Shown piece by piece: positions 1-64,000 of a DNA stretch of 64,000 nt (positions within the stretch are counted from its first letter, which is position 1; each line of letters begins with the position of its first letter). The position numbers and the translations under genes were made by a program. The notes under the pieces are model-generated. The model had not been told where the DNA came from, ran no database searches, and was given only the letters and a program-made list of their open reading frames with translations. Source of the DNA: Floccularia luteovirens (lineage: Eukaryota; Basidiomycota; Agaricomycetes; Agaricales; Squamanitaceae); assembly GCA_009739215.1 (NCBI GenBank), contig VSJF01000002.1, positions 2,294,001-2,358,000 on the forward strand, given 5' to 3'.

Positions 1-644
1 GTAAGAGACCACGCCGAGTGTTGCTCCACATATGAAGTTTTGTGATGAGACTAATCAGGAACTGTGCCAGCAGATGCTATGAGCCTTATTGAGAGACAAC
101 GGCAGGAACAGGATGCAATGCTTAGGGCATTTACCAACAGTATGCAAACTCGGCTCACATTTCGCAAATAACGATAATTCCTTTTCGCAGATATCTCTAA
201 TGAGATAAAAGGAGAAAGGTTGAGGTTCGTAGAGGCTATGAAGGAGGCAACAGCGATAAACGTTCAACGTACGTCTCCGGACCCCTCAACTCCGTCATTA
301 TCTTGATGGATATACATGATTAGAACATGTTGAATTATTGAGGAAGGAGCTAACACAAGAAGTTATGGGTGTAGCAGAAGAAGTTGGGCGTTTGCATCAA
401 GAGAAGAAAACTGTAGAGAGTCAGATTGCTGAGCTCGTTTCATACTATAACAGTCAGCAGGTAGGCATGGCGAACAAATCGCATACTACTTATCCAACAC
501 TTAAAATTTTCGCAGAACCACACGCAATACCATACACAACCTGTAACACCTCAAGGGCCGATCAGTCGTCATTCATCTGGACAAACCCGATACCCAGACT
601 ATCAAAATCAGCGCCGTTCTCTTCCACAGCCCCATAGAAGATGA
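1..644 (+). CDS. 3' end of a coiled-coil protein gene (5' end outside window)
   Basis: The window opens on an intron (1-58, GTAAGA to CTAATCAG). Coding exons then fit at 59-139, 191-268, 324-460 and 516-644, with introns of about 50-55 bases (GTATGC, GTACGT and GTAGGC donors) and matching phases. The visible C-terminus is about 140 residues. Its first two thirds are charged and heptad-like (for example ELLRKELTQEVMGVAEEVGR), so probably alpha-helical coiled coil. The last 43 codons are Gln/Pro/Arg/Ser-rich and end QPHRR before TGA. I see no domain that names a function. It converges on the dioxygenase gene that ends at 738, leaving only 93 bases between the stops. The exon structure is well supported; the product is unknown. 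Confidence 0.75.
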
Positions 645-737
645 AATTCTTATATATTCGATGGTGTCATCCCAGGGGGTTTCAAGCAGGGTTGTTAGTA
701 TTTGTAATAGTCAGTAGGGAGCTAAGTATGTGGTATA

Positions 738-3700
738 TTATGCATGGTCTGGTGTGATAAGTCGTGCTGTCGCGGCTATTCGAAAGTTTGTCGGTACCAC
801 AGTGTGTCTAGACGGGATAAAGTTATATAAATCGATAAGTGCAAATAAATAAATTCATACTCATAGTACTCTTGAACTTCTGCACCATCCATTACAAGGA
901 CATCGCCCTAGTAGTGGTCCAGTAAGTATGCAAGCGATGTATCCAACGATCATGTTATATCCTTACATGTCGGAGTATGAAAGTGAGTAAAACATTTCGT
1001 TGCTCTCTTTCCTGATCGTGTTTGGCCAGCAGACGGAAATGCATCAAGGCAGGTGAGCCTAGCGAAAGCCCTGCGATGAGGGGCCCTAGTCCGACTTCAT
1101 TGTCACTGTGAAACTTGGGGGAGTCATTACCAAGAATTGGGGTGTATATACAGAGAATTCTTACTGCCATTTTTTGCCGCTCCATGTATGCAGCACTATC
1201 TCATATTTAGTAGTTTGTTGGGAGGGAGACTACATAAATGTACCTCAAAATTTCATTGAAATATGCCGTCTTGTGCAAGGCTTGATTGACTCGTTTTTGG
1301 ATAAGTGCACGGGCCCTGACCACAGCACTTGGAGCTTTGTTGAAGGGAATCGTGTTCTCAGCGCCTCCCACATACTATTGACATGTAAGTATTATTTCGG
1401 CAGTCAGGACTTGCCAAAAACCTTATAGGGTTCACCAGCTACAACACCACAGGCATGAATATATAAGTATGAACGCATAAACTCGATACCCACTATTTTG
1501 GGAGAAATAATTCGTAAGTAATGATCCTCGACCTAAAAGAGTCACATATGGAAATTCCAGATTTTAAGAATCACAAACATTTATGCTAACAGATGGGTTA
1601 AGCGGAGAAATATGCGAGAATAAAAAACCATCTTACGGATCTTAAGGGCCACCGACGAAATGGCAATTCCCCCGTGGACGCCTGTTCTTGATACTCCTTG
1701 AAAATTATGTCAGCCTCGATTTTCGCAAGGGGACTTCCAGCTTGGATGTGGTGAATGAGGCCTCTAGGCAGTAAAGGGCGTTTAGAAAATATTTAGCTTT
1801 GGACATAGCTATATGCACCTTCCGAAAGGGAGGACGAATGTTTGGTATTGCCCGGAACCCCTCTCGTGTGTGAAACTTTGGATAGGGTACTTTTTGATTC
1901 CTGCATTTTGCTTTATAGTCAAAAGAGGATATTACAGATTACCAGATAGCTGACCTGATGACGCCGTTATTCGATGATCCCAAAATTGAGTAGGCAAAGA
2001 TTGATGCCAAAAGTCTTTTGCTGCACGAATTTTACCGGGAACATGGTATGTTGTCTACAGAGTTGTGAGTCATACATTATAAGATAGAGGTAAAGATATG
2101 GTATTGACTTTACAAGTCATACATTCCCAATGTTCCCATTTATATCTATTAAAATTCAGTGATCAATTTATTCAAGTTGTCGAATTTGGTTCACTAACCT
2201 GCAAGATAACCTGCCACACACCTTACAATGCCAACCTCTGGTAAAAGCGTATGTTGTTGTGATACCATTTTCAGATGAGGTCACGGGCATAATTGAACTG
2301 AAGATATTGTAACCTTTAGGAAGGAGAACAGTTGGACCCGATAAATCCAGGAACTTTGGATGATAGTCGAGATTCTCAGGAAGTGGTTGACCATTTTTCA
2401 TGGTCCAGAACGACGGGCAATCCGAGTTTAAGCACACAATCCCTTGTGCATAAACCCTGGGCGACCTCTCTTTACAGCATCCGCATAAAAAAGAGGGGCG
2501 ATTTTGCGGAATTCTGCTAATTAGTAGGGAACCTTATTAGATTTTTTTCTGGGGGTATTGATACACACCTAGAATTCACAAGACTGTATTCCTTGACCTT
2601 AACTACGCAAAATGTTAGAGTATGAACGCACTAAAACATTTTTTGGAAGACCTGGCCGAGTTTGCTGTCCATTGATAGCAGAAGTGTTAACCGTCGGAGA
2701 GTCCATGTAGAGGCGATCAATGATAGTTGGTCCACCTTTGGAATTTAAGATAATTGTCTACCTTGTTTTCGGAAAAATACCAACTTTTATCAGTCGTTTG
2801 TAACCACCAAGGTTCTCCCTTCAAACGAATGGTCAATAACAAATTGCATACTTGGAAGGAGTCGGGATGCACCTGATCATCACACCATTGGAAGGCGAAT
2901 TTGTACCGCACTACACGACCACGCTCGTTATTTGCTGGTTGGTATTCAGCTGCATAAAGGGATTACATATTACCCTTCACGGGGAGATAAAACATAGACA
3001 TACCCCAAGCACTGACGATGGTATAGAACCCCAACGCTGCATAAGTGATATCTCTGGACCCAAGATCATATGGGAAAAGTATATATTTGTCATCAATTAG
3101 CAGAACCAGAGGGCAATTGTTTCTGTAGTTATTGAGGAGAGCCCGGACAGACTTGTCTTGTGCGAGCTGGTCATCAGCTAATTGATTTGTAGTTTGGCCG
3201 TTAGAGAAGTGAAGGCTCTCTGCTTTGCCGCCACTGCCCAAAACATTGTCAGGACTTCATATAAATGAATATGCCGTCAATGAAAACGACCCATGAGATA
3301 TTATTAATCTACCGTTATGCTCAAATTTATCGCGACTAATGTCAAAGTCAATTTTTGAGGTATGTTCTAAAACTGTGATATAATTACCGTGCAGAAAATG
3401 CGCTAAGTAGGTATCCTTTGACAATGTTGTTTGTATGATAGACACCACTTTGGTAGCTTCTGAACCAATCAAACGATTCACAGACTTCTTGACGAGACTT
3501 AAGACGAGATTATAGTAATTTCTCGGGAAAATGGAATCATGAGGCGTACCTGTGCCCATATCGGAGGATTAAAATGGTAAGGGGGGTTTGGGATAATAAA
3601 CTATAGCATCCACTAAAGTCATATAATCCAATTTCAATTCAGCATCATCAGGGTCGGAGTCTTCCAGGTCGCCGTGTGTCTGGGAATTCGCCAACCAGTC

Positions 3701-4258
3701 CATAGACACTTCATCATTTTCTGGAAGCATCACTAAAGGAACCGGGGGATGGGTTGGGGATCGATCCTTTACCCTTTCTACAACAGAACTTGTTGGGTTG
3801 GGAGGACGTTCGAAAACCGTCATGTCATTGGGGAGGCAGGCGTCGGGCATCGGGTCATCTTCTGTCCTCAGGGCGGATAATTTTATTTCCCTTCATCTTG
3901 CGCCGGCATTTGCGAAGCTTATGTTTGGTTGCAGAGAGTTTTGGCCCCAGCCCTCTACCAAGATGATCCACATAAACATATCTCTTGTCCTTGCGATGCT
4001 TCTGGACGAATCGGCGTGCTAGGTCTTCCGATTGAAATAAGTTCCAATAGAATTCCACGAATATTAAGAGTGTTTCATGATCCACTTTTGGTCTATTGAC
4101 CGAGTCATCTGAAGTCCCAAATGCTAACTCAAGCCATGTTTGTACTACCTTTATCTGTGCGAAAGGAAGTTGCAGTATTCATTTCAAGAACCCACATATC
4201 AAGAGTGACTCACCCCGCCGTTCTGCTGCTTGATTTCATTCCCAACTTCATTATTCAT
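738..4258 (-). CDS. AlkB-like 2OG-Fe(II) dioxygenase with Cys-rich N-terminal region
   Basis: A gene with a dozen or more short introns, read from ATG at 4258 to TAA at 738. The N-terminus is basic and acidic with no clear domain. The middle has a cysteine-rich block (LCGCC at about 2480, CLNSDC at about 2430, then WHCKVCGRLSCR and YKWEHWECMTCK at about 2110-2220) that looks zinc-binding. The C-terminal third is an AlkB-type double-stranded beta-helix: AYMERQKM, then the iron-binding H-x-D in FHSDNE (about 1100-1115), LSLGSPALMHFR, the distal iron His in LRHGD split by an intron near 900-975, and the 2OG-binding arginines in NFRIAATAR (about 770-795). All catalytic motifs are intact. AlkB proteins demethylate nucleic acids or proteins; this one's substrate is unknown. 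Two N-terminal exon joins (near 3570 and 3855) are uncertain, and the frame changes there. Confidence 0.8.
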
Positions 4259-4272
4259 CCTCTTTCCCTCAT
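4255..4272 (-). promoter_or_regulatory. Six-codon upstream ORF overlapping the dioxygenase start
   Basis: On the minus strand an ATG at 4272 opens six codons including the stop. Its TGA overlaps the proposed main ATG at 4258 in an ATGA arrangement, which would favour re-initiation and so low or regulated translation. It counts only if transcription starts upstream of 4272, which cannot be seen here. Confidence 0.35.
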
Positions 4273-4627
4273 TTCTCGTACTTCCTTGAATTGAACGAGC
4301 GTAAAAATTACTAAGGAAAGGTTCATCCTGAAGCAGGGTTTTGTCGTCCCAAGACTGTGGGATCCTCATATGTTTGTGAGGTAATGAACACAGATCAAAG
4401 TCGGGTTCTGGGTCTACAACATTTAACAGAAATAGAACTTGAACTTGTCATACAACGCTTAGAATGTTAGGTCTTCCCACATGTAATATGACCCTGCTTC
4501 TTCGCTTGATGACAAGTCAACAAAGAGTGCAGCATGTGTGGGAGTTCATTAAATATCCGGTATACGGTTTAGTGTCATCTAGTTGTGAAACAACTATAAA
4601 TTGAAATCTATGTATGGATTTTAATGT
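4259..4627. other. Intergenic gap between ATP16 and the dioxygenase gene
   Basis: About 370 bases between two minus-strand genes. It must hold the ATP16 3' end and the dioxygenase promoter. I see no ORF, repeat or RNA gene in it. Confidence 0.5.
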
Positions 4628-5269
4628 TTACTTGGACAGCGCATGCTGTAGTGCCTCATATACGTCAGCTTCAATCCGTGCTTCAGCTTTATCTGCCTCA
4701 GACCCGCTTCCGGCTGCCGCCCTTAGTGCCTCTTGTAAGTTTGAACGAACAGCCTGAAGAAGAAAAATATATAAGGGTGACTTGTGACACGTTTAAGAGT
4801 ATATACCTCAAGCGAAAAATCTTCTAGAGGTGCAGCTTCAACCACGTTGATTGTGAGTCGGTTGTTGGGGTGAACAGTTGCCATTCCAGAAGATACTGCA
4901 AGAAACGTTAAGGGAGGCAACAAACAATCTACAAAGTGCTCACCAAAGTATTTCTTGGATTGGTTGCCGGATTCAATGATTTCAACAAGACCTGGGCGGA
5001 GGGCCTCAATGGAGGGAACATGGTTCGAGAGGATACCCATGTCCCCAGATTCCGCAGGAATGTTTACTTGTACAACATCTGAGGAACTGTACACCGACTA
5101 GAGTACTTTTCAATACCAATTGGAAATTTTTGTATTGCTTGGGACGCACCTTGTGAGGCATAGCAAAGGACAGTTTCAGCTTGTCACTGACTTCGGTGGC
5201 ATACCCGCGTCTTGCCAGTGAGATGCGGCTTGTGGCGCGTCGAGCAGCAGAGATAATTTGGAAGGACAT
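4628..5269 (-). CDS. ATP16: Mitochondrial F1-ATP synthase delta subunit
   Basis: Four exons at 5269-5150, 5097-4944, 4895-4807 and 4753-4628 join in frame to a 162-residue protein, the normal size for fungal F1 delta (homologous to bacterial epsilon). The first 28 or so residues (MSFQIISAARRATSRISLAR) are an Arg/Ser-rich mitochondrial targeting sequence. The beta-sandwich part carries VQVNIPAESGDMGILSNHVPS and the LRPGLVEI strand characteristic of the family. The C-terminal helical hairpin is Ala/Glu-rich and ends QHALSK. The subunit sits in the central stalk and couples proton flow through the c-ring to ATP synthesis. The ATG at 5269 was chosen because it begins the presequence; no in-frame ATG lies just upstream. 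Confidence 0.93.
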
Positions 5270-5546
5270 TTTGTGAGCTAACAAGACATTTCCGTGTGTT
5301 TACGGATTTGCATGTGCGGCAACTTCCGGGGTGTTTGGCATTGTCCACACGATTGCTTGCTCACGCATGGGTATTATTAATGGTATGTAAGTTCAAAAAT
5401 CAATGTACAAAGTATCTACATAGTTTAACTAGATACAATATAAGCCTCGAGGCACAATTACACTATCCATGTAATCTCAAATCTATCCAATAGGTGTTTA
5501 TTATGAGCCGACAATAACTGTATAATAAAGTAACACCAAAACTTGT

Positions 5547-8292
5547 CTACAATCCAATAGAACCCTGATCCTTTTCTCCACCTGTGTAGTCAGTTGGGAG
5601 TAAGGTTGGTTCCTGTCTAATACCACGTTCTCTGTATGACCCATTGAATGGACGAATAATAATAAATAATGAAAGGGAGGCTTACATTTCGTCGACAGCC
5701 ACTAACAAGTCATAATTTATATCTTGAGGTACTGTAGAATCACCTTTGTAAGATGGATGAGATCGGACAAAGTTACGAATCCAAGTCGCAGGAGTGAGAA
5801 GTTCACCTAGTATTCAAAAATGAGATACTATATGTGCATCTGAGAGATGGTAAACATACCGTTGGAACGGCGCTTCACAAAACTGAGATATTTTTCAATC
5901 TTAACCAATGCATTCTCATCAATATCCAAAGTTTCCAGATATGCATAAACGAGACCCAAAAGTCCAGGAAACTTGGCGCTCTGAAAGCAAGTTATATCGC
6001 AAGCTATCATGGGAACATTGAACCTACCTTGCCATTCATGATTTCATCCATCGTCATTTCTTCGTATTCTTCTTCTACTGCTCGTTCGAACGAGAGTCCA
6101 TTCTCCGGAAGTGGAGGAGGTCCAAAACAGTTTCTCAATTTTTTGTCGCGCTTTCGTGGACCGTCGATTGGAGAACATGAACCTGATGAAGAGCCCACGC
6201 TGGATGCCCCACTACGGCTTGCAGGATAGACATCTTTTCGGAAGAAAAATTTGCCTGACGTCGCTGCATCGCGTTTCTGAGCCCGAGACATGTTCTCGTC
6301 GACCTTGTTGACAATATCAGCTTGGGTAATTGTGCAAGTTGAAAGGGTCGTTATACATACTTTCGAGATCGGGAGATAGAAATTAAGGTTAAAGCTCAAG
6401 ATCGCCCGAGATAAAAGGACAATGAACACAGCATAAGCCGCATTTTCAAAATCAGTCATCTGTACCTCCATACTGCGGAACTCTACCCGCCAACCAATGG
6501 GAGAATTCGGAGGCGGTGGTTTAAACCGCAGAGTTTGCCAATTTGTTGATTGTAGGTTCTGTGGAAGTTCATTGGCTCTTGGAATTTTGGTTCTAATAGC
6601 TGAATCGAGCTTACCTCAAAATGATCACTACTGGACGAGTCGTCTTGATTAATGGTCTCAGAAAAGATAACTAGAGGATCTCTAATAAACAAATGCGAGA
6701 TATGTTTTGAAAGTAAATCGTCAATTCCTTAATGAATGTTTCAATTGATTTTTAAGTGCGTAGCAAGGAAGGGTAGAAACGAACCGTGATCGCGCATGCT
6801 TTGGTAGAGGGTACTGTCATACGGTACATCATTGTCGTTATATTCTGGCCTATTGTTCCAGTCTTCAGAAATATACAGGTCAACACTGTCATATCGTGAT
6901 TTTGGAATTCTGAATCGACTCTCTTTGAGAGGCTGGGTGATGTCAGGATTAAGTCTTCCTTGGTGACGTCAGGGAGGACAAGTGTGACATACCTTCAGTC
7001 CACGTTCTTCTTCCGTACGATCATCAACGCTCCCTGCGATCACGTTCCAGCGGCAATCCACATCAGCCAGGTATCCACGCCAAATTGGGCTTGCCGCAGT
7101 CAAGGCGAGCTAAATGATATCCTCAGAACAAAGTCTGAGTGGAACGATTTTTCATGTTGACCATACCATTATTGGTCCCACTGGTATCAGACCATCATAC
7201 ATACGTCTTGCCTCAGAGACATTGCATGCTTGGAAAGTTAACTGGAGACAACAACAACCCATCCCAAAACCCATTGCATCCAGATATATGTGGTCTACGA
7301 GAGCAGCTCCGTTTTTAGCCTCTGACGGAATGGGTTTGAGATTATTAATAACGGAGAAAATGAACGTTCTAGTTACCCGGGTCTTCGCAATAGATGTTGC
7401 GAGTCCAAGGGATGGTCGGGTCAACGAAAGGACGAGGAGTGTGTTCATCTATATAAATAGGTAGGTTGATTGCTACTTTAGAACCTCGTCGACGGCGTAT
7501 ATTGGCTGTTAGCGTACTAGGTCAAAATTACATCAACCTTACAGGTAAACGAGTTAGAATATGCAAATACTAACGGAAAACGGGCATGAGGATTCGTAAT
7601 TTCTTCAGGCAAGAAGAGACTGTGGCTGGAAACTGCATCTTCGGGATTAAAGTATGGTTCTGTAAATTGACCTGGAACACCTAGCATCGGGAAGGAAGTA
7701 AATGTCAAAGGTATTTCATTAGATTTCAGATGTTTTCTAGCCAAAGTCCGTCTGGAAATGGTTAAGACAAGAAAATACCCAAAGCATTAAATTATACCTA
7801 TATCGCATGTTATCTTCTACAGATAACAGGTCAGGAATTGACCCAGTGTAAGGAGATCCTGGTGTTGATTCTAGCATGTATCGTCCGTACTCAGGATGGA
7901 ATTTTGGTACAGATATCCTATATGCAAATAAGATGTACGAAATACGCTAGTAAGGATTAATATACCCTGCTGGACAATCCGCACAAATACCGTCTACAAT
8001 GGTGTTCAATTTGGCGAGAATTTCAGTTTGGCGCAAGGATAATCTTGCGCTCTTGTTCTGTTCATCAATAGAGACTACCATATACTCTATCTGTAGAAAT
8101 CATTGGCAAACAGAGCAGACGTCATATGAGGAAAGAACATACCTCATCCCCCCAAAGTAATTCGTCTCCATGCCTGTCCTTCAATCGATCCCAGATGTGA
8201 AGAAATTGTGCGATCCCATGGGCCCTCACATGGTCTGCGTATCTCTTTGCATCGTCCCATGCGAGTGGAGTTCCAAGATACAAAAGACCCAT
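5547..8292 (-). CDS. GCS1: Glutamate-cysteine ligase, catalytic subunit
   Basis: First and rate-limiting enzyme of glutathione synthesis: ATP-dependent joining of glutamate gamma-carboxyl to cysteine, in the cytosol. The start at 8292 gives [20 protein letters not shown], the standard eukaryotic N-terminus, followed by [10 protein letters not shown] and LLWGDEIEYM-type sequence. Further family blocks follow through many short introns: [11 protein letters not shown] (about 7680), [15 protein letters not shown] and EARRMYDGL (about 7170-7290), [20 protein letters not shown] (about 6430-6510), [12 protein letters not shown] (about 5960) and [13 protein letters not shown] (about 5790). An ATG-to-TAA reading near 5684 looks like the end, but a GTAAGC donor there joins a last exon ([16 protein letters not shown]) ending in TAG at 5547, matching the family C-terminus. 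The Ser/Gly-rich insert near 6180-6230 is not conserved. The next gene upstream on this strand is ATG6. Confidence 0.93.
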
Positions 8293-8960
8293 TTGGCAGC
8301 AACGATCGAAAAGCGAGTAGGGGATGTAGCCAACAAAGATGAGGGGGTACCTGGAGAGCTATGAAATGAAGACAGATGAGATCCTGAGGAGAGATATACA
8401 AAAAAGTGTAGAGCCTTTGTAAGATGGAAGATTGCTAATATAAACCTTCTGTTCATGCGTCAATTCTCCGGCCCGACGGGTTCTCCATTGGTATCCAACG
8501 ACCTCACTCAAAGTTCTCGAATGAACTAGTAAGTATGTAATGAAATGTGCCGCCATGTAATTAATAGCCCTTGTACATAATATGATCTGACTAGTAAATA
8601 CGTATCGCTGTGTTAACATTTGAGCAAACCAGGTGTTGTCACCCTCATTCCGACATATATCACAAGAACATGTGGCTGCCATTAATTATTCACTCAAGAA
8701 GTCTTCCATTCAGGAATCACGCCATGAAGGTGAGATACCTGGGACCTTATTGAGTCTTTCCCAGACATGCCTATATATGCATCTTGTGGCTTACAAGTAC
8801 CATCAGATACATGACTCAGACATTCGTATATTTGAAAAATGTACGTTACGATAAGATCGCCGCGGGTATGACGTGTACAGAGTTACATACATTGCATTGT
8901 GTACGGAACTTCAAGGACACTTCTTTGTCACCCTAACCGAAAACAAAGGGGTCGACCCCA
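8293..8960. other. Intergenic region: ATG6 3' end and GCS1 promoter
   Basis: About 670 bases between two minus-strand genes. It holds short spurious ORFs on both strands but nothing with coding character. It should contain the ATG6 poly(A) region and the GCS1 promoter. I see no clear TATA box at the expected distance. Confidence 0.5.
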
Positions 8961-10688
8961 TCAACCATTGGCTCCGTTCGTTGCCCATTTCAAGCAAATT
9001 TTCAGGGCCAGGAGCACATGACGAAGAGAGCGGGTCCACGCCTCTTCTTGGTTGAACTGAAGCTTCACGGACACGTCACCAATCTTGTCTTTAGATATCC
9101 TATAAATCTACTATGTTAATCCCAACCAAACCATAATATAAGTCACGTACTGGTGCGGAAAATCAATAGCAGGGTCTTGTGACTTGATATGGTCAATTAA
9201 ATGCTTCAGGCAATCAAGAAATGCAACCATAGCGATGTCGAAACGTCGATTGTGAAGCAAACGGCCAAAGTGGAGGTCACCAGATCCATACAGCTCATGG
9301 TTGGCTTTATCACCAGTAGTTTTTTCTATACGCGAGAATGAACCCATGGGGACCAACCGGTAACTATAAGACGCGTTAACATCGTCAGGGGGCACATCGA
9401 AATAAACATACTGATCAAAACTATAGTCGAGTTTGCGAGCAATTGTATATAGCAAAAGTAATGTCTGGCCCCATGCGGCATTAATCTCTGCCCATTCAAC
9501 CTGATATATATGATCAAACAGCTGCCACAACAAATTTTTCGAATGAACAACGTACTGGAACTCCAGGAACTCGCCCAAGTCGTAGACCATTGATTGTACC
9601 GAAGACACCGTCGTGACCGATACAAAACGCATCATTGTAAACATTTGTTCTTTCCAGTTTTTCGAGAGTGACTGAATCTGCTGCATAGGCAGCTCGTAAT
9701 GAAGCCAGCTGCGCAGATTGTTGTTCTGTAGATAATATGTGATCATTATGCGTTTGCCAGAAGCTGCAAATTTTGAACAAGGGTCGAAGCACCGAATTGG
9801 AGAAGTGCTTACTCTGCTTCTTCGGCCTCGAGGGCTTTTTCATCTAATTCTAATTGTCTCAGCTCTTCTTCCAGTTGTTCGCGCTCACGTTCAGCTTCCT
9901 TCAATTGCTCAATTGCCGACTGTTCCTCCATCTTCAGTTGTTCGATCTTTTTCTCTGCATCTTCTCTTGTCAAACCCTGCGCTTCCCTCTCTCGTTCTTT
10001 CCTGACCTCTTTCTCAAAAGCAATGTATCCATCCCTTTCTTTCTTTGTTTCGTCGAGCTGTTTTTGTAGCATGATGAGGAGATTCTGGGTGCACTCTGCA
10101 CATAGAGGGTGATCAACGTCGTTGTGTGTCGAAAGTATGTTGAAGAGTCGTGCAGTAGAACGTAAATGATGAGAAAGTGGTGAGGGATTGACTGGTTCGG
10201 CCTCTGTTTGCTTCGTTGCTTGTGTTGTACCTTGAGCATTCCTAGACTTTAACAACGCCTTCTTAGAGCGGATTGGAGATGAAGGCTGAGGAGGTATGGT
10301 GTTAACGACACTATCTTGCAAGATAACAAATGATTCATTGGGTTTCAGTGTGCTGCGTTGTGGTTGTTTGCCTTGAGCACGCACAGTCAAAGAGGTACCA
10401 TTTGTGGGAGAGGCTGCAGCAGGTTTCTGACTTTGCTTTGAAGGAGACACCACAGCTGATGTAAACTTCGTTGGTTCTGGCACTTGATCTACAGATTTCT
10501 CAATAGGTGACGTTGGGCTTGGGGGTAGAGTAGCCACAATCATGTCATATGCCGAAGGCGCCAAATCAACGAGAGATGCATCTAGCTAGAAAACACCTCA
10601 GAGTTCAAGATAAATCATATCTGATATACCGAAGAGAATGTACCTGAAGCGGTTCTTTACATTGTTGGCAAACAAGACCGAAGCTCAT
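8961..10688 (-). CDS. ATG6: Autophagy protein Beclin-1/Atg6 (Vps30)
   Basis: Six exons (10688-10644, 10585-9813, 9763-9556, 9500-9412, 9363-9151, 9099-8961) join in frame to 488 residues. The N-terminus [17 protein letters not shown] with its CxxC is the Beclin signature. Residues of about 60-160 are Ser/Pro-rich and probably disordered. Then comes [13 protein letters not shown] and a long charged coiled coil (about 190-275, the Atg14/Vps38 pairing helix). The evolutionarily conserved domain follows: [33 protein letters not shown]-type [17 protein letters not shown], then [12 protein letters not shown], and a C-terminal block ending [11 protein letters not shown]. The protein is a subunit of the Vps34 PI3-kinase complexes for autophagy and endosomal sorting. 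An in-frame ATG at 10796 exists, but the CxxC-proximal ATG at 10688 fits the family. It is the last host gene before the transposon island. Confidence 0.93.
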
Positions 10689-10914
10689 GGTAGAAGACAA
10701 GGGCTCGTCGCTGGTAGTTGTTTCGTTTGTTGACAAGTGTATCTTTCGCAGGTTGTAGATAAGCACATCCAACTTGGTTGATGTAAATAGTCTCATACAA
10801 ACTTCAAGCTCAAGCTTACATCTACTTGCATATTGACAGTATTTTCCAGGATGTCAACTGGTGACCATGCACTTGCACATATATGGTGTGTGCTCTGTAT
10901 CAATCCAGCAAATG

Positions 10915-11706
10915 TGTTACTGTTTATGATGTTTGTGTTATTCTATACTTGTCTCATTGTTGGGAGTTGTCTGGGTTAGGGAACAGATGGGTTTCTAGCA
11001 ATTAGACAGTTCTATTAATGGAAAGGTAAGACCTTAGTTTATGAGAGAATAAACTTTATTTGAGCTGTACCTATTAATGGAAAGGTAAGCTAAGTAAAAG
11101 AATTAGTCTATGATATGTTTGTTGTGATATAAAGTATGTACTTACACCTTAGTTTACAAGAGAATAAACTAAGGTGCATTGTATGCTGTGATGAGACTTA
11201 TGTATGGAATTCATGATTGGTAATCTAATGGTGTGACGATTGTGTAATCATGAAGTAGTAATGCTGACAGGGTTTGCTAGTTAGATTTCCCTAGTGCAAT
11301 AGTGGGAGATACTACTATATGAGTTTCTAACTGCCACTTGTCAGGGCCTCATGGAGGTCAATTATCACAGAAAACTAGTCAGGCATTTCAGACTAGATGG
11401 TGTTGCCTGTGCCATTATATACAATGATTCTGCCATCCTAGATAGGGGAGGGAGAGGTCACTTTAGTTGTCACTGAGGTAACAGAGTAATTGCCAATGTT
11501 ATTGGGTACTTGAAACTAAGATCAAGCTGGTGCTTGTCTGTAGTTTCACACTACTTAAATACAAGTATGCTACTGCTAATTATAACTAATTGCATGCTTA
11601 CTGAGTAAGCATCAAGTCAACTACTAGTCATAAGGAAGTGCTACAAGTCATTTGGAAGCAAGTACAAGTCATAGAGAACAACATATAAGTCAAAATATGA
11701 GATAAC
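10915..11706 (+). mobile_element. F-family LTR, rearranged copy
   Basis: It starts TGTTACTG and carries the family block GTCTGGGTTAGGGAACAG at about 10970, CCCTAG-type sequence and the CAAGTCAT repeats seen in other F copies. About 270 bases of unrelated AT-rich DNA (about 11000-11265) interrupt it. Its right end is cut by the C-family LTR at 11707. It marks the left edge of the transposon island. Confidence 0.65.
11145..11176. repeat. Perfect 12-bp inverted repeat, 8-base loop
   Basis: CACCTTAGTTTA at 11145-11156 and its exact reverse complement at 11165-11176. A degraded third copy of the arm lies near 11030-11055. It sits inside the AT-rich insert of the F LTR. Confidence 0.8.
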
Positions 11707-12078
11707 TGTTAAGCAGCCATCTGTGCATTGCACAGTGATAGGGACTCAAATTCTTACCTTATGCTTACTTAATCTTACACTTAGGTTAGTATACTACTAC
11801 TTATCCAGAAAGGACTGTCTATTAAGTTGGTATCTAGTGTCCTTATATACAGATAGACTGTATATATATATTTGCATATAATGGTCTATGCATTGTTCTT
11901 CATAATCACATGTCTAGGGCATAGAACCTTGTAGAAGGTTGTAGAACATGCTTAGTCATATCGCATGTGACATAGAGCATAGATGGATATAGTCATGTGA
12001 TACATCATGTGATGTATCTCATGTGACTCATCACCTGATGAATTATGTAATCCATCATATGATTGTACTATCACAACA
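11707..12078 (-). mobile_element. Solo LTR, family C (long form), TSD ATAAC
   Basis: TGTTAAGCAGCC...ATCACAACA, 372 bp, flanked by ATAAC at 11702-11706 and 12079-12083. It contains the ATCATGTGA-type near-palindromes typical of family C. Confidence 0.85.
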
Positions 12079-12083
12079 ATAAC

Positions 12084-12263
12084 ATCAGCAAACTCTGTTT
12101 TGATCTGATGAAATCCATAGCAAGCCATAGCACCATAGCAACATGTAGTAGTCTATAGTAACCTGTAGTAATCCATAGATATCAGCCATTTTCCATAGTG
12201 ACTTATAGTGACCCATAGTGATCTGTAGTGATCTGTAGCATTTTGCTCTTTTTTATAGTTGGC
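12084..12263. repeat. CCATAG minisatellite with ATCAGCAAA leader
   Basis: About ten degenerate units of roughly 10 bp (CCATAGTRRY, with CCATAGCAAG variants) follow a leader beginning ATCAGCAAACTCTG. The same leader plus array occurs near 23.75, 27.86 and 47.74 kb. Confidence 0.7.
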
Positions 12264-12267
12264 CATA

Positions 12268-12731
12268 TGTCAAGAACTGACTTTGGGATTAACTCTGTGA
12301 ACTCAGAGTTAACACCTGTTGGATGTTAGACATGGCTTCAACAATGTCTGTTGCACCCTGCCAACTTCTGATGTCTAATTTACAAATGCCAAGGTAAATG
12401 TCTGAAGACTAGAGTTGTTGCAGGGAAGAGGACAGAACTCAGGAGAATAAGAATATGAGTCTTAGTTGATATTCAAACTATAGAACTGTGTATATCTCTG
12501 TAGTTTAAATACTAGTAACAATGTGTAAATATCCTCAAGGGTGGTAATGCTGGGGAGGTACATTTAAAGGGAACAAAGGAATGACAGAAATAGGAAAAGT
12601 GTTTGTTACAAATGTTATGTAATATGGAGGATATATGTCTAGGGAAACAGAGAAAAGGTAAAGAGTGATTAAAAGAAGTCTGAGATGTGGGGAAATATGT
12701 CTGAGGTTTCGGAGGTATTTGGATTCTGACA
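12268..12731 (-). mobile_element. LTR, family H (B-related)
   Basis: TGTCAAGAACTG...GGATTCTGACA, 464 bp. It is close in sequence to the H copies at 43231 and 46433 and, read on the other strand, a relative of family B. Flanks CCATA and GTATC do not match, so one edge is rearranged. Confidence 0.75.
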
Positions 12732-13050
12732 GTATCCCCCCATTAGGATTCGAGTCCTTGAGATCCATTGTATGTCCATGTTTGATAGGTCACTGTTGTG
12801 GGAAGGCTGCACAGCCTTACCTTCGGAAATCATTATTTTTCTTGCTATTAGTCACTACCCACAACTTTAGCAATCCAATTAGTGAGCGACTGATAAGCCT
12901 ACCACACATTCTCCTGATTCCATATCATATTAACTCCAATCCAGAAGCTACAGAAACCTTAGACATGTCTATTTGAATATACCACATGATTCCCCTTACT
13001 TCCTTCTTTTACCCCTCCAGCCCAGCAACTGATCAATCCCCTGCACATCC

Positions 13051-13993
13051 TGTTATGACCCTGGACTTTTTCTTACTATCTCCCTGGACTTTCCCATGTA
13101 TATTAATAACACAGAACAATTACTTAGTTTCTAGAACAATGAATTCTCTATTCATAGTAGAATTACTACCATTGTTCTCTCACTTCCTATTGTTCTCTTC
13201 ATTTCTCCATTGTTCTTTAATCCTTCCATCATATTAGTCATCATTATACTTTGAGTAGTATAAATAGGCAGAACATAAGGATCAAGTTCTTCAGCTTGAT
13301 CTTAGTGTTGACTCTTTTGTACTCCTGTTTACTTGTCCTCACAATAAACTCTATCTCATTCCCAATGAGTCTCTTAATGTCAAAGTAACAGAACTACAGA
13401 ATACCTAGCCTTGATAAACTCATTCCAAGAATGTACTCGACTGTTCTTGAGTCTTAGTCTCAGATTAGTTATCTGGAGACCCAATCTGTGGTTAATAACA
13501 GAGACACTCATCTGTTGCTGTTGAGCAGTACTCTGTGTTATACACAGTGGAGTAGAACTATCCTTACCTTAGAGCTTACTTGTTGTGCTTACAGGCTAAT
13601 ACTGACTACTACCAATGTAATTGGACAAGGAGCATAGTATGAAGTACAAGGTCCTTATATACAGTTTTACTTGTATGTGCATATTTGTAAATAGTGGTCT
13701 GTGCTAGATAGTTCCATAAGTCACATGTTCCTTGTAGAATGTTGTAGAACATCAAAGAACATGCTTAGTCATAATGCACATGACATATAAAGCATATGAT
13801 GAGTGAGTCACATGACTAGGTCATATGACATATCACGTTACATGAATCATGTGATCCTTCATGTGATAGTTGCTGTCGCAACAGTTGCACATCATAACAC
13901 ACAAAAGTCCAGTAATAGTTTCACTGAGAGGAATGATATCCTATTGACAAATATCATTGAAGTTACTACTGTGTCTATCCTGCAATGTTAACA
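13051..13993 (-). mobile_element. Solo LTR 'L' (F-like), TSD CATCC
   Basis: TGTTATGACCCTGG...CAATGTTAACA, flanked by CATCC at 13046-13050 and 13994-13998. Net length is about 573 bp once the nested E LTR is removed. Its terminus resembles the minus-strand end of family F. Confidence 0.8.
13519..13883 (-). mobile_element. Solo LTR, family E, TSD GTTGC
   Basis: TGTTGAGCAGTACTC...TGTCGCAACA, 365 bp, inside the L LTR. Flanked by GTTGC at 13514-13518 and 13884-13888. Confidence 0.85.
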
Positions 13994-14903
13994 CATCCTC
14001 TCTTAATCCCTGTACCCCATGACATCATGTGTGACTTCTTCTGACCAACCCACTCTCCACTTAACAGCCACCGAGATAACCAGACTGTGGGATCACCTTT
14101 CCTATCTTGACGATCATGCCTATCTGATCACTTGGCACTCTCAGTCCACCCCTGTGCCACCCGGTTATCTCACGTGTGACTCCAAAAATAGTGAGGTATG
14201 CTCTAGACTTCTGTGATCATGTGCAATAGTGAGCATTGTGCACTTGCTCGCTGGCCTGTTGACTATACCAAACTCTTCATAACTACTTCATTTTCTTCCT
14301 CTACCTTTTCGCTTATTAGAGATTGGACTCTTCCATACCCTTTGAACTATTTCTCCATTTATCTCATTTTTCACACTGTCTTACAAACAGTAAAATTAAA
14401 AATACTTCACTAGCTACTCAAAAATGTTCTCTCTCTGTAGGAAGAACAAAAACTTGTACAGTAGTTAGAAAAATTTAGTTTCCCTTTCCTCTCTCCTCAG
14501 AGAATATTCAGAAGCAGAGAAAACCAGCTTACCCTAAGTTTCTTCGCTCTTCCAACTGATTTTACTACTTTTGCCCACTATAAGTTGTCTAACTTGTCAA
14601 ATATCATCCTTTGCACTCTTCAGTTGGCATATTTGGACCCTTTAGTGTAAAAACTTCGCTCATCCAAGTGAGAACCTCACTGTTGCTTCATTCTCCCTTC
14701 GCTTTGCTTGGATGTCTCTCACCTTCACTTATTCTCTTGACCTTGTTCTGTGTTTGCTCTCTTTATTTGCTCTCGAACATTGCATTTATCTGTAACCTCA
14801 TACAACCTTCTTCTTACTGATCTCTAGAAAACATTTTAGATACATAGATGGAAGTGCTGTATCCCATAGGTTTCTGAACCTACTCACACTTAACCTCTCT
14901 TCA

Positions 14904-15245
14904 ACTAGAGCCCACTGTGAGGGGCTTCTAATACTGTCTTCCAGAGAACTCAGATTTACCTTAGATTGCTCCCTGTTAGAAGAGCTTCATCTCGCTGTCA
15001 ACCAACCCATCGATAATCCCCTAGAGTAAATCTCATCCTCTGACAGTCTTTCCCAACTACTTAATTCCTTGTCATGCTCAGTTTTTAGATCTGTCTTCCA
15101 AATCAGAATCATTTTACTCCTTCGGTTGTACCTGGAGGTTTTCCATCCCCAATCCTATCATTCTCTAATTCTCCTCTTTACTCCTCTATCCAAAGATCTG
15201 CCCCTCCTTTAGCCTCTTGAACCCAAGAATATTTCTATATAGTTT
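14904..15245 (+). other. Gypsy-1 untranslated leader
   Basis: Sequence between the presumed 5' LTR and gag, starting ACTAGAGCCCACTGTGAGGG. A primer-binding site should lie here, but I cannot assign its tRNA by eye. No coding signal. Confidence 0.4.
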
Positions 15246-16740
15246 TTGCCCTCTCCAATATCAATTTCACTCCCTGCTTCACCTCTCATCATACCAACCA
15301 TGCCACCACAAATTATCATGTCCTCTAGGACTGACAAGACTGCTCCCAAGTTCGATGGGAACCCTCACTCTCTTAAGAGATTTTTCGAGAATATAGAGCA
15401 ACTTGCAGACCTAGCAGAGATTACAAATAGGCAGCGAATCAAGTATACACTACAGTATGTATCACTTGAGGACAATGAATTATGAAAATCATTCGAGGAA
15501 GCTCAAGGAGATGACTGGGAATCATTCAAAGCTGCAGTCATCCTATCTCTACCCAGGTGCAGAAGCAGAACGAAAGTATTCTATCAATGATCTAGAGTGT
15601 ATATCTGAGGTTAACACTTCTATTAAAACTCTCTCTCATGACCAGCTTGGAGATTACCATCACAGATTTTGCCAAGTCTCTAACTTTCTTCACACAAAGA
15701 AAAGGTTAACTGATAGAGAAATATCATTTATATTTATATGGGGATTCAATATCAAGTTTTGTGAAGGTATCTGTAACCAGTTGTGTCCTTCAGAAACCTA
15801 CACATCACCCCAATGACCCCTATACCCTTGCAGCTATTCTCGGAGCAGCAGACTGTAAGGGGAACCCCAAGTTCAACCTTTCGAAACCCTTCGAAACCCA
15901 CTCAGCAATACCTCGACACCACTTCCTACCCTCAATACAACTTCAACATGCTTACTATCAAGGAGTTATATATTTAGATATAGTTACTAAGATTGCCACC
16001 CATCTAAGATGGTAACCCTCCTTTGATACCTCTTCTATTTTTATCCACATATATAGCAACACCCCTAGACAGAAATCCTTAGACTTTTCTCTTCAGATTT
16101 CCTGTCCAGGTGAGTAGATAGAATATGTATACTTTACAATATAATAACTTCGGATTTCCTGTCCAGTTCGACGTGCTTCCTGTTTTGCAGCCTGTTGCAA
16201 CACTTCGAAACACGCACCGTGCGAGCTGCCCAGTTGCCCTTACACAGACCATCTTCTTGCAGGATCGGTAAGCCATCTGGAGTCTTTTTCCATTTTCAAT
16301 CCTACTCTAGATCTGGTTACTGAGACCATAGTCAAATGCGAAGTTGCAGATCTCCATGAAAGCTCAAAGTACTAGACTGATCTTATAACATTGATGCAGA
16401 CCTTCAACCAAACGATGTTGACTCTCAACCAGACTATCCTCACTAATCAATCTCATCCTCCTGTCATTCAGAATTCTTCTCTCCCTACCAGCAATGCCTC
16501 ACATTTGCAATTTTTGCTCTGATCCCAACCACTTCATCACTACATGCCTCAAAGCAAACAAATATATAACTTCAGGCAAGATTATGAGAAATAGCTTGAA
16601 TCATTTGGTTCTTCCCAATGGTAACTATATCCCTTCACACCATTCCTGGTTGCAATATGCAGGAGCAGGTTTGACAATTGGTTTGCATCGAACTCTTCAC
16701 AGACATCAGTTTCCACTAATATGCTAGAAATTCAATCCAG
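15246..16740 (+). pseudogene. Gypsy-1 gag remnant with CCHC zinc knuckle
   Basis: Broken reading frames give TAPKFDGNPHSLKRFFENIE and DDWESFKAAVI, the retrotransposon gag type common in Agaricomycetes. An in-frame TGA sits near 15482. The frame is then split by a solo LTR (15854-16244). Gag resumes to a zinc knuckle at about 16497-16545 (CNFCSDPNHFITTC, spacing C-x2-C-x4-H-x4-C), still intact. Stops are scattered between. Gag would form the capsid and package the element RNA. This copy is dead. Confidence 0.75.
15854..16244 (+). mobile_element. Solo LTR, family A, TSD CAGAC
   Basis: TGTAAGGGGAACC...GTTGCCCTTACA, 391 bp, with short inverted termini (TGTAAGG/CCTTACA). Flanked by CAGAC at 15849-15853 and 16245-16249. 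It interrupts the gag frame. Confidence 0.93.
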
Positions 16741-17249
16741 TCGAGTCTAGTGACACTTCTGATGGCAAATATAAGTGGATGCTCATAGGAGACATCAAGA
16801 ACATCTCTGGAGCAAGCATTGAAGAAGATGAAGAATCCCTTCTTAATGTCATAGCAGCTGCTTAGGAAGAAGCTTGACAAGTGAGCTAGTAAAAGAATCA
16901 CTACAGCAAAACCAGCCTCAAAACAGCAAAAACCCATTGTGCTTGTCAATCCCCCTTCTGGCAGACCACCCATTGAAACCCTTAGTAAACCCTTCTGTTA
17001 ATCCTCCACCAAAACCTCTCATTTCAGTGAATTTGACACCTCCGGCACAGATCCAAACCTCTTCTGCCAAAGCCTCTCAATAGTTCTAAGCCACTCCAAC
17101 CCCAATTTAAGTATACTTCACCACTTGAGGATGCACAGATCACTACAGAGGTTCTTGAATGTTCACTTAACACATACATCATTATTTCACAACATGAACT
17201 TCTTGCTCTCACTCCAGAGATATGGAAATAGTACAAGGACCTCACTACA

Positions 17250-17823
17250 ATGAAGAGGGTTCCAGCGGTTCCAAATACCAACACTAACTCTTATGAGGAG
17301 TTGCTCACACAGTTACAGATGGCTGGCAGCAATGTTGAGACTCTGCAGGTTGCCTCTATGGGAGGGGCCCTGTCTCTCAACTGTGAAGACCTCATTGTTT
17401 CTTCACAAATCAAGAATCTCCAAAGTATTAACCCTGTTATCGAGGACTCTCTTATCCTGCAAGGACTATTCTCGAACTCTGGGTCACAGATAATTGCTAT
17501 GTGTCATGACTTGTGGGAGCAACTTGGTGTTCCCATCCGTTTTGACTATGTCATGATGATGGAGGCTGCAAATAAAATGAAGAATTCTACTCTAGGTCTC
17601 CTGTGAAATCTTAAACTTTCTATAGGACAATATGGATTTATATTTACAGGTACAGGTTGTCGAGGATGCTCCCTATGAACTGCTCCTTGAAAGGCCATTT
17701 TATACTCTTACCCAAGCGACTACAAAGGACTTTGTGAATGGTGACCAATACATCATCCTTACAGATCCTAACACCAGCCTAGTGGTAACTATTTCTACCA
17801 AATCTTGTGCTAATTGTAACTAG
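17250..17823 (+). pseudogene. Gypsy-1 retropepsin (protease) remnant
   Basis: The frame includes LQSINPVIEDS, LFSNSGSQIIAM, DLWEQLGVPIR, MMEAANKMKNSTLGLL, then after a frameshift the beta-strand block YLQVQVVEDAPYELLLERPF and TKDFVNGDQYIILTDP. This order is that of aspartic proteases of fungal gypsy elements. The expected D-S/T-G or D-N-G active-site triplet reads N-S-G, so the catalytic Asp appears lost (GAC/GAT to AAC is a G-to-A change). Together with the frameshift near 17610 this makes an inactive copy. Confidence 0.7.
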
Positions 17824-18279
17824 AGTAGCCTTTGCCACACATTTTCTTAGGCATCGATGATTTGAACAATATTTGAGGAGATACTAATACACCTCCACTT
17901 CCTCTTCCACATCTGTTACCTACTTCATCACATTCCCAACGTCTCTTGCTTTCTCTCAATTCTGTGTCGACTCCTCCTATCCCCACCAAACTTCTTGACT
18001 CCCCATTATTTAACATTGTAGAATCTATTGAAATCCAACTTGACATTCTCCCCATACTCTCCCCAGAAACCTTCACCCATCTATAAACCTGTCACTTCCT
18101 ACTTATTCTTGCCCATCCTGTCATCCTTCACTTACAAAAAAGTCACTAATTGTACCAAGCCTATCGCTACTACCCTTCCTGAACACTTTTGTATCATCTG
18201 TCGAATCCCTTCCAATCCTCTTGTTGGCATGCCTATCCTTCCTTACTATCCTCCTGACTTCTCTCCAGGTGAACATTAC

Positions 18280-19165
18280 ACTGAGGAACATCGCATTGCA
18301 TTTAACATTAATCCTGATAGCTTTCTTTGGCCTGAAGAAGAAAAACTTGCTAACTGGCTTGTAAAGGCCCAAGAGAAAGGTTTCGCTTAGGACCGAGATT
18401 GAGAAAGACAAGTTCTCCACTGTGTATTTTGATCCCATTATTATTCCCCACTATTGAACACATTCCCTGGGTCCTTCAAAACATACCTATTCCCCCAGAG
18501 ATCTTTGATAACATAGTCACTATCATTAAGGATAAAATTGCAGCTGATGTATATAAACCTTCCAATTCTTCCTATCACTCTCGCTGGTTTTGTGTTAAGA
18601 AAAAGGACTGGGAAGACTCTCCGCATTATCCATGATCTTCAGCCCCTTAACGCTGTTGCTATTAAGGAATAGTGCTCTTTCTTCCATGGTTGAGCTCAAT
18701 GTAGAATCCTTTAGGAGAATGTGAATGCTATGGTATGTTTGATTTATTTGTAGGTTTTGACCAGAGAGAGCTAGCTACCATTTCCCAGGATCTCACCATA
18801 TTCCAAATCCCTCTCGGCACCTTTCGACTCACTTCCATTCCTATGGGCTATACCAATTCTATGCAGATCCTAGCATAGCAATCTCACCTTCCTCCTAAAA
18901 GATGAAATTCCAGATGTTGCAGTCCCCTTTGTTGACAATATACTTATTAAAGGTTCTCATACTCACTATGAACTATCAAACAGCTCCTACAAAACCATCC
19001 CCCAGAACCAAGGTATTTAGTGATTTGTCTGGGAATATCTTTAGAACATCAACTGGGATCCATCCAGTGTATTAAACATGCTGGAGGAACATTCTCTGGC
19101 AAAAAGTCCTATATCTGCATCCCCTCAACTATCATCATCGGCCACCATTGTATATATGACAATCT
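18280..19165 (+). pseudogene. Gypsy-1 reverse transcriptase remnant
   Basis: Recognisable blocks in shifting frames: PEEEKLANWLVKAQEKGFA, IEHIPWVLQNIPIPPEI, DVYKPSNSSYHSRWFCVKK (RT finger), LTSIPMGYTNSMQI, then the active-site loop VPFVDNILIKG at about 18925-18955, where the family has VDD. The second Asp is Asn here. It ends with IKHAGGTFSGKKSYIC (connection region). At about 19165-19200 the sequence jumps directly to the end of integrase, so RNase H and most of integrase are deleted. Confidence 0.75.
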
Positions 19166-19199
19166 CAGGTCACCCCCTCTGTCTTCTAGGCCAAGCACA

Positions 19200-19635
19200 T
19201 TACCATCCAAAAATCTACTGGTTACTCTCCCTATTATATCGCACATAGGCACCAAGCCACTTCTGCTGTTTGACATAGCTGAAGCCACTTACCTCTCCCC
19301 TCCTATTTTGTCCCCTCTCTCCACTGCAGACCTTTTAGCACAATGAGCAATTGAACTTCAGAAACGACCTGAAGACTTAGCAAAGGTTGCTGAGCAAGTT
19401 CTTCATGCAAGATATGATTCAGTCCAGCAATTCAAGAAGTCATTTTCCAACTCCATTAGAGATTTCAACTTCTCTTCTGGGGCTCTGGTTTTGGTAAGAA
19501 ATTCATGTACTGAAATGGAACTTAACAGAAAAACAAAGTCTCATTATCTCAGCCCTATAGTCATGTTGTGATACACTGATGACAGTTCTTATATTCTTGG
19601 AGAGCTTGATGGCTCCATCTCTAGGCTACAGTTTT
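19200..19635 (+). pseudogene. Gypsy-1 integrase C-terminal remnant
   Basis: Blocks AEATYLSPP, IELQKRPEDLAKVAEQVLHA, FSSGALVLVRNS and SYILGELDGSISRLQF match the C-terminal part of gypsy integrases of this clade. A solo A LTR enters at 19636. The last codons resume at 21972 and fade by about 22110. Confidence 0.7.
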
Positions 19636-19772
19636 TGTAAGGGGAACCCCAAGTTCAACCTTTCAAACCCTTCGAAACCACTTAGCAATACCTTCGACTA
19701 CCACTTCCCACTACCCTCAATATGCTTACTATCAGGGAGTTATATATTTAGATACAGTTACTAAGGTTGCCA

Positions 19773-19950
19773 TGTAGGACGTGACATGTGTCACATGTCA
19801 CGGTCACATTAAGTCGTAGCAAACAGTAACTTCATGTATACATAACAAAAAAAATACATATAACTATAACATCTAACATATGTTCCTATAATCATATAAT
19901 CAACTATCTCTCTGTACTCTCCTCCTATTCCATAGTCTACCCCTGCTATA
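19773..19950 (+). mobile_element. Short element I, TSD TGCCA
   Basis: 178 bp from TGTAGGACGTGACATG to CCCCTGCTATA. Flanked by TGCCA at 19768-19772 and 19951-19955. Near its left end a near-palindrome (GTGACATGTG / TCACATGTCAC) stands out. A longer relative lies at 37150. Confidence 0.8.
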
Positions 19951-20179
19951 TGCCACCCATCTAAGATAGTAACCTTCCTTCGATACCTCTTCTATTTTTA
20001 TCCACATATATAGCAACACCCCTGGATAGAAATCCTTAGACTTTTCTCTTCGGATTTCCTGTCCAGGTGAGTAGATAGAATATGTATACTTTACAATATA
20101 ATAACTTCGGATTTCCTGTCCAGTTTGATGCACTTTCTGTTTCACAGCCTGTTGCGACACTTTGAAACATACACTGCAC

Positions 20180-21945
20180 TGAAGAGAGGTTAAGTGCGAG
20201 TAGGTTCAGAAACCTATGGGACACAGCACTTCTGTCTATGTATCTAAAATGTCTTCTAGAGATCGGTAAGAAGGAGGTTGTAAGAGGTTACAGATAAATG
20301 CAATGTCGAGAGCAGATAAAGAGAGCAAACACAGGACAAGGTCGAGAGAATAAGCAAATGCGAGAGACGTCCAAGTGAAGCGAGGGAGAATGAAGTGACA
20401 GCGAGGTCCTCACTTGGACAAGCGAGTTTTTTACTACTAAAGAGTCCAAATATGCCAACAGAAGAGTGTGAAGGACAATATTTGACAAGTTAGACAACTT
20501 ATAGTGGGCGGAAGTGGTGAAATCAGTTGGGAGAGCGAAGAAACTTAGTGTTACCATTTGGGGTTTAAGCGTCATCGTTTACTGGTCTTGTTGTAGGTAT
20601 GTCTGGGTTAGGGAACAGTTGGGTTTTTGCTAGTCAGATTTCCCTAGCGCGATGGTAGGTTACGCTACCACATAGGTTATAAACCATCTGTCAGGGTCTC
20701 TCTGAGGTCAGTTACAGAGGTAGGGACAGCCAGGCATTTTAGGCTATACGGTGTCATCTGTGCCATTATTTACAATGATCTTGCCATCCTAGACAAGGGA
20801 GGGAGAGTCACTTAGTTGTCACTGAGGTAACAGAATAATCACTCATGTTAAGAGGTATTCGAAACTAAGATCAAGCTAAGGCTTGACTGTAGTTTCACGC
20901 TATTTAAATACAAGTATGTTACTTCTAATAATAGCTAAACGCATGTCTGCTCAGTAAGCTACGAGTCAGCACGGAGTCATACAGAAGTATCTACAAGTCA
21001 TTTAGAAGCAGACACAAGTTACTATGAGTTAATAGAAGCAGAATGCAAGTCAAATACAAAATGTGTATGGGAAACAAGTAAACAAGGCAGGAACGCGTTG
21101 CGCACGCGTTCTAAAGTCCAGGAAGATAGCGCGTATCTGGATAAGGTCATAATACTTAGGGTGAGCTGGTTTTCTCTGCTTCTGAATATTCTCTGAGGAG
21201 AGGGGAAAGGGAAAAAAACTAAAATTTTCCCTAACTACTGTACAAGTTTTTGTTCTTCCTACAGAGAGAGAACATTTGCGAGTAGCTAGCGAAGTATTTT
21301 TAATTTTACTGTTTGTAAGACGGTGTGAAAAACGAGATAAACGGAGAAATAGTTCAAAGGGTATGGGAGAATCTGATCTTTAATAAGCAAAAGGGTAGGG
21401 AAGAAAATGAAGTAGTTATGAAGAGTTCGGTATAGTCAACAGGCTAGTGAGCGAGTGCACAATGCTCGTGTTGCATATGATCATGGAAGTCTTGGGCATA
21501 CCTCGCTATTTTTGGAGTCGCACATGAGATAACCGGATGGCACAAGGGTGGACAAGGGTGCTGAGTGATCAGATAGCATGATCATCAAGATAGGAAGAGT
21601 GATCCCATGGTCTGGTTATCTCAGTGGCCATTAAGTGGAGAGTTGGTCAGGAGAAGTCGCACGTGATGTCATGGGGTATGGAGATTAAGAGAGGATGTGC
21701 AGGGGATCGATCAGTCGCTAGGCTGGAGGGGTAAAAGAAGGAAGTAAGGGGAATTGCATGGTATATTCAAATAGACATGTCTGAGGTTTCTGTAGCTTCT
21801 GGATTGGTGTTAATATGACATGGAATCAGGAGAATATGTGGTAGGCTTATTGGTCACTCGCTAATTGGATTGCTAAAGTTGTGGGTGGCAACCAATAGTG
21901 AGAAATGGTGATTTCCGAGGCTGAGGCTATGCAGGCCTTCCCACA
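20180..21945 (-). mobile_element. Solo LTR, family D, least-decayed copy
   Basis: TGAAGAGAGGTTAAGTGCG...GGCCTTCCCACA. Net length about 1,155 bp without its nested F LTR. It keeps many CpG sites lost in other D copies. Flanks are GCAC and GCGT, consistent with a GCGC duplication that lost CpGs. Confidence 0.85.
20549..21154 (+). mobile_element. Solo LTR, family F, TSD CTTAG
   Basis: TGTTACCATTTGGGG...AAGGTCATAATA, 606 bp, CpG-rich. Flanked by CTTAG at 20544-20548 and 21155-21159, inside the D LTR. Confidence 0.93.
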
Positions 21946-22110
21946 GCGTGAACTGTCCAGTTGCTCTTATAGTTTTGCCACTTTTTGTTTAATTCCTTAT
22001 CATCCTCACTCACCATGTTCTATTCCTATTACTAGACTCATGGAGACAACTAGGCAAGGAGCTTGACATGATGACTGCACAATGAGGACAATGATAATCC
22101 TAGGGAGTTT

Positions 22111-22640
22111 CCTCCTCCAGATGAGTAACATCTCGCAGTAAAACTGCCTACTCTGACACAAGCTACCTTATCTCTTGCTCAGAGTTCCTTATATCCCTTT
22201 CCTTTCACCTTTTGCTCTTCTCTTCAATTTGGATGGCATATTAATTGTGCTTTTCTCTTTATTTCTTCTTCTGCTTATCACACCCTTTAGTTCCTTTCTC
22301 TGCTCTTTGTCCTTTCCATTTCTCCTTCTGTTATTCGCTGTTCCTATGTTCCCCCCTTCAACTTTTCATTTCCTTCACTTCATTTTCTATTTACTCTTCA
22401 GCCCATTTCACCTGTTTTCTCTCCCTTTCTCGATCTTCTCTGGTATTCCCTTTACTTCCTGTCCATCACTCTCCCTGTATGCCTTAAATGCTCCTTTCGC
22501 TTGCTCTTCTTGTCTCTCTTGTCCTCTGTCTCTCACTCCCCATATACCTATTTTGTCTGATCTCTCTCCCTGCCTGTATCTCCTTTTTCTTGTTGCTCAC
22601 TACTTGTTTGCCTTACTTCCTGTCTCTCACTCCTCATATA
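22111..22640. other. Pyrimidine-rich stretch after Gypsy-1
   Basis: About 500 bases of C/T-rich DNA (repeated CTTTCTC, CTCTCCC). A 197-codon open frame here is only a by-product of composition. It may be the polypyrimidine/3' untranslated part of Gypsy-1. Confidence 0.45.
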
Positions 22641-22645
22641 CCCTT

Positions 22646-23541
22646 TGTTATAACCTTATCTGGATACACGCTATCTCCCTGGACTTTAGAATGTGTGCAC
22701 AATGTGTTCTCACCTCGTTTACTACTTCTTTGTATATGACTCACATTTGTGCTTCTCCTAACTCGTAGTAACTTGTACAAGCTTCTAAATGACTAGTAGA
22801 TACTTCTGTATGACTCTGTGCTGACTTGTAGCTTACTGAGCAAGCACGCAATAGTTTATTATTAGAAGTAGCATACTTGTCTTTAAGTAGTGTGAAACTA
22901 CAGACAAGCCTCAGCTTGATCTTAGTTTTGAGTACTCACAATATACTTGCTTATTACTCTGTTACCTCTGGTTAATCTCCCTCCTCTGTCTAGGATGGCA
23001 GGACAAGTTGTAATAACAGCACAGACAACACCATATGTTGAGCAGCCATGTGTGCGTGACACAGTGGAGAGACTCAAGCCTTACCTTGTACTTACTTAGA
23101 TCACACCTTAGGGTTAGTGTTACTACTACAACCTAGTGAATAGGACAAGGGATCTATTCTGCATAAGAGTGTCCTTATATACAGTTCTAGCTGTATGTAC
23201 ATATTTGTGTAAGGGTCCATGCATGATGCATAGGGCATAGGGCATGGGGCATATGTGAGTGTAGTCATGTGACTTATCACCTGACTCATCACCTGACAAA
23301 TTATGTAATCCATCATGTGATCATGCTGTCGCAACACTGTACACACTGAAAGGCCTGTGTGTTCTTCCTCTGAAATTGACCTCAGAGAGACCCTGACAAG
23401 TGGTTTGTAACTCATGTAGTGGAGTAATCCCACTATTGCGCTAGGGAAATCTGACTGGCAAAACCATCAACTGTTCTCTTATTCGGACAGCCAAACAACG
23501 AGACAGTAAACGACAGGTGTATAAAACCCCTAATAGTAACA
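22646..23541 (-). mobile_element. Solo LTR, family F, TSD CCCTT
   Basis: TGTTATAACCTTATCTGG...TAATAGTAACA. Flanked by CCCTT at 22641-22645 and 23542-23546. Contains a nested C LTR. Confidence 0.9.
23036..23336 (-). mobile_element. Solo LTR, family C (short form)
   Basis: TGTTGAGCAGCC...TGTCGCAACA, 301 bp, nested in the F LTR. Flanks CCATA (23031-23035) and CTGTA (23337-23341) are the two deamination products of one CCGTA duplication. The intact site in the F copy at 25988 reads CCGTA. Confidence 0.88.
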
Positions 23542-23546
23542 CCCTT

Positions 23547-23760
23547 TGTCACTCCCCAAATAACAAGAACATTTTAAATTTCTTATAAGTGAGCGTTTCT
23601 TTGCTCGCCTGCAATTTCTTAGTACAAATTTTAAGGGAGTGCCAAATGGCACTCTCCACAAGATATATCAAATGGGAGACTTCACCTCACTAGTTCCCCT
23701 GCAGTCCTGACTCCTGCCTATATACAAATTCTCCACTACTGGGCCTCATCCCACATCAGC
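23547..23760. other. Unassigned repeat-island DNA
   Basis: About 210 bases with no match to the LTR families here and no coding signal. Confidence 0.4.
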
Positions 23761-24530
23761 AAATCCTGGTTTTAGTCTGACTTGAGCCATAGTAAGCCAT
23801 AGCACCTATAGTGATCCATAGTGACCCATAGTAACCCATAGATTTTGGCTATTTTTGTTGCGACAGCACAATCACATAATGGATTACATAATTCATCAGG
23901 TGAATGAGTCAGATGATATGTCACATGATGTGTCACATGACTACACTCACATATGCCCTATGCCCTATACATGGACCCTTATATGTAAATATGTACATAT
24001 AGCTAGAACTGTATATAAGGATACTCTTATGCAGAATAGATCCCTTGTCCTATTCACTAGGTCGTAGTAGTAACACTAACACTAAGGTGTGAACCAAGTA
24101 AGCATAAGGTAAGGCTTGAGTCTCTCCACTGTAGTCACACACACATGGCTGCTCAACAATTTTCCATAGTAACTCATAGTAGTCCATAGATTTCAGTCAT
24201 TTTCCATAGCAACTCCATAGTGACCTATAGTAGTCCATAGATGTTGGTTATTTTCCATAGCATCTCATAGATTTTAGCTATTTTCCATAGTGACCCATAG
24301 TGGCTCATAGATGTCAATCATTTTCATAGTAATCCATAGTAATCCCATAGTAATCCATAGTATTCATAGTATTCCATAGTAACCCATAGTATTCATAGTA
24401 TTCCATAGTGATCTATAGTATTCCATAGTAACTCATAGTATTCCATAGATATTAATCATTTCTATAGTATTCTATAGATGCTATATAAATTTATATAATA
24501 ATGTATAGTAATCTGTAGTATTTTGACTTA
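23761..24530. repeat. CCATAG minisatellite array split by a C LTR
   Basis: It begins after a CATCAGCAAATCCTGG leader. Units such as CCATAGTAAC, CATAGTATTC and CCATAGTGAC repeat about every 10 bases for several hundred bases. AGATTTTGGCTATTTT-type spacers recur every 40-60 bases. A C LTR sits at 23856-24158. Confidence 0.85.
23856..24158 (+). mobile_element. Solo LTR, family C (short form), TSD ATTTT
   Basis: TGTTGCGACAGCAC...GCTGCTCAACA, 303 bp, flanked by ATTTT at 23851-23855 and 24159-24163. Confidence 0.92.
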
Positions 24531-24708
24531 GAGTACTATTCCGCTTTTTAGATTAGATAAGCAAAACATCGGACTTGGACTTAGAAAGATTTTTGGACTT
24601 AGAAAAAAAAATTTTTTTTGAAGTTCAAATTTCAACTTCAGCAAAGTCACGTGACCTGTGGCTGATGTGGCATACTTCAAACTTCAACTTTTTTTTTTGC
24701 TTCAAAGT
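24531..24708. other. AT-rich segment with palindromes
   Basis: It holds a GAAGTTCAAATTTCAACTTC near-palindrome at about 24620 and GTCACGTGAC (a perfect E-box palindrome) at about 24646. No gene. The context gives no way to tell whether either site is used. Confidence 0.4.
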
Positions 24709-25180
24709 TGTCAGGAACCTGACATCTCCGCACCTTACGGAACACACAGAACACATGGACATGTTACCATGGACTTCATTCAATGGACATAAACAAATGT
24801 CAATGGACTTCTTCTATTTTAACCTTTAAGTCATGTTTAACTCATGTTATTTCTCCTTTTAAATTCCCTTTATCCTATTATTGTTATCTCCCTCATGTTG
24901 TATCCTCCATGTGGAGATAACAAAACCTTTACTGTATTTAAGCTACACATATTGTAATTATTCTGTAGCTTGAATATCGAATAAGACTCGTAATTGCTCC
25001 GTTCTCCGTCCCTCTCATCTGTCTCTCTTCCTCTGTCCCTTACAGGACATTCTCCTCTGTGCCTACAAGTAAAATACGGAAGTCAGCAGGGTGCAACAGA
25101 CATTGTTGAAGCCACGTCTTAACTCCATCCTACAAGTATCTCTGCATTCACAGAGATTGTATAGAAGTCAGCTCTTGACA
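24709..25180 (+). mobile_element. Solo LTR, family B, TSD AAAGT/GAAGT
   Basis: TGTCAGGAACCTGACATC...GTCAGCTCTTGACA, 472 bp. Flanks AAAGT (24704-24708) and GAAGT (25181-25185) differ by one G-to-A. It has TTTAAGCTACA near the middle like the other B copies. Confidence 0.85.
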
Positions 25181-25329
25181 GAAGTTTTCAACCTTCATCT
25201 TGGTAAGTCCTTCTTTTCTCCTTTTCTTTTACTGACATTCTTTTTCTAGATTCATTTCATTATCATATATCTCTGCCATATCTGCTCATTGTCAGGACCT
25301 AGGGATGGAAGGAGTTGAGGAGATGTGAT

Positions 25330-25850
25330 AGCTTGGGCATTTGGTATATTTTGTGTCTGCTTTTTTCCTTTTTTTTTATATGTTTTCAACTTTCTCCCCT
25401 GTATGTCTGACTTTTTCCTTCTTTTTTTATACATTTCCTCTCTTTCTAGTTATGTTTTCAATCCCCTTTCTCTTGTTTCATGTGTCCGACTTTTTTTCCT
25501 TGTTTTTTCATATGTTTTCAACTTTTTTCTTTCTTTCTATATGTTTCTGACTTTTTTTTATCTTTTTTGGTATGTTTCCAACCTTTCCCTTTTTTGTCAT
25601 GTTTCTGACTTCTTCTGTCTTTTCAGTTATGTTTTCCGACTTGATATAGTTTTTTTTCCAACTTGGTATGTTTTTTTTATGTTTTTTTTTCCGACTTTTT
25701 ATGTTTTTTTCCATGTTTTTTTCCAACTTTTTTTATGTTTTTTTTTCCAACTTTTTTATGTTTTTTTTTTCGACTTTCTATGTTTTTTTTTCCCAACTTT
25801 TTATGTTTTTTTGTCTGACTTTTTTTGTCTTTTTTTAAATTTCTTCTATA
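25330..25850. repeat. T-rich minisatellite
   Basis: Tandem, degenerate units of about 20-30 bases built on TATGTTTTTTTTCCGAC, with T runs of 6-9. A long open frame here is repetitive hydrophobic translation of the array, not a gene. Confidence 0.8.
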
Positions 25851-25987
25851 TGTATTATATAGTAGTATATAGTAATTGTAGTAGTAAAAATAAAATGAAT
25901 ATAATAAAATGAATAATCCAATAAAGTATATATACTATTATAGCAGTGCTATGGAGTGCTCTGGAGTTGGAAACTCATGCTATAGGC

Positions 25988-27652
25988 TGTTATGACCTTA
26001 TCTGGATATGCGCTATCTCCCTGGACTTTAGAACACGTGCGCAACGCGTTCCTGCCTCGTTTACTTGTTTCCCATACACGTTTTGTATTTGACTCGCATT
26101 CTGCTTCTATTAACTCGTAGTAACTTGTGTCTGCTTCTAAATAACTTGTAGATACTTCTGTATGACTCCGCTGTGGGAAACCCCTACTACCTCGGAACGG
26201 ATATGGTAAGCCTGAGACATAGTCTAAGCCTAATGCGCATCAGAGAACTTCCCCAACCAATCACAACACAAAGCGCAACATTCAGTAATTCTTATGCAAT
26301 CGACTACCCAAATTTCATATTGCGAAGCCCCAGACGCCACAAATGCCCTGCTCAGGACATGCGCCCCCATTCTTAATTCCCGCAGCGCACTCTTCCAGAC
26401 GCCACATAGCTTAATGAGGACCACGCGGCCCGCTGATGCCATCAACCATCAACTTTAGCTCACAAGCCCCTCAGCCGCCGCGTTTCCTAAAATTAGCCAG
26501 TAAAACCCCTGTATCAGCGCCATCACTTATCTGATCATCGGTCTTAATTGGGATTATCACGCAGATTTGCCTTTCGGACCAAGAAAACAGCGCTCCTGCT
26601 AATATTAGTGCACAGGATCACGACTACCTTGGTCACGTGTGATGCGAGCGCACAGCAACGCTCAGCCTTGCTGTGTTTCCGCAAGGCAGACCAGATGGCC
26701 CTCCAGCATTGCTTAGCCTTTCTTTCTCTTTTGTGAGTTTCACAATTCTATAACCAGTATAGCGCATGTTCCTGGTGATGCCCCTTGCGATTTTTTTTAC
26801 CGTTACCATTCATTAAATTTAGTACATTTCTCCGATTACTTAGTACTCTTTCCACAACGCCCATAGATATAAAAGATTGTAACTTAGATAGTGAAAGGGA
26901 CAAGTTTCTACGATCCCAATCAGTTAGCATCTAAAATCTAAAAAACCACTCTCAACCTACATATCCCTCACGCACCAAGCGCACCCACACTCTGCAAGAT
27001 AACGCGCTCACGCACATCTAACTGTGCTCCTTTAACGCGGACTTCATCCGCATTCTTCCACACCTGCGCGCTACCACCGTGCACTCCGTCATTTAATCCA
27101 TAAGTCTACTCCTTAAATACAACCACCTAAGTTCTCAACAAGGAACTTTCTTCAGAATTAGCAGATGGACGTGCTGCTCCCCATTAGGCTTCTGAGCCTG
27201 CTCGCACTTACCTTCCCTTCACCGCACTGACTCGTAGCTTACTGAGCAAATACGCGTTTAGCTATTATTAGAAGTAACATACTTGTATTTAAATAGCGCA
27301 AAACTACAGTCAAGCCTTAGCTTGATCTTAGTTTCGAATACCTCTTAACACAAGCAATTATTCTGTTACCTCAGTGACAACTAAGTGACTCTCCCTCCCT
27401 TGTCTAGGACGGCAAGATTGTTGTAAATAACAGCACGGACGACACCGTACTAGCCTGAAATGCCTGGCTGTCCCCACCTCTGTAACTGACCTCAGAGAGA
27501 CCCTGACAGGTGGTTTGTAACCTGTGTGGTAGTGTAACCTACCATCGCAGCTAGGGAAATCTGACTAGCAAAACCCAACTGCTCCCTAACCCAGGACACA
27601 CCTATGACGAGACCTAGCAAAGAACAATGCTAAAACCCCAAACAGGTAACAT
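25988..27652 (-). mobile_element. Solo LTR, family F, TSD TAGGC, with nested G
   Basis: TGTTATGACCTTATCTGG...AACAGGTAACA. Flanked by TAGGC at 25983-25987 and 27653-27657. Net length is about 611 bp without the G element. Confidence 0.92.
26172..27221 (+). mobile_element. Solo LTR, family G, young copy, TSD CCGC
   Basis: TGTGGGAAACCCC...TACCTTCCCTTCA, 1,050 bp. Flanked by CCGC at 26168-26171 and 27222-27225 (4 bp). Rich in intact CpG (for example ATAACGCGCTCACGC), so apparently recent. Confidence 0.88.
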
Positions 27653-27657
27653 AGGCA

Positions 27658-27895
27658 CTATGGGCACTATGGCTCACTATGGATCACTATACAAATATCT
27701 ATGGAGCACTATGGAGTACTATAGAGCACTATATAGATGCCTATTCATCTATGGAGCACTACAGAGATACTTATATATCTATGAAGCACTATGGAGTTAG
27801 GGAACCCATGCTATAGGTCACTATGGGCACTATGGCACTATGGAGCACTCCATAGTGCTCCATAGTTGACCCAAGATTTGCTGATATAGTGGTTA
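27658..27895. repeat. CCATAG minisatellite, reverse orientation
   Basis: CTATGG-containing units (ACTATGGAGC) repeat every 10 or so bases and end at a leader reading AGATTTGCTGAT. At 27835-27858 there is a perfect 11-bp inverted repeat, GCACTATGGAG / CTCCATAGTGC. Confidence 0.8.
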
Positions 27896-27959
27896 CCTCA
27901 CCATCCTTCTCTCCTACCATATCTCAGTCACGCCTGCCACTCCTCCTCCTCCCCTTCCT

Positions 27960-29382
27960 GCAATGACCTCTCCAGCTGCACCGCCACCTACATCGACTCT
28001 GCAAACTTCATTGATATGTTGGCCATGATATTGTTCACGATCTGAAACACCCTGTCATGCTCCTGCTTGGCGTACTTGCAGATATCCTTGATCAACTTGT
28101 GCATCACCAGAGACCACTGGATGCTGCTTTGTGACCTCATTGACCCCACATCTGAACTCACCCATTCTGACTTAGATAATGGTAGTGGCATCTCCTATAC
28201 TCCCCTCCTCAATGGGAGACATGTCTGATATCTTCACTGCCCTGCTGCACCACTCTTTGCATTGCAGGTATCACTGACTGTTGGCCTTGGCTATTCTAAT
28301 TGCAGCTGCTATGCAGGCCTTGGGGGCGACAACATTTGCTGCATCATCCTTGTTCATTTTCAATGTAGAGGGAGGCAAATAAAGACTCTTGTTATCATCA
28401 GCACTCCAGGCAAAGATGAGTTTCATACATATACCTTGTTGGCACTCTATGCACAACCTGGCCTCTGGAACTCTCTCCCCTTCCACTCCTACTTGTTCCT
28501 ACTCTTGCTGTGACCTGTGCGCTTGCTGGTGCCATGCAGGTATGCATTTCTGTGGATGGTGCTTCCACTTCCACAACTTCCTCCTCTGTTGCCTTTGCAC
28601 TTGGTCTTCTCTTCCTCTGCTCCTCCTCTGTCTCCACCCACTCACACCTCTTGTGATCCCTCTTGCATTGCCTGCACCTCCTCGCATCCCTAGCCAGTCC
28701 GAAGCAAGGCTTTCCCAATAGTGTGCAGAGGTGGCACTATAAATACCATTAGTTTTCTTTGTTTCTTTCTATCTCTCTGATTAGTTTACTCACCACTGGT
28801 GCATATGTAATGTCTCCTGGCTCTCTATCTACTAGGGCAACCCTTGCTCTCTCCTTCCCTTTCCCTTTATCCTTCTCTCTCTTCTTCCTCTTCTCCTTCT
28901 CCTTCTCTTGCTCTTTCTCCTTCCCTCTGACTCTGGTGGCCACCACTGCCTGTTTCTCTTCCTCCTCCTCTCCCTCTTCATTTGCACCCTCTTCTTCTTC
29001 AGCCACCTCACCCTCTCCTTGGTTACTGTCTCTCTACTCACTCTCACTCACTTCCTTCATATATTCATTGCCCATTTCATCAAGTGCTGCCCGCCAGTAC
29101 TGCATCCAGTCAATGGGCAGCTTGCTAACATTCTGATACAGCATGCCAACATGATAAGCTGTAAGCTCTCCCATATCTAAATGGCCTGCACTCAGGCCAT
29201 CATGTATTCTCTTCTGCACAGATGTCAGTATGTATGCACTGCAGTGCTCTGTGACTTACAAGGTACCACTCAATCTTCTTCACATCGTTTGGGTCGTATA
29301 GTGGCAGATGCTGCGCTGCCTGATGAAGGGCAAACACCCACCTCACCCCCCTTTCGATGATGTTAGTATACTCCATCGCCAT
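27960..29382 (-). pseudogene. Gene K1: acidic/basic protein with Zn2Cys6-like cluster, nearly intact
   Basis: ATG at 29382 (MAMEYTNIIERGVRWVFALH), an intron with GTAAGT donor and TGTGCAG acceptor near 29218-29263, then a conserved-looking block (LPIDWMQYWRAALDEM). An in-frame TAG at 29034-29036 is the only stop before a Glu-rich then Lys/Glu-rich tract ending at ITYAPV. A second intron (GTGAGT, branch ACTAATGG, TTATAG) leads to CHLCTLLGKPC and CRQCKRDHKRC, that is C-x2-C-x6-C-x9-C-x2-C-x6-C, the spacing of fungal binuclear zinc clusters. The C-terminus below 28.4 kb is unclear. A TATA-like CATATAAATATT lies about 55 bases upstream. Function unknown; the cluster suggests DNA binding. It faces away from K2, and the pair lay about 190 bases apart before the D LTR landed between them. 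Confidence 0.6.
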
Positions 29383-29453
29383 GGGAGGAGCAGACTTTGT
29401 CTTCTGAGCTTTGCTTGCTTGACCAGGAGGTCAATATTTATATGCCTAGATGG

Positions 29454-30604
29454 TGTGGGAAGGCTGCACAGCCTCGCCTCGGAAATCACCATTTTTCTCA
29501 CTATTGGTCGCCACCCACAACTTTAGCAATCCAATTAGTGAGTAACCAATAAGCCTACCACACATTCTCCAGATTCCATGTCATATTAACTCCAATCCAG
29601 AAGCTACAGAAACCTTGGATATGTCTATTTGAATATACCATGTGATTCTCCTTACTTCCTTCTTTTACCCCTCCAGCCTAGCAACCAATCAATCCCCTGC
29701 ACATCCTCTCTTAATCTCCATACCCCATGACATCATGTATGACTTCTTCTGACCAACCCACTCTCCACTTAACAGCCACCAAGATAACCAGACTGTGAAA
29801 TCACCTTTCCTATCTTGACAATTGCACTATCTGATCACTTAGCACTCTCATCCACTCCTGTGCCACCCGGTTATCTCACGTGCAACTCCAAAAATAGTGA
29901 GGTATGCTCCAGACTTCTGTGATCATGTGCAATGTGAGCATTATGCACTTGCTCACTAGCCTGTTGACTATACCAAACTCTTCATAACTACTTCATTTTC
30001 TCCCCTACCTTTTCACTTATTAGAGATTGGACTCTCCTACACCCTTTGAACTATTTCTCCATTTATCTCATTTTTCACACTGTCTTACAAACAGTAAAAT
30101 TAAAAATACTTCACTAGCTACTCAAAAATGTTCTCTCTCTATAGGAAGAACAAAAACTTGTACAGTAGTTAGAAAAATTCAGTTTCCCTTTCCCCTCTCC
30201 TCAGAGAATATTCAGAAGCAGAGAAAACCAGCTTACCCTAAGTTTCTTTGCTCTCCTGACTGATTTCACTACTTTCACCCACTATAAGTTGTCTAACTTG
30301 TCAAATATCGTCCTTCATACTCTTCAGTTGGCATATTTGGACCCTTTAGTGTAAAAACTTGCTCATCCAAGTGAGGACCTCACTGTTACTTCATTCTCCC
30401 TCACTTTGCTTGGATGTCTCTTACCTTCACTTATTCTCTCAACCTTGTCCTGTGTTTGCTCTCTTTATTTGCTCTCGACATTACATTTATCTATAACCTC
30501 ATACAACCTCCTTCTTACTAATCTCTAGAAGATATTTTAGATACACAGATGGAAGTGCTATGTCCCATAGATTTCTGAACCTACTCACACTTAACCTCTC
30601 TTCA
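29454..30604 (+). mobile_element. LTR, family D, between K1 and K2
   Basis: TGTGGGAAGGCTGCACAG...TAACCTCTCTTCA, 1,151 bp with no nesting, the cleanest size standard for family D. Flanks ATGG and ATAT do not match, so no TSD is proven. Confidence 0.88.
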
Positions 30605-30717
30605 ATATGTTATATGTTGATTTTTTGGGTGGCATGTCATATCTTGGTCTTTTAATTTAGACTCCCTACCCCCTGCTTTAACAAAGAAAAAACTCTTTTT
30701 TGATCCCTCTTCACATC

Positions 30718-32131
30718 ATGTCTGCCTTACACAACACCCTAATCAACATTGACAACAAAGTCCTGGCAATGTGCCAACAAATTGAGGCCATGCAGTGCAA
30801 GTTGACTGAGTGGAAGGAGTTGAAGAGACAGGAGGCACAGAAGGCAAAGGAGGAGGAGGAATGCCAAAAGAGAGAAGAGGTGGAGTTAGTAGCAAAGGAG
30901 GCCAAGAAGGTGGAGCAGGAGGCCAAATGCATGGCTGAAATAGCTGCAGCAAAGAAAAGAGAGGCTGAGGCCAAACAGAGGGCAACCGAGGTCAGACCAT
31001 TGTGGAAAACTCCTACTACCTCAGAACAGATATGGTAAGCCCAAGACATAGTCTAAGCCTAACACACATCAGAGAACGTCCCCAACCAATCACAATGTGA
31101 AGTACAACATTTAGTAATTCTTATGCAATTGACTACCCAACTTTCATATTGTGAAGCCCCAGATGCCACAAATGCCCTGCTCAATACTAGTGACAGCCAG
31201 AACATGCACCCCTATTCTTAATTCCCACAGCACACTCTTCCAGATGCCACATAGCTTAATGAGGATCATGCAGCCTGCTGATGCCATCAACCATCAACTT
31301 TAGCTCACAAGCCCCTCGGCCACTGCATTTCTTAAAATTAGCCAGTAAAACCCCTGTATCAGTGCCATCACTTATCTGATCATCAGTCTTAATTAGGATT
31401 ATTATGTGGATTTGCCTTTTAGACCAAGAAAACAGCACTTCTGCTAATATTAGTGCACAGAATCACAACTATCTTGGTCATGTGTGATACAAGTGCACAG
31501 CAATGCTTAGCCTTGCTGTGTTTCTGCAAAGCAGACCAGATGGCCCTCCAGCATTGCTTAGCCTTTCTTTCTCTTTTGTGAGTTTCACAATTCTATAACC
31601 AGTATAGCACATGTTCCTGGTGATGCCCCTTGCGATTTTTTTTACTATTACCATTCATTAAATTTAGTACATTTCTCTGATTACTTAGTACTCTTTCCAC
31701 AATGCCCATAGATATAAAAGATTGTAACTTAAATAGTGAAGGGGACAAGTTTCTACCATCCCAATCAGTTAGTGTCTAAAATCTAAAAACCACTCTCTAC
31801 CTACTTATCCTTCACACACCAAGCACATCCGCACTCTGCAAGATAATGCACTCACAGACATCTAACTGTGCTTCTCCAATGCAGACTTCATCTGCATTCT
31901 TCCACACCTATGCGCTATCACCATGTGCTCCATTATTTAACCCATAAGTCCACTCCTTAAATACAACCACCTAAGTTCTCAACAAGGAACTTTCTTCAGA
32001 ATTAGCAGATGGACGTGCTGCTCCCCATTAGGCTTCTGAGCCTGCTTGCACTTACCTTCCCTTCACTGTTGTGGAGAACGAGTAGGATGATTGAGTGGCA
32101 GACCAGTGATATGGTCTGCATAGCATGTTCC
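30718..32131 (+). pseudogene. Gene K2, N-terminal part: coiled coil and first half of a zinc cluster
   Basis: ATG at 30718 (MSALHNTLINIDNKV) opens about 95 codons of Lys/Glu/Ala-rich sequence (ELKRQEAQKAKEEEE, AKKVEQEAK), a strong coiled coil. A G LTR (31001-32065) interrupts it after EVRP. Reading resumes as WRTSRMIEWQTSDMVCIACS up to a B LTR at 32132. The continuation is not to the right of that LTR but on the minus strand at 37634-37340, because the intervening segment was inverted. The first C-x2-C of the cluster is here; the remaining cysteines are in the other piece. Divergent from K1. Unrecognised family; a zinc-cluster regulator or element-encoded protein are both possible. Confidence 0.6.
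31001..32065 (+). mobile_element. Solo LTR, family G, decayed copy
   Basis: TGTGGAAAACTCC...CCTTCCCTTCA, 1,065 bp. Flanks CCAT (30997-31000) and CTGT (32066-32069) are explained by one CCGT duplication deaminated on opposite strands. Aligns along its length with the G copy at 26172 but has lost most CpGs. Confidence 0.85.
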
Positions 32132-32592
32132 TGTCAGGAATCTGACATCTCCACACCTCATGGAGCACACGGACATGTCACCACGGACTTCATTCAACGG
32201 ACATAAATGAATGTTACAGACTTCTTCTATTTTAACCTTTAAGTCGTGTCTAACTCATGTCAATTCCCCTTTTAAATTCCCTTTATCCTATTATTGTTAT
32301 CTCCCTCATGTTCTATCCTCCATGTGGAGATAACAAACATTTATTGTATTTAAGCTACATATATTGTAATTGTTCTGTAGCTTGAATATTGAATAAGACT
32401 CGTAATCGCTCCGTTCTCCGTTCTTCTTGTCTGCCTCTCTTCCTCCGTCCCATACAGGACATTTTCCTCCATTACTACAAGTAAGACACGGAAGTCGGCA
32501 GGGCGCAACAGACATCGTTGAAGCCATGTCTTAACTCCATTCTACAAGCATCTCTGCATTCACGGAGATCGTATAGAAGTCAGCTCTTGACA
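32132..32592 (+). mobile_element. Family B LTR at the left inversion breakpoint
   Basis: TGTCAGGAATCTGAC...CAGCTCTTGACA, 461 bp. Left flank GTTCC (32127-32131), right flank ATACC (32593-32597). These do not match each other but pair with the flanks of the opposed B LTR at 37635-38095. Confidence 0.92.
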
Positions 32593-32710
32593 ATACCCAC
32601 ATATGACACCATCACTTCTCCACAACTCACCAAACTCTTTGTTCTCCATGTTTTTTTAAAGCATGGAGTTCCTACTCATGTGACCTTGGACTGAGGCACA
32701 GAGTTTGTTT

Positions 32711-33092
32711 TGTTGAGCAGCCATGTGTGCAAGACACAGTGGAGGAACTCAAAGATCTTACCTTGTGCTTACTTAGATCACACCTTACGGTTAGTGTTAC
32801 TACTACTACCTATAGAATAGGACAAGGTATCTATTCGCATAAGAGTGTCCTTATATACAGTTCTAGCTGTATGTACATATTTGCATAAGGGTCCGTGCTA
32901 TGTCTGTCATAGTCACATGTCTACTTCATAGAACCTTGTAGAAGGTTATAGAACATGTTTAGTCATATTGCACGTGATGCATAGGGCATAGGGCATATGT
33001 GAGTGTAGTCATGTGACACATCATGTGACATATCATCTGACTTATCACCTGACGAATTATGTAATCCATCATGTGATCGTGCTGACGCAACA
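32711..33092 (-). mobile_element. Solo LTR, family C (long form), TSD TGTTT
   Basis: TGTTGAGCAGCC...GCTGACGCAACA, 382 bp, flanked by TGTTT at 32706-32710 and 33093-33097. Inside Gypsy-2 integrase. Confidence 0.92.
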
Positions 33093-33456
33093 TGTTTCCC
33101 ACTTTTTCTGCTCACTCAGAAAAGCACTTGATATGACACTTCATTTCACTTTAGGTTATCACCCAGAGGGAGATGGTCAGACTAAGAGAGTCAATCAGAC
33201 TCTGGAACAATACCTCTGCATGTATTGTACTTACTAACAGGACAATTGGTCCTTGTTACTTCCTCTAGCAGAGTTCGCATATAACAATGCTCCGAACTCC
33301 ACCATGGATGTATCTCCATTGTGGAAAGGCCACATAGCCTTGCCTCAGAAATCACCATTTTTCTCACTATTGGTCATCATCCACAACTTTAGTGATCCAA
33401 TTAGCAAGCGACTGATAAGCCTACCATACATTCTCCTGATTCCATGTTATATTAAC

Positions 33457-33855
33457 TGTTGAGCAGTGCCTGTCACACACAGTGATAGGGAACTACCTTA
33501 TCTGGGGTTCTTACTATTGCTTAGAGGGGCTATACTACTAACTACTACCAAGTAATTTGGACAAGGTATATTGACATTACTATCTTTGTTATATACATTA
33601 TAGGCATGGCTGTGTAATACCTAATGTAGTTACCAGTGTGTACATGAAACACCTCGTGTCTACTCTGGGTAGGACATGAGTCATACACATGTCCATAGTA
33701 AGCTCTAGAATGCTCTAGACCATGTGTGTCATTACATCTTAGTCATTATACTGGTGTGACCTTATCTTATCTTATCAGGTCTACAACACATGACTGATGA
33801 GCACATGACTAATTACATGACTACTAATCTATCATGTGGAGTTGCTGTTGCAACA
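33457..33855 (-). mobile_element. Solo LTR, family E, TSD TTAAC
   Basis: TGTTGAGCAGTGCC...TGTTGCAACA, 399 bp, flanked by TTAAC at 33452-33456 and 33856-33860. Confidence 0.92.
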
Positions 33856-33998
33856 TTAACTCCAATCCAGAAGCTACAGAAACCTCAGACATGTCTATTT
33901 GAATATACCACATGATTCCCCTTACTTCCTTCTTTTATCCCTCCAGCCCAGTGACCAATCAATCCCCTGCACATCCTCTCTTAATCCCTGTACTCCAT

Positions 33999-34921
33999 TG
34001 TGGGAAACTCCCATGGGTTCGAACCAGATATAGTAATACCTCACTCTTTGACAATATAGCTCGAAACCACTCTTCTACAACACATAACACCCTCCTTCAA
34101 AACAACTCATGCCTAGTGCTTTTGAAACACACTTATCAAAACAATTTATCAGGTGGAACTCAGAAGATATCAATATAGACTTGCAGTTTCGAACCAGATC
34201 TCAGTTCCAGATCCAGGAACCACTATGGTGAGCCCAGACCAAACAGTACCTCAGTCTTCCCACCAAGCCTGGAAAATTTCTATAATTCAAAATGGTGCAT
34301 CAGCAAATGCATTACACTGCATTAGGAAGTACTCAGTGGTTATGATTACAAGTAATGATGCTGCAAATGGTTATGAAGGAAGTGCAATTTATTTTGAAGA
34401 AAACTTTCCATTCCTATTTCAAAATTCTTCACTAGTATGATCACTTTTAAAATTTCATGGTTAAAATTTATGTTTTGAGTATCTTACTATATCATAGTAG
34501 ATATAAATAGGGCTCAAAACAGAACAATAAAATAAGTTAATTTTCCCCTTCACCTTAGTATCCAAAAGGCAAAACCTCAGTTTTGATATCTCATTCTATT
34601 CTAAAGAATCTTATTGATTATCCTTCAAACTACTACTATCATCATTTATCTCATTTACAAGTCCAGCAAATCTTGAAGATAGAATTCAAAACTTTGAAAC
34701 CAAGGCCTAACTGCTTTGGATCTACAAAAGAAACATTTTGAAGTAGAACAAAATATTATCTTGATAAGTTTTATTTACTTAAAAACTTAAAAACATTCTG
34801 TTTTGAAAGCCATTGTCTTTATACATTTTATTTCTTATTCTACAAGTGACAGTTTAGGAATTGCAGACAGAAGTGCTACACCCCAAGGACTTCTAAGTCC
34901 AACCGCAACTCAAACCCTTCA
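33999..34921 (+). mobile_element. Solo LTR, family G variant
   Basis: TGTGGGAAACTCCCATGG...CAAACCCTTCA, 923 bp. Flanks CCAT (33995-33998) and CTGT (34922-34925), again the two decay forms of CCGT. AT-rich centre; shares termini with the G copies at 26172 and 31001 but diverges inside. Confidence 0.78.
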
Positions 34922-35553
34922 CTGTGACATTATGTGCAACTTCTTCTGACCAACCCACTCTCCACTTAATAGCCACCAAGATAACCAGACTGTGAGATCA
35001 CCCTTCCTATCTTGACAATCATGCTATCTAATCACTTGGCACCCTTGTCCACCCTTGTGCCATCTAGTTATCTCACATGTGACTCCAAAAATAGCAAGGT
35101 ATGCTCCAGACTTCTGTGATCATGTGCAACACAAGCATTGCATGCTTGCTTGCTGGCCTGTTGACTATACCAAACTCTTCATAACTACTTCATTTTCTCC
35201 CCTACCCTTTCGCTTATTAGAGATTGGACTCTCCCACACCCTTTGAACTATTTCTCCATTTATCTCATTTTTCACACTGTTTTACAAACAGTAAAATTAA
35301 AAATACTTCACTAGCTACTCAAAAATGTTCTCTCTCTGTAGAAAGCAAAAACTTGTATAGTAGTTAGAAAAATTCAGTTTCCCTTTCCCCTCTTCTCAGA
35401 GAATATTCAGAAGCAGAGAAAACCAGCTCATCCTAAGTTTCTTCACTCTCCCAACTGATTTCACTGCTTTTGCCCACTATAAGTTGTCTAACTTGTCAAA
35501 TATCATCCTTTGCACTCTTCAGTTGGTATATTTGGACTCTTTAGTATAAAAAC

Positions 35554-35977
35554 TGTTGCGACAGCAACTCCATGTGATCAATTTAGTAGTCATGTGATTA
35601 GTCACATGCTTGTCAGTCATGTGTTGTAGACCTGATAAGATAAGATAAGGTCACACCTATATATATGACTAAGATGTAATGACATATATGGTCTAGAGTA
35701 TTCTAGAGCTTACTGCAGACATGTGTATGACTCATGTTATGGAACATGTATGACTTATGTCCTATCTGGAGTAGATACAAGATGTTTCATGTACACACTG
35801 GTAACTACATTAGGTATTACATAGCCATGCCTATAATGTATATAACAAAGGTAGTAACATCAATATATCTTGTCCAAATTACTTGGTAGTAGTCAGTAGT
35901 AGCACCCCTCTAAGCAACAGTAAGAACCCCAGGTAAGGTAGTTCCCTATCACTGTGTGTGATAGGCACTACTCAACA
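35554..35977 (+). mobile_element. Solo LTR, family E, TSD AAAAC
   Basis: TGTTGCGACAGCAACTCC...GCACTACTCAACA, 424 bp, flanked by AAAAC at 35549-35553 and 35978-35982. Confidence 0.92.
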
Positions 35978-36372
35978 AAAACTCACTTGTTCAAGTGAGG
36001 ACCTCGCTGTCACTTTGTTGTCCTCAGTTCACTTGGATGTCTCTTGCCTTCACTTATTCTCTCGACCTTGTCCTGTGTTTGCTCTCTTTATTTGCTCTCA
36101 ACATTGCATTTATCTGTAACCTCACACAACCTCTTTTTTACTGATCTCTAGAAGATATTTTAGATACACAGACAGAAGCACTGTGTCCCATAGGTTTCTG
36201 AACCTACTCGCACTACACCTCTCTTCACCATTCTTCATGAACAAAGGGTACAACCTGAATATCTCTATCTATCCTGAAAGAGACCTCACCTCCACTCATG
36301 CCAGAGAATTCGCAGTAGACTTGGATGAATTACACAAGGAACTCCAAATCCAAATAGGTATCTTGCAATATC

Positions 36373-36744
36373 TGTTGCGTCAGCACGATCACATGATGGA
36401 TTACATAATTCGTCAGGTGATAAGTCAGATGATATGTCACATGATGTGTCACATGACTATACTCACATATGCCCTATGCCCTATGCATCACGTGCAATAT
36501 GACTAAACATGTTCTATAACCTTCTACAAGGTTCTATGAAGTAGACATGTGACTATCACGGACCCTTACACAAATATGTACATACAGCTAGAACTGTATA
36601 TAAGGACACTCTTATGCAGAATAGATCCCTTGTCCTATTCTATAGGTAGTAGTAGTAACACTAACCGTAAGGTGTGATCTAAGTAAGCACAAGGTAAGAT
36701 CTTTGAGTTCCTCCACTGTGTCTTGCACACATGGCTGCTCAACA
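36373..36744 (+). mobile_element. Solo LTR, family C (long form), TSD ATATC
   Basis: TGTTGCGTCAGCACG...GCTGCTCAACA, 372 bp, flanked by ATATC at 36368-36372 and 36745-36749. Interrupts Gypsy-2 integrase. Confidence 0.93.
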
Positions 36745-37149
36745 ATATCAGTATCAAAGACCTGCAGATGCTAAATGAGCTCTGACTCCTGAGTTCCCCA
36801 TTTATAGTTATACTTATGTCAAGACCAAGCATTTCCATACCACTAGATCTTCGAAAAAACTTGCAGAAAAATTCCTAGATCCATTTGAAGTCATAGCCAA
36901 AGTCAGTTCAAATTCCTACACATTTTGACTTCCTGCAAGCATAAACTCCATTCACCCGGTATTCCATGTCTCACAGTTAGAACCAACAACTCCAAACTCT
37001 ATACCCAGCCATGTTTAATCTCCTCCCCCACCAGTTGAGATTGATGGTGAAAAAGTGTATAAAATCTCAGAAATCCTCAACTCCAAGATTAACAAACACT
37101 ATCGGTGCAAACTTTTGTACTTAGTCAAATGGCTAGGTTATGAAGGCAC

Positions 37150-37339
37150 TGTAGGATGTGACATGTGTCACATGTCACAGTCACATTAAGTCGTAGCAAA
37201 CAGCAACTTCATTTGTAGACAAAAATAATAATAACACCACAATATAAAACATTAATCATAACTACCTCACTATATTCTAATAAACATTCCCTAATCATAT
37301 TTAATATTCTCCAATACTCTTCCTATTCTATCTGCTATA
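37150..37339 (+). mobile_element. Element I copy at the join of Gypsy-2 and K2
   Basis: TGTAGGATGTGACATG...TATCTGCTATA, 190 bp, homologous to the copy at 19773. It lies exactly between the truncated Gypsy-2 chromodomain and the 3' side of the K2 piece, so it may be a terminus of the element that carries K2. No matching TSD is seen. Confidence 0.65.
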
Positions 37340-37634
37340 CTCACAATACTCGCAAGGCTCTCGGCCATAGATACTCCAGCTAACTCATTGGTACTCCACT
37401 GCTTCACTAGTTGTTCATAATCCTTGTTGGACTCCACCAGTTCTGCCTGTCTTCTCCTCTTCTGACATCATGTGCAAGCTGCACTCTGCTGCTCTGCAGT
37501 CTGCCTTGGACTAATCTCGACCTCCAATATGCGACAAGATATCTTGTGCATGGAGCACCATTTACATAAGGTGCTCTGGGTCTTCACTCCATCTTTGGGC
37601 ACCAGCCACTCACAGACCTCCTTATGGTGAGAAC
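37340..37634 (-). pseudogene. Gene K2, C-terminal part (inverted)
   Basis: Read on the minus strand from the B LTR: HHKEVCEWLVPKDGVKTQST, then LCKWCSMHKISCR, ILEVEISPRQTAEQQSAACT, an in-frame stop, then a basic block QKRRRQAELVESNKDYEQLV and NELAGVSMAE. Joined to the plus-strand piece ending at 32131 (one codon spans the LTR site), the cysteines become C-x2-C-x6-C-x15-C-x2-C-x6-C. The join is supported independently by the TSD exchange at the B LTRs. Unknown function; same cluster type as K1 with a longer linker. Confidence 0.6.
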
Positions 37635-38095
37635 TGTCAAGAGCTGACTTCTATATGATCTCTGTGAACATGGAGATGCTCATAGAATGGAGTTAAGATG
37701 TGGCTTCAATGATGTCCGTTGCGCCCTGCCGACTTCTGTGTCTTACTTGTAGTAACGGAGGAAAATGTCCTGTACGGGACGGAGGAAGAGAGGCGGACGA
37801 GAAGAACGGAGAACGGAGCGATTACGAGTCTTATTCGATATTCAAGCTACAGAACAATTACAATATATGTAGCTTAAATACAATAAATGTTTGTTATCTC
37901 CACATGAAGGATAGAACATGAGGGAGATAACAATAATAGGATAAAGGGAATTTAAAAGGGGAATTGACATGAGTTAGACACAACTTAAAGGTTAAAATAG
38001 AAGAAGTCCGTAACATCCATTTATGTCCGTTGAATGAAGTCCGTGGTGACATGTCCATGTGCTCCGTGAGGTGCGGAGATGTCAGATTCCTGACA
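37635..38095 (-). mobile_element. Family B LTR at the right inversion breakpoint
   Basis: On the plus strand TGTCAAGAGCTGAC...GATTCCTGACA, 461 bp, inverted relative to the copy at 32132. Left flank AGAAC (reverse complement GTTCT), right flank GGTAT (reverse complement ATACC): each pairs with a flank of the other copy. Confidence 0.92.
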
Positions 38096-39330
38096 GGTAT
38101 AAAAATCAACTGTTTGGTTAGTTTGTCCATAATCACAAGAATGGAAGTAAACCCTGAAGACAGAGGAAGCTGTTCAATGAAATCCATAGAGATAGAATTC
38201 CATGACTTCTCCAGAATTGGAAGTTGTTTAAGATTGCTGTATGGCTTATGATGCATGGACTTTGAATATTTATAAATAATACAAGACTTACAATAGTCAA
38301 TAACAAACTTGTATAGTCCAGGCCAAGTATAATCCCAATGGACTATTTGAATAGTCTTGTTTTGACCAAAGTATCCTGCAGTTGGATAATCATGGTAATA
38401 TCAGAGGACACAGAGTCGAAGGTCTCCAATCTCCAGAACATAGATTTTGTTATTATATCAGAGTAATCCATCTGGACCTAAAATCCAGTGAGGGTCAGAT
38501 GAATCATTTAGATAAATTTTACCAAGGATGTCTTCTGGGATGGAGTTCCAAATATCATCTTGGAGTTTCTCCAAATCCATGAGGACAATGCTTTGTAAAA
38601 TAGGTTCTATGAGTGTGGTTGCTTGGAGTGATGATGCAAGCTATTCTTGGGTGAATACTGGTCTGAAATTGTGAGGGTTGATAGTGTTACCATTAGAGGT
38701 TTGCATTGTCATTTATCTGTCTCATCATTTGGCCGTCTGGGTTAGGGCATGATTGAATGCTTGTTGGATTTCCCAAGCATGGTAAAGAGAGATACCTTTA
38801 CACAGGTTTTTAACTGCCACCTGTCAGGGCCTCATGGAGATCAGTTATCATGAAAAACTAGTCAGGCATTTCAGACTAGACAGTGTTGCCCATGCTGTTA
38901 TATACAATGAACCTGCCATCCTAGACAGGGGAGGGAGTGTCACTTAGGTTGTTACAGAGGTAACAGAGTAATCGCCTGTATTAGAGGATACTCAAAACTA
39001 AGATCAAGCTGAGGCTTGTCTATAGTTTCACACTACTTAAATACAAGTATGCTACTTCTAATTATAACCTATTGCGTGCTTGCTCAGTAAGCTATGAGTC
39101 AGCATAGAGTCATACAGAAGTATCTACAAGTCATTTAGAAGCCTATACAAGTCACTACAAGTTAAAAGAACCAAAATGCGAGTTATAGTACAAACATGTA
39201 TGGGAAGGTAATAAACGAGGCAGAAATGCATTATGTGCATGGCCTAAAGTCCAGGGAGATAAGTGCATATCTGGATAAGGTCATAACAGACAGTAGCATA
39301 GTCACTACTCCTCTCCTTTGGGTAAACATC
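38096..39330 (-). pseudogene. Gypsy-2 integrase 5' part
   Basis: Minus-strand coding ends at the B LTR in HKPYSNLKQLPI, SWNSISMDFIEQLPLSSGF and VIMDKLTKQLIFIP, the start of the integrase catalytic core. Upstream (38260-38680) the zinc-binding region is only partly readable through frameshifts (for example around WTIQ and the HP-L-GYFG-type block). An F LTR at 38685-39288 splits it from RNase H. It continues at 32593 in the inverted segment. Confidence 0.8.
38685..39288 (+). mobile_element. Solo LTR, family F, TSD GATAG/GACAG
   Basis: TGTTACCATTAGAGG...AGGTCATAACA, 604 bp. Flanks GATAG (38680-38684) and GACAG (39289-39293) differ by one transition. Confidence 0.9.
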
Positions 39331-40702
39331 TTATCTGCATATCAGTGCATCAGGCTTAGCTCCAAGTTTTCCAGGACGGAAACAGATAATTAAATTGAAA
39401 TGAGAAAGATACTTAGACCACCGAGCTTGTCTCTGGGTGAGGATTTTTGTGGTGAAGAAATACTTGAGATTCTTGTGGTCAGTAATTACATTGACTGGTG
39501 TTGCTGAACCTTTGGTGTAATGTCTCCATTTCTGGAAAGCCTCAAATATGGCAAGTAATTCTTTGTCATGTGTGTCATAGTTGAGTTCCAGTTGAGTGAA
39601 TATTCGGGAGTAGAATGCAACAGGGTGAAGTTTGTTATCTGGAGTTTTAACAGAGAGGATCACAGCCAGTATATAATCTGAGGCATCGGTTTCAATGATA
39701 ATAGGTAAGTCCAGTTGCCAATGGGCAAGCACTGGAGCTGTAGTAAAAGAATGTTTAAGTGTTTCAAATGTCTTTCAGCATTAATCATTAAAATCAAAAG
39801 AAACTCCTTTATGTGTTAAGCAAGTCAAAGAGATAGTAATCTCAGAGTATTCATCAATGAATCTCTGGTAAAAGTTTGCAAATCTGAGAAAAGACTGTAT
39901 ATCTTTGACTTTACATGGCTCTGGCCAGTCTAGGATGGTTTGTACTTTTGCCAGGGCCATGGTAAGGCCTTTAGGAGTAAGAATGTAACCAAGATACTCA
40001 ACAGTGATTTAGTGGAATTCACATTTATCTGCTCTGGCGAACAGGCCATTTTCTTGGAGTTATTGGAAGACTTCTCATATATGTTCTTGATGCTTGGAGA
40101 TATTGTCCAAGTAAATGAGAATGTCATCTAAATAAATGACAACATTTATGTCAATCATGTCACAGAAGATATTGTTCATGAAATTCTGAAATGCTGCTGG
40201 AGAGTTGGTAAGTCTGAATGGCATTATCAATCATTCAAATGATCTGTATCGGGTTCTGAATACTGTTTTCTATTCATCACCTTTAGCAATTCAGACCAAA
40301 TAATAAGCATGTTGGAGGTTGAGTTTGATGTAGATCCGAGCTTTTCTAGAAGAGTCAAGGAGGTCAGTAATTAATGGTAGAGGATAACAGTCTTTCTTTG
40401 TAATCTTGTTAAGACTACAAAAGTCTACATAAAGGCATAGAGCACCATCCTTTTTCTGAGTAAAAAATACTAGAGCTCCATATTTGGACTGAGTTGGTCT
40501 GATGAACCTGATGCTGAGGTATTCATCAATGAATTCCTGGATAGAGTTGAGTTCTGGTGGAGAAAGTGAATATATTGGACCAATTGGAGGGTGTATACCC
40601 TCTTCAAGGTGTATTTTAAGGTCATAAGGCCAATGAGGAGCTAGTGTGTCAGCATGTTTTTTGCTAAAAACATCAGCAAAATTGTGATATATCGATGGAA
40701 CA
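39331..40702 (-). pseudogene. Gypsy-2 reverse transcriptase and RNase H
   Basis: Minus strand: KLRLVQDYRKLNNITKKD, PLPLITDLLD, the active site VVIYLDDILIYL at about 40110-40145 (YLDD intact), YLGYILTPKGLTMA, then connection and RNase H sequence LPIIIETDASDYILAVIL, PVAFYSRIF, YDTHDKELLAIFEAFQKWRH and VITDHKNLKYFF, ending RPGKLGAKPDALICR. Several in-frame stops (for example before KTVFRTRYRS and in the LQENGLF region) show it is inactive, though the catalytic residues survive. The 133-codon stretch 39331-39732 is the longest open part. Confidence 0.88.
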
Positions 40703-41164
40703 TGTCAGGAACCTGACATCTTCACACCTCACGGAACACACGGACATGTCATTACGGACTTCATTCAATGGACATAAACAGATGTCAACAGACCTTTTCT
40801 ATTTTAACCTTTAACTCGTGTTTAACTCATGTTAATTCCCCTTTTAAATTTCCTTTATCCTATTATTGTTATCTCCCTCATGTTCTATCCTCCATGTGGA
40901 GATAACAAACCTTCACTGTATTTAAGCTACATATATTGTAATTATTCTGTAGCTTGAATATTGATTAAGACTCATACTCGCTCCATTCTCCGTCCCTCTC
41001 ATCTGCCTCTCTTCCCCCATCCTTTACAGAACATCTTCCTCCATTCCTACAAGTAAGACATGGAAGTCAGCAGGGCACAATGGACATCATTGAAGCCATG
41101 TCTTAACTCTGTCCTACAGGTATCTCTGCATTCACGGAGATCGTATTGAAGTCAGCTCTTGACA
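40703..41164 (+). mobile_element. Solo LTR, family B, TSD GAACA
   Basis: TGTCAGGAACCTGACATC...CAGCTCTTGACA, 462 bp, flanked by GAACA at 40698-40702 and 41165-41169. Inserted between Gypsy-2 protease and reverse transcriptase. Confidence 0.93.
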
Positions 41165-41761
41165 GAACAGAAGACATATCAATCAGAATACCTTCAGAGA
41201 TGTTTACTGCTTTGGCAGAGTATCCTTCTGAAGTTGGATTGAGTTGGAATATTTGAGATCCAGGGAGTTGACATGCATGCATAAAGGTGGCAGCATCAAC
41301 TATGGAAATGTCGATCAGGGGTACTGGAGTAGTGTTGGAGTTTGAGTGTTCTATTGACTCATCAATAGCAGAGACTCGAGTGGAGGGTATTGATGATGAA
41401 ATAGAGATAGAAGGTGTTGGAGTATGGAAAGTGATACTACCCAATACCCAGTCAATTGTGGGATTATAGTGGATAAGCCAGATCCAAGTACAGCAGACAC
41501 TGCCGAATCTAATTTTGTCACATAAAAGGTGATGTTCAGAGTTTCTCTGGTAGGAAAATGGAGTGGCAGGTCACAAGCCTGCATTATAACAGAGTTACTA
41601 GTACTGTCAAAAAGGTGCAAATAAACTGGAGATATATTTGAAGTAGGAAAGTTGTTAGAGTGGCAAAATGCCAAGTCCAAAAAGCAATGAGTAGAACCGG
41701 AGTCTACTAAGGTAGAAAAAGAAATTTCAGAGTAATTCAGAGATGTCAAAAAAATAATCAA
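41165..41761 (-). pseudogene. Gypsy-2 protease
   Basis: Minus-strand frame with SEISFSTLVDSGSTHCFLDL at about 41680-41730, containing the aspartic-protease D-S-G triplet, then DLPLHFPTRETLNITFYVTK and a Ser-rich linker towards reverse transcriptase. The motif is intact; the frame breaks near 41450-41465 at the position of a conserved GxxWL-type block. Confidence 0.8.
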
Positions 41762-43230
41762 GGAGTTGGAAGGTAAAAAAGCAGAAGCATTGAGTCAAAC
41801 CTCCAGTGCACAAGACAATTCCATGCAGTCCTCATCCTGTGTGAGGTTATGGGGACTGCGGACTATTCTTCTATTTTACTGGAATTGTTAGAGATAGTTT
41901 GGGCTGAGGAGGACTCCTTTGGAGTCTCCATCACTGAGGCTACTCTAGCCTTAGCTGCAGAGGAGGTTGCCCTATTACAATCTTTGGCTACATGTCCACC
42001 TTTACCACAAAACATATATAATTTGTTATCTAATCTATGCTTTCATTCTTCTGGAGTCAATTTACTATTCTTACCCAATTTCCTAGTGAGGTCTGGACCA
42101 GAGCAACCAGATTTGGTCTGGGAGGTAGAGGTAGTGGATGTGGAAGTGGTAGATTTTTTGTCAGAGTTGCCTTTGTTAGTACTTGCCTGAGTTTTTTCAG
42201 CTAAATGAGTCTCGGTCTTGATAGTGGTACCAGCACCTGAGATTTTGTTCTCCCTACTAATCTCATTATGGCACTCCCAGTAGTGGGCATCTATGGTCTG
42301 TGAAAGAGTTCAGAGTTTGACTAGATTGTCTGGTTTTCTGATGTGAGAGATTTCATCCTTGATCCATCTGGGGAGTCCGGATTAATAATGTCTTTGTAAA
42401 GCTGCATCACCCCATCTAACCCTTGTGGAAAGTCAGTTAAAATCTATAATGTACTTTGGAATTCATTGGTTTTCCTTCATACTCAGATTCTCTAACTGAT
42501 CTTCTATGTTAGCAATGGAATCATATGGTCTGAAGTTGGAACAAAGTTCAGAGATGAAATTCTGGAAATTATCCAGCCAGGTGACATTGGGATCTAGTCT
42601 GATGATTTCAGGTTCAAAATAGTCCAATGCTGAGCCTTGGAGGTATGACAATGCAAAGGTAACCCTTGCTTCATCTGAGGTGTAGGCAGAGGGACAGGAC
42701 CTGAAATAAAGTTGAAGTTGGACAAGGAAAGTAGTAAGTTTTCGAGAGTCATTCCCATCAAAAGGATCAGGGTCTCAGACCTTAGGCTGGTCCAAAGACA
42801 ATTTGTTAAATGTACAGATGAGGTTATGGATGACTGTGGTGAGTTCTTCAGCAGGAAAACTGCTTCTGCTACTAAGTCTGGAACATGGACCAGGAGACTG
42901 AGGTGTGGAGACAGGAGGTTTTATGTCCTGTTCTTTGGTGGTAGGAGCAAAAGGTGCATTAGAGAACTTGGGGTTGATTCCGAATCCTGGACTAGGATCA
43001 GTAGCAATCAGGGGTTGTTCTAAAGTAAAAAATTCAGAAGGTGGTGGAGGATGTTCCACAGCAAAAGGAATAAATGACAGAGTTACAGGAGATGTGGGAT
43101 GGGTGGGTGGTTGGTGATCTCGAGATGGTGTGATATAGAGTGATTCTTCTTGACCCATGTTTTGTGAGGTTCTAGAAGTATGAGAGAGCATGCAAATGTG
43201 AAAGTTGAACAAATAGTAGTTTGAAAATAC
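41762..43230 (-). pseudogene. Gypsy-2 gag
   Basis: Minus strand. Likely ATG at 43158 (MGQEESLYITPSRDHQPPTH) followed by a Pro-rich stretch and a helix (ELTTVIHNLICTFNKLSLDQ). Then SYLQGSALDYFEPEIIRLDP and WLDNFQNFISELCSNF at about 42540-42650, the capsid-like core of fungal Tf2-type gags. A CCHC-like knuckle is readable near 41985-42040 (lysine-rich, with CFGKGGHVAKDC-type spacing) in a broken frame. In-frame stops show decay. Gag directly follows the H LTR at 43231-43711 in this orientation. Confidence 0.72.
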
Positions 43231-43711
43231 TGTCAAGAACTGACTTCAGGGTCAACTCCATGAACTCGGAGTTAATGCCTGTTGGATGTTAGACACAGCT
43301 TCAATGATGTCTATTGCACCCTGCCAACTTCCAATGTCTAATTTACAAATGCCAAGGTAAATGTCTAAAGACCAGAGTTGTTACAGGGAGAGGATGGAAC
43401 TCAGAAGAATAAGAATACAAGTCTTAGTTGATATTCAAACTATAGAACTGTGTATATCTCTGTAGTTTAAATACTAGTAACAATGTATGAATATCCCTGA
43501 GGGTGGTAATGTGAGGAGGTACATTTAAAGGGGACAAAGGAATGACAGAAATAGGAAAAGTGTTTGTTACAAATGTTATGTAATATGGAGGATGTATGTC
43601 CAGAAAATGGAGAAAAGATAAAGGGTGATTAAAAGAAGTCCGAGATGTGGGAAAATATGTCTGAGATAAGGTTTAGATGTCCAAGGTTTTGGAGATATTC
43701 AGATCCTGACA
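43231..43711 (-). mobile_element. Family H LTR, probable 5' LTR of Gypsy-2
   Basis: 481 bp, plus-strand TGTCAAGAACTG...AGATCCTGACA, so TGTCAGGATCTG...TTGACA on the coding strand. It abuts the gag leader. Flanks AATAC and CACTA do not match, as expected for one LTR of a longer element. Its outer end truncates an F LTR. Confidence 0.82.
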
Positions 43712-43870
43712 CACTACTTAAATACAAGTATGCTACTACTAAATATAACCTATTGCATGCTTACTGAATAAGCATCAAGTCAACTACAAGTCATACAAAA
43801 GTACTACAAGTCATTTAGAAGCAAGTACAAGTCATGAAGAAGATATTACTAGTCATATAGAAGATAATGC
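43712..43870 (+). mobile_element. F LTR fragment, left piece
   Basis: Family F sequence (ACTACTTAAATACAAGTATG...) cut on the left by the H LTR and on the right by the D LTR at 43871. It continues at 46339. Confidence 0.8.
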
Positions 43871-43882
43871 TGAAGAGAGGTG

Positions 43883-44185
43883 TGTTGCAACAGCATGATC
43901 ACATGATGGATTACATAATTCGTCAGGTGATGAGTCAGGTGATATGTCACATGACTACACTCACATATGCTCCATGCCCTATGCCCTATGCATCATATCA
44001 TGGACCCTTACACAAATATATACATACAGCTAGAACTGTATATAAGGACACTCTTATGCAGAATAGATCCCTTGTCCTATTCTATAGGTAGTAGTAGTAA
44101 CACTAACCGTAAGGTGTGAACCAAGTAAGCACAAGGTAAGACTTTGAGTTTCTCCACTGTGTCATGCACACATGGCTGCTCAACA
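43883..44185 (+). mobile_element. Solo LTR, family C (short form), TSD AGGTG
   Basis: TGTTGCAACAGCATG...GCTGCTCAACA, 303 bp, flanked by AGGTG at 43878-43882 and 44186-44190. Confidence 0.93.
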
Positions 44186-45066
44186 AGGTGAAGTGCAAGT
44201 AGGCTCAGAAATCTATGGGACATAGCACTTCCATCTGTGTATCTAAAATGTCTTCTAGAGATAGATAAGAAAGAGGTTGTGTAAGGTTACAGATAAATGC
44301 AACATCGAGAGCAAATAAAGAGAGCAAATACAGGACAAGGTTGAGAGAATAAGCAAAGGCAAGAGACATCCAAGCGAAGCAAGGGAGAATGAAGTGACAG
44401 TAAGGTCCTCACTTGGACAAGCAAGTTTTTACACTAAAGGGCCCAAATATGCCAACAGAAGAGTGTGAAGGATGATATTTGACAAGTTAGACAATTTATA
44501 GTGGGCGAAAGCAGTGAAATCAGTTGGGAGAGCAAAGAAACTTAGGATGAGCTGGTTTTCTCTGCTTCTAAATATTCTCTGAGGAGAGGGAAAAGGGAAA
44601 CTAAATTTTTTCTAACTACTGTACAAAAGTTTTTGTTCTTTCTACAGAGAGAGAACATTTGTGAGTAGCTAGCAAAGTATTTTTAATTTTACTGTTTGTA
44701 AGATAGTATGAAAAATGGGACAAACAGAGAAATAGTTCAAATGATGTGAGAGAATCCAATCTCAAATAAGCAAAAGGGTAGGGGAGAGAATGAAGTAGTT
44801 ATGAAGGGTTTGGTATAGTCAACAAGCTAGTGAACAAGTGCACAATGCTTACATTGCATATGATCACAGAAGTCTGGAGTGTACCTTGCTATTTTTGGAG
44901 TCACACATGAGATAACCAGATAGCACAGGGGTGGACAAGGGTGCCAAGTGATCAGATAGCATGATTGTCAGGATAGGAAGAGTGATCCCATGGTCTGATT
45001 ATCTTGGTGGCCATTAAGTGGAGAGTGAGTTGGTCAGAAGAAGTCACATGTGATATCATGGGGTAC

Positions 45067-46068
45067 TGTAAGGGGAACCCCAAGTTCAATCCTTCAAACT
45101 CTTCAAAATCACTCAGCAATACCTCGACACCACTTCCCACTACCCTCAATACAACTTCAACATGCTTACTATTAGGGAGTTATATATTTAGATACAGTTA
45201 CTAAGGTTGCCACCTATCTAAGATAGTAACTCTCCTTCAATATCTCTTCTATTTTTATCCACATATATAGCAACACCCCTAGACAGAGATCTTAGACTTT
45301 TCTCTTCAGATTTTCTGTCCAGGTGAGTAGATAGAATATATATACTTTACAATATAATAACTTCAGATTTCCTGTCCAGTTCGACATGCTTCCTGTTTCA
45401 CAGCCTGCTTGTGCACTTTGAAATACACATCATGTGAACTGTTATGATCTTATCCGGATACGTGCTATCTCTCTGGACTTTAGAACGTGTGCGCAATGCG
45501 TTCCCACCTCATTTACTATTTTCCCATACATGTTTTGTATCTGACTACTACTTTGCTTCTTATAACTCGTAGTGACTTGTATAGGCTTCTAAATGACTTG
45601 TAGATACTTCTGTATGACTCCATGTTGACTCATAGCTTAGTGAGCAATTGCGCAATAGGTTATATTTAGAAGTAGCATACTTGTATTTAAGTAGTGCGAA
45701 ACTACAGACAAGCCTTAGCTTGATCTTAGTTTTGAGTACCCTCTAATACAGGCGATTACTCTATTACCTCTGTGACACTCTAAGTGAATCTCCCTCCCCT
45801 GTCTAGGATAGCAGGATCGTTGTATATAGTGGCACGGATGACACCATATAGCCTGAAATGCCTGGCTGTCCCCTCCTCTGTAACTGACCTCAGAGAGACC
45901 CCAACAGGTGGTTTATAACCTGTGTAGTAGCGTAACCTACTATCACGCCAGGGAAATCTGACTGGCAACAACCAACTGTTCTCTAACCTGGACACCCAAA
46001 TAACAAGACCAGTAAATAACAACACTACAACCCCAAACGGTAACATGAACTGCCCAGTTGCCCTTACA
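45067..46068 (+). mobile_element. Solo LTR, family A, TSD GGTAC, with nested F
   Basis: TGTAAGGGGAACC...GTTGCCCTTACA, flanked by GGTAC at 45062-45066 and 46069-46073. Net 391 bp, identical in size to the A copy at 15854. Confidence 0.93.
45440..46045 (-). mobile_element. Solo LTR, family F, TSD TGAAC
   Basis: TGTTATGATCTTATCC...AACGGTAACA, 606 bp, flanked by TGAAC at 45435-45439 and 46046-46050. Innermost of a three-deep nest (D > A > F) that itself sits in a broken F LTR. Confidence 0.93.
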
Positions 46069-46338
46069 GGTACAGAGATTAAGAGAGGATGTGCAGGGGA
46101 TTGATCAGTCGCTGGGCTAGAGAGGTAAAAGAAGGAAGTAAGGGGAATTGTGTGATATATTCAAATAGACATGTCTGAGGTTTCTGTAGCTTCTGGATTG
46201 GAGTTAATATAACATGGAATCAGGAGAATGTATGGTAGGCTTGTCAGTCACTTGCTAATTGGATTGCTAAAGTTGTGGGTGGCGACTAATAGCAAGAAAA
46301 TGGTGATTTCTGAGGTGAGGCTATATGGCCTTCCCACG

Positions 46339-46910
46339 ATGCAAGTCATAAGTAGATATAGGAAAATATGAGGAGGGAACACATTATGCATACATTCTAA
46401 AGTCCAGGGAAGTAGTACATATCCAGATAAAATGTCAAGAACTGACTTTGGAGTCAACTCCATGAACTCAGAGTTAACACCTATTGGATGTAAGATGTGG
46501 CTTCAACAATGTCTGTTGTGCTCTGCTGACTTCTGATGTCTTATTTACGAATACCGAAGTGAATGTTTGAAGACTGGAGTTGCTCATGGGAAGAGGATGG
46601 AGTTCAGAAGAAATGAGATTGTGAGTCTAAGTCGATATTCAAACTACAAAACTATATACATCTCTGTAGTTTAAATACAAGTAACAATGTGTGAATATCC
46701 CTGAGGGTGGTAATGCAGAGTGGTACATTTAAAGGGGACAAAGGAATGACAGAAATGGGAAAAGTGTTTGTTACAAATGTTATATAATATGGAGGACATA
46801 AAGGTAAAAGGTGATTAAAAGAAGTCTAAGGTGGATGGAAATATGTCCAAGGTAAGGTTTGGATGTCCGAGGTATTGGAGGTGTTCAGATCCTAATATAA
46901 AATCATAACA
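46339..46910 (+). mobile_element. F LTR fragment, right piece, split by H
   Basis: It continues the F piece 43712-43870 across the D insertion. It is split again by an H LTR (46433-46897) and ends TCATAACA at 46910. Confidence 0.8.
46433..46897 (-). mobile_element. Solo LTR, family H, TSD TAAAA
   Basis: TGTCAAGAACTGAC...CAGATCCTAATA, 465 bp, flanked by TAAAA at 46428-46432 and 46898-46902. Removing it restores the F terminus. Confidence 0.9.
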
Positions 46911-47205
46911 GATATGGCTTCAATGATATCCATTATGCCCTGCCAACTTCCATATCTTATTTGTGGAGAAATAGAGGAAGAGAGACAGACAAGAAGAGAC
47001 AGAGAATGGAGTGATTATGAGTCTTATTCAATATTCAAGCTACAGAATAATTACAATATATATAGCTTAAATATAATAAGATTTGTTATCTCCACATAGA
47101 GAATAGAACATGAGGAAGATAACAATAATAGGACAAAGAGAATTTAAAGGGAGAATTTAACATGAGTTAAACATGACTTAAGGGTTAAAATAGAATGAAG
47201 TCTGT
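46911..47205 (-). mobile_element. Truncated B LTR, minus orientation
   Basis: Family B sequence (ATGGCTTCAATGATATCC...AAAATAGAATGAAGTCT) lacking both ends. Head-to-head with the plus-strand B copy that starts at about 47206, giving a large imperfect inverted repeat. Confidence 0.75.
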
Positions 47206-47657
47206 TGACATCTCCGCACCTCACAGAACACATGGACATGTCACCACGGACTTCATTCAATAGACATAAGCGGATGTCAATGGACTTTCTTCTATTTTAA
47301 CCTTTAAGTCGTGTTTAACTCATGTTAATTCCCCTTTTAAATTCCCTTTATCCTATTATTGTTATCTCCCTCATGTTCTATCCTCCATGTGGAGATAACA
47401 AACCTTCACTGTATTTAAGCTACATATATTGTAATTATTCTGTAGCTTAAATATTGATTAAGACTCATACTTGCTCCATTCTCCATCCCTCTCGTCCACC
47501 TCTCTTCCCCTGTCCTTTATAGGACATCTTCCTCCGTTCCTACAAGTAAGACACGGAAGTTGGCAGGGCGCAATGGACATCATTGAAGCCATGTCTTAAC
47601 TCCATCCTACAGGTATCTCTGCGTTCACAGAGATTGTATTGAAGTCAGCTCTTGACA
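47206..47657 (+). mobile_element. B LTR lacking its first bases
   Basis: It starts inside the terminal block (TGACATCTCCGCACC) and runs to GTCAGCTCTTGACA at 47657. Its loss of TGTCAGGAACC coincides with the junction to the inverted B fragment. Confidence 0.8.
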
Positions 47658-47714
47658 ATATCTATGATTGGAGTCCATGGTCTATGTGCTCTGTGACATG
47701 CAGAGATGTCAGGT

Positions 47715-47780
47715 TCCTAACACTATGGCACTATGGAGCACTCCATAGTGCTCCATAGTTGACTCAAGGTTTGCTGATGC
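47715..47780. repeat. CCATAG minisatellite remnant with hairpin
   Basis: A short array plus the GGTTTGCTGATG leader in reverse orientation. It contains the same perfect 11-bp inverted repeat (47728-47751) as 27835-27858. Confidence 0.75.
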
Positions 47781-47993
47781 ATATGGCAGAATGAATCAAA
47801 TATTAATCTTTGGCCATACCTCACTTGTATGGATTCAAATTGCTATGAAATCAAAATGTTATATCATCCTGAGAGTTTGGAAAATCCTGCACCTCTGCCA
47901 CAATGCAGATGGCTACAAATTGGTTCAGGGAAACCTGGCTCCAAAGCATCATCCTTTGTTTTTAGCAGTCAAGAGCACCACTATACTTCTTTC
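47781..47993. other. Unassigned coding-like fragment, continued at 48369-48520
   Basis: Open in one plus-strand frame (ESNINLWPYLTCMDSN, PAPLPQCRWLQIGSGKPG) and split by a C LTR at 47994-48368. Repeat-derived by context. I do not recognise the protein. Confidence 0.35.
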
Positions 47994-48368
47994 TGTTAAG
48001 CAGCCATGTGTGCAAGACACAGTGGAGGAACTCAAAGTCTTACCTTGTGCTTACTTGGATCACACCTTACAGTTAGTGTTACTACTACTATCTATAGAAT
48101 AGGACAAGGGATCTATTCGCATAAGAGTGTCCTTATATACAGTTCTAGCTGTATGTACATATTTGCATAAAGGGTCCGTGCTATGTCCGTCATAGTCACA
48201 TGTCTACTTCATAGAACCTTGTAGAAGGTTATAGAACATGTTTAGTCATACTGCACATGATGCATGGGGCATATGTGAGTGTAGTCATGTGACACATTAT
48301 GTGACATATCATCTGACTCATCACCTGACGAATTATGTAATCCATCATGTGATTGTGCTGACACAACA
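47994..48368 (-). mobile_element. Solo LTR, family C (long form), TSD CTTTC
   Basis: TGTTAAGCAGCC...CTGACACAACA, 375 bp, flanked by CTTTC at 47989-47993 and 48369-48373. Last LTR of the island. Confidence 0.92.
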
Positions 48369-48520
48369 CTTTCTTGAAATTGTTCTTGTCTCCATCCCCA
48401 GTATCCATGAGCATTATTGAACAAGGCCCTTCTCTATCTTGGTCCATCTCATCCAATATAAATGGGAAATCATCTCATGATACTGCAGAAAAGATATGGG
48501 ATACATCTTTGGCTTGTCTC

Positions 48521-48875
48521 ACCTTTCTCCATCCCCAGCCTGCTTGAAACTTGCTGCTTTTGTTGTAGCTAGATGATAAGTAATAACCTTGTTTTTCTAT
48601 TATCGAGTTGGTATTCAATCAAAATAATCAATGGTGCAATGTAATATTCAATGTGTACTAGGCTTCAATGTGTTTTATGATTAATTGATTGATTTGTCAA
48701 GTTGTCATTTAGGCATTTGTCGCGTTGGCGAATTCCGTTGGTCACACCACACGTGCCGTTCGGTCACGTTGAGTCAGCGCGACAAATCGTCGATTGGCAG
48801 TTCGACTTGAAGCTAATTATTTTATGATACATCTCCAATTCCGACGGAACACTGAGCACGACTATAGGCTGTGGG
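48521..48875. other. Island edge and Pol kappa upstream region
   Basis: About 350 bases. Base composition changes near 48720 from repeat-like to CpG-containing host DNA (GTCGCGTTGGCGAATTCCG). No TATA box is obvious before the ATG at 48876. Confidence 0.5.
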
Positions 48876-51669
48876 ATGGGAGATGCTTTACAGCTGTCGC
48901 AGGATAATTCCACTCTCATCAAGCGTCTTGCGGGGCCGTCATCAGGAAAGGCAGGGTCAGTCATCACCCACACAACCGTTACTCATAATCTGTATTTATC
49001 TGATGACTATATATGTAGACTTGCTAAGGATCAAACCGAAATAAATCGAATAATTGCGGAGGTGTCAAAGGGCTCAAAATTCTATGAGGTGGATAAATTT
49101 ACCAAACATATCTTCGCATCGACTGACATGGTCTGCAGAATGAGAAGAAGAAGGATAAGGAGCTTACTGAACGGATCAAACGTATCGCAAAGGAGAGGGA
49201 CGAAGCTTTGCAGGGTGCAGATATGTGTTGGTTTGCAGTGTTCAAACGCTAACATATGATTAACCGGAGAGTTCAGATCGAGCCGAGCAAGCTGTTGACA
49301 AGCTGGTGAGTAAGATTGGTATATCAACTATTTGCAATCTTATAATTGCACACCTTTCAGCTCGCGCAACTAGAAATGCACCGCGACTTGAGCCAGATCA
49401 TCGTACATGTTGATATGGATGCATTTTATGCAGTAAGTTAGCCTTCAGCGTAACCCCATTTCTTATGAGGACATGTCTGGCAGAGCGTAGAACTCCTTGA
49501 TGATCCAAGCCTAGAGGGCAAACCATTTGGTGTGAGCTTCTTTTCTCACCATTGTTTTTGGAATTTTTGGCATCTATTAGTAGGTTGGACGTGGGGTCCT
49601 CACCACAGCATCTTACGAGGCAAGGAAGTATGGAGTACGGTCTGGTATGGCCGGTTGGTGTTTTCCTTCTATATGCTTATCACACTTTCTAACGAATAGC
49701 ATAGGCTTCGTTGCAAAGAAACTATGCCCTGACTTGATATTCGTCCCAAACCATTTTTCAAGATACATGGAATTGTCCAAAAAAATCATGGAAATTTTCC
49801 GACGATATGATCCTACTATGCAGATTGCAGGCTGTGATGAAGGCTATCTTAAGTACGTACCTGCATTGCATCATGCCTCACAGTGCTCTTGCTGACATAT
49901 TGAAAGTATCACATCTTATTGTGAGAACCATGGAGTCACAGCCGAAGACTGTGTACTAGAGATGCGCCAGTCAGTATATAAAGAAACAAAGTTGACTGTA
50001 AGTGCGGGGATTGCTCCTAATAAGGTCAGCGAAATTACTATAAAACGAAATTGGTCAATCTAAAATTACATGTACTACAGATGCTTGCCAAGGTAGATCT
50101 CCTACATACTTCGTATCATGTCTTTAATTCTGGGGCGGCACAGATCTGTTCAGATAAAGTACGTACCTTCTCTCCACAACAGTAAAGTCTAGTACCAATA
50201 TCTTTTTTTAAACAAAGAATAAACCAAACGGACAGTTCCAACTCGAATTTGACCGAGAAACAATCAAGACTTTTATGCGTGATCTTTCTATTCGTAAAGT
50301 ACCGTTTGTCGGTAGAGTTAACGAGCGCCTTCTGGAATCGATTGGCATCAAGGTGAGCCTATTTAGATATCTTGTTCCCTTCCTTCAATCATAGACACCT
50401 AGATATGCGGCGATATCTTTACACACCGCGCTACTTTATTTCTGATGGACAAACGATTTGGTCTTAACTTTCTCCTTGGAACATATCTTGGGATTTCTTC
50501 AAATATCGTTCAACCACCCACGAGAGAGGAACGTAAAAGTATCGGTGCCGAACGGTAAGTTAACCTATCTGCACCATAATGATTGACGAGGCCTAAGCTG
50601 TATTAAACAGTACATTTAGTCCAATCGGAGATCAGGATCGAATATTACAAAAGCTCTCCGAAGTGTCAATCGAGCTTGAGAATGACATGGAACAGGGTGG
50701 TTGGACTGGCCGGACGATCACACTGAAGTACAAGCTCGATACGTATCAAGGTATGTGAACTTGTTACATTTGGTAAAGTATTTAGTGCAATCTGTCAAAA
50801 GTTTTCACTCGGGCCAAATCTTGTGACAGATGGATTTCGACTCAGGAAGATCTCTTCTCAGTTGGTCACTACTTTTTCTCACTCTCCACCATCCAAACAT
50901 CTTTATATAGATAGGTAAAGAGCTATTGCTCCCAGAACTGCCCTTGAAGCTGAGGCTCATTGGCCTGAGAGTGACAAAACTAAAAGATCTAAGGTCCCAG
51001 TCTTCAACTTCTAGTGGAATCAAACGGGTAAGGCTCCATATGACACCATGCACATTGTATTGTACTAACACCTTTGTGACCTAGTTCTTCGAATCTGTCA
51101 AACCTGACTCTCCTTCCAAGAAACGCAAGTTGGATTACAACCTCGACAATGAAATGGTAGATCATCTTGTCCAGACGGCTGATGATGAGATGCCAGGTTT
51201 TTACGAACATGAAGAGGGTGATTATGCCATGAGGGAAGACGAACAAGACCATGAAGATATCATGGAGCTCGAGAAACAGGGACCCTCAATGATCCGCCCA
51301 CCAGTTTCAGCACCGAATCGGCCATTCCTGGGAGTAGGAATGAATCATGAGGCCGAGAACAATACAATAAAATCTCGTAAGCGGAGTGCTAGCGAGTCAA
51401 ACCTCAAGAGACAAGAAATATTGAATGCGTCAAGACCTTCTGAAGTCGAGTCTCATACATGTCCTATTTGTGGAAAGTTGCTGGAGACCGATAACCAAGG
51501 ATTCAACTCACACATTGATTTTTGTCTGAGTCGGGGTGCTATTCAAGCAGCACAAGCAGAAGCGAGTGATTTGTCTCATCCAGTTCCCCAGAAAGCCGCA
51601 TATCAACCAAGAAAACTCAAGTCCACATCCACAAAACTGGAAAAATATCCAATATTTGGGTCGAAATGA
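48876..51669 (+). CDS. POLK: DNA polymerase kappa (Y-family translesion polymerase)
   Basis: Multi-exon gene from ATG at 48876 to TGA at 51669. Blocks in order: N-clasp helices (LIKRLAGPSSGKAGS, KDQTEINRIIAEVSKGSKFY), the first catalytic motif VHVDMDAFYA-SVE split by an intron at 49433, LEGKPFGVGRGVLTTASYEA, GFVAKKLCPDLIFVPNHF, the second motif AGCDEGYL (Asp-Glu), VSAGIAPNKMLAK, VPFVGRVNERLLESIGIK (helix-hairpin-helix), and the little-finger domain (ISSNIVQPPTREERKSIGAE, GRTITLKYKLDTYQ). The last exon adds an acidic linker and one UBZ zinc finger CPICGKLL...HIDFC at about 51460-51530, which binds ubiquitinated PCNA. A PIP-like GIKRFFESV is formed across the intron near 51030. The enzyme extends past minor-groove lesions in the nucleus. 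The gene converges on the RraA-like gene. Confidence 0.92.
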
Positions 51670-51828
51670 TGAGTTCTCTAGAGGATATGGATATTTGAGC
51701 TCGCGTGTGTGATAGCAGCGAGTGATTTGGGATATATATAATAGGTGTATTAAAAATCAACACACCTGATTGTTCTATGTAGCATTTTAGTATCTGTATT
51801 TATATATCTGCGCATCTCTTGTAATTTG

Positions 51829-52664
51829 CTATTTACCCCGATGTTGTTTGAATGTGGCTTGTACACTCTTCCCTCCTTTTATGTCTTCCATGCACAATGC
51901 GTCTATGTCCCTTCCTTTCGTTGCTAGTTCTACGACCCGAGATTCTAGTTCTCGTGGCACACAAACGACACCGTCTTCATCTGCCACCATCCAGTCACCT
52001 GGATGTATGACTATAGGCGGGAATGAATCTGCGCCTGGTCCTTGTGCAGCTATTGACAGAGGTACATTCACCGCGGACGGACGTGTAAAAGGAGATTGCC
52101 CGAGCGTTGAGTTACCGCGAGCGAAGACAGGAAATTCTTGGCCCCGATGTTCTCCTAGATCCCTGCACCGACCTGAGATGATGACCCCAACTGCTGAACG
52201 CGCTTTCGCTCCTGCTGTCATGAGTCCACCCCAAACTGCATTTTTCGCCTCTGTAATGTAGCGATAGAGTTACAAGAGAAGATATATGAAGGAAAACAGA
52301 AAGTTTTATGAGCGGAGTTAAAGTGAGACTGGACAGAAAGAACTAAACCAGGAGGAGAGTCGATAACAATAACAGAATTTGGTGGTGTAGTATCGACGAA
52401 ATGCGATGTCAGTTTTGGCGCAGATGTGTCTGTCCCCAGTACCATCTTTACCGTGTATGCAGGACCGCATATTCTAACGTCCGTGGCTGGTTTTGGTGAG
52501 AACAAGCCAATATCAGGAATATGGCCGCCATGCGGGACCGATAATTTTATGAGAGCATCAGATATTTCACAAGTGGAGAATTGTAGAAGTGGTGAAGATG
52601 AGGACGTGGACATTGACCGCAGTATAGTAGCTTGCACCCTCGGAAGGAAAGAAGTCATGATCAT
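51829..52664 (-). CDS. RraA-like / 4-hydroxy-4-methyl-2-oxoglutarate aldolase-family protein
   Basis: Two exons. The first (from ATG at 52664; a second in-frame ATG begins MSTSSSSPLL) encodes LLQFSTCEISDALIKLSVPH, the RraA N-terminal helix, PDIGLFSPKP, ICGPAYTVKMV and SVIVIDSPP. A GTTTAG donor near 52354 and CATTACAG acceptor near 52259 join EAKNAVWGGLMTAGAKARSA, VGVIISGRCRDLGEHRGQEF, FPVFARGNSTLGQ, and VHPGDWMVADEDGVVCVPRE. The Mg-binding family motif (G-R-x-R-D, here GRCRD) and the GDxVVADxDGVV-type strand are present. Fungal relatives are annotated as HMG/oxaloacetate aldolases of unclear role. It converges on POLK (160 bases between stops) and diverges from the acetoacetyl-CoA synthetase pseudogene. 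Confidence 0.85.
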
Positions 52665-52837
52665 GGAAAGGTCACGGCAAACATATTATTACCCAGACCG
52701 GACTTGTCGGTTTCATAAATAAAGTAACTGGGTATATCAGTCGATTGCCCCTTCTCGACCTTTCTCGACACAATTTCCTCTGCAACTCTATATGTACAGT
52801 TAAGTGTGTTGATACTTAAAGATAACCAAGCTATCAT

Positions 52838-54833
52838 TACTAACTCTGTTGACGCTGTTGTTATTGCTCTAGCTGTTGCAAGTATTGGGGGAATATACAC
52901 CAGCACTGATCCTAATATGGGAACAGAGGTCATTTCATTTCGCTTGCATTCGCACCACAGCAACTAAGTATTGTTCACTTTGAAGGTTATCCTTGACCGT
53001 TATATTCTAATCCAACCAAAATTCATCTTTACAGAAACGGAAGTTCTCTAGACCGGAAAAGTGATCAACCTCATGCCTAAAATTGCTGCTGTTATCAGTG
53101 GCCTAAGGGTCAATGGCTTACAAAGTGCGATCCTACTTCCAAGGCGCATATCCGGCAAAGAATCGATCTTCCAAAACTTGTATAAACACTTTTTTTCTGA
53201 CTAATTATGTCGGCTTTTCTAGCCACCGTAGATGATCAAGAACTTATTCTTGAGTAGCTCACATTCGATCAGCCACTTGTCATTGTCAGTACCTCTGGGA
53301 CGACTAGCAAACTGAAACCCATAGTCCACTCTGCAGGGGTTCGTTTTCTATGATGCTTTTGACGCTGGTTATCACTAATATTTTCCATTCAGGGCATGTT
53401 GATGCAATGCAAAAAGGAGCTACAATTTAGGTTCGATGCTACAAGAGCTGATACGTATTTCCAGGCAACTAATGTCAGCTATTCTCACGTCATTCTGGAG
53501 GATTTATCCGCTGATCTACTCTCCTCAGACCAGTTGGGCCTCATGGAATATCATGATTACCGGCGGTCTTGCTTGTAGATGCAGGACTGTTCTATACGAT
53601 GGCTCTCCGTTGTATCCCGATGTGAAATTATATCTTAAATTCATTAACGATCTACGGTACGTCTCTCTTGGCAGCTACGCAGAAACGTATACTCATTAAT
53701 TCGTTGAACAACTATTTTTGGAACCAATCAACAATTTCTTGCGGAACTTCATGCTCGTGGAATTCAGCCATGTAATATGTTCTCAAAGATTCCGTTTATG
53801 AATGAAACGTATTGATTAGAGTAACAGTGGACATCGCGCCTTTTGAAACTTTGCGTCCAGGGGCTACTTTAACTCCAACAATGCACGAATGGACGTACCA
53901 CGCCTTTGGTTTGTTTGTTGTGTCGCCACATCAGGCGTCAGATATATGTACTGCTTGTATGATATCGCCCAGTACGGTTGTTATACAGATACATACTAAT
54001 CATTTCTTTAGTTATTGGTTCGACTCAGTATCTACCTGTGTACTCTGGTGGTGTGTTTCAATTTCACTAAATTAGTTTCATTTTACAATCAATGCTTTCA
54101 GAATTACAATGTGAAAGTCTCGGGATGAAGGTTACGGTATTTGATCTAGCTGGTACTGCCGCACCAACATAGAGCACAAAGGGCAACCTGGCGAAACGGT
54201 CTACCTGCGAACTCATCCCTCTTTACCACTTTATCTGCGAGACTCGTACTTTGGCGTGTATCCTGGTGTGTTCCATAATTCCATCTATTTTATGTATGCT
54301 GACGAAAGTTAGTGTATAGAGGCAGGGTGACTTCATGGTTATACATCCAGATACTCATGATGCCATGATCCTGGGTCGTAGGTAAATTCATAAGCCATGC
54401 GAAAACTGTGGTAGAGATGACATGATTTTAGTAATAATGTCTTAAACCCGCCCGGCGCTCGATTCGGATCTGGAAAAATCTATTCTGTGATAGAACAATT
54501 TTCAGCAACTGTCGACGACGTTGTATGTGTCGGCCAGCCTCAGCCACAAGATAATAGCGAGCGTGTCCTGCTCTTCCTAAAAATATGTACCGGACACAAG
54601 CTCACCCCTCTACTTACCTCAAAGACACGAGAAGCTATTCAAGGCAGTCTTAGTGATGGGTTGACACGTTCGTCATTAGTATACTGTGAACGGAAAGAGA
54701 ATCGAAATGGCTGTTAGAAAAATCGTATCTGGGTTGACGATACAACCAGGTTGCAGCGTTTGCAAATCCCGAATCCCTGGAGTTGTACTATGAGTATCAA
54801 GACATGGGGAAAATTGGGATTCTAAGATAGCTA
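52838..54833 (+). pseudogene. Acetoacetyl-CoA synthetase pseudogene (5' truncated)
   Basis: Blocks of an ANL-family acyl-CoA synthetase in the right order: NSVDAVVIALAVASIGGIYT (52840-52900), DRYILIQPKFIFTETEVL, INLMPKIAAVISGLR, the P-loop STSGTTSKLKPIVHSAG (about 53285-53335), DATRADTYFQATN, PFETLRPGATL, ELQCESLGMKVTVFDLAG, PPGARFGSGKIYSVIEQFSA and VDDVVCVGQPQPQD. In-frame stops at 53050-53052 and 53255-53257, frameshifts (near 53480, 53950 and 54170) and a missing N-terminus show it is dead. Intron positions are still visible, so it decayed in place and is not a processed copy. The intact enzyme makes acetoacetyl-CoA from acetoacetate. Confidence 0.85.
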
Positions 54834-55587
54834 AGCTGTGAAAGTGCCAATGTACGTTTCCTAACCTTGTACCATATAACATAACATATAGTTTGGAATC
54901 TATTTGTTTTGTGTGAGGATAGCCCTTAGTCAATTATGTAATGGACGTAAAGTTTAGTTTTCCGAACACACACTTTATCACTTACTTTTGACCATCTCCC
55001 AACCAGTTATGGTTGGGATGCACATTCACGTTGGGTACGTTGTGTTGTCCTTGTAACTATTGATGCAATGTGTGTGGACTTCTGATATGTTGATATAGTG
55101 ACTGCTTTAATACGGAATGTCTGGTCAAAGGGCATTTTTTTGGTGAAATATTAGCACTCGTTACTCAATGCTTTCCATGACCAAACTGCTGTTTTATGGC
55201 GCATACATATTCGAAACTGTTTGAACCCCTTGATTTCAGGCCAAATTATAAGACAAGATATCCGTGTTTCACCGGCATGCGCATGCGTATAGCCTTGGGT
55301 CTCAGCAGCCAGAGTAAACTTGGTAATGCGTGGCTAGCCAAAATATCTGGCGATACAGGCCACCGACGATGTTAATTCAATCTCGAGTCAATACTTTGTA
55401 TTTGGATCGTTCCAATACAAATAACCGAATGTTTCCCCGTCATCCCCGTCAACTAACTCTCAAACGCATATCAATTCTGCGCAGCCATAATTGACCTCGT
55501 GTATTCAGCATTTCAAGTATATAAGAGCCATTTCTCGCATTGCCAAGTGTCGACAACATTATAGTCCTTTTGCACAGAGTGAGTAGC
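54834..55587. other. Intergenic region upstream of the HECT gene
   Basis: About 750 bases with no coding signal or recognised repeat. It includes CATGCGCATGCG at about 55275 and the TATA box listed separately. Confidence 0.5.
55518..55525 (+). promoter_or_regulatory. TATA box of the HECT gene
   Basis: TATATAAG lies 70 bases before the ATG at 55588, a good distance for a fungal core promoter. It supports this ATG as the true start and argues against an upstream C2-domain exon. Confidence 0.55.
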
Positions 55588-57787
55588 ATGCCGCGGAGCC
55601 GTTTACCAACGTATCACGAAATCCCACCACTACTAACTTCCGCCCCGGAGAATGATCGAGACACTGGCTTGGAGGAGGAGCAGCTGGCCGCCGGTTGGGA
55701 GAAACGGAAGGATGTACATGGGAGAACATATTATGCAGACCATTATACACGCACGACCTCATGGAAGCCGCCCACAATGAGCAACGATCATTCCCTTGTG
55801 CGTCCTGACGTTCCCTACCCTCCTGGATGGGAGACACGTTTAGACGTGAAAGGTCGTCAATTCTTTATTGACCATAACACGCGAACCACGACTCGAATGG
55901 ATCCACGCCTTAACCGTAATCCACATCAAGGATCTCTTCCCACAGGATGGGAAATGCGGTTGGCTCGGGATATGCGGGTCTATTTTGTTGACCATTGCAC
56001 AAAGACCGTTACTTGGGAGGATCCGAGGTCTACTTCTAAAGACCACTCCGGAGTGCCTCTGGAACACCAATGGCTCGCTCGGAAGGATGCCTATATTCGG
56101 AATCAACTCGGCCAAAGAGCTCTCCGTGGCTCATGGGAGATCACTGTACGACGCTCTCATGTACTTGATGACAGCTTTTTACAGATAATGTCTCTCACTG
56201 GAGAAGAAATGAAAAGCAGACCCCATGTCTTATTCGTGGGAGAGGAGGCACGAGGCGACCAGACTTTGTACGTAGACGTAGTTCAGGATAACATTAACTA
56301 ATGCGATTCTTCGTTTAGGGAATGGTTCAGGTTACTTTTCCAGGAGATGTTCATGCCCGAGTTAGGTTTCTTCGAACTTTCCCAATCCACAAACCCAGTT
56401 TTACAAATCAACCGGGAGTCAAGATGGAAACATAATTATGAGAAATATTTCAGATTTTTCGGTCGGTGCCACGCTCTGGCTATTTTTCATCACATACTAG
56501 TTGATCCTGCGTTTGTTCGGGGCTTCTCTCCGATATTCGGGATAGCTAAACTTTCGTTGGAGGATATCGAAAAGGTCGATACTGATCTACATTCTTCTCT
56601 GAGTGCATTTATGTGAGTGTAAACATGTTTGTCAAAGTTGGAGATACACATTTTTTTGATTGACAGGGTCTATGATCCTGCAGGTGTGCAAAAAGCAGAC
56701 GTTCTCGGTCACAGAAACCGGACGCGACGGTTCTATTACAATAATCGAATTGAAGCCGTTTGGTAATAACATATACGTCACTGAGAAGACTAAGGAAGAA
56801 TATATCAACGCAGTCATACATTATCACCTGATCGGGAGGGTCGAGTCGCAATTGTTGGCTTTTAAAACAGGCCTCACCGAACTGATACCTGAAAACAACT
56901 TGACGATATTCTCAGAAGAGGAACTTGAAATTTTCGTTGGTGGTACCACGGAAATCAATGTGTTAGTCCCCGGCAAGTCTTGGTCGCCTTGATATGGCCA
57001 TAAACCAGTCTTTTTCAGAGAAGAATGGTGCAAGTATACAACATACGAAGGATATTATAGGACGGACAGACAAATAGAATGGTTTTGGCGATGTTTGCGA
57101 ACATGGCCGAAAGAGCATAAACGAGCTTTGCTCCGCTTCGTCACAGGCACGGATCGGCTTCCCGCTGCAACAGGCTTCAAGTGCCTCAAAGGAAGCATTA
57201 ACAGCCATCACACTATTCGTTTCAAAATACAGCGTGGCTCCGAAACCGAAGAACCTTGGTCACCAGATAACACAGTTATTCGTAACACGCTTGTTCTGCC
57301 ACCTTATCAAAGCTACGGAGCCCTGGAACGGGGTCTTTTGGGTGCTGTTCTCGGGTAGGTCTTCTAGCACATTATTTGCACACAGGCTTACAAGCAGTCT
57401 TTTCTTACCCATAACTGACATTTACATTTTGCTTTCCCTACTTATCATAGGCCATGGGCACGGGGGCACGATCACGACTATGTCCATGTTCATGCTGACG
57501 GTTGGTACGAAATGCCATGCTATTCCCAGTCAAGCATGACGCTTGTAAACCTGCCGGAACATGATTTTACATCAAATTCTGAGCCTGGACGAGACTCACG
57601 TTTGGCGAAACGGTTCTATAAGGCTCCACGAGCTTTGGCTGAGTGGTTCGCTGTGATGTTAGGGAAATCAAAGAAGATACCCGTCTTAGGTAGGGATTCC
57701 TATCGATACTACGAATATATCGAACTAATCAATAAAACCTCAGACAAAGAGGAGACCCGTTATTTAGATGATGTAGTCTATCTGTGA
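55588..57787 (+). CDS. Rsp5/NEDD4-like WW-HECT protein lacking the catalytic cysteine
   Basis: Five exons join in frame: 55588-56267, 56319-56602, 56667-56961, 57019-57354 and 57451-57787. Three WW domains come first (about residues 30-145): LAAGWEKR...TTSWKPP, PPGWETR...TTTRMDPR (second Trp replaced by Arg) and LPTGWEMR...TVTWEDP. A HECT domain follows: [112 protein letters not shown]. In NEDD4/Rsp5 ligases the acceptor cysteine precedes the LPPY strand (HTCFNR-x3-PPY type). Here that stretch reads [14 protein letters not shown], with no Cys. The protein then runs on for about 110 unfamiliar residues including [16 protein letters not shown]. There is no N-terminal C2 domain. Intact splicing suggests a live but probably non-catalytic paralogue. 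Confidence 0.82.
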
Positions 57788-58416
57788 TGATGAGGATTTA
57801 CTAGTTTGACACATAGTTTCCTTTTTCTCCAGAGAGCTCTTGCAATTGCTCTAAGCAATTCAATGTATACTACTTTTCCTATTTCAAAATTCCAACTTCT
57901 ACATCATGATCATGTATCCTTTTCTCTTCTGTAACACCATCCACAAATTTTCGTATTTCATGTCCATATATGATTATGTGTATACTAGAGCGGTTTAATA
58001 TATCAACGCTAATATGTACAAGGTAAGTGGGATCCGAGGATCATTAATTACCTTAAGCAATATTCAATCATACAGGCACATTGACATCAAGTCCAGGTTT
58101 TATACGTGATCTCCGGATAAGTTATGAATTTAAAAAGCCCCAGGCCGGTAAAATTCGAATAATATTTCCATTAAAAATACATTTAAAGTCTGAGTTTTGT
58201 ACAAATGTGTAGTATTTCACAATGATAAAGCGTCAAAGTTCATGCGCAGTGCTTCGTGGGTTGTATAAATGTGATTTGTGGCATATATGCTAGGAGTGCA
58301 GATTAGTTGCATACATGCGTATGAAGTTGGATAGGGAATGAAAAAAAAGGAAGGGTATTAGGTAAAGTATATGATATCACAGACAATACAGAAAGAAATT
58401 CTTCGTTCTTGCATTA
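57788..58416. other. Convergent intergenic region
   Basis: About 630 AT-rich bases between the stops of the HECT gene (+) and PRM1 (-). It should hold both poly(A) regions. No ORF or repeat of note. Confidence 0.5.
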
Positions 58417-61400
58417 CTAAAATGCAAGGGCGGTAAATGGATTAATGGGACCATTATTCTGCTGTTCTGGGACTGGTGGGTGTGCATTCGGCACATTGAA
58501 CACGTATTCATCATCAAATGGCGTAGAGAACGGGTTCACTGAAGACGACTGCCTCGCGTGTGTGCTGGTCAATAATCTCGTTACCGGTGTGATTGAAGTT
58601 GCAGAGTTATCTACTTCTCGCCTTGTAGGTTCAAGCTGTATGACCTGACTATTTGGCAAGGTTGACACACGTCGATGGCGATCTGGTGGAGGCGCAAGAG
58701 GGTACTGGGGAACTACCATACGTGGCGAGGTTGGTGGAGGAGGTGGTGAAGCTCGTGATGGAATACCGCTAGGTTGACGCTGATGGGCACGTGGTGGTCG
58801 AGGTGGTTTCGTTGACGATGGTACAGATGGAGCTGTGGTAAACGAATCATTGTGCGTTGGGCTCACAAAGCCATGGTGAAGGGGTAATGCTAGGGGTGTT
58901 GGAACGTGTCGAGAAGGCACGAGTGGAGGATGAGTAACAAACGTCTCATCGTCCACATCAGAAGGGACGTGTTGGGCTTGCGGTTTGGCATAGGGAGCAA
59001 TGATGGGCACAGCGATGGGCGGATGAGAAGGGGCAGGGTTTCCAGAGTTGGCCTTTTTTGAGGGCACAATAAGGTTCATCCATGTGTTAGTCGTTTGAGT
59101 TGGATCAGGGGAAACCGACCAGCGAGATGGGGGTACAGCGGGGTTCGTATCTAAAGATGGACGCTCAATGAACACTTCAAGCTTAGGACGTCCACGACCG
59201 GCCATATTCTCTGTGCTCCCATTATTGCCCAATACGCGGTTAAGCCAAGTGGTATTTCTCAAACTGATATCTGAGCTACTGTGAGCAATGTCCGAGTTCT
59301 GGTAAGGCGCATCGGTGTTTGACAGATCTTGTTTTGATTCAGACGACAGATCGTCAGGCTTCTTTTCCTTTCGTAGACCCTTGACTCCTTTCCCAAATGC
59401 AGCAAAGAAAGTGACTGGCTTTGAAGCAATGTTAACCCATGGCTTTGCGTTACCAGATTCAGCTGCTTGAATGTCAACCTTCTCTGCAAGTGCAGAGGAA
59501 TTATGGGAAGGAGAAGCGGAACGTGAGGATAGGAAAGGTGGACGGGGAGATGGCATGGGAGAGAACGAAGGCAAGTCGCGCGCGACACCATATTTCTCGT
59601 CACGGAAAGGCACAATAATACGAGCATTCCCGGCCCTCTGTTCTTCTTCCCAACGACGTCTCCTTTTCTTCTCCAACCACGGTGTGCCATACACGTCCCA
59701 AAGCAAGATACAGATACCCATTAACAAGACAAGTCCCCATAATGCAATGAATGCGCCAAACATCACCCGTTCCTTCTTCAAGGATTCGGCATATGAATTG
59801 ACGAGACGTACAAGAAGGCCATCATTCCCTGGGTCAGTCGAATTGTTCGGATTAGATCCTCCAATGGCAGCTGCAGCAATGGGTGCTGTTGCTTCACGGA
59901 CAGAGTCTGGAGATAGAACAAGGACGCTATCGTTGACGCGGGGCATGTCGACACGTAAGTTATCATGTAAAAACGTCAAGGCATTCTCGATTGCATCAAC
60001 TTTTGAACCAATAAAACACCGAATGAATTCATTAGCAGGAGATTCAAGTATCGTCCCATTGAAAACTTGCGCCACCGCCTTTTCAACATCTTCATAGAAA
60101 TTGTTGATCGTCGTATTGATGGTAACGGTGGTTCCATTGACCCATCCAAAAAGTCCATCGTTGATTTGAGTCTGAATACTATCCACACGGCCATTGACAT
60201 CTTGAGCGTAGGCAGCTGATTGGTTGTACATGCTAGCATTGATCGATGAAGCGATAGTATTTGAGAAGTCTGTGGCAGCTGCAGCAGAACGTTCCTGGTA
60301 TTTATGTACAAGAGGACCCATTGCGAGGAGCTGAATCTCCACACTTAGTAGGCCAATAAGCCCGATGAGCAGACAAGCCGCCGCAGGAGGATGAAAAATG
60401 TAATTCATAAGCCATTGCGCGCGAGAGTGTTGCGAAGGAGTCAGACGAAGACGAGCAGAGATCTGATTCGAAATACGAGTCACAAGTGGATGTTCTGAAT
60501 TGGCGTTTAGCATCATGAGATTGTGGTTGTTAAGAATTATCTGTGGGGAGCCTGCAGGAGTTGAGACATGATACATTGTTGGATCTGTCATCCATGCCTG
60601 ACGCGTATACTCGAGATGTGCTTTCATGCAACGCCATTTGTACCATGTGAGGAGGCAATTAAGAGCGATGAGAAGTAGAGCAGCAGCGATGACAATGATA
60701 ACGCCAATTTTTGCAGTTTTAATCAAATCACGGCCGACGTCATCAACAACAGATGTATCGAGATCTGAGCAAAACGACAGAGTGTTCAATTCAGGAATGG
60801 GGAGGACAGAGGAATTAAAGGAGATTCCAGCAAAAGTATCGTTGATGTCCTTCTTTACGAGTTCAAAGGGAGTGTTGATGCTAGAATGCATCGATAAGGG
60901 TTCAACTTTGGTGAAAAAAGCAAGACATACATTGATTCGAGCTCGTCTTTTAGAGCCGCCACGCTGGGAAGAGAAGAGTTGAGATTTGTAAGTGCGTCTT
61001 CAATGGTCGATGGAAGCTGCACATTTTGCAAAGCGTCGAGACTAGGAACGTTGATTTGCGGGACAGTGATATCGCTAAAGGGGTTGATTTTGTTGATACC
61101 ATCGACAGCAGACTTGATGACATTGTTGGCAGATGCGATATCGGATTGAATGCTGGTACGCAGGCTGGTGGTAGCAGATTGAATGAGAGTGTTGACCTAT
61201 GAGCAGTTAGAGACGCGACTTATCAGACGTGGAACAAAGAGACTGACCTCCTGCACAGCAGAGATAAGAATTGCGAGACCACCTCTGACAACAAGTTCAA
61301 GGAAACAGAGAAGAGTCGAACGATAGAGATCAATGATAAAGTTGATCACTGCCTCCATAACGGTCAGAGATAAAATAAGAGCAGCACGAGCAGCATTGAG

Positions 61401-61709
61401 AGTGCCGTTTACAGCATCTGCAAATTGTTCGTTTGATGCTATGGCAAGATAGCGGGGCATACTGGCTGCAGAAGTCGCAGCACGCTCAGCCGCCTTGCAG
61501 CTTGTGAGAAGGTTGTCCTTTGCAGTTGCGACAGCATCTTGAGCTGAATCGAGAGAAAGCTGTAGACGAAAGGCAATGAAGATGAGAGAAAGAATGGGGT
61601 AGGCTAGCCAAGTGAGGGAAAGGAGATGAGAGAGCTGGAGATACGGGGTAAGTGACGTTGAAGACAGAGAAATGTCGTTAGTGGGATAAGCAGGAGGGAG
61701 AACAGACAT
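58417..61709 (-). CDS. PRM1: Plasma membrane fusion protein PRM1
   Basis: Three exons (61709-61248, 61196-60931, 60880-58417) join in frame to 1,063 residues. Membrane segments: one near residue 30-50 ([20 protein letters not shown]), a hydrophobic pair about 110-150 ([20 protein letters not shown]), then [20 protein letters not shown] (about 300-322), [20 protein letters not shown] (about 410-432) and [19 protein letters not shown] (about 625-645). Two Asn-glycosylation-rich lumenal/extracellular loops lie between, as in the Prm1 family. In yeast Prm1 acts at membrane merger during mating; in filamentous fungi it aids hyphal and mating fusion. The about 400-residue Pro/Ser-rich cytoplasmic tail ([21 protein letters not shown]) is longer than in yeast (661 residues in all there) and looks disordered. 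Single-copy-like, intact. Confidence 0.9.
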
Positions 61710-61859
61710 GAGAGATATCGACCAGCGATGGAGAAAGGAGCGAGGAGGATAAGAGAACGGAGGAGCATTGTTGTATAATAAAAGTAGCTTTTAACAGAAA
61801 TTGCCATTGTCTTCATTGTTATTGTTATACTCATTGTCACATTTGTCACACCATTGTAA

Positions 61860-64000
61860 TCATTGTTGTTCACCCCTCGTTACTTTATACAATGCTTCTC
61901 TATCCCCACTTCCTTCTACTAATCTTTTAAGCAGTCCATCACTTTTCTGTAGCAACACTTTCGGACTATCAAACTCAGCCTAGTATAATCTGTCAGTCAA
62001 GGTACCGATTTATTCAGAACATGTGACTCACGATCCGTCCACCATCCAAAACCATCTATGCAGATATCTTAGCTTACAACCTCCAATGTTAAATCATTTG
62101 TTACTCACAATCCTATCAGCATCCATTATTGTCTGCAGGCGATGTGCTATAGGTGAATGACTTGTTACATCGGAACTAAGCTGGTTACGCAACGTGTCGA
62201 TTGAATTATCGAGTCCGTTTGATAATCTGTCCAATTCCACTTCAACATACATGTCATATCCGAGGAAAGTAAACAACACACCTATAGCAGAAGTAGCTAC
62301 CACATCGTTATAACTCAGCATACGTGACTGCAAGCAACGTACAAGAATCCCTTACCTTCATCCAAGATCAATAACTTACTTCCTCGCACCATTGCTCTCG
62401 CCAATGCAAGAATCTGTCGTTGGCCAACTGATAAATTGCTTCCCCCACTTGAGATATGGCTGTCCAGTGTGAGACGTGATTCTCCAGTCTCACTATTCAA
62501 TGAAAACAGTCCAGAAGATCTCAATGCTTCATTAAGAGTAGCGTCGTCATATTGCTCGAATGGGTCCAGATTCCTTCTTAATGTACCTACACACCATAGT
62601 CAGCGAACAAGTGCCACTGATATGTAGTTGGATGAAACGCACCGCTGAGTAACTCGGGCTGGATTTGATTCGCGTTTTGTAAGCTCTGTTGAATGAAAAG
62701 GTTCCATAACGTACCACTTGTGGAATGATAGTGATATTTGACCGCAACGCATCAAGATTGATAGCATTGGTGCGCAGTCCGTCATAATAAACATCGCCCT
62801 CAGTGAATATGCAGCGGAGGAGTGCAAGAGTCAATGAACTCTAATCAAAATCACATAAATTAGTCTTATAAATAACCATCCACTTTACTGAACGCACCTT
62901 CCCACTTCCAGTCCTTCCCACTATGAAAATAGTAGGTCGCTTTGGCAGAACTTCTAACTGTAATTAGGACAACTCACCGATTCCTATCCTTTCACCTGAC
63001 TTGATGTGGAAAGAAATATCATGCAAAACCTTGGGTCCATTCTGAATGAAATAATCCATCAGCTATGCGGGTGACTACGGCATAGACAACAAACCGAAGA
63101 GTAACGAGCAGAGAGTTTCTCAACCCGTAGTTCACCACTAGTTGGCCATGCTGCGGGAGGTTTGCCCAGTTCAGTAGGCTCTGGTTCGTGATCAATTTCA
63201 ATATAGGCCTGGACACGCTCCAAACTGTTGCAGAGAATGTTAAGTCATTTTTTATATCTTCGTTGGTTCTGATAAAAAAAACATACCTATTAGCCTGAGA
63301 TTCGAGCCCAGTATAGAATCGGACAGCCCATAGAATTATAATGCAAAATTCTGTTGCCATATCCAATGAGAAACCAATATTCGCAGGACTAACTCGTCCA
63401 TGGTTAAAATAGACAAGATAGCTAGCAAGTCCGCTCGTAAACAAGGCCCCAAGGGTATCAATTCTAATACCAATCCATCGGTTAAGGTTGTATGTCATTC
63501 TTTCAATTCTAATATAATGGTTAATCCGCTTTAGAGACTCCTTTCTGAAAGCTGCCTGAGCACCATAAGCTCGAATAGAGACTAAAGATTGTTGTGAATT
63601 TTAGAAATTAGCATCAATCTTAACAACACTTACCGAGTCCATTAATGGAAGCTCCAAAGTGACCCAATACTGGCGCTTTCGCATTACTAAAATTTACATC
63701 TCAGAAAGGCATGCACGTTAAGTCTGTTAAACCCACTTACCTCATTTCCCTTTTGACAGAAAGTTGAGCTTTCAAATATATGTTGGCAGTATATGCCCCA
63801 ATCAGACCGACTAGAAGGCCAGGGAAAAAGAAAATCGGTGTAAACCAAACCACTGCAGCCAGTTTTGTTGGTATGGCTACTAAGACAAGTTCGGTTACAA
63901 GAGAAAACAATATGCCTAAAGAAGTGTCGATGGAGTTCATATCTTGTGTACATCTTGTGATAATGCGAGATGTGGGTGTTTCGTCAAGCCATCTAGGTTG
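61860..64000 (-). CDS. ABCC (MRP)-type transporter, 3' part; possible frameshift
   Basis: The gene enters from the right edge and ends at TGA 61860. The second membrane domain (RWLDETPTSRIITRCTQDMN, LLVGLIGAYTANIYLKAQLS, VLGHFGASINGLVSIRAYGA-type, NRWIGIRIDTLGALFTSGLA, LERVQAYIEIDHEP) is followed by the second nucleotide-binding domain: Walker A VGRTGSGKSS (formed across an intron near 62890), IIPQVPELLSGTLRRNLDPF through a micro-exon near 62650, signature NLSVGQRQILALARA, Walker B LLILDEATSAI, H-loop AHRLQTIMDADRI, ending AEFDSPKVLLQKSDGLLKRL and TRGEQQ. Between IIQST and LRNQL (about 62180) two extra bases shift the frame and no intron fits, so this allele may be damaged just before the H-loop. 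Exporter of conjugates or drugs in the plasma or vacuolar membrane by family. Confidence 0.8.

Follow-up and report, generated by a model that had tools for sequence, protein, structure and literature searches.

In the window analysed here, a 64,000-nucleotide stretch of contig VSJF01000002.1 of the agaric Floccularia luteovirens, two solo long terminal repeats (LTRs) of one family, termed B, lie in opposite orientation, and neither is bordered by a matching 5-bp target-site duplication (TSD). How did each of them come to stand between two unlike flanks? The evidence points very strongly to an inversion of the intervening 5,042 bp, within one copy of the retrotransposon Gypsy-2, by homologous recombination between the opposed B LTRs.

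Exchanged target-site duplications at two opposed LTRs

The LTR pair, its flanks and the segment between them are arranged as follows:

32127-32131, plus strand: GTTCC, one half of the TSD at the K2 target; paralogs L044 and L046 have a single GTTCC in the corresponding position
32132-32592, plus strand: left B-family solo LTR, TGTCAG...TTGACA; presumed chimera after exchange
32593-32597, plus strand: ATACC, one half of the TSD at the integrase target
32593-37634: segment inverted relative to the collinear paralogs, spanning 5,042 bp from one inner LTR end to the other
37630-37634, minus strand: GTTCT as read on that strand, the other half of the K2-target TSD
37635-38095, minus strand: right B-family solo LTR
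38096-38100, minus strand: ATACC as read on that strand, the other half of the integrase-target TSD

The left LTR is flanked by GTTCC and ATACC (two of five positions mismatched), and the right LTR by AGAAC and GGTAT on the plus strand, or ATACC and GTTCT in the sense of the LTR (three of five mismatched); re-reading of the DNA returned the LTR ends and their unmatched flanks exactly as an earlier, sequence-only reading of the locus had given them. That reading had also proposed that the TSDs pair once the segment is flipped back, and the swapped flanks do match at nine of ten positions (ATACC/ATACC, 5/5; GTTCC/GTTCT, 4/5), a result equalled by 82 of 2,000,000 random position pairs drawn from 20-50 kb of the window (4e-5). 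The one mismatch falls in the K2-target pair, at a site where the paralogs read GTTCC, GTTCC, GTTTC and GTTGC. The two LTRs, which occupy both breakpoints in opposite orientation and register as a 471-nt inverted repeat at 94%, are identical at 436 of 461 bases; all 25 differences are transitions, 15 of them in CpG context.

The interrupted element and its uninverted paralogs

The two targets fall in the following parts of Gypsy-2:

30905-30992, plus strand: upstream part of K2; a repeat insert of ~1.07 kb lies between this piece and 32069
32069-32131, plus strand: left part of K2
32593-33320, plus strand: middle part of the Gypsy-2 integrase, split by the C LTR and now opposed to the upstream part
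36228-37149, plus strand: C-terminal part of the integrase (SH3-like and chromodomain region), split by the C' LTR
37340-37634, minus strand: right part of K2, an antisense frame of Gypsy-2
38096-38684, minus strand: N-terminal part of the integrase with its zinc-binding domain (Pfam Integrase_H2C2, 1.1e-11)
39289-40610, minus strand: RNase H and upstream part of Gypsy-2 (Pfam RT_RNaseH, 9.9e-35), collinear with paralogs L033-L036 over their retrieved extent

In addition to the two Pfam matches listed, SH3_Tf2-1 was found above its cut-off on paralog L044 (5e-19), and Chromo on the same paralog reached 20.2 bits, under its cut-off of 25.1; five of eight frames gave no Pfam match: K2, in the L044 reading, was one of them, as were the putative reverse transcriptase, protease and gag frames. 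Gypsy-2 thus shows RNase H, a zinc-binding integrase and a chromodomain in the order of Ty3/Gypsy chromodomain elements, with the chromodomain match below cut-off.

The genome (27 Mb in 22 contigs) was searched for other Gypsy-2 copies. Seven of them allowed both parts of the integrase to be located, and in all seven the parts run on without a break across one copy of the 5-bp target (ATACC in five, ATATC in L035, ATACT in L038); in the focal copy the two halves are now 5.5 kb apart and opposed. The K2 pieces are likewise contiguous over a single target in all four copies where both are placeable (GTTCC in L044 and L046, GTTTC in L088, GTTGC in L045), the alignments ending 5-8 bp before the site and being extended without gaps. 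Both junctions occur unflipped within one stretch, C14:1374718-1380030 (L032 and L044). The reference for the uninverted order thus consists of paralogous copies in the same genome rather than orthologous chromosomes, and these unoccupied, uninverted sites are the strongest confirmation of the inversion. Taking the assembly as given, the flanks and paralogs show the flip itself.

The sequence-only reading had named the integrase and a "gene K2" as the interrupted frames, and the contiguity of both halves in the paralogs bears out the interruption; K2, for its part, turned out to belong to the same element family as the integrase: it is an antisense frame on the downstream side of the chromodomain. 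The chromodomain-to-K2 interval aligns over ~0.8 kb among L044, L045 and L046 at 79-83%, which disfavours K2 as an independent gene. K2 was not found in the retrieved flank of the C6 copy L051, and some Gypsy-2 copies may lack it; the retrieved stretches of L033 and L034 stop before K2 could be judged. Given this place of K2 in the element, both cuts and the whole 5,042-bp inversion are inside one retrotransposon copy; the integrase and K2 sites, though in one copy, are still two separate junctions. The claim that flipping restores two reading frames holds for continuity at the junctions, and only locally; stops and further inserts remain, and the focal copy is dead regardless of the flip.

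Neighbouring insertions and B copies across the genome

Insertions in and around the inverted segment provide controls for the state of flanks at this locus:

32711-33092, plus strand: C-family LTR, own TSD TGTTT/TGTTT
33321-36227: E insertion carrying the S and S' LTRs, own TSD CCATT/CCATT; ends placed by eye, not TG...CA
33457-33855: S LTR, inserted within E, own TSD TTAAC/TTAAC
35554-35977: S' LTR, likewise inserted within E and facing the opposite way to S, own TSD AAAAC/AAAAC
36373-36744, minus strand: C' LTR, opposed to C (a non-exchanged inverted pair), own TSD ATATC/ATATC
37150-37339, plus strand: D LTR, unmatched flanks GGCAC/CTCAC
38685-39288: 604-bp LTR insert in Gypsy-2, own TSD GATAG/GACAG (one mismatch)
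40703-41164, plus strand: third B LTR, opposed to the right B LTR, own TSD GAACA/GAACA

The own TSD is intact or differs at one position in seven nearby inserts, the third B LTR included, so the swap is specific to the focal B pair and does not reflect general decay. Judging by the frames on either side, the third B LTR sits in the same Gypsy-2 copy, outside the stretch compared with paralogs. An exchange between it and the right B LTR is ruled out by its intact TSD and by the collinearity of 40610-38096 with the paralogs save for the 604-bp insert; exchange within the C/C' or S/S' inverted pairs is ruled out by each LTR's own TSD. At the D LTR, ~670-750 bp of Gypsy-2 that are present in three paralogs are missing, and this LTR may be the scar of a second exchange, a deletion.

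The B family has TG...CA ends, a 5-bp TSD at most copies and one pair around element internals, as befits LTRs. That pair, C3:182756 and C3:190311, shares the outer flank GAATC and has an integrase match between its members (C3:186857); a B element containing internal sequence therefore exists. For a wider survey, 30 of 43 listed matches were retrieved, of which 29 have both ends readable (the partial copy L012 was left out). Own TSDs are exact in 16 of these 29 and carry one mismatch in two; a further three match with at most one mismatch once an end is shifted by 2-4 bp, within a tested range of up to 6 bp, giving 21 of 29. Both focal LTRs are among the remaining eight, and of the 28 pairs that these eight can form only the focal pair swap-matches at one mismatch, the next best having three. 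Among all 406 pairs, two non-focal pairs also swap-match at one mismatch; all four copies concerned keep their own TSD (zero or one mismatch), which marks these matches as chance sharing of a 5-mer.

Origin of the inversion and alternative explanations

In the proposed sequence of events, a minus-strand Gypsy-2 copy, a Ty3/Gypsy chromodomain element, received two opposed B-family insertions; flanks and paralogs show that these lie at ATACC in the integrase and at GTTCC in the antisense frame K2. Homologous recombination between the inverted, ~95% identical LTRs would then have flipped the intervening 5,042 bp, so that one half of each interrupted frame changed places together with one TSD half. 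Ectopic recombination between the inverted LTRs, the mechanism put forward from the sequence alone, gains support in that it explains both junctions, and the paralogs show the predicted order and single-copy targets.

The crossover as cause of the flip is inferred. The suggested alignment of the two LTRs for a gene-conversion breakpoint was carried out and located neither a crossover point nor a conversion tract; reciprocal chimerism of the pair was not significant (maximum chi-square 9.0, a value that 48 of 60 shuffles attained). Over the first half, minority states fall more often on the left LTR, and over the second half on the right one, as exchange predicts, with a split of 3.38 that was equalled in 8906 of 20,000 shuffles. 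Informative sites are few, and since the differences are all transitions, with 15 of 25 in CpG context, these tests are low in power.

Several alternatives have to be weighed. The first is compatible with an inversion between B copies: full-length B elements may have undergone the exchange and become solo LTRs later, or the flip may have arisen by replication template switching or annealing at a break instead of crossover. Such routes predict the same flanks, and the C3 element shows that B copies with internal sequence occur; yet the interrupted element, not B internal sequence, directly adjoins each LTR, and extra steps would be required, which makes them rather unlikely. It is more doubtful still that the B LTRs act as a standing flip-flop, with both orientations present among nuclei or isolates and the element recording a series of LTR-LTR exchanges, with the inversion at B and the deletion at D.

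Misorientation of the segment in the assembly, the real chromosome being uninverted with two ordinary solo LTRs, deserves mention since inverted repeats are the classic site of such errors. It is nevertheless very improbable: each LTR measures just 461 bp, the pair differs at 25 sites, the C/C' inverted pair inside the segment was assembled with matched TSDs, and 22 contigs for 27 Mb suggest long reads that would span 461 bp.

LTR elements integrate as cDNA, without excision, which argues against aberrant hybrid-end transposition, a process known for cut-and-paste transposons; it would also start from identical copies, as opposed to the 25 differences in 461 bases, some of which later mutation could have added. 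We consider it scarcely credible here, although it would leave the same exchanged TSDs if both copies came from one site (PMC2775673, as excerpted). Chance has a negligible probability, in the sense of two unrelated solo LTRs whose TSDs disappeared through mutation or deletion of flanks and which swap-match by accident: six other B copies of 29 lack an own TSD and two other pairs of 406 swap-match at one mismatch, but the random expectation is 4e-5, and chance does not account for the contiguity of both halves in the paralogs (7/7 and 4/4).

Relation to known systems

Recombination between LTRs thus remains the preferred origin of the inversion, and it has parallels in several groups. In plants, a solo LTR with unmatched flanks can record recombination between different insertions, and inter-element LTR recombination mostly yields deletions between direct repeats. 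The same diagnostic was applied here to the B pair, which represents the inversion type; the D LTR may represent a deletion of the plant type.

The inversions 2j, 2q7 and 2z3 of Drosophila buzzatii carry, in the excerpted account of PMC2775673, opposed copies of the transposon Galileo at their breakpoints with exchanged TSDs, each target being single-copy in uninverted sequence and secondary inserts having their own TSDs; the B pair resembles them in all these respects. Unlike Galileo, a DNA transposon, the B copies are LTRs, and whereas the Galileo inversions are chromosomal and include genes, the present one spans 5 kb inside one dead element. The uninverted reference was provided by other chromosomes for Galileo and by paralogous copies here, and chimerism, shown for the Galileo copies, is not detectable in the B pair (PMC2775673, same excerpt). 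Rearrangements between Ty1 copies in yeast, as described in excerpts of PMC3102749 and PMC9879454, are likewise the outcome of homologous recombination among scattered copies of an LTR element in a fungus; those were experimental, whereas the B inversion is a fossil recognised from its TSDs. A fungal LTR inversion with exchanged TSDs was named in none of the titles listed for transposable-element inversions.

The B inversion adds a clean new case to a known class of event, in which inverted transposon copies recombine ectopically; its scars are unusually legible, and they reveal no mechanism beyond the well-known one. Exchanged TSDs are among the few signs by which the origin of an inversion can be read from sequence only, and one dead element supplies the test together with its controls (seven inserts whose TSDs are intact, the exchanged pair, the unexchanged C/C' pair, a possible deletion scar and uninverted paralogs), which makes this case a good worked example. 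The flank test is applicable to every solo LTR of a genome, and would yield counts of LTR-LTR inversions and deletions.

Two opposed B LTRs with exchanged target-site duplications

The window corresponds to C14:2294001-2358000 in a 27-Mb genome of 22 contigs, and the inversion is read from one assembly of this one genome. The top named relatives of the host's PRM1 frame, among the matches listed, are mushroom fungi, e.g., Crassisporium (52% identity), Laccaria (50%) and Hypsizygus (52%), which makes an agaricomycete the probable host. A long T-rich array of ca. 0.5 kb with diverged short units occupies 25361-25867. The two focal LTRs of the B family read as follows:

32132-32592, plus strand: left B LTR, TGTCAG...TTGACA in its own sense
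37635-38095, minus strand: right B LTR, TGTCAG...TTGACA in its own sense

In LTR sense, the flanks are GTTCC/ATACC on the left and ATACC/GTTCT on the right; the own flank pairs differ at two and three of five positions, and the swapped pairs, matched across the two LTRs, are identical at five and four of five. When positions between 20 and 50 kb in the window were paired at random, 82 of 2,000,000 draws gave a swapped score as good. The sequence-only reading, that the flanks are unmatched as they stand and pair when the segment is flipped back, is thus borne out, with one mismatch in GTTCC/GTTCT.

The B LTR has at least 43 matches in the genome, a lower bound as for all family counts from this search, whose completeness is not assured; 30 were fetched, including the window's own, and one partial copy (L012) was left out (n = 29). 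With end offsets of up to 6 bp tried, an own target-site duplication (TSD) was exact in 16 copies, had one mismatch in two, and appeared with at most one mismatch in three more once an end was shifted by 2-4 bp. The eight copies without an own TSD include both focal LTRs, together with C1:654977, C3:182756 (which bounds a longer element together with a second LTR bearing the same outer GAATC), C2:183316, C14:2341206, C21:1225078 and C17:2794733. Among the 28 pairs of these eight, only the focal pair gave a swapped match with one mismatch (next best, three); across all 406 B pairs, two more swap-match at that level, both made up of copies with TSDs of their own. Other B arrangements include a fold-back-like dimer at 46910-47657, in which two truncated LTRs abut head to head (46910-47205 on the minus strand, 47206-47657 on the plus strand), and an opposed pair ca. 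620 bp apart and 99.6% identical (C1:653897-654357 minus, with its own TSD; C1:654977-655437 plus, without, CATAG/CCTTG).

Uninverted order in paralogous copies

The pieces flanking each focal LTR were searched one by one across the genome. For the integrase, piece 38096-38500 (minus strand) found 11 matches besides itself, and piece 32593-32709 found seven. In six paralogous copies (L032-L037; L035 after lengthening the alignment by two bases) the two pieces overlap by exactly the 5-bp target; in a seventh, L038, the site, read by eye, is contiguous too, with another insert ca. 30 bp downstream. The single target is ATACC in five copies, ATATC in one and ATACT in one. Four loci (L039-L042) were left out of this count (78-79% identity, one partial, second piece unmatched). 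At the second breakpoint, the pieces of K2, the frame cut at GTTCC, adjoin across a single 5-bp target in all four copies where both could be placed (L044, L045, L046 and L088; alignments lengthened without gaps by 5-8 bp). The claim that the flip rejoins the severed integrase and K2 halves therefore stands, with contiguity in 7/7 and 4/4 copies. Since L032 and L044 overlap on C14:1374718-1380030, both junctions are uninverted in one stretch (integrase 1376618-1376622, K2 1378533-1378537), in which K2 runs antisense to integrase.

The host element

L044:1646-2113, minus strand: K2 frame; window pieces 30905-30992, 32069-32131 and 37344-37634

K2 contains several cysteines and lies downstream of the Gypsy chromodomain, also in three other copies (L044, L045, L046). 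Because these share the chromodomain-to-K2 interval (79-83% over ca. 0.8 kb), K2 is best read as a predicted antisense frame within the 3' portion of Gypsy-2 elements, not an unrelated gene; of the earlier "gene K2", the splitting of the frame holds, and its status as a separate gene is disfavored. Pfam detected RT_RNaseH and Integrase_H2C2, and on a paralog SH3_Tf2-1 with a sub-threshold Chromo; five of eight scanned frames, K2 included, gave no Pfam hit. Both B insertions sit in one Ty3/Gypsy chromodomain element copy, which therefore holds the whole inverted segment. This copy is dead regardless of the inversion, since its integrase has stops (read by eye) and further inserts are present.

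Neighboring inserts

Own TSDs kept by neighboring inserts
Third B LTR: GAACA/GAACA
C LTR, 32711-33092: TGTTT/TGTTT
C' LTR: ATATC/ATATC
S LTR, nested in E: TTAAC/TTAAC
S' LTR, nested in E: AAAAC/AAAAC
E, insertion 33321-36227: CCATT/CCATT
604-bp LTR: GATAG/GACAG

E is the weakest of these controls because its ends, which are not TG...CA, were placed by eye. Within the segment, C and C' are inverted relative to each other (95.8% over 384 bp) but show no exchange; neither does the third B LTR, which opposes the right B LTR at 2.6 kb. The comparison with paralogs stops at 40610, short of the third B LTR, which its flanking reading frames would place in the same Gypsy-2 copy. The C LTR scores 685 of 690 bits against C14:2366906, and 21 of the 42 other C matches listed reach at least 97% (40 of 251 candidates scored); such near-identity indicates recent movement of the C family.

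At 37150-37339 lies a D LTR whose flanks, GGCAC/CTCAC, do not match. The chromodomain and K2 ends bordering it are ca. 670-750 bp apart in L044, L045 and L046, a stretch of Gypsy-2 sequence absent from the copy in the window. Judging from this one site, it may be a chimeric solo LTR with a deletion, from recombination between two direct D LTRs; since a clear 5-bp TSD was seen by eye in only ca. 5 of 16 other D copies examined, a mismatch between flanks says less here than it does for B.

Mechanism of the inversion

Given the assembly, the two B LTRs occupy independent insertion sites, face in opposite directions and have swapped TSD halves, and paralogs keep the uninverted order. Homologous recombination inside the B LTRs would have flipped the segment. 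Between the focal LTRs there are 25 differences; every one is a transition, and 15 lie in CpG context. A maximum chi-square scan (pairs of 27 reference copies) gave 9.0, a value that 48 of 60 shuffles also reached. At nine of the first 12 differing sites and five of the last 13, the minority state is on the left LTR. The LTR alignment proposed in the sequence-only reading for locating a breakpoint gave a split that leans as expected if an older LTR had exchanged with a younger one, but no significant breakpoint or chimerism, the lean being as strong in 8906 of 20000 shuffles.

Recombination among LTR-element copies is familiar from Ty1 in yeast. For ectopic recombination between inverted transposon copies, PMC2775673 names these marks: the copies face opposite ways, their TSDs are swapped, chromosomes without the inversion carry each target once, and the copies are chimeric. 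The B pair shares the first three with that account, the single-copy targets being found here in paralogs and not in other chromosomes. The B-pair inversion is an event of a known kind.
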